A stretch of DNA of 20,660 nucleotides from a virus. The stretch is taken from the IMG/VR virus record IMGVR_UViG_3300032322_000905, positions 1 through 20,660 of that record; one strand, given 5' to 3'. Each line of letters starts with the position of its first letter. Position 1 is the stretch's first letter. Shown here piece by piece: positions 1 through 20,660 of the stretch. The position numbers and the translations under genes were made by a program. The notes beneath the pieces are model-generated. The model saw only the letters and a list, made by a program, of their open reading frames with translations, did no database searches and was not told where the DNA came from.

Positions 1-63
1 CAAGTTTACACTTTTTTTTAGAATATATTTTTTTTGACTAGGTGAAAATTTATTTTTTTTCAT
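1..63 (-). CDS. Possible 5' end of a further leftward gene (partial)
   Basis: On the minus strand an ATG at 63-61 opens a frame without a stop for the remaining 21 codons to the window edge. The peptide is very Lys-rich and begins MKKNKFSPSQKKY. It would be the next gene of the leftward operon, about 90 bases after the helix-turn-helix gene. Its reading frame is A-rich low-complexity sequence, so an open frame of this length could be chance. No family can be recognised from so little, and the octamer at 5-12 would lie inside the coding region. Confidence 0.25.
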   Translation of the reverse strand, partial: MKKNKFSPSQKKYILKKSVNL

Positions 64-171
64 TTTTGCCAAAAAGTGTTCAAAGTGTTCACTTATTGCG
101 ATTGGAGCCAATGGAGGCCGATTTTGGTTTACACTTAGGTGTACACTTAGTGTAAACTAGTGTACACCCTC
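1..171. repeat. Cluster of seven AGTGT(A/T)(A/C)A octamers
   Basis: Copies in forward or reverse orientation lie at 5-12 (TTTACACT), 75-82 and 84-91 (AGTGTTCA), 128-135 (TTTACACT), 140-147 (TGTACACT), 149-156 (AGTGTAAA) and 159-166 (AGTGTACA). The block at 128-166 is built of facing copies and so has dyad symmetry. The last copies run into the 3' end of the helix-turn-helix gene (stop at 157-159). The same TTTACACT core recurs at 2427-2584. The arrangement fits binding sites for a phage regulator or replication initiator. The protein that binds is not known, and function is inferred only from repetition. Confidence 0.6.
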
Positions 172-603
172 CTTCTTGGCTTTTCGCACCCAATGTGAGA
201 CTCTGTTGTAGTCTAAATTCAGCTCTTTTGCGATGTCGCAAGTCCTTCTGTTTTCCGCTACCATATTCTCTATTTGTCTCACTATTTTTATAGATAAACC
301 ATGAACTCTCCTGTGATCTGTGAGTTTTAGAATTTCACATAAGTGATGGTATTTTACACCAGTCATATACATAATTTCTTTATATGGTACACCTTTCTTA
401 TATAATTCTAGCACCTGATCGGCAGACTTCAGGTGAGAGCAAGTGTTCTTGGCTCTCTCGTTAGTCAACAGATACTCCTTGTATATATAATTATTTACTA
501 GATGCTTACTAATATTTAGTATAGTAGCTATATTCTTATTCATTACTTTAAGTTTATATAGCCTAACTATCTCATCTTTCTGTTCCTGAGTTAGTGATGT
601 CAT
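157..603 (-). CDS. Triple helix-turn-helix DNA-binding protein
   Basis: This 148-residue basic protein appears to contain three successive helix-turn-helix units, at about residues 9-43 (IVRLYKL..IATILNISKH), 62-94 (VLELYKKGVPYKEIMYMTGV) and 104-142 (IENMVAE..DIAKELNLDYNRVSHWV). Each has the pattern of a short helix, a 'CDIAKELN'-like turn and a recognition helix, as in resolvase or sigma-like HTH domains. I chose the ATG at 603 because it overlaps the exonuclease stop as ATGA; an in-frame ATG at 633 would overlap that gene by 34 bases. It is the last complete gene of the leftward recombination operon and ends inside the octamer cluster at 1-171. A regulator or replication-initiator role is inferred. 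No enzymatic domain is visible. Confidence 0.7.
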   Translation of the reverse strand: MTSLTQEQKDEIVRLYKLKVMNKNIATILNISKHLVNNYIYKEYLLTNERAKNTCSHLKSADQVLELYKKGVPYKEIMYMTGVKYHHLCEILKLTDHRRVHGLSIKIVRQIENMVAENRRTCDIAKELNLDYNRVSHWVRKAKKEGVH

Positions 604-1199
604 ACCGCCATTCCGTTTAAATAATCCCTGCATTCCAATACCTTGGCCTTGGCCATCTCAATCACCTGGGGATCATACTCGATGTCAAACTCCTTGATTC
701 TGTACTTATCTTCAACATGAGAGTAGCTTACAGGCTCTTCATAAGTCAAGAACTCTGGGGTGTCTTGCAGGGTGTAAACCAACTTAGCCTTTTTTAAGCC
801 CGTCAGGTGCATATAAACCTGTAGTTGATAGTAGTATCCCATGTCAGGGGAATCGTCAAACAGAGGGAAAGTAAAGCAGTCCCACGAGGTTTTAAAGTCA
901 TAGACTATACCCTCGTGGAAACAATCGGGAGTACCTGTGAAGAAATCATCCTCGAAGTGGTCAAGGTTCTTAATCATAAAGTCCTTGTTCATAGCTACCG
1001 AGTAAAACTCGATAGCCGTATCTTCTAATGCCAATCCCTTCTGGATGTACTTACTCTTAATGTGCTTCTTTACTCCGTAAATCTGCTCCTTGTACCAATC
1101 CTCTAGGTAGCTCTTTGTTGTCTGAGACAAAGTTTCTGTTTTACTCCGTGCATTAGTCATCAACTGACCAAGGGCACTTGCTCTGCATTTAAAGTTCAT
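600..1199 (-). CDS. PD-(D/E)XK exonuclease (YqaJ/RecB-like)
   Basis: A 199-residue nuclease of the lambda exonuclease/YqaJ/RecB fold. Visible active-site signature: E59 in the GLALE motif, D92 in GTPD, D101 and K103 in YDFK (the D-x-K pair), then Q125-x-Q-x-Y (QLQVY), the usual fifth motif. Known members digest one strand of double-stranded DNA and load a single-strand annealing partner. Here the ERF-type gene lies directly upstream, with the ERF stop and this ATG overlapping as ATGA, which fits a two-component recombinase. The length is typical for the compact phage version. Start at 1199 is fixed by that overlap. Likely roles are concatemer formation and repair of phage DNA. Confidence 0.88.
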   Translation of the reverse strand: MNFKCRASALGQLMTNARSKTETLSQTTKSYLEDWYKEQIYGVKKHIKSKYIQKGLALEDTAIEFYSVAMNKDFMIKNLDHFEDDFFTGTPDCFHEGIVYDFKTSWDCFTFPLFDDSPDMGYYYQLQVYMHLTGLKKAKLVYTLQDTPEFLTYEEPVSYSHVEDKYRIKEFDIEYDPQVIEMAKAKVLECRDYLNGMAV

Positions 1200-1717
1200 G
1201 ATAATAGAAGTTTTTCGTTTTGTGCTGTTAGAATATAAACTGACTTAATTTGCTCTAAGGTTACCTTGCCATTGGCTAAAGAATCCTTTGCTCCTTGCCA
1301 CTTAACATGTGATGGAGTTAACTCTTCTTTTTTACCGCCATGATCGTTGGTAGAGTCAGGGTCTTTTGTATCGTCAATTAAAAAGAGCCCATTCAATGCA
1401 TATTTACGAGCATATGAGGAAGAACTACCAAAACTTTGAGCCACATCCATACCCTTTCGGTTGATGTCTATCCCTGCCTGGGCAGTTACTGCTCTGCCTT
1501 CCATGTCCTTCTGAATCGAAGCAGTAGCTTCTATGAAGACAATACCACCTACTTCTTTTACCTCGTCTTCAATAATCAAGGTACATTCATACTTCAATAG
1601 CAAAGGCTTTACCGCCTCGAGGATATCCTCAACAGAACGGTACTTGTACTTGCCGAATGCGTTAAACTGATTCTTTGGAGCTTTAAGCTCAGATTGGATT
1701 GCAATTAGTTCTTTCAT
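1196..1717 (-). CDS. erf: ERF-family single-strand annealing protein
   Basis: This 173-residue protein carries the ERF hallmarks: FGKYKYRSVEDILEAVKPLL at residues 21-40, then SSSYARKYALNGLFLIDD at 99-116 followed by KDPD. ERF proteins, such as that of P22, bind single-stranded DNA and anneal complementary strands, helping to circularise or recombine phage DNA. The partner exonuclease is the next gene, coupled by ATGA. Upstream, the stop of a 23-codon ORF overlaps this ATG, also as ATGA, so translation is probably coupled. The leader aaacacgaaaatc before the ATG is A-rich with no Shine-Dalgarno site. The tail after residue 120 is variable and low in recognisable motifs, as usual for the family. 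Confidence 0.9.
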   Translation of the reverse strand: MKELIAIQSELKAPKNQFNAFGKYKYRSVEDILEAVKPLLLKYECTLIIEDEVKEVGGIVFIEATASIQKDMEGRAVTAQAGIDINRKGMDVAQSFGSSSSYARKYALNGLFLIDDTKDPDSTNDHGGKKEELTPSHVKWQGAKDSLANGKVTLEQIKSVYILTAQNEKLLLS

Positions 1718-1785
1718 GATTTTCGTGTTTTAATGATGTACAATTCTCCTATTAACTGGTCTAGTGTTTTTACTAGGTCTTCCAT
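1714..1785 (-). CDS. 23-residue micro-ORF coupled to ERF gene
   Basis: ATG at 1785-1783 starts inside the stop of the preceding gene (TAATG). The stop at 1716-1714 overlaps the ERF start (ATGA). The peptide begins MEDLVKTLDQLIGELYI and ends KTRKS. It could form one amphipathic helix with a basic tail. Sharing bases with both neighbours is hard to explain by chance and keeps ribosomes moving without a gap through the operon. It may act only as a coupling leader for ERF, or as a real microprotein. No family is recognised. Confidence 0.6.
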   Translation of the reverse strand: MEDLVKTLDQLIGELYIIKTRKS

Positions 1786-1946
1786 TATTTTAAGTGTTTA
1801 TACTTGTTTAGTGTTTTAATCTCTGCGTATCGGAAGTTATACTGATCCCAATACATTTCGAAGGTTTTAAGAATCTCTCTTTTTTCACTATGGGGTACTT
1901 CCCCAAAGTTCTCTAGTATCCATTCTTTGATTCTATCCTCTACCAT
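1785..1946 (-). CDS. Small acidic/aromatic hypothetical protein (53 aa)
   Basis: The protein begins MVEDRIKEWILENFGEVP and ends NKYKHLK. It looks helical, with several Trp and Tyr residues and no recognised motif. The first ATG is at 1946, giving a 14-base overlap with the gene before it; a TTG at 1970 is a poorer start. Its stop shares bases with the ATG of the 23-codon ORF (TAATG). It belongs to the leftward recombination operon, so a role in DNA metabolism or as an accessory to ERF/exonuclease is possible but only inferred from position. Confidence 0.6.
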   Translation of the reverse strand: MVEDRIKEWILENFGEVPHSEKREILKTFEMYWDQYNFRYAEIKTLNKYKHLK

Positions 1947-2109
1947 TGTTAATCCAATTAGTTGAGACAAATAGAACCCATTGATTGCCTAATCTCTTAG
2001 GCGGATAAACCCATTCTTCAGGCCATACACCAGAGCGAATAATCTGGTGAACCCTAGTTGATTTTTCGCTAAAGCCCCGTAGTACACCGTACTCGGTGGC
2101 AGTCATCAT
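1933..2109 (-). CDS. Small DNA-binding-like protein (58 aa, excisionase/HTH-like)
   Basis: This 58-residue protein has the pattern YGVLRGFSEKSTRVHQIIRS (residues 7-26) followed by a Trp-rich segment with PPKRL and GNQWVLF. That is a helix-turn-helix followed by a short beta wing, as in small excisionase or MerR-like phage proteins. I chose the ATG at 2109 because it overlaps the upstream stop as ATGA. An in-frame ATG at 2121 would add four residues. It is the second gene after the 2374-2405 promoter, so it could regulate this operon. The family call is tentative. Confidence 0.55.
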   Translation of the reverse strand: MMTATEYGVLRGFSEKSTRVHQIIRSGVWPEEWVYPPKRLGNQWVLFVSTNWINNGRG

Positions 2110-2345
2110 TTCGTAAAGCATAGTCTTACATTTGATTCTAGTTGTTCAACAATAAAAGGGTCTAGGATTGAGCATACGACTCGATAATGGTCGGTAAACC
2201 GCTCGTTGAGGTCATCGTACAATTCAAGGGTGAGAGACTTACCATTACCGAAGTAAAGGTCAAGGACAATACCTTCGTTGGTGAAGGATTCAAGCTCCAG
2301 GCTAAAGCCTGATTGGTCAAGGGTAAAGTGGTGATCTTTTAACAT
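2106..2345 (-). CDS. Hypothetical protein, first gene of recombination operon (79 aa)
   Basis: The protein begins MLKDHHFTLDQSGFSLELES and is rich in alternating hydrophobic and acidic residues (LDLYFGNGKSLTLELYD), suggesting a small beta-rich fold. The ATG at 2345 is preceded by the A-rich leader aaacacaaacaaa and lies 28 bases after the -7 box at 2381-2374. A longer in-frame start at 2405 is rejected because it would put the promoter inside the coding region. The next gene overlaps as ATGA. No family is recognised. It is the promoter-proximal gene, so probably made early. Confidence 0.6.
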   Translation of the reverse strand: MLKDHHFTLDQSGFSLELESFTNEGIVLDLYFGNGKSLTLELYDDLNERFTDHYRVVCSILDPFIVEQLESNVRLCFTK

Positions 2346-2373
2346 TTTGTTTGTGTTTAAGTGAATAACGATG

Positions 2374-2405
2374 CTAATGTACAAGAGTCTGCAAAACAAA
2401 TGCAA
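2374..2405 (-). promoter_or_regulatory. Leftward promoter/operator for recombination operon
   Basis: On the minus strand TTG (2405-2403), 21 bases, then TACATTAG (2381-2374), a 7/8 match to TAnnTTTG. The surrounding 40 bases closely match the promoter at 4717-4755, sharing TGTACAA..GTCTGCAA and TGCAAG.AAATT in plus orientation. Both lie 28 bases before an ATG. A TGCA-N7-TGCA near-dyad between the boxes may be an operator half-site pair. Confidence 0.6.
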
Positions 2406-2426
2406 GAAAATTATTAAATTTATTTT

Positions 2427-2584
2427 TGTTTTACACTAAGGGTAATTTTCTGGGCTGAATGGTTTTATTTTCCACTAAGGGTTTTGTTTTACACTACGGT
2501 CTTTTCCATTCTGTTTTACACTAACCCTATTTTTCCGCCATGTTTTACACTATGGGTTAAACCGCCATGTTTTACACTATGGGT
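2427..2584. repeat. Iteron-like array of TGTTTTACACTA(W)GGGT
   Basis: Six same-direction copies of a core TTTTACACTA followed by AGGGT-like bases start near 2427, 2468 (variant TTTTCCACTAAGGGT), 2485, 2512, 2541 and 2568. The last four are 27-29 bases apart. The final two are part of an exact 23-base repeat (2535-2557 and 2562-2584, CCGCCA plus the core plus TGGGT). The array lies just upstream of the leftward promoter at 2374-2405. Directly repeated sites of this kind are typical of replication-initiator iterons or of cooperative operators. The same core occurs at 1-171. Confidence 0.7.
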
Positions 2585-2591
2585 ATGGGTA

Positions 2592-2761
2592 GGCCGTGCC
2601 AATTCGTGCCAATTCGGGGTTCGGCATGGCATGGCAACCTTGCAACCTACAAAGGTCAAGGAGGGCATTTTTAGGCCCGTAGCGAAGCGATATTTTTATT
2701 TTGGTATCCTTACATGGCTAGAAATTTGGAGGGCTTAAAAGGGCTTAAAATAGGCTTAAAA
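2592..2761. other. GC-rich, hairpin-rich non-coding patch
   Basis: No credible gene lies in 2585-2757. It holds a tandem 10-mer CGTGCCAATT (2595-2604, 2605-2614). Arms GCCGTGCC (2593-2600) and GGCATGGC (2623-2630, or overlapping 2628-2635) can pair with one G-U. A second hairpin is CCTTG-ca-ACCT / AGGT-CAAGG (2638-2661). Three copies of GGCTTAAAA follow at 2732, 2742 and 2753. It is strikingly GC-rich beside AT-rich flanks. It may be part of an origin together with the adjacent iterons, or a structured RNA; direction unknown. Confidence 0.45.
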
Positions 2762-2782
2762 AAAGGGACTTATTCAGTCCCT
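2758..2782 (-). terminator. Intrinsic terminator of the 78-aa gene
   Basis: Read on the minus strand: AGGGACT (2782-2776), five-base loop, AGTCCCT (2770-2764), then a run of seven T (2764-2758; the last stem T belongs to it). The stem overlaps the stop codon of the gene at 2770-3006. It ends leftward transcription before the iteron region. Confidence 0.8.
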
Positions 2783-3006
2783 GTTAATTGATCAAATACA
2801 GAGGGTCGACCAATTGAAAATAAAATGAAATGATCCTCAAACCTTTCTATTTTTTCGGCTTCGAAATTATCCCTTACTAATTGCCTTAATATAGATTCAT
2901 AGCAAGGGTCGTATAAATCTGGTAATTTTCTAAGCAAGATTAAAACCCTAGCTTTAATCCTGTTTAAATTGATTTCTTTGTCAAGATCGATTTTTTGAGT
3001 TTCCAT
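2770..3006 (-). CDS. Hypothetical protein, monocistronic (78 aa)
   Basis: The protein begins METQKIDLDKEINLNRIKAR and is mostly helical and charged, ending FDQLTGTE; no family is recognised. The start at 3006 is preferred. A longer in-frame ATG at 3072 lies inside the terminator hairpin at 3051-3070, so those 22 extra codons are probably untranslated. The leader before 3006 is A-rich (ctcacaaact). It stands alone between two terminator-like hairpins. No convincing TAnnTTTG promoter was seen, so it may depend on read-through of the hairpin. Confidence 0.6.
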   Translation of the reverse strand: METQKIDLDKEINLNRIKARVLILLRKLPDLYDPCYESILRQLVRDNFEAEKIERFEDHFILFSIGRPSVFDQLTGTE

Positions 3007-3039
3007 AGTTTGTGAGTTTAGATTTTTTGTAGGTTTTAA

Positions 3040-3070
3040 GTAAATAATAAGGCCCTCAAATCTGAGGGCC
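3040..3070 (-). terminator. Hairpin terminator of the GP88 operon
   Basis: A perfect 8-base stem, GGCCCTCA (3051-3058) and TGAGGGCC (3063-3070), with a 4-base loop. Leftward transcripts then read TTATTATTTA (3050-3041), a broken T-tract. It lies 28 bases after the stop of the last gene of the leftward operon 4688-3098. The weak T-run suggests partial read-through into the gene at 2770-3006. Confidence 0.6.
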
Positions 3071-3097
3071 ATAGTTCGGGATATTTAAATAAATAGT

Positions 3098-3310
3098 TTA
3101 TATTTTAACATACATATATAGGGTTTCCCAATCACCTTTGTCAATACCTAGTAATTCCTGTAATTCGTGCTCCAATTTTTCCTGTTCAGCATCAAATTTT
3201 AAAATTAATTTTTCGTAGCATTTGGATTCATTGGAAAAATATTTTTCCGTTTCTTTTCTCAAATGCATTACTGCTTGTATTTCTGTGATAATTAATGTAA
3301 ATGCTCTCAT
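3098..3310 (-). CDS. Small coiled-coil-like protein (70 aa)
   Basis: The protein begins MRAFTLIITEIQAVMHLRKE. Its centre (about residues 18-54) is a charged heptad-like helix (FDAEQEKLEHELQELLG), which suggests a coiled coil. The end is WETLYMYVKI. Its ATG overlaps the stop of the preceding gene by four bases (ATGA), and it is the last gene before the hairpin at 3051-3070. No family is recognised. An oligomeric or partner-binding role can only be guessed from the helix. Confidence 0.6.
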   Translation of the reverse strand: MRAFTLIITEIQAVMHLRKETEKYFSNESKCYEKLILKFDAEQEKLEHELQELLGIDKGDWETLYMYVKI

Positions 3311-3519
3311 TTTGTTTTTTCGATTGCGTTTGAAATTTCTTTTTGAATTTTAATAGGTAGTGATGCAACACAAAGCCAAATGTGGCCATCCTGTAATTTA
3401 AACCCATCATTAATTATTTCTATTAATGTGGTGTAGTGGTATACTACATCAAAAGGTTCTGCAAGGGATTCATTTTTGGAATCCCATATTATAAAATCTT
3501 GGTTGCTAATATTTTTCAT
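3307..3519 (-). CDS. Hypothetical protein downstream of GP88 gene (70 aa)
   Basis: The protein begins MKNISNQDFIIWDSKNESL and contains VVYHYTTLIEIINDGFKLQDG then WLCVASLP. That looks like a mixed alpha/beta small domain. Its ATG lies four bases after the stop of the GP88-like gene and it overlaps the next gene by four bases, so all three are co-translated. No known family is recognised and no catalytic motif is evident. Confidence 0.6.
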   Translation of the reverse strand: MKNISNQDFIIWDSKNESLAEPFDVVYHYTTLIEIINDGFKLQDGHIWLCVASLPIKIQKEISNAIEKTK

Positions 3520-3523
3520 AGTA

Positions 3524-4240
3524 TTAATGCTCTAAAATTTGAATGTGCTTTTTTCCTTTGCGTTCACCACTACATAGGCCGCATTTTTCACAAGTACTTT
3601 TAAATCCCGCTTCCTTACTTGCGGGACATACTACAGCGTTTTTTACTAATTCTGGATCGCTAGTAGCAAGAAATCCGCGGAATCCCATTTTTTCTGCAAT
3701 ACCTAATTGCTTTTCATTATGGATCGAAGCCATAAAATAGGACGCAAATTCTGGTTTCTTTGCCCATTGGTGAGTATATCCTGTGTGGCTTTTGCTTACT
3801 TTGACCATGTCACCTACCAAATTAACAGGAATCAAAGTTGGTTCGCCATATGTCCCGAAACGGATGTACCTACCTTGCGAAATCTCTAAAATCCTTTTTT
3901 CTAACAAGTGGATCGCTGGTATATACTGCAAGGTCGTAAACTCTCTCACTATAGATTTAAGCATGGAAACAAATCCGCTAAACTGCATGTATTTGTGGGT
4001 GTAGCATTTTAAATAGGCCCTAAATGGGCAATCAAAACAAACGGAATCCGCAAGATCAAAAAACTTTTTAGGGTCTATCTTTGTCCCTTGCTTCATGCTC
4101 TCAGCTACATAATTGAACTGCAAATCTGAGAAACTATAGACTTGCAATATCTTTTCTTTACCGCTTGAAATTTTAGCGTTTGTGGTTACACCTAGCTTAA
4201 AAACTAGTATTGCGTCCTTTACTTTTGTCGTTACTCTCAT
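3524..4240 (-). CDS. GP88-like Cys-rich phage protein
   Basis: A 238-residue protein resembling the phage 'gene product 88' family and relatives with unknown function. Visible hallmarks: RYIRFGTYGEPTLIPVN (residues 124-140), TGYTHQW (153-159), FMASIHN (169-175) and a C-terminal VCPASKEAGFKSTCEKCGLC (204-223). Cysteines at 68, 71 and 79 and at 205, 217, 220 and 223 form two groups, which could bind zinc or an iron-sulphur cluster. The leader taaacacgaaaaaac before the ATG at 4240 is A-rich. It is the largest gene of the second leftward operon. A metal-dependent or nucleic-acid role is inferred only from the cysteines. Confidence 0.7.
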   Translation of the reverse strand: MRVTTKVKDAILVFKLGVTTNAKISSGKEKILQVYSFSDLQFNYVAESMKQGTKIDPKKFFDLADSVCFDCPFRAYLKCYTHKYMQFSGFVSMLKSIVREFTTLQYIPAIHLLEKRILEISQGRYIRFGTYGEPTLIPVNLVGDMVKVSKSHTGYTHQWAKKPEFASYFMASIHNEKQLGIAEKMGFRGFLATSDPELVKNAVVCPASKEAGFKSTCEKCGLCSGERKGKKHIQILEH

Positions 4241-4266
4241 GTTTTTTCGTGTTTAGTGTTTAGTGA

Positions 4267-4368
4267 TTAAAGTAATTTAAGGCCCAACATATATCCCAAA
4301 ATAAAAATTGGGATTAAGGCAATCACATAGTAAATAACTAGCCAGATTTTTTTTAGGGCTTTTCTCAT
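4267..4368 (-). CDS. 33-aa single-pass membrane microprotein
   Basis: Starts MRKALKKIWLVIYYVIALIP and continues IFILGYMLGLKLL. A basic N-terminus is followed by one long hydrophobic segment of about 22 residues, so the N-terminus should face the cytoplasm. Its ATG overlaps the stop of the 28-codon ORF before it (ATGA), and the GP88-like gene starts 26 bases further on. Too short for family assignment. Conserved spacing and overlap make it more than a chance frame. A holin-like, antiholin-like or membrane-exclusion role is possible, but nothing proves it. Confidence 0.5.
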   Translation of the reverse strand: MRKALKKIWLVIYYVIALIPIFILGYMLGLKLL

Positions 4369-4451
4369 GCTGTTTTTTGTTTTGGAGTTAAGAAATAAGT
4401 CAAGGCGAAAATCGATAAAGTTCCGCTGGAAATGATGATTAAATCTGTCAT
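4365..4451 (-). CDS. 28-aa membrane microprotein
   Basis: Starts MTDLIIISSGTLSIFALTYF and ends LTPKQKTA. It is a single hydrophobic helix with a basic tail, the opposite polarity to its neighbour. Its TGA is shared with the next ATG (ATGA). It starts 30 bases after the 68-residue gene. The pair of microproteins could form one membrane complex. No family can be named. Confidence 0.45.
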   Translation of the reverse strand: MTDLIIISSGTLSIFALTYFLTPKQKTA

Positions 4452-4481
4452 GTTTTTATGGGTTTTTGGTTATAAATTTTA

Positions 4482-4688
4482 TTAATAAGTTACAATACCA
4501 AGCGAAAATCCGTCAATATCTGAAAAAAGGAAGATTGTTTTGGGATAATCAATTAGGTAAAAAATAAAGTCATCATCTTTACATCCCTCATAAAAGGCTA
4601 TTTTATTGGATTTTAAAAGGTTTCTAAAATCGTTCGCGGATAGATTTTCGCAAATAACGGAGTGTTTTAATTGTTCCAAGGTTTTCAT
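4482..4688 (-). CDS. Hypothetical protein, first gene of GP88 operon (68 aa)
   Basis: The protein begins MKTLEQLKHSVICENLSAND and ends FSDIDGFSLGIVTY. The C-terminal half is aromatic and acidic (DDDFIFYLIDYPKTIFLF). I prefer ATG 4688 because it lies 28 bases after the -7 box at 4717, exactly as in the sister promoter at 2374. An in-frame ATG at 4712 is only four bases after that box and would give eight extra residues. No family recognised. Expected to be an early product. Confidence 0.55.
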   Translation of the reverse strand: MKTLEQLKHSVICENLSANDFRNLLKSNKIAFYEGCKDDDFIFYLIDYPKTIFLFSDIDGFSLGIVTY

Positions 4689-4716
4689 AAATAAGTAGTT
4701 AGGGTTAAACATTTAC

Positions 4717-4755
4717 CAAATGTACAAAGGTCTGCAATTAATTGCAAGTAAATTG
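4717..4755 (-). promoter_or_regulatory. Leftward Bacteroidota-type promoter with 14-bp palindrome
   Basis: On the minus strand: TTG (4747-4745), 20 bases, TACATTTG (4724-4717), a full match to TAnnTTTG with ideal spacing. A perfect palindrome TGCAATTAATTGCA (4733-4746) sits in the spacer and overlaps the -33 region, so it is a good operator candidate. Near-identical sequence lies at 2374-2415. It drives the operon from 4688 to 3098 and is divergent from terS. Confidence 0.75.
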
Positions 4756-4793
4756 TCAAATATATTTTATGGAATAGTATATTTTTTTTGGTT

Positions 4794-4801
4794 TACCTTT
4801 A
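4794..4801 (+). promoter_or_regulatory. Possible weak -7 box before terS
   Basis: TACCTTTA is a 7/8 match to TAnnTTTG, 36 bases before the terS ATG. No TTG element lies at the right distance upstream. It is the best candidate for the start of the rightward packaging transcript, but weak. Confidence 0.3.
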
Positions 4802-4837
4802 GACTTGAATATTCATTTTATTTCATTTTTAGTTGTC

Positions 4838-5152
4838 ATGACAAATAAAAAAGGAGCAGGCGGAGCGAGAGAAGGAGCAGGCCGAAAGCCTAAAGTATTG
4901 GAAGTCAAGCTAATTGAACAAATGGATGCTATTGCAGTCCCTCAAAGGATATGGGAAGCCTTGTTACGAAAATGTGAGGAAGGTGACACGCAAGCCTTGA
5001 AACTTTGGCTAGCCTATCGGTTAGGGTTACCTAAGCAGCAAATAGACATTACTTCCAATGGCGAGAAAGTAGCACCTCCTATTCATTGGATAAGTAAGAC
5101 TATTGAGATTCAAGAAGCCCAAGTAGTAGAGGATGAAGATACAACTACTTGA
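4838..5152 (+). CDS. terS: Terminase small subunit-like protein
   Basis: A 104-residue protein beginning MTNKKGAGGAREGAGRKPK, the Gly/Arg-rich N-terminus common in phage small terminases, followed by helical segments (VPQRIWEALLRKCEEGDTQA, then LKLWLAYRLGLP) and an acidic tail ending VVEDEDTTT. Small terminases bind the packaging site and hand DNA to the large subunit, whose gene follows. The ATG at 4838 is chosen; a TTG at 4805 is weaker and would add a hydrophobic extension. It is the first rightward gene and stands divergent from the minus-strand arm. The helix-turn-helix itself is not clear in the sequence, so the call rests on motif and position. Confidence 0.75.
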   Translation: MTNKKGAGGAREGAGRKPKVLEVKLIEQMDAIAVPQRIWEALLRKCEEGDTQALKLWLAYRLGLPKQQIDITSNGEKVAPPIHWISKTIEIQEAQVVEDEDTTT

Positions 5153-5182
5153 ATACCAAGTATATAGGGTAGGGTGTTGTTG

Positions 5183-5304
5183 TGAGTGTACGGGAACCGG
5201 TTGGAAAGTGGAATTCCCCAATTAACTAATTTACCCATGGGGGGGTATGTTTCTGAGTGTACAGGAATCAAACGGAAAATGGAAATACCCAATTAATTAA
5301 TTTA
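5183..5304. repeat. Two ungapped 51-bp imperfect repeats between terS and terL
   Basis: Copies at 5183-5233 and 5254-5304 start TGAGTGTAC and end CCCAATTAA(C/T)TAATTTA. 41 of 51 positions agree with no gaps, and the start-to-start distance is 71. The substitutions are not biased to any codon position, so this is not coding. Both contain AGTGTAC, related to the octamer at 1-171. Their place between the terminase genes suggests a packaging (cos/pac) recognition site or a regulator of terL. Confidence 0.7.
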
Positions 5305-5307
5305 GCT

Positions 5308-6543
5308 ATGATTCAACTTTTAGACGATTACAAGCCATTATTCTACGAGCATCCTGACACGAGGTACTATTTGGTTACGGGTGGTAGAGGAAGTGGTAAG
5401 TCTTGGACATTGGCTTTGTTTCTGCTGAACTTGACCTATGAGAAGGGTCATGTGATTCTTTTCACTAGATACACCTTGGTGAGTGCGTTTATTTCGATTA
5501 TTCCAGAGTTCTTGGATAAGATTGAGATTATGGGCAAGATGAATGACTTTGATGTGACTCAGAGTGAGATTATAAATAAGTTGACTGGGTCTAAGATTCT
5601 GTTCCGTGGGATTAAGACTAGTAGTGGGGTAAATACTGCGAACTTAAAGTCGATTGCTGGATTGTCGACATGGGTAGTGGATGAGGCAGAGGAATTGACA
5701 GACCCTGAGATATTTGATAAGGTTGACTTGTCGATACGAGCGAAGGATGTTTACAACAGGGTTATCTTGGTAATGAACCCATCGTACAAGAGTCATTGGA
5801 TTTATCAGGACTTTGTAAAGAATAAAAGAAAGGATACGACTTATATTCATACGACATACTTGGATAATAAGATTAACCTGAGTGAGTCGTTTGTGCAGGC
5901 AGCTGAGAAGACTAAGCGAGAGAATAGGGCGAGATATGACCACTTGTTCATGGGTACTTGGTTGGATGATGCGGAAGGAATGTTGTGGAACAGGGCGATA
6001 CTAGGGAAAGCGAGGGTTGATGAAGCTCCGAACTTGAAAAGGATTGTGGTTGCACTTGATCCTGCGGTGACTGCGAACATGAATAGTGATGAGACGGGTA
6101 TTATAGTGGTTGGTAAGTGTAAGGAAGGATTTGCGTATGTGTTGGAGGATTTGAGTGGGAAGTACTCTCCGAATCATTGGGCGAAGATTGCAAACGATGC
6201 TGCGTTTCGGTGGAATGCAGATTGTATTGTGGCAGAGAAGAACCAGGGTGGAGACATGGTAGAGGCTGTGTTGAAGGCACAGGGGACTACTACGAGGATT
6301 AAGCTAGTGTCGGCTACGAAGGGAAAGTATGTGAGAGCGGAGCCTGTGTATTCGTTGTATGAGAAGGGTCAGGTGTACCATGTGGGGAGCTTTCCGCTCT
6401 TGGAGAGTCAGATGGTTACCTTCGACCCTGATAAGGGGAAGTCGCCTGATAGAGTGGATGCGTTGGTATGGGGATTGACTGAGTTGATGGTCAAGAACCG
6501 AAGTCAAGGGTTCGTGTTGATAAAAGGAAAATTATTTAGGTAA
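5308..6543 (+). CDS. terL: Terminase large subunit (ATPase-nuclease)
   Basis: The 411-residue DNA-packaging motor. N-terminal ATPase: Walker A GGRGSGKS at residues 25-32, Walker B WVVDEAE at 122-128 (D125, E126). C-terminal RNase H-like nuclease: D251 in VALDPAV, E310 in VAEKNQGG, D384 in PDRVDALVW, matching the Terminase_6 family. It docks on the portal and cuts and pumps DNA into proheads. The ATG at 5308 is chosen because the upstream in-frame extension (from 5257) is made entirely of the 51-base repeat, which is not coding-like. terS precedes it and portal follows after 32 bases. All key catalytic residues are present. Confidence 0.95.
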   Translation: MIQLLDDYKPLFYEHPDTRYYLVTGGRGSGKSWTLALFLLNLTYEKGHVILFTRYTLVSAFISIIPEFLDKIEIMGKMNDFDVTQSEIINKLTGSKILFRGIKTSSGVNTANLKSIAGLSTWVVDEAEELTDPEIFDKVDLSIRAKDVYNRVILVMNPSYKSHWIYQDFVKNKRKDTTYIHTTYLDNKINLSESFVQAAEKTKRENRARYDHLFMGTWLDDAEGMLWNRAILGKARVDEAPNLKRIVVALDPAVTANMNSDETGIIVVGKCKEGFAYVLEDLSGKYSPNHWAKIANDAAFRWNADCIVAEKNQGGDMVEAVLKAQGTTTRIKLVSATKGKYVRAEPVYSLYEKGQVYHVGSFPLLESQMVTFDPDKGKSPDRVDALVWGLTELMVKNRSQGFVLIKGKLFR

Positions 6544-6575
6544 AATTAGTACTTTTACAAAAAAGTGAGATATAG

Positions 6576-7991
6576 ATGAATCTACTGAAAGCGTTTAGAA
6601 CTAAGGATGCAGGTTTGCCTGTGGCTTTGCAATGGCAGTATATTAAGGGAGTATGGATGCCTTATGATGCAAAGGATGGTATTTACATTGATAAAGCGTA
6701 TAAGGCTATCCCTGTTGTTCAGTCAGTAGTTTCTAAGATAGTAGAGAAGAGTGCGGATGCTGCACCGATGTTGTATAAGATTAAGGACAAGCGGTTTGCA
6801 GAGAAGTACTATGCGAAGAGAAAGTATTTGAAGAGTAAGGAGAATGCTACGGAGTTGGCTAAGTTGAGGGTGAAAGCGTTTGAGTCGATTGAATCTCATC
6901 CGTTCTTGCAGTTGATGGATATGCCCAACCCGACTAGCACGGGAAGACAGTTAAGAGAAGAAGTTGCAGGATATCTGTTGATTACGGGGAATGCGATTGT
7001 ATATGCGAGTGTACCTGGTGCAGGAGTGAGAGCCAAGCAGCCGATTGAGTTGTGGAGTGTTCCGAGTCCGACTGTGAAGCCTGTTATGTCAGGGGAAAGA
7101 ACTCAGCCGTTGGCAGGATATGCGATTACATATAACTTTGAGAATGTTATCCCTACTCAGCAGATAGCTCACTTCAAGTACTTCAACCCTGTGTCTGAGT
7201 GGCAAGGATATGAGAGTACATTTTGGGGATTAAGTCCGTTGAGGTCAAGTGTTAGTATTATATCTCAGAAGAGATATGCTGATGTGGCTCAAGGTTCGTT
7301 GTTTGCAAACATGGGGCCGAGTGGTATTGTGAGTGGTAATGCACGACACAGCGATCAGGCTGAGTTGACTGCTGAGCAGGCGGTTGCGATTAACGATTCG
7401 TTTAGACAGAACCACATGGGTGCCCACAACGCTGGAGACATTGTTGTGACTCCGAGTGACCTAAAGTGGGTGCAGATAGGCTTGAGTCCTGTGGACATGG
7501 GTATCTTGGACTTCAACGCTGACTTGGAAAGACAGATTGCTAACATCTATGGATATCCATCTCAGTTGTTGACTCCGCAGGGAACATTGGCTAATAGTGA
7601 GACTGGTGATACGAGAGTTATCACTAACTGCGTGTTGCCGTTGTTAAGAAAGATGGATGATGTGTGGACTAAGATGGCTAGACAATGGTATGGAGACAAC
7701 AGCTTGGTAGTAATGTCTGATACCGATGTTTATCCTGAATTGGAAGGCGATAAGAAGGAGTTGGTGCATTGGATGCGTCAAGCGATGGTGTTCAGCCAGG
7801 ATGAGATCCGTGAGGCACTAGGATATGGAACGATTGTAGATGAGACACAGGTGTTGGTTCCTACGAACTATATGCCGTTGGCTGACATGAGAAGTGGAGA
7901 CTTAGAGATGGAGACTGTGCCGAGTGGTAGAAATGTACCGAGAGAAGACGAAGACATCGAAGATGATGATACAGACCAAGATTTTGACTAA
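6576..7991 (+). CDS. Portal protein (HK97 family)
   Basis: This 471-residue protein matches the HK97-like portal family: an N-terminal helical region, then HPFLQLMDMPNP, GYLLITGNAIVYA and IELWSVPSPTVKPV, the central STFWGLSPLRSS segment, and SQLLTPQGTLANSETGDTR before the long C-terminal helix. The tail is acidic (EDEDIEDDDTDQDFD). Twelve copies form the ring at one prohead vertex, which is the DNA channel, terminase dock and later the tail attachment. The usual portal-to-protease adjacency is broken here by an inserted methyltransferase/glycosyltransferase cassette. A 7/8 -7 box, TACTTTTA (6550-6557), lies 18 bases before the ATG. Confidence 0.93.
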   Translation: MNLLKAFRTKDAGLPVALQWQYIKGVWMPYDAKDGIYIDKAYKAIPVVQSVVSKIVEKSADAAPMLYKIKDKRFAEKYYAKRKYLKSKENATELAKLRVKAFESIESHPFLQLMDMPNPTSTGRQLREEVAGYLLITGNAIVYASVPGAGVRAKQPIELWSVPSPTVKPVMSGERTQPLAGYAITYNFENVIPTQQIAHFKYFNPVSEWQGYESTFWGLSPLRSSVSIISQKRYADVAQGSLFANMGPSGIVSGNARHSDQAELTAEQAVAINDSFRQNHMGAHNAGDIVVTPSDLKWVQIGLSPVDMGILDFNADLERQIANIYGYPSQLLTPQGTLANSETGDTRVITNCVLPLLRKMDDVWTKMARQWYGDNSLVVMSDTDVYPELEGDKKELVHWMRQAMVFSQDEIREALGYGTIVDETQVLVPTNYMPLADMRSGDLEMETVPSGRNVPREDEDIEDDDTDQDFD

Positions 7992-8157
7992 GAACTTTGT
8001 AGCTGTTGATGGGATAATAACTGTCAAGGCTCAGAGGTTGGGTGAGGAGTATACCTGCTGGTGCAAGGCCGAGGATTATACATTCGAATTCAAGGAAGGA
8101 ATGAGTACCAAGGATATTATAGAGCAGACTATAAAGCTGCTTTCTGTAATGCCATAA
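7963..8157 (+). CDS. Small hypothetical protein overlapping portal end (64 aa)
   Basis: The protein begins MMIQTKILTKNFVAVDG and contains KAQRLGEEYTCWCKAEDYTF, with two Cys around a Trp (CWC), then a helix (STKDIIEQTIKLLSVMP). It overlaps the portal gene by 29 bases in another frame. Paired ATGs at 7963 and 7966 are both possible starts; a GTG at 7924 is less likely. It sits at the head of the sugar/methyl cassette, 15 bases before the methyltransferase. No family is recognised. It is beta-hairpin-like in the middle, perhaps a small accessory subunit. Confidence 0.55.
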   Translation: MMIQTKILTKNFVAVDGIITVKAQRLGEEYTCWCKAEDYTFEFKEGMSTKDIIEQTIKLLSVMP

Positions 8158-8172
8158 CTAAATATAAACACG

Positions 8173-8703
8173 ATGATATCAGAAGAAGAATTCTTGAAGG
8201 CAGAGATTGAATCTCTGAACCTGACGATGAACAATGAGCTATTTGTAGGCTTGGCTAAGAGTGTAGCTAACTACTGCAAGAAGTTTGATCCTAGTAGTGT
8301 AATTGACTACGGATGTGGCACAGGAGTGTATAGTGAGGTGATGCGACAGGAAGGATTTAACATCATGGCACTAGATGTGTTCAAGAGCCACAGAGACTAC
8401 TGCAAGGAGCAGTATAGTGAGTTGAAGGTGATTGCTAGACCGAAGGCAGCAGAGATGATGTTGTTAATCGAGGTTGCTGAACACATGACTGACCAAGAGA
8501 TTAAGAATGCAATTGATGTTATAGAGCCTAAGGTGATATTGTTTAGCTCTACTCCACATACTAATTCTAACGATGCAGAGTGGGGACATATTAACATTAA
8601 GCAGGAGGAGGAATGGATTGCATTCTGGAAGGTTCTAGGGTATAAGGTATTAGAGAAACCATCAACTCCTACGACATGGACTCTGATGCTAGAAAAAATT
8701 TAA
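8173..8703 (+). CDS. SAM-dependent class I methyltransferase
   Basis: A 176-residue Rossmann-fold methyltransferase. Motif I is VIDYGCGTGVYSEVM (residues 43-57) for SAM binding, D68 (MALDVF) at the end of strand 2 should bind the ribose, and LLIEVAEHM (97-105) is the strand-4 motif, like the EVxEH signature of UbiE/COQ5-type and sugar/small-molecule methyltransferases. No DNA-methylase DPPY or PC motif is present, so a nucleic-acid target is not favoured. It overlaps the first glycosyltransferase-like gene by 28 bases, so sugar or lipid methylation is the likely role. The leader taaatataaacacg is A-rich. Confidence 0.8.
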   Translation: MISEEEFLKAEIESLNLTMNNELFVGLAKSVANYCKKFDPSSVIDYGCGTGVYSEVMRQEGFNIMALDVFKSHRDYCKEQYSELKVIARPKAAEMMLLIEVAEHMTDQEIKNAIDVIEPKVILFSSTPHTNSNDAEWGHINIKQEEEWIAFWKVLGYKVLEKPSTPTTWTLMLEKI

Positions 8704-9326
8704 TTTACTTTATTTACTACGATGGCACATTAAACCATTTCCATGTATTGAACTTAAAGTTCTTGCAGGAGTATTGGAATGTGTTTGATGGTCAAAGGAT
8801 AGTTAAGATAGCCGTAAAGGGTGACTATTCTTTGGCACCTATTGTGGATATGCTGCCGAAAGACTGCGAGTATCGAGTAGTGCAGAACGATGCTAAGTTT
8901 GGCGAATGTACTCACTTCTTAGACTCGTTGATAGAAATTGATGGTGGCATGACATTCTATGCACATTGCAAGGGAGTTACTCGACCGCAATGGTCTGGAT
9001 TAAACATTTGGATTACACATCTGTATCGAAAGAACTTGACTACACCTCCTGTATTGGGAGATAAGCTATTTGCAGGTGTTTGTGCTAAGTTATTGCCGTG
9101 TCCTCCGTATGTTCCCTATCCGTTTCACTATTCGGGATCATTCTATTGGTTTGCTACCGATAAAGTTAAGGCAAGACTAAAAAATATGAAGTTGACCCTA
9201 GACAAGTACTTGACTGAGCAGTTCCCAGGTATTATGGCAAATAAAGATGAATGTATATTCGGATTTGGAAGCTCAGATGTAAATCATAACTTTTACGAGG
9301 AGAGAACTTGGAGATATTTAAGATGA
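8676..9326 (+). CDS. Glycosyltransferase-like protein (HxKG family)
   Basis: A 216-residue protein. The N-terminal part reads as an alpha/beta strand order (LIYFIYYDGTLNHFHVLNL). The diagnostic stretch is MTFYAHCKGVTRP (residues 92-104), close to the FYAHTKGVT motif of small bacterial glycosyltransferase-like proteins, followed by YPFHYSGSFYWF (148-159). These families are associated with surface polysaccharide synthesis. No clear DxD metal motif was found, so catalysis is uncertain. It is coupled at both ends: a 28-base overlap with the methyltransferase and an ATGA overlap with the next gene. Substrate unknown. Confidence 0.6.
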   Translation: MDSDARKNLIYFIYYDGTLNHFHVLNLKFLQEYWNVFDGQRIVKIAVKGDYSLAPIVDMLPKDCEYRVVQNDAKFGECTHFLDSLIEIDGGMTFYAHCKGVTRPQWSGLNIWITHLYRKNLTTPPVLGDKLFAGVCAKLLPCPPYVPYPFHYSGSFYWFATDKVKARLKNMKLTLDKYLTEQFPGIMANKDECIFGFGSSDVNHNFYEERTWRYLR

Positions 9327-10513
9327 AAGTAATTTATTCGGTCTTGTTCGGAGACTACGATGATGTCAGTCCTGCCCCTAAGTTTGAGGGGTGGGACTTT
9401 GTCTTATTTACCGATAATGCAGAGCTAAAGGTTGATGGATGGAAGATACGAGTGGTGAATGGCATTACAGATAGACAGAAGGAGGCTAGAAAGTACAAGC
9501 TTCTATCACACTTGTATCTAAGTGAATACGATTTGGTCTGTTATGCCGATGCGAATATTTCGTTTGTGCATGAGCCACCTAGTTTTCCGATATGGTTTAA
9601 GACTCGTGCCCATGTAGATGTCTACACTAGAGCGAAGGAGTTGGTTAATGAGGGCAAGGTAAATGAGGATCAGGTTAAGAGGCAGTTTAGGTATTACTTA
9701 GAAAGTAGGTACAAGGACAAGGCAGGATTACTAGATACTAACTTCTTTGTTCGGTCAAATCGAGATGCATTGCAGAATATCTTGATGGATGGTGTCTGGA
9801 AAATTGTGCAGGATTTTACTAGCAGAGATGAGTTGGCATTTCCTTATGTTATTCATTGGAGAAATATAAGTCCTGAAAATATCAAGCCACACAATGTTAT
9901 GGCAACCTTTGTTACGATAAATAAGCACAAGGGAAAGGTTGAAGTTAAGAAGAGTGTTCAGGTACACCACATAACACCTGGTAGGTCAGACAAGAACATT
10001 GGAAAGGCTATAAACACAATAATCGAGGGTCTTCCTGACGATGATTGGATATGTCTACGAGACATTGATACGCTGCCGATGTATCACGAGAAGATATATC
10101 AGCAATGCGAGGAGATAGCACAGAGAGGTGACTTTGACTTGGTTGGTTGCATGACTAATCGTTTGGGGTTGCACTATCAGCTTGTAGGAGGACAAAAATC
10201 AGATGACTCTGACATTATGAATCACAGAAAGATTGCAGTTGACCTGTATAACGAGCATGGAAGTAATGTGATGTTCTTTAACCAAGTTATTGGTGGGCTG
10301 TTTATGCTGTTTAGTAAGAAGACTTGGGAACTTGTCGGAGGGTTTCCTGAAGGAGGCATTCAGATTAATGGACATTTCTTTGACTACCATTTCTGTAAGC
10401 AGATAATGCGACATAGACTACGAATTGGTATCGCTAAGGGTATATACTTGTTCCATTACTATCGATTTGAGAGTGGTCAAGATACTAGAAGAAATATTAG
10501 TCATCTTCTATGA
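9323..10513 (+). CDS. Two-domain glycosyltransferase (DUF616-like + GT-A)
   Basis: A 396-residue protein with two domains. Residues 1-200 resemble the DUF616/TOD1-type glycosyltransferase: VLFGDYDDVSPAP (8-20), FVLFTDN (26-32), then RKYKLLSH..YDLVCYADANI (56-79). Residues 210-396 resemble a compact GT-A fold: DKNIGKAIN (223-231), WICLRDIDTLPM with the metal-binding D247-x-D249, and GGFPEGG..FFDYHFC (339-358), like a galactosyltransferase C-terminal motif. It begins at ATG 9323, overlapping the preceding stop as ATGA; a TTG at 9308 is less likely. Such fusions can add two sugars in sequence. The target, whether virion protein or host glycan, is not shown. Confidence 0.72.
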   Translation: MKVIYSVLFGDYDDVSPAPKFEGWDFVLFTDNAELKVDGWKIRVVNGITDRQKEARKYKLLSHLYLSEYDLVCYADANISFVHEPPSFPIWFKTRAHVDVYTRAKELVNEGKVNEDQVKRQFRYYLESRYKDKAGLLDTNFFVRSNRDALQNILMDGVWKIVQDFTSRDELAFPYVIHWRNISPENIKPHNVMATFVTINKHKGKVEVKKSVQVHHITPGRSDKNIGKAINTIIEGLPDDDWICLRDIDTLPMYHEKIYQQCEEIAQRGDFDLVGCMTNRLGLHYQLVGGQKSDDSDIMNHRKIAVDLYNEHGSNVMFFNQVIGGLFMLFSKKTWELVGGFPEGGIQINGHFFDYHFCKQIMRHRLRIGIAKGIYLFHYYRFESGQDTRRNISHLL

Positions 10514-10514
10514 G

Positions 10515-10546
10515 TTTGTATCTTTAATAGTTTTTTTCAATCTTTG
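10515..10546 (+). promoter_or_regulatory. Promoter for protease and capsid genes
   Basis: TTTG (10515-10518), 20 bases, AATCTTTG (10539-10546), a 7/8 match to TAnnTTTG with ideal spacing. The box ends three bases before ATG 10550, so the transcript would begin at or near the start codon. Confidence 0.6.
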
Positions 10547-10549
10547 TGT

Positions 10550-11614
10550 ATGAATGAGGATTTAGATTTCGAATCTATCGAACAAAAAAGCTATTCAGAT
10601 TATCCTGAGGCAGTTAGAAATAATGCTAAAAGGGTTCTTAAATATGTTGAGGAGAACGGTTGGGGGCCATGTGGCACAGATGTTGGAAAGCAAAGAGCAA
10701 ATCAGCTTGCAAAAGGCGAGCCTTTGTCAGTAGATACAATCAAGAGGATGTATAGCTATCTAAGTAGACATGAGGTTGATTTACAATCTTCTAGCTCTTA
10801 CGAGGATGGCTGCGGTCTATTGATGTACGATGCATGGGGAGGAAAAGCTGCACTATCGTGGAGCAGGAGTAAACTGAGAGAATTAGGAGAAATAAAAGAA
10901 CAGAGCAATATGGGTTTTCTAACTAAAGGTATTAACCAAGGATTTCAAGATGCCGACATGAAGCAAGGTGTTGTTTCAGGTTATTTTGCAATGTTTGGGA
11001 ACAAGGACTTGGATGGTGATGTCATCGAGAGAGGAGCATTTGCTAAGACTATCCAGGAGCGTGGGCCTAATGGTAAGAAGCTTATCAAGTATTTGCTAGA
11101 TCATGACTCTAAGAAATCTGTTGCTCTTATTACCAACCTAGAGGAGGACATGAAGGGTTTGAGATATGAGGCTAAGATTGGTACTCATAGCTTGGGTGTT
11201 GACTTCATGAAAATGGTAGAGTCAGGACTTATTAACCAGCATAGCTTTGGATTCTCTGTACCTAAAGATAAGCAGTACTTTGATGGCAATAAAAAAGCTA
11301 ATGTTATCAAGGAAGTTATCATGTACGAAGGATCAGCAGTACAGTTCTTGGGAGCGAATCCTGAGACTACATTTATCGACTTGAAGTCCGAATCAGATGC
11401 TTTTGAATACCTTGACAGACTTGAGAAGTTTGTGAAGACTTCTGACGCAACTGATGAGACACTTGTCAAACTAGAAGAAAGACTTAAATCACTTTACGAA
11501 GTTCTAAAGCCGAAAGAAATCACTTTAGAAAAGGTTAAAGCCGATTTGGATAGTAATAAATTAATTGAATCACTTAAATCTACATTTAGAAATCATGGCA
11601 GAATTGCAAATTAA
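10550..11614 (+). CDS. HK97-family prohead protease with N-terminal extra domain
   Basis: A 354-residue protein. Residues about 15-117 are a separate domain (VGKQRANQLAKGEPLSVDTI..YLSRHEVDL..AWGGKAALSWSRSK), which I recall fused to or near other phage proteases; its function is unknown. Residues 138-270 form the serine protease: SGYFAMFGNKDLDGDVIERGAF, YLLDHD with the likely catalytic His185, NQHSFGFSV with the likely Ser232, and YEGSAVQFLGANPET. It cleaves capsid delta-domains and itself during maturation. The C-terminal tail is charged and helical, like a scaffold. ATG at 10550 is used; an upstream TTG (10544) lies within the -7 box. It overlaps the capsid start by 20 bases. Confidence 0.9.
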   Translation: MNEDLDFESIEQKSYSDYPEAVRNNAKRVLKYVEENGWGPCGTDVGKQRANQLAKGEPLSVDTIKRMYSYLSRHEVDLQSSSSYEDGCGLLMYDAWGGKAALSWSRSKLRELGEIKEQSNMGFLTKGINQGFQDADMKQGVVSGYFAMFGNKDLDGDVIERGAFAKTIQERGPNGKKLIKYLLDHDSKKSVALITNLEEDMKGLRYEAKIGTHSLGVDFMKMVESGLINQHSFGFSVPKDKQYFDGNKKANVIKEVIMYEGSAVQFLGANPETTFIDLKSESDAFEYLDRLEKFVKTSDATDETLVKLEERLKSLYEVLKPKEITLEKVKADLDSNKLIESLKSTFRNHGRIAN

Positions 11615-12773
11615 AGAGGTTCAGGATTTTCTAGCCGAAGAGCTACAAACCCTGAAGAAAAACTTCTCTACTGAAAGAGAAAAAGATGTTGTTGGATTTG
11701 ACACCAAAGTTAAAGACGCAATGGACAAGCTTACTGCTGATATGCAGTCTAAGCACGCTGACATCCAGAAGGAAATGGATAAGGCTCTTGCTGACATCAC
11801 CGAGAAATCTGCTCCTAAAGTTGAGCGTAAGAACTTCGGTTGGTCTTTGCATGAGACTTTGAAGTCTAACCACGCTGAGATGGTTAAGAATGTAAAATCT
11901 GGTAAGGGCATGGAAATGACCATGAAGGATTTCAACTATTCTGACTTCACAGGTTATGAGCCTTTCGTAACTGACTTCAGAGACCCAATCTTGGTTAAGT
12001 ATGAGTCTTTCCATTACAGAAATGTCCTTCCTGGAGGAACAATGTCTGGTGAATTCGTTAAGTATCCAAAAGAAAACGCTACCGTAGGTGGAGCTAACAC
12101 TTGGGCATACGGATCAGGTCAAGGTGGAGCTAACGTAGCTAAGCCTGAAATCGAGCCTAAGTTCACTACTTACCAAGCAGATGCTGAGTGGATTGCAGGT
12201 CTTATCAAAGGTGTTCCTGTATCTATGATCGAAGATTTGGCTTGGATGACTTCATTCTTGCAGAACAAAGGTCGTGCTGAATTGTTGAAGAAGGAAGATA
12301 CCTTCATCCAAGGTTTGCTTCTTGATGCTGCTAACTCTGAGAACTACAACGGTTCTAAGACTGTAAGCATTGAAATCTTGATTGATGCTGCTTTGCGTCA
12401 ATTGAAGAACAACCTTCACACTCCAACTGGAATCGTATTGTCTAACCAAGATTATGTAAACATCTTGTTGGGTAAGGCTTCTGGTTCTGGTGAGTATGAC
12501 TTCCCAGGTGTTGTGACTGTTAATCCTTTGACTGGACAACTTAATGTAGTTGGTATCCCTGTATTCTCTAACTCTTACCTTTCTCAAGGAACTGGTATCG
12601 TTGGTGATTGGAATCAAGCTCAGTTGTTGACTCGTCAGGCTCCTCGTATCAGATTCTTCGATCAGAACTCTGACGATGCTGAGAAGAATGTTATCTTGGT
12701 TCGTGTTGAGGAGAGAGTTGCACTTCCTGTGTTCTATGACAATGCGTTCATTAAGGTAACTTTGGCTTCCTAA
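11595..12773 (+). CDS. Major capsid protein (HK97 fold)
   Basis: A 392-residue protein beginning MAELQIKEVQDFLAEELQTL. The first 100 or so residues are helical and charged and resemble a delta (scaffold) domain, with a probable cleavage zone near KSAPKVERKNFG. The rest fits the HK97 capsid fold, with an E-loop region (FHYRNVLPGGTMSGEF) and a C-terminal A-domain (NVILVRVEERVALPVFYDNA). Third codon positions favour TTC, AAC, AAG and GTT/GCT codons unlike the AT-rich flanks, typical of a very highly expressed gene. It directly follows the protease that would trim it and is closed by a strong terminator. Confidence 0.93.
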   Translation: MAELQIKEVQDFLAEELQTLKKNFSTEREKDVVGFDTKVKDAMDKLTADMQSKHADIQKEMDKALADITEKSAPKVERKNFGWSLHETLKSNHAEMVKNVKSGKGMEMTMKDFNYSDFTGYEPFVTDFRDPILVKYESFHYRNVLPGGTMSGEFVKYPKENATVGGANTWAYGSGQGGANVAKPEIEPKFTTYQADAEWIAGLIKGVPVSMIEDLAWMTSFLQNKGRAELLKKEDTFIQGLLLDAANSENYNGSKTVSIEILIDAALRQLKNNLHTPTGIVLSNQDYVNILLGKASGSGEYDFPGVVTVNPLTGQLNVVGIPVFSNSYLSQGTGIVGDWNQAQLLTRQAPRIRFFDQNSDDAEKNVILVRVEERVALPVFYDNAFIKVTLAS

Positions 12774-12799
12774 TTAGAAGTCAATAGTTTAGAATAAGA

Positions 12800-12826
12800 G
12801 CCTTGGATATTTTCCAAGGCTTTTTT
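12800..12826 (+). terminator. Intrinsic terminator after major capsid gene
   Basis: Perfect 8-base stem GCCTTGGA (12800-12807) and TCCAAGGC (12813-12820), 5-base loop, then six T. The next -7 box begins only two bases beyond the T-run. Confidence 0.9.
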
Positions 12827-12828
12827 AT

Positions 12829-12836
12829 TATCTTTG
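12829..12836 (+). promoter_or_regulatory. -7 box TATCTTTG of connector operon
   Basis: TATCTTTG fully matches TAnnTTTG and ends four bases before ATG 12841, predicting a leaderless transcript. A TTG at 12803-12805 is 23 bases upstream, a little far for a -33 element and inside the terminator stem. Confidence 0.55.
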
Positions 12837-12840
12837 AGTC

Positions 12841-13380
12841 ATGGCAGGATATGAATACAACGAAGATATGCTTGGCGATATACTGCCAGTATATGAATAC
12901 TTAGGTGCAACAGGACTCCAGATAAGGTTTACGAGTGAGGCAAGCTATGTCGAGCCTTACAATGTAGATGACTTTAAGGACTATGCTAGAATCGATTTTG
13001 ATACCGATGACAACTTGATTCTATTGTTTCTAAAGTCAGCTAGACAGAACATTGAGCAGTATATGCAGAAGTCTTTGGGTGTACGGACAATCAACTTGAT
13101 TGCCTTGCATTTGCCTAAGAACTATAAGTTGCCTTATGGCCCTATTCAGTCAATAACTACGGCAGGTTACAACTTATTTGGTGATTTGCTAAAAGAAGGT
13201 GGTAAAGACATTAATATCACCTATGTTACCAATGCAAGTTTGGTAAATGATGCCATTAAGCAAGCAATCTATCGTCAAGCCTACCATTACTACGAATACA
13301 GAGAGGCTAATTCTAAGCCTGATTTGTTAAGTGAGGTTAAGTTGTTAGTAAATCCATACAGAAGAATAGTATTCCCATGA
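12841..13380 (+). CDS. Head-tail connector (gp6-like)
   Basis: A 179-residue protein whose pattern fits the phage gp6-like connector family: DDFKDYARIDFDTDDNLILL (residues 43-62), ARQNIEQYMQKSLG, YGPIQSITTAG and a C-terminal helix with AIYRQAYHYYEYRE. Family members form a ring beneath the portal that holds the packaged DNA and accepts the tail. It opens the neck operon right after the capsid terminator. The stop overlaps the next ATG. The first 40 residues are an unusual acidic, aromatic extension not typical of the family. Confidence 0.8.
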   Translation: MAGYEYNEDMLGDILPVYEYLGATGLQIRFTSEASYVEPYNVDDFKDYARIDFDTDDNLILLFLKSARQNIEQYMQKSLGVRTINLIALHLPKNYKLPYGPIQSITTAGYNLFGDLLKEGGKDINITYVTNASLVNDAIKQAIYRQAYHYYEYREANSKPDLLSEVKLLVNPYRRIVFP

Positions 13381-13721
13381 TGCGTGAAAAAGTGGTATTT
13401 AAAAGGTCTGTACAGACTCAAGACCCTGTTACTGGTCAACTGATAAATACCGTATCTGTTTACTACGAACCAAAGGGTGCTAGTGTTAAAGAAATTACAC
13501 CTAGCGTAGATACTATTGTACAGAAGCAAGACTTAGGCACTTTGATTGAGGTTGTGATTCGATACAATCCTTCTGTTGTCATTCAGAATGGAGATCAGAT
13601 TGAGTGGAGAGGTTATTACTTTACTTCTCTTGCACCAAAGGTTGACCCATTGAGAAGATACATTACTATCAAGGCATTCTCTGCAATGGAAACAACTAAT
13701 AGAAATGGGAGTCCAAGTTAA
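13377..13721 (+). CDS. Head-tail adaptor / head closure protein
   Basis: A 114-residue protein beginning MMREKVVFKRSVQTQDPVTG, with VVIRYNPSVVIQNGDQIEWR and a beta-strand ending DPLRRYITIKA. This pattern and size match the SPP1 gp16-like head-tail adaptor family. It plugs the connector to stop DNA leaking out. The ATG at 13377 overlaps the upstream stop (ATGA), with a second ATG at 13380, and its 3' end overlaps the gp10-like gene by 17 bases. Confidence 0.78.
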   Translation: MMREKVVFKRSVQTQDPVTGQLINTVSVYYEPKGASVKEITPSVDTIVQKQDLGTLIEVVIRYNPSVVIQNGDQIEWRGYYFTSLAPKVDPLRRYITIKAFSAMETTNRNGSPS

Positions 13722-14151
13722 GGTAAGCGGAATCAATATTCTTTTAAAGGATTTAGACCAATACTCTGAAAAGATACAGGCAGGTATCTATAAGGAAATA
13801 AGGGATTGGGCAGAGAGAACCGAGGCTGATGCTAAGCGAGATGTAGCTTATGACACAGGAGCATTGCAGTCTACAATTCGTTCTGTTGTCTCAAATAATG
13901 GATTGACATGGATTGTCAAAGCTGGAGGTATTAAAGGTGTTAATTATGCCCCATACATAGAGTTTGGTACAGGAACAGGTGTAGACCAAGGATTTTTACA
14001 AGAATATGGCTTAGTAAAATATGCTAGTGATTTTATTGGAAATCAAGAGCCAAATAAACCATTACCTGAAAGGTCATTTTTATATAAGAACGCTAGGTTG
14101 GAGTTTGCTAAAACTTTAGCTAATATTAAGAAACTTCTACAAACACAATGA
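13705..14151 (+). CDS. HK97 gp10-like neck protein
   Basis: A 148-residue protein with the family signature: helices with ADAKRDVAYDTGALQSTIRS (residues 42-61) and NYAPYIEFGTGTG. HK97 gp10-like proteins take part in head-tail joining or tail completion. The stop is shared with a small membrane-protein ATG (ATGA). The C-terminus is helical and basic (LYKNARLEFAKTLANIKKLL). Confidence 0.85.
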   Translation: MGVQVKVSGINILLKDLDQYSEKIQAGIYKEIRDWAERTEADAKRDVAYDTGALQSTIRSVVSNNGLTWIVKAGGIKGVNYAPYIEFGTGTGVDQGFLQEYGLVKYASDFIGNQEPNKPLPERSFLYKNARLEFAKTLANIKKLLQTQ

Positions 14152-14327
14152 AACAATTAAAGGATTGGGCACAGATTTTTGCTTTGGCATTTCTGTGCCT
14201 TTCAATTTGCTCAGGCATCCTAGAGTTTGCACTATGGTGCAACAAGCCGTTTGCTTATCTTTTATCCGTATCTTTCTGCTTCTTAGTTATCTGGGGAGGA
14301 GTAGAAATATATGAGCGTTCTAAATGA
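14148..14327 (+). CDS. 59-aa two-helix membrane protein
   Basis: A 59-residue protein coupled on both sides by ATGA. It begins MKQLKDWAQIFALAFLCLSI and ends GGVEIYERSK. Two hydrophobic segments, IFALAFLCLSICSGILEF and FAYLLSVSFCFLVIWGGV, are joined by a short linker with KP, and both ends should face the cytoplasm. The length and hairpin topology are those of a small holin or an inner-membrane accessory factor. Placement among neck genes rather than lysis genes argues against a simple holin. No family is recognised. Confidence 0.7.
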   Translation: MKQLKDWAQIFALAFLCLSICSGILEFALWCNKPFAYLLSVSFCFLVIWGGVEIYERSK

Positions 14328-15127
14328 ACTACACGGACAAAATATATCTTTCAAGACATTCTTATTTTGAGAAACGATTTGCTAGGCTAATCAACCGAGC
14401 ATTGGATGAGCAATACGATGAAATGGCTCGTTTATTTGAGTCAGGACAAGACATCGGGTCTGTGAGTAGTCAAGGTATAGCTATGGTATATCAAGCCATG
14501 TATCAGCTTATAATGGAGGATGAGGGCACATTAACTTGGAACGAGTTTGTCAAGCCAATCACCAACCAAGAAATACAGACAAAAGACATTTTTGATGAGG
14601 TTGCAAGTACTCTTGCACCTCAAGATGTAAATGAGATGACTTCATTTTGGAGAAGGATAATGGATGGCTTTCTTAGCACCTACATTGGCTTTAGAATTGC
14701 AGAAGTCCTATCCACAGGAGTCAAGAGAGTAAATGAATTAATAGGCAAAAGCAGAGCAGATGGATTAAGCAACGAGCAGATAGCTGACTTGATTAGACAG
14801 ACAGACCTTGTGCTACGATCTAACACGATTGCAAGAACAGAGGTTACCAATGCAATGAGCAAAGCACAACTTCTTGCACTAGAAAGCTCAGGGTTGAATT
14901 GGCAGAAGGCATGGAAGGCAATCCGTGATGATAGAACTAGAGATGCCCACCTATTTACAGACCCTAAGTTCTTTATTCCAATCAAAGACAACTTTATTAT
15001 TAATGGTCAGCAGTTGGCATATCCTGGCGATTCAACCCAAGGGGCTTCTATGACTAACACGATTAATTGCAGATGCAGATTGTCCTTTAGGCAGCAGGGT
15101 TCTAGGTTTGGATTTACAAATCGTTAA
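14324..15127 (+). CDS. MuF-like minor head protein
   Basis: A 267-residue protein. The N-terminal helical half is followed by the Mu F-like C-terminal domain: SNTIARTEVTNAMSKAQ, WQKAWKAIRDDRTRDAHL, FIINGQQLAYPGD and the closing TINCRCRLSF. MuF proteins sit at the portal vertex inside the head, and some carry fused toxins; none is seen here. The gene usually follows portal, but here it lies six genes later, after the gp10-like gene and the membrane protein, an unusual place. The start overlaps the previous stop by four bases. Confidence 0.87.
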   Translation: MNYTDKIYLSRHSYFEKRFARLINRALDEQYDEMARLFESGQDIGSVSSQGIAMVYQAMYQLIMEDEGTLTWNEFVKPITNQEIQTKDIFDEVASTLAPQDVNEMTSFWRRIMDGFLSTYIGFRIAEVLSTGVKRVNELIGKSRADGLSNEQIADLIRQTDLVLRSNTIARTEVTNAMSKAQLLALESSGLNWQKAWKAIRDDRTRDAHLFTDPKFFIPIKDNFIINGQQLAYPGDSTQGASMTNTINCRCRLSFRQQGSRFGFTNR

Positions 15128-15134
15128 AAAACCT

Positions 15135-15142
15135 TATCTTTG
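15135..15142 (+). promoter_or_regulatory. -7 box TATCTTTG before tail terminator gene
   Basis: A full TAnnTTTG match ending three bases before ATG 15146, in almost the same context (TATCTTTGACT) as at 12829 (TATCTTTGAGTC). TTTG at 15107-15110 is 24 bases upstream, longer than the usual spacing. Confidence 0.5.
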
Positions 15143-15145
15143 ACT

Positions 15146-15565
15146 ATGGATTTATCAAAAGCATTAAAAGCTGGTTATTTTCAAGCACTATATCCAGAAA
15201 TAGGTGTTCCAATATATGATGCATTCTCAATTCCTGAGATGGCACCATATCCTTATGTGATTATCTCTAGCATTACTACTTCTGAAATTGCAAACACAAG
15301 TTGCAAGAAGTTTAACGCTGATGTGACCTTAGACATTGTAACTGGCTTTACTAGGCCAACAGGCATGGATCAGGCATTTGATATTGCAGAAGATATTGAG
15401 GCAATTATAAATCCAACTAATAAAGTAGACATTAATATTACCGCTTACGGTTGGAAAATTGGCAATACGAACCTTGCTACTTCCGATGGTGTTCAGTTAA
15501 GAACTAGTGAATATTGGATTTACAGAAATGTTAGGACATATTCTCATATAGTTGTACCTCTTTGA
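15146..15565 (+). CDS. Tail terminator/completion protein (DUF3168-like)
   Basis: A 139-residue protein: MDLSKALKAGYFQALYPEIG, then VPIYDAF, PYPYVIISSITTSEI, DVTLDIVTGF and a C-terminal STRAND-like YWIYRNVRTYSHIV. The size, position and alternating strands fit DUF3168/gp11-like tail terminators, which cap the tail tube. The ATG at 15146 is used; a TTG at 15140 falls in the -7 box. It lies between the neck operon and the major tail gene. The end overlaps the -33 element of the next promoter. Confidence 0.68.
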   Translation: MDLSKALKAGYFQALYPEIGVPIYDAFSIPEMAPYPYVIISSITTSEIANTSCKKFNADVTLDIVTGFTRPTGMDQAFDIAEDIEAIINPTNKVDINITAYGWKIGNTNLATSDGVQLRTSEYWIYRNVRTYSHIVVPL

Positions 15566-15591
15566 TAATAAAAAAAAATCTAATACCTTTG
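15561..15591 (+). promoter_or_regulatory. Promoter of major tail protein
   Basis: TTTG (15561-15564), 19 bases, TACCTTTG (15584-15591), a full match to the Bacteroidota promoter. The ATG at 15613 is 21 bases beyond the box, so the transcript has a short A/T-rich leader. Confidence 0.75.
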
Positions 15592-15612
15592 AAATAATAA
15601 AATAAAAATACT

Positions 15613-16047
15613 ATGGCAAACGAAATATTTAGTAAAAGCCTTGGGGTTTACATCGACACCTCACTTACTTCAACTCCAGCTTGGAAATTGGCTGTATGTA
15701 CCTCCTCAAAGTCTTTGTCTGTTTCCGTAGCATCTACTGAAATCAACAATGATTGTACAGGTGACTTTGTAAGAAACCTTCCTTCTACCATCTCTTGGAC
15801 TATGAGCTTTGAGGGTGATGTAAACAAAAATCCTGGTGTAAACGAAATTTCTGCTGAAGGAATTTTTGATATTGTCATTACAAGAGCAACTAAGAAGTTT
15901 AAGATTGAATCTCTAGATTCTACTTACATCCGTTACGGACAAGGATTCATCTCTCAGTTTGATGAAACTGCAACCGCTCCTGAATATCAGACATACTCTG
16001 TAACAATCACTGGTTCTGGCCCGATTGATGACGCTATTCCATCATAA
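15613..16047 (+). CDS. Major tail tube protein
   Basis: A 144-residue beta-rich protein beginning MANEIFSKSLGVYIDTSLT, with ISWTMSFEGDVNKNPG, IFDIVITRATKKFKIESL and YQTYSVTITGSGPID. Short tail-tube proteins of this pattern stack as rings round the tape measure. The context agrees: tail terminator before, chaperone and tape measure after. It has its own full promoter and strong terminator, as expected for a protein needed in large amounts. Codons are C-rich at third positions as in the capsid gene. Confidence 0.82.
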   Translation: MANEIFSKSLGVYIDTSLTSTPAWKLAVCTSSKSLSVSVASTEINNDCTGDFVRNLPSTISWTMSFEGDVNKNPGVNEISAEGIFDIVITRATKKFKIESLDSTYIRYGQGFISQFDETATAPEYQTYSVTITGSGPIDDAIPS

Positions 16048-16073
16048 TTTCTGTTTTCGTGTTTGTGTTTAGT

Positions 16074-16105
16074 AAAAAGGCTCCTTTTTTAGGAGCTTTT
16101 TTTTT
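16074..16105 (+). terminator. Intrinsic terminator after major tail gene
   Basis: Stem GCTCCT (16080-16085) and AGGAGC (16091-16096) with a five-T loop, extended by A/T pairs, followed by nine T (16097-16105). The leader before it holds gttttcgtgtttgtgttt, the reverse complement of the A-rich leaders of the early genes; no gene reads it. Confidence 0.88.
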
Positions 16106-16135
16106 GCTTGTTACATTTATTACTAAATTAGTGGC

Positions 16136-16528
16136 ATGACAGGAATAATGACACTAAACATAGGCGGTAAGAACCGAACCTTGCGATTCAACAACTTTTC
16201 AGCTATTGAACTAGCCAAGATTATCTACAAGGGTGAGAATGCTAATTTTGAGACTGAGGACTTGTTAAATCGAATCATGAAGCTTAATGAGAAGAATCAC
16301 TTTCTACTTGTTAAGACATTGATTTACGCAGGTATCATTGGCAACGATTATGTTGTTGGCTTTGATGAATCTGTAACTGTCGAACAAGTTGGTGAGTGGA
16401 TTGCACAGATTGGTGAACAAGACATTTATTCTGTATGGCAAACTTTTTGGACTTCTATGGGAGTTGACTTGCCTGCGGTTAAGGAATTAGAGTCAGCATC
16501 TGATCCTCTTGAGGAAAAAAAAAGTTAA
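16136..16528 (+). CDS. Tail assembly chaperone, short (G-like) form
   Basis: A 130-residue protein beginning MTGIMTLNIGGKNRTLRFNN, with NFSAIELAKIIYKGE and IWYA-like TLIYAGIIGNDYVV; ends PLEEKKS. The position before the tape measure identifies the G partner of a G/GT chaperone pair, which folds and guides the tape measure during tail assembly. ATG 16136 or the in-frame ATG 16148 could be used. A run of nine A at its end allows a -1 frameshift that adds the T domain. A weak -7-like TACATTTA lies at 16112-16119. Confidence 0.8.
   Translation: MTGIMTLNIGGKNRTLRFNNFSAIELAKIIYKGENANFETEDLLNRIMKLNEKNHFLLVKTLIYAGIIGNDYVVGFDESVTVEQVGEWIAQIGEQDIYSVWQTFWTSMGVDLPAVKELESASDPLEEKKS
16516..16522 (+). promoter_or_regulatory. 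Slippery heptamer for -1 frameshift
   Basis: Seven A in the pattern A-AAA-AAA within nine A (16515-16523), followed by G. Two Lys codons can slip back one base, after which translation continues as AAG-TTA-ACA rather than ending at TAA 16526-16528. A small hairpin, TTCGC/GCGAA (16565-16569 with 16578-16582), lies about 40 bases downstream and may be too far to stimulate. Confidence 0.75.
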
Positions 16529-16830
16529 CATGGATTGATATTTGCCAAGAATGTTTCGGTGAACTTCGCATACTTCCGCGAAATTTTTATGAAATGACTT
16601 TTGCTGAGACTATCTTGACTTTGCGTGGTCATCAGGTAGGTCAAGCGAGGGAATGGGAAAAGTATAGACTTGTAGCGTACCAGGTATATACTTCAATACC
16701 AAAGAAAGAAGCTAATAAAAGCATTCAGCAGTACTTTCCATTGCCTACTGATAAGGGGGATAAGAAATTTAATGCAGAAATGGTTCAAGCTCGTAGACAA
16801 GCCTTCTTAGATAAGATGGCTAAAAATTAG
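16522..16830 (+). CDS. Tail assembly chaperone T domain (expressed by -1 frameshift)
   Basis: Reading the -1 frame from the slippery site gives KLTWIDICQECFGELRILPR and stays open for 102 residues, ending DKMAKN. It contains FYEMTFAETILTLRGH and QAREWEKYRLVAYQVYTS, the pattern of the T (GpGT) domain. The fused GT protein would be 231 residues. An ATG at 16594 lies inside, but the frame is open for 24 codons above it to the A-run, so translation from there alone is unlikely to be the only product. The next gene (tape measure) begins 12 bases after its stop. Confidence 0.82.
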   Translation, partial: KLTWIDICQECFGELRILPRNFYEMTFAETILTLRGHQVGQAREWEKYRLVAYQVYTSIPKKEANKSIQQYFPLPTDKGDKKFNAEMVQARRQAFLDKMAKN

Positions 16831-16838
16831 TATTTTTG
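16831..16838 (+). promoter_or_regulatory. -7 box TATTTTTG of tape measure gene
   Basis: A full TAnnTTTG match starting right after the chaperone stop codon (TAG 16828-16830) and ending four bases before ATG 16843. No clear TTG element at the usual distance. Confidence 0.45.
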
Positions 16839-16842
16839 AAAT

Positions 16843-18786
16843 ATGAATGAGCTTCAAATAAGATTAACTGCCGATATAAAGGATTTGCAATCAGCCATTA
16901 ACAAGGCGAAGGCAACTTTAAAATCATTTGAATCTGAAACTGCAAAGGATTCTGATAAATCCAATGTAGGATTTCGTAGAAAGATTGGATTGATTGAGCA
17001 GTTAACTGCTAAAGCTAAAGCATTAAAAGTTTCTCTAAGTCAAGCAACTAATGAACAGCAGATTGCCAAGTTTAATGCTGAACTTGAACAAACAAATCAA
17101 GAGCTTGCTAGGCTTAATTCTTTAGGTAAATCTTTTGCTAATAGTTCCGCTCAGTCATTTGATAAATTTAGAGTATCAGCAGGAGCAGCTAGTGGATCAG
17201 CAATTGCTTTTAACAGAATTATTCAAGATGCTCCTTTTGGTATTATTGGTGTTGGAAACAACATTCAACAATTTGCAGAACAATTAAGTGCTTTAAAAGC
17301 TACTACTGGAAGTACTGGGGCTGCTGTCAAATCATTTTTTACAAGTTTAATTAGCCCAGCAAATCTAGCAATTTTAGCAGTATCAGCAGTTACTGCTGCT
17401 TTAACTGCTTATGCTTTAAGTGCAGAGCAAACAAAAAGTCCTGTTGAAGAATTAAAGCAAGCTCAAGATGATTTTAATAAGTCTCTTAAGGATACAAATG
17501 CATTGTTAGCTCAAGGATTATTAAATAATTTACTAAAAGAAGTTGGATTACTTAAAACAGAAAATCTTGGAGGTAGATTAGTTGATGTTCCTGCATTTGA
17601 AACAGCAGGTCAAGTGGTTGATGCTTTATCTGGAAAAATAAATAGACTAAGAAAAGGAGAGCTTGAACTACTTGAAGGATTTCTAAAAGAACAAATTTCT
17701 AGTGCAACTAGAGATTACGCTAACTCAAATAATGAATTAGAAAAATCTTTAGCTACTGAACAAATTGGATTATATAGAGAATTACTAGTAAAAGTAAATC
17801 AGCAATTAGCTTTTTATAAGGATGTAACAAAAGATGCAGCTAAAGAAACAGAAACATTCTTTGACTTACAGGCAGCTTTAACTGATAAACAAACTGATTA
17901 TATTGATAAGTTAATAGAAAAATATGGAGGATTAAAAAAAGCCATAGAAGAATCTCCTGAGATTAAAGTTGATGAAAGTCAACTAGAAGGTTTAGAGTTA
18001 GGTGGTAAATTTGGTCTTGGAATTATTGGAGGTATTGAAAAAGATATTTCAGGATTAGAGCAATTAAAAAGAGTTACTGATGATCCTGAAAGAATTCAGA
18101 AATATAATGACCAAATAGCTGTTTTAAGACAGAGATTAAATGAATTAAATGGAGAACAAGTCAAAAGTAACTTAGAAATAATTGTTGACGCATTTAGTTC
18201 TCTTGGTGCAGGAATTGCTGCGTCATTAAACATTAGTGACAGAGCATTAAGAGGATTTGTTACTACTTTGCTTTCTGCAACTCCTAAGATTATTGGAGCA
18301 ATCATACAACAAGCTGCTGCTAGAAAAGCTGAGGCTGCTGCTGCAAATGTCGCTAATGCTCAAGTGGCAACTGGTAATGCAGTTGTTGTCGCAACAGAAG
18401 GAGCTAAAGGATTAGGCCCAGTTGGTTTAGCATTACTTCCTGTATTTATTGCAGGAGCAGTTGCCTTGGTAAGTGCAGCATTCGGTAAAGCAAAAAGTGG
18501 AGGAAGTTCTAATTCGGCAGGATCAGGTTCTACCTTTACAAACAGAAGAGAGTTTGGTGGGCCTGTATCGAAAGGAAGAGCATACATCGTAGGTGAGCGT
18601 AGACCTGAGTTGTTCGTTCCTAACACCAATGGAGTAATTTTACCTCAACTTCCATCAATGGATTATTCTGGAACTTCTATGTCAGCAGGAGCAATGGCAA
18701 TAGATGTTAATATTCAAGGGGTTTCCTATGGAGATGACATCTTGTTTACTGTGCAGCAGGCTCAAATCAGAAGAAACATAAGATAA
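16843..18786 (+). CDS. Tape measure protein
   Basis: A 647-residue protein: N-terminal coiled-coil helices with many Lys, Glu and Gln (about residues 1-100), a hydrophobic segment ANLAILAVSAVTAALTAYAL (about 171-190), more helices, a second hydrophobic segment near 525-549, and a C-terminal FGGPVSKGRAYIVGERRPEL (about 569-588), a common tape-measure end motif. Its length sets the tail length; at about 0.15 nm per residue this suggests a tail near 100 nm. No lytic transglycosylase or peptidase domain is visible. The chaperone genes directly precede it. It is short for the family. Confidence 0.92.
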   Translation: MNELQIRLTADIKDLQSAINKAKATLKSFESETAKDSDKSNVGFRRKIGLIEQLTAKAKALKVSLSQATNEQQIAKFNAELEQTNQELARLNSLGKSFANSSAQSFDKFRVSAGAASGSAIAFNRIIQDAPFGIIGVGNNIQQFAEQLSALKATTGSTGAAVKSFFTSLISPANLAILAVSAVTAALTAYALSAEQTKSPVEELKQAQDDFNKSLKDTNALLAQGLLNNLLKEVGLLKTENLGGRLVDVPAFETAGQVVDALSGKINRLRKGELELLEGFLKEQISSATRDYANSNNELEKSLATEQIGLYRELLVKVNQQLAFYKDVTKDAAKETETFFDLQAALTDKQTDYIDKLIEKYGGLKKAIEESPEIKVDESQLEGLELGGKFGLGIIGGIEKDISGLEQLKRVTDDPERIQKYNDQIAVLRQRLNELNGEQVKSNLEIIVDAFSSLGAGIAASLNISDRALRGFVTTLLSATPKIIGAIIQQAAARKAEAAAANVANAQVATGNAVVVATEGAKGLGPVGLALLPVFIAGAVALVSAAFGKAKSGGSSNSAGSGSTFTNRREFGGPVSKGRAYIVGERRPELFVPNTNGVILPQLPSMDYSGTSMSAGAMAIDVNIQGVSYGDDILFTVQQAQIRRNIR

Positions 18787-18817
18787 AAAAAACCTTGACC
18801 ACACGGCCAAGGCTTTT
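18785..18817. terminator. Bidirectional terminator between tape measure and 56-aa gene
   Basis: Stem CCTTGaCC (18793-18800) and GGcCAAGG (18805-18812), one A-C mismatch, ACAC loop. On the plus strand it is followed by C and four T. On the minus strand it is followed by eight T (18792-18785), a much stronger signal. It therefore ends both the tape measure transcript and the convergent 56-residue gene. Confidence 0.75.
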
Positions 18818-18843
18818 AGCTTAACAAAAACCCAAAATAACTA

Positions 18844-19014
18844 CTATGAAATTCTTTTTCTGAGTAGTGCTATTTTTCTGATTCGATGCTCATCGACATC
18901 GTACTTAATGCAACTTTTCTCGATTAATTCGTCTGTGATGTTCTCAGGAGTTGCCCTGATTTCTGCTATGCACTTGGCGATAGCCTCTGATGATTCTTTC
19001 AATGTTCTGTTCAT
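18844..19014 (-). CDS. Lone reverse-strand 56-aa gene in the tail module
   Basis: A 56-residue helical, charged protein beginning MNRTLKESSEAIAKCIAEIR and ending IALLRKRIS, with two Cys. It is antisense to the whole rightward module, has its own full promoter (19052-19022) and a strong terminator (18792-18785 T-run), and its stop is doubled (TAG TAG). A self-contained unit of this type resembles a phage moron. No family recognised; a regulatory, immunity-like or defence-counter role is possible but unproven. The C-terminal half (SCIKYDVDEHRIRKIALLRK) could bind nucleic acid. Confidence 0.72.
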   Translation of the reverse strand: MNRTLKESSEAIAKCIAEIRATPENITDELIEKSCIKYDVDEHRIRKIALLRKRIS

Positions 19015-19021
19015 GTTGGGA

Positions 19022-19052
19022 CAAATCTAATCGAAGACTAAATATAAGTCAA
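19022..19052 (-). promoter_or_regulatory. Promoter of the reverse-strand 56-aa gene
   Basis: On the minus strand TTG (19052-19050), 20 bases, TAGATTTG (19029-19022): a full match with ideal spacing. The ATG at 19014 follows after seven bases, so the leader is at most a few bases. Confidence 0.75.
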
Positions 19053-19073
19053 GATAATCCCTATTTTTTTTTG

Positions 19074-19081
19074 TATTTTTG
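19074..19081 (+). promoter_or_regulatory. -7 box TATTTTTG of distal tail gene
   Basis: A full TAnnTTTG match ending four bases before ATG 19086 and divergent from the 19052-19022 promoter. No TTG element at the usual distance. Confidence 0.45.
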
Positions 19082-19085
19082 ACCA

Positions 19086-20660
19086 ATGGCAGAATACAGA
19101 TTCATTTCGGGACTATTTGGAGGCACAGGTTCAATCACAGTTAATGGTGCAGCTCCTTTACTATCCTATGAGGAAGGAACTTCTTTAACCATTCTAGGAA
19201 CCTTTGATTCTGGATTTAGTTTTAGCTCCTACAACATAAACAATGGTTTCCTAACTTCGGTAACTAACCCTTGGACATTTACAATGCCGTCAAGGGATAT
19301 CAAGCTCAGAGTTAACCTTACAGGCACATTTACACCAAGTGATGCGGATTATGAACTTAGATTCTTTTCAGAAACTGAGGATCAGTCTAATCAACTTATA
19401 AGATTAGAAATCTATGAATTTGGATATGTTGGTGCTGCAACAAAGAAAGATACCGCAGGATTCTCATTCCGTTGGGGGAACTTTGGTCAAGACGAACTAG
19501 AGCCAATCGTAAGGTCATCATTTAGCTTTGGTCTTGTTGGAATGCGTGACGAGTACTTCGAGCTTCTTGAAGGAGGTTACAGAAAGTGGCTACTTAAAGT
19601 TATAATAGAAGGTGATTTGTTTTGGGAAGGGTACATAAACAATTCTACCCTTACAATTAATGAAGTAGGAATCAGAGAAGTAATGGAGTTTACTGCTTCT
19701 GATGGATTTAATTCATTTGACTCTAAAAGAGTAAATGAGCAGTACTTTGATGGCTTTTCAGGTAACACATTTGTTGGAGGATTCTTTGGGGCATTAAATC
19801 AAACATTCCCTTTGTTAAGGCCAATAAATATGGCCTGTGAAATATACGAGACTAGGCTAGATACTAATGATGGTGTATTTGAACAGCTATTGATTCCTTC
19901 TAACGCTGTGTTTACAGATGGTGAGATACCTTTGTATCTTTCAATTAATGGCATTGTTGAAAATACATCTGTTTACATATCAGAATTCCTAACTTCCCTT
20001 CTGAAGCCATTTCTTTGCAGAGTTTTCTTGTGGAGAAACGAGTTTTATATAATTTCATTGCCTGAATTGGCTAAGGATTCTTATAGACTGTTTAACTACA
20101 ATACAGACGCTGAAAGAGAAGGGATTACAACAATAACTCCTGGCATGAATGTTTCTTGCAAGTTTACTTCAGGACAACGCACAGGGAGACCTGTTTACAC
20201 AGAGTTTACGGCCACATTGCAACTTGGTGTACTAGATTACTCATCTCGTGGAGGAATCTATGAGGAGCCATTTAGTGTTGATTCTTGGGAGTTTAATTTA
20301 GCAGGTAGTGCATACCCAGGAGTTTATCAGTTAAGGCTATGGAACTATGTTCGTTCTATTCCTAGCGGTCAGCCTAGCTCCTATCCAACAGGAACTAATC
20401 CTGCTAGAATACAATATGTATCTGATTCGCTAGGAGAATATGCTAAGATATGGGGCACAAGCTCTGTAAGCGGAACAGGAGACATAAATATATCATTTAT
20501 AGAACTTGACTCTACAAGAGTATTTACTGGTATTCCGATTGCTCAAGACTTAGCGAATACATTAAGTTTTCAGCTTGAGTTTATCTTTGAACCTAGATTC
20601 TCAGGCGAACTACCAAGACCAAATACAAATGCAGGTGTTATGATTAACATCGGAACTAAA
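19086..20660 (+). CDS. Distal tail / baseplate-type protein (partial, runs off window)
   Basis: An open frame of at least 525 residues with no stop to the window end. It begins MAEYRFISGLFGGTGSITVN and is beta-rich throughout. A region at about residues 130-205 reads FSFRWGNFGQDELEPIV..YFELLEGGYRKW..GDLFWEGYI..MEFTASDGFNSF. That matches my memory of Bacteroidota phage tail proteins whose motif is 'YR-V-xxGxLxWxG-x..LTATDGL'. Lying after the tape measure, it is likely a distal tail protein or baseplate hub that links the tube to receptor-binding fibres. The C-terminal part lies beyond the window, so its full function and length cannot be judged. Confidence 0.82.
   Translation, partial: MAEYRFISGLFGGTGSITVNGAAPLLSYEEGTSLTILGTFDSGFSFSSYNINNGFLTSVTNPWTFTMPSRDIKLRVNLTGTFTPSDADYELRFFSETEDQSNQLIRLEIYEFGYVGAATKKDTAGFSFRWGNFGQDELEPIVRSSFSFGLVGMRDEYFELLEGGYRKWLLKVIIEGDLFWEGYINNSTLTINEVGIREVMEFTASDGFNSFDSKRVNEQYFDGFSGNTFVGGFFGALNQTFPLLRPINMACEIYETRLDTNDGVFEQLLIPSNAVFTDGEIPLYLSINGIVENTSVYISEFLTSLLKPFLCRVFLWRNEFYIISLPELAKDSYRLFNYNTDAEREGITTITPGMNVSCKFTSGQRTGRPVYTEFTATLQLGVLDYSSRGGIYEEPFSVDSWEFNLAGSAYPGVYQLRLWNYVRSIPSGQPSSYPTGTNPARIQYVSDSLGEYAKIWGTSSVSGTGDINISFIELDSTRVFTGIPIAQDLANTLSFQLEFIFEPRFSGELPRPNTNAGVMINIGTK

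What the first reader, a model, noticed from the sequence alone, without database searches (positions are those of the whole stretch)
8173..10513. Methyltransferase plus two glycosyltransferase-like genes inside the head module
Portal and prohead protease are usually neighbours. Here a SAM methyltransferase, an HxKG-type protein and a two-domain glycosyltransferase are inserted and coupled to each other by overlaps, with a tiny CWC protein in front. Expression among late virion genes suggests capsid, tail or host-surface glycosylation, or modification of sugars linked to DNA, as a phage trait.
Basis: partly seen in the sequence, partly recalled or inferred. Interest (0 to 1): 0.65.

Follow-up and report, generated by a model that had tools for sequence, protein, structure and literature searches.

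The report
Swappable sugar genes in phage head
Freshwater phages, probably of Bacteroidota, carry next to their capsid genes a small set of genes that most likely builds a methylated sugar coat on the virus particle; in close relatives the set is swapped for other sugar-building genes, as bacteria swap their surface antigens.

Summary
Between portal (6576-7991) and prohead protease (10544-11614) lie a small ORF, a class I SAM methyltransferase (8173-8703), an unnamed 216-aa "HKG" protein (8676-9326) and a two-domain glycosyltransferase (9323-10513: DUF616/TOD1_MUCI70-like plus a DxD GT-A domain). All are under purifying selection. HKG is predicted to have a GT-A/nucleotidyltransferase fold, matches nothing in Pfam, PHROGs or NCBIfam, and has no hit in 50,697 phage records.

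All 30 relatives read from portal to protease carry the block. In a sister group with a near-constant capsid protein (>=89%), MT-HKG plus the GT C-domain sits instead between capsid and connector genes. That slot is never empty (46 of 46), but MT-HKG alternates with two GT2 enzymes (with or without another methyltransferase) or a DUF616 domain, while the C-terminal GT stays. A capsid-gene tree needs at least 6 cassette changes. Cultured Cellulophaga phages and two Bacteroidota prophages carry analogous islands; mycobacteriophage Corndog has an unrelated set in the same slot.

Best reading: a virion-glycan cassette, probably head-directed, with exchangeable partners. DNA glycosylation is disfavoured; host-surface modification remains possible. 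A few relatives place these genes elsewhere. New variant of a known kind.

The parts
6576..7991 (+). portal protein, left border of the slot
   Evidence: PF04860 E 1.7e-43
7963..8157 (+). small conserved ORF with a CWC motif; start codon uncertain
   Evidence: kept in the window's lineage only; no family
8173..8703 (+). class I SAM-dependent methyltransferase, small-molecule/O-methyltransferase type (Methyltransf_23), no DNA-methylase catalytic motif
   Evidence: PF13489 45.1 bits, E 1.2e-11; motif I DYGCGTG and EVAEHM conserved in 14 relatives; UbiG-like sub-cut-off hit
8676..9326 (+). HKG protein: uncharacterised putative glycosyltransferase with a predicted GT-A/nucleotidyltransferase fold; invariant H97-C98-K99-G100 and YSGSFYW in place of a DxD
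   Evidence: A4 alignment of 35; AlphaFold pLDDT 85.7, pTM 0.87; Foldseek to IspD/KdsB/GlmU/ArnC/GtrB/GlcAT, E from 3.6e-5; no Pfam/PHROG/NCBIfam/phage hit
9323..9952 (+). N-terminal DUF616 (TOD1_MUCI70)-like glycosyltransferase domain; the fastest-changing part of the cassette
   Evidence: PF04765 21.6 bits, 29.2 and 31.8 in homologues; Foldseek of the full model to GT6 alpha-1,3-galactosyltransferases, E 5e-6
9953..10513 (+). C-terminal DxD GT-A glycosyltransferase domain (GTc), the constant element of all cassettes; DxD codons 10061-10069
   Evidence: phrog_26101 E 1.3e-54 over the whole protein, phrog_14179 E 1.6e-42; D249/D251 invariant; stand-alone in other lineages
10544..11614 (+). prohead protease, right border of the slot
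   Evidence: PF04586 E 1.4e-20
11565..12773 (+). major capsid protein; candidate target of the glycan (inferred)
   Evidence: PF05065 E 3.2e-11

Best explanation
The genes at 8173-10513 form a phage-encoded glycan-building cassette made together with the head proteins. Using the host's nucleotide sugars, the constant DxD glycosyltransferase (GTc), its fused DUF616-like domain and HKG most likely assemble a short glycan, and the methyltransferase probably O-methylates one of its sugars. The most likely acceptor is a virion protein made from the same operon, first of all the capsid. The constant GTc may perform the step common to all cassettes, while the partner module (MT-HKG, GT2a-GT2b, or DUF616) sets the sugar type and is swapped between otherwise near-identical phages, giving particles with different surface sugars. 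Shown by sequence: the genes, their domains, purifying selection, tight linkage, placement, and repeated exchange of the partner module. Inferred: the enzymatic activity of HKG, the sugar identity, the order of steps, the acceptor and the benefit.
For: Order portal-CWC-MT-HKG-GT-protease in 30 of 30 complete relatives. Sister lineage: MCP-[cassette]-connector, filled in 46 of 46 and GTc in 46 of 46: 26 MT-HKG-GTc, 13 MTs-GT2a-GT2b-GTc, 6 GT2a-GT2b-GTc, 1 MTs-DUF616/GTc. L208 against L213: protease-MCP 89% nt identical, then MT+HKG is replaced by two GT2 genes, then GTc onward 82%; capsid proteins are 97% identical between cassette types; at least 6 type changes on the capsid-gene tree. The replacing enzymes are recognisable GT2s (PF00535) and methyltransferases, which argues that HKG does a comparable job. 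Invariant DxD in GTc; GT-A-type fold for HKG. MT+GT islands between portal and protease also occur in Cellulophaga phi12:1, a Sphingobacterium prophage and a Chitinophaga prophage; L154 has two further methyltransferases (one RMNT_CmcI-like), a GT2 and a PLOD-type GT there. Published precedent: Corndog gp35-38 (O-methyltransferase plus glycosyltransferases) lie between portal and protease, were found in infected cells but not in virions, and were proposed to modify the capsid (PMC4351075); capsid-linked glycans are reported for related mycobacteriophages (cited in PMC11256854, and PMC12619734).
Against: No biochemical or mass-spectrometric evidence exists for any of these phages. In lineage D (L094/L095) MT-HKG lies between primase and helicase genes, 3 kb from GT. 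In coliphage phAPEC8 the GTc homologue lies with three other glycosyltransferases beside the endolysin and a primase/helicase. HKG lacks a DxD motif, and its fold also matches nucleotidyltransferases. The GT model is of modest quality (pLDDT 67.6). A phage protein could equally act on the cell surface from a late operon.
Confidence: 0.62

Rival explanations
1. The cassette modifies the host's surface polysaccharide late in infection (receptor masking, superinfection exclusion, or keeping progeny from sticking to debris), and the methylated sugars are on the cell.
For: DUF616 domains occur as stand-alone genes in Bacteroidota chromosomes, in at least one case (L138) beside a GT2 and membrane-protein genes typical of polysaccharide loci. 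Phage glycosyltransferases acting on LPS are a known class and were proposed for phi18:1 (PMC11946311). Exchangeable sugar genes fit variable host O-antigens.
Against: No polyprenyl-phosphate glycosyltransferase, flippase or membrane protein in the window's cassette, unlike gtrABC systems. Not at a prophage end but in the head operon of phages with no integrase seen. The slot is always filled.
Confidence: 0.2
2. The enzymes glycosylate and methylate phage DNA to escape restriction.
For: Phage DNA glycosyltransferases are well known; lineage D has MT-HKG among replication genes; some relatives' partner GTs touch the TET-associated GT model below its cut-off; one full relative has a C5-cytosine methyltransferase by its sequence motifs.
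Against: No thymidylate-synthase/hydroxymethylase-type gene in 18 relatives, with nine control genomes positive. TET/JBP also absent, but that control was silent. MT has no DNA-methylase motif. The genes are in the head module, not with DNA metabolism, in most lineages.
Confidence: 0.1
3. The methyltransferase methylates capsid protein side chains and only the GTs make a glycan, so the block is two head-modifying functions side by side.
For: In phi18:1 capsid lysine 44 is fully dimethylated at infection start and at 45 min, and gp40, the head-module 'DNA methylase', is detected in infected cells (PMC13288928).
Against: The window's MT belongs to another methyltransferase family than phi18:1 gp40. 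That paper ascribes the methylation to host enzymes. The six-contig GT2a-GT2b-GTc cassette type has no MT, so MT is dispensable.
Confidence: 0.08

Closest known systems
Cluster O mycobacteriophages (Corndog gp35-gp38)
   Same: an O-methyltransferase and glycosyltransferases between portal and capsid protease; made in infected cells but not found in virions; proposed to modify the capsid (PMC4351075)
   Different: no sequence relationship found (window MT and HKG have no match in the phage collection); no HKG, DUF616 or GTc reported; no exchange of modules described there
Cellulophaga phages phi12:1, phi17:1, phi18:1 (Helsingorvirus), gp39/gp40 (phi18:1 gp40/gp41)
   Same: homologous two-domain GT (33% over 99%) overlapping an upstream methyltransferase gene, between portal and protease
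   Different: methyltransferase of another family (Methyltransf_24), no HKG, a MuF-like gene and small genes also in the slot; function discussed as unknown (PMC11946311)
PHROG 26101 and 14179 (phage 'glycosyltransferase')
   Same: full-length and C-domain homologues, including phAPEC8-like coliphages
   Different: those are annotations without tested function; the coliphage copy lies outside the head module
Glycan-decorated mycobacteriophage capsids (Che8 and relatives)
   Same: phage-encoded glycosyltransferases linked to glycans on virion proteins (cited in PMC11256854 and PMC12619734)
   Different: in Maravista, a close relative, the GT genes lie near the genome end, not in the head module
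gtr serotype-conversion cassettes (from general knowledge)
   Same: constant plus variable glycosyltransferase genes giving exchangeable sugar types
   Different: those are membrane enzymes acting on host O-antigen via a lipid carrier; none of those parts is here

Membership tests
Class I SAM methyltransferase (Methyltransf_23) | profile score above the curated cut-off and a glycine-rich motif I | tested here: met
   45.1 bits against 27; DYGCGTG conserved
DNA methyltransferase | (D/N/S)PP(Y/F/W) or PCQ catalytic motif | tested here: not met
   neither motif in the 176-aa sequence nor conserved in alignment A3
DUF616 / TOD1_MUCI70 (PF04765) | profile score above the curated cut-off | tested here: met
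   21.6 against 21.4 in the window (marginal); 29.2 in phi12:1, 22.5 in L095, 31.8 in the Sphingobacterium prophage
GT-A glycosyltransferase with DxD (C-terminal domain) | invariant metal-binding DxD | tested here: met
   D249-I-D251 invariant in 27 and again in 12 diverse sequences
GT-A glycosyltransferase with DxD (HKG protein) | invariant metal-binding DxD | tested here: not met
   no invariant DxD among 35 sequences; HCKG at the corresponding strand end
GT-A / nucleotidyltransferase superfamily fold (HKG protein) | fold similarity to solved members | tested here: met
   Foldseek E 3.6e-5 and probability 1.00, but TM only 0.4-0.48; does not tell GT from nucleotidyltransferase
Phage virion-glycosylation island (Corndog type) | methyltransferase and glycosyltransferases between portal and capsid protease | tested here: met
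   window and 30 relatives
Phage virion-glycosylation island (Corndog type) | sequence homology to the Corndog genes | tested here: inconclusive
   no MT or HKG match among 50,697 phage records, but the Corndog accessions tried were not held
Phage virion-glycosylation island (Corndog type) | covalent glycan on virion proteins | not testable with these tools
   needs mass spectrometry
T-even-type DNA glycosylation | enzyme that makes a hydroxymethylated base as sugar acceptor | tested here: not met
   PF00303 absent from 18 relatives, nine control genomes positive; records may be incomplete
TET-dependent DNA glycosylation | TET/JBP dioxygenase | tested here: inconclusive
   PF12851 absent from 18 relatives, but no control genome rang

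The most novel reading that the evidence does not exclude
A serotype-like system of phage particles: a constant protein-directed glycosyltransferase, kept next to the capsid genes, works with exchangeable partner modules (MT-HKG, GT2 pairs, DUF616), so that phages with nearly identical capsids carry chemically different sugar coats and switch type by recombination. HKG would be the founding member of a new glycosyltransferase family without DxD.
Probability: 0.4. Interest if true: 0.82.

Novelty: new variant of a known kind. Interest (0 to 1): 0.62.

Why it matters
Virion glycosylation is regarded as rare in phages and is worked out mainly in mycobacteriophages. If these cassettes decorate the head, it is widespread in Bacteroidota phages of fresh and sea water, and comes in exchangeable types on a constant capsid, which implies selection for variable particle surfaces (host lectins, surface polysaccharides, grazers, or mucus and particle binding). 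It also gives function candidates for an unannotated protein family (HKG) and for the unexplained glycosyltransferase of the cultured model phage phi18:1, where it can be tested directly.

Tried and rejected
Promoter/terminator scan of the window: promoter-like sites no more than chance. Rfam and tRNA scans: nothing. HKG: no PDB sequence hit better than E 0.6, no relative in 84,980 genomes by pattern scan and none in 395 genomes of one phylum by profile (no positive control). GT: no PDB sequence hit; structure model of modest quality. PADLOC: only a weak MT-domain hit (E 7e-4) to the methyltransferase-like part of a defence protein, taken as shared SAM fold. TET/JBP search gave no information because the control was silent. 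Considered 'unrelated moron genes': rejected because order, overlaps and partner swapping are conserved. Considered 'always in the head module': rejected because of lineage D and phAPEC8. Corndog records could not be fetched, so homology to its genes was tested only through the collection-wide searches. A short probe query was typed by guess, not taken from any record, and is not used as evidence.

Full report
WHAT IS THERE. The window is a 20,660-bp virus fragment. Its late operon runs TerL 5257-6543, portal 6576-7991, small ORF to 8157, methyltransferase 8173-8703, HKG protein 8676-9326, two-domain GT 9323-10513, prohead protease 10544-11614, capsid 11565-12773, then connector and tail genes. 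MT and HKG overlap by 28 nt and HKG and GT by an ATGA, so translation is probably coupled. dN/dS is 0.04-0.26 for all cassette genes. The DUF616-like half of GT changes fastest (53-55% identity in distant relatives, against 82% for its C-terminal half and 91-94% for the capsid).

WHAT THE PROTEINS ARE. MT is a class I SAM methyltransferase of the small-molecule/O-methyltransferase type (PF13489; weak UbiG and PDB hits) without a DNA-methylase motif. GT is a DUF616/TOD1_MUCI70-like domain fused to a GT-A domain with an invariant DxD; its model resembles GT6 alpha-1,3-galactosyltransferases (modest model). HKG has no family in Pfam, PHROGs or NCBIfam and no relative in 50,697 phage records. Its alignment of 35 relatives gave a confident model that matches the GT-A/nucleotidyltransferase superfamily. 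It lacks DxD, so I do not file it as a DxD GT; its replacement by GT2 enzymes (below) suggests it works like one.

RELATIVES OF THE WINDOW. Every contig of the window's own lineage that reads from portal to protease has CWC-MT-HKG-GT (30 of 30; truncated contigs agree), with full-length GT identity from 98% down to about 64%. The block is fixed in this lineage.

THE SAME GENES IN ANOTHER SLOT. A profile search with HKG found a sister lineage in which MT-HKG plus a stand-alone C-terminal GT (GTc) lies between capsid and head-tail connector genes. I then took 80 contigs sharing that lineage's capsid protein (>=89% identity). The capsid-connector slot could be read whole in 46 and was never empty: 26 MT-HKG-GTc, 13 MTs-GT2a-GT2b-GTc, 6 GT2a-GT2b-GTc, 1 MTs with a DUF616-type GT; GTc was present in all 46. 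GT2a and GT2b are recognisable family-2 glycosyltransferases, and MTs is a Methyltransf_24-like protein. L208 and L213 are 89% identical in DNA through protease and capsid up to the start of the cassette; MT+HKG (1.2 kb) is then replaced by GT2a+GT2b (2.0 kb), and homology resumes at GTc at 82%. Capsid proteins are up to 97.6% identical between cassette types. A tree of 67 capsid genes needs at least 6 changes of partner module, with 4 forced by strongly supported branches for the HKG and GT2 labels each; recombination within the capsid gene could inflate this somewhat. So the partner module is exchanged and GTc stays.

BEYOND THE LINEAGE. In the Cellulophaga phages phi12:1, phi17:1 and phi18:1 the order is portal-MuF-x-x-[methyltransferase-DUF616/GTc]-...-protease-capsid; uncultured relatives L359 and L360 keep portal-MuF-methyltransferase-GT, and L359 reads on through protease and capsid. 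A Sphingobacterium prophage has portal-[MT-DUF616/GTc]-protease-capsid, and a Chitinophaga eiseniae prophage has portal-[MT-GT2-x-GTc]-MuF-protease-capsid. L154 has GTc with a 322-aa gene of no family, a GT2, two methyltransferases (one RMNT_CmcI-like) and a PLOD-type GT between portal and MuF. Of 24 GTc contigs with 3 kb on both sides, 18 have head or connector genes within 3.5 kb on both sides and 4 on one side. One of the two exceptions, L158, carries a GT2-GTc fusion between a tape-measure-like gene and a ClpP-like/coat region unlike the others. Named relatives point to Bacteroidota hosts; the host of the window itself was not shown.

WHAT SPEAKS AGAINST A SIMPLE HEAD RULE. In L094/L095 MT-HKG sits between a primase-like and a helicase gene and the DUF616/GTc gene is 3.3 kb downstream. 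In phAPEC8-like coliphages GTc lies with three other GTs between endolysin and primase/helicase. The linkage to head genes is therefore strong but not absolute.

MECHANISM AND RIVALS. The best reading is a virion-glycan cassette, by position, by co-expression logic and by precedent. Corndog carries an O-methyltransferase and glycosyltransferases between portal and protease; they were seen in infected cells and not in virions, and its authors proposed methyl and glycan modification of the capsid (PMC4351075). Glycans on capsid and tail-tube proteins of mycobacteriophages are cited in PMC12619734 and PMC11256854. Host-surface modification remains possible, as suggested among other options for phi18:1 (PMC11946311). 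DNA glycosylation is disfavoured: no hydroxymethylase-type gene in 18 relatives with working controls; the TET/JBP search is uninformative. A separate role of the methyltransferase on capsid lysines is conceivable: phi18:1 capsid is methylated and its head-module methyltransferase gp40 is made in infected cells (PMC13288928), but the window's MT is of another family.

NOVELTY. The kind (methyltransferase and glycosyltransferases in the portal-protease slot, presumed to decorate the capsid) is known from mycobacteriophages. New here are the HKG family, the constant-plus-exchangeable design in an always-filled slot, and its spread in Bacteroidota phages. I found no paper describing this in the library I could search, which does not hold most subscription journals.

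Noticed in passing
L213:6829-7002 and 128 matches in held loci (some loci are the same contig): A 58-aa protein with six conserved cysteines (MCKPQRCKLKxTC...CExYFKKNCKPCGEI) sits just upstream of the cassette in the sister lineage, whatever the cassette type, right after a terminator-like hairpin behind the capsid gene. Function unknown.
   Followed up: partly
L154:10931-11590: A PLOD-type glycosyltransferase domain (PF25342, E 2.9e-43; in animals it glycosylates collagen hydroxylysine) in a phage head-module glycan island. Cellulophaga phi12:1 has an annotated collagen-repeat tail fibre, so collagen-like virion proteins may be targets in some phages.
   Followed up: partly
window 2424-2591: Five imperfect direct copies of about 27 nt with the core GTTTTACACTA in the gap between two minus-strand genes; possibly a replication or regulatory element.
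   Followed up: partly
L068:15590-16348 (relative G003, minus strand): A phage gene for a protein that reads as a PAS sensor domain with C-terminal membrane segments, near peptidase/lysis-type genes; judged by eye, unusual for a 37-kb phage.
   Followed up: no
L068:8892-9695 (relative G003): A gene that by eye resembles the PAPS-reductase/adenosine-nucleotide hydrolase family, next to a C5-cytosine methyltransferase-like gene; possible DNA-modification pair, not tested.
   Followed up: no
window 10544-10880: The prohead protease carries an extra N-terminal domain (about residues 16-111, PHROG 2859) shared with the sister lineage although portal and capsid there are far diverged.
   Followed up: no
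window 3524-4240 (minus strand): Gene of unknown function with cysteine clusters (PHROG 2554, E 2.2e-28; weak DUF7227).
   Followed up: no
PMC13288928 against L065: The paper says phi18:1 encodes no methyltransferases, yet its own table lists two annotated DNA methylases (gp01, gp40), one of them in the head module; candidate enzymes for the fully dimethylated capsid lysine 44 may have been overlooked.
   Followed up: partly
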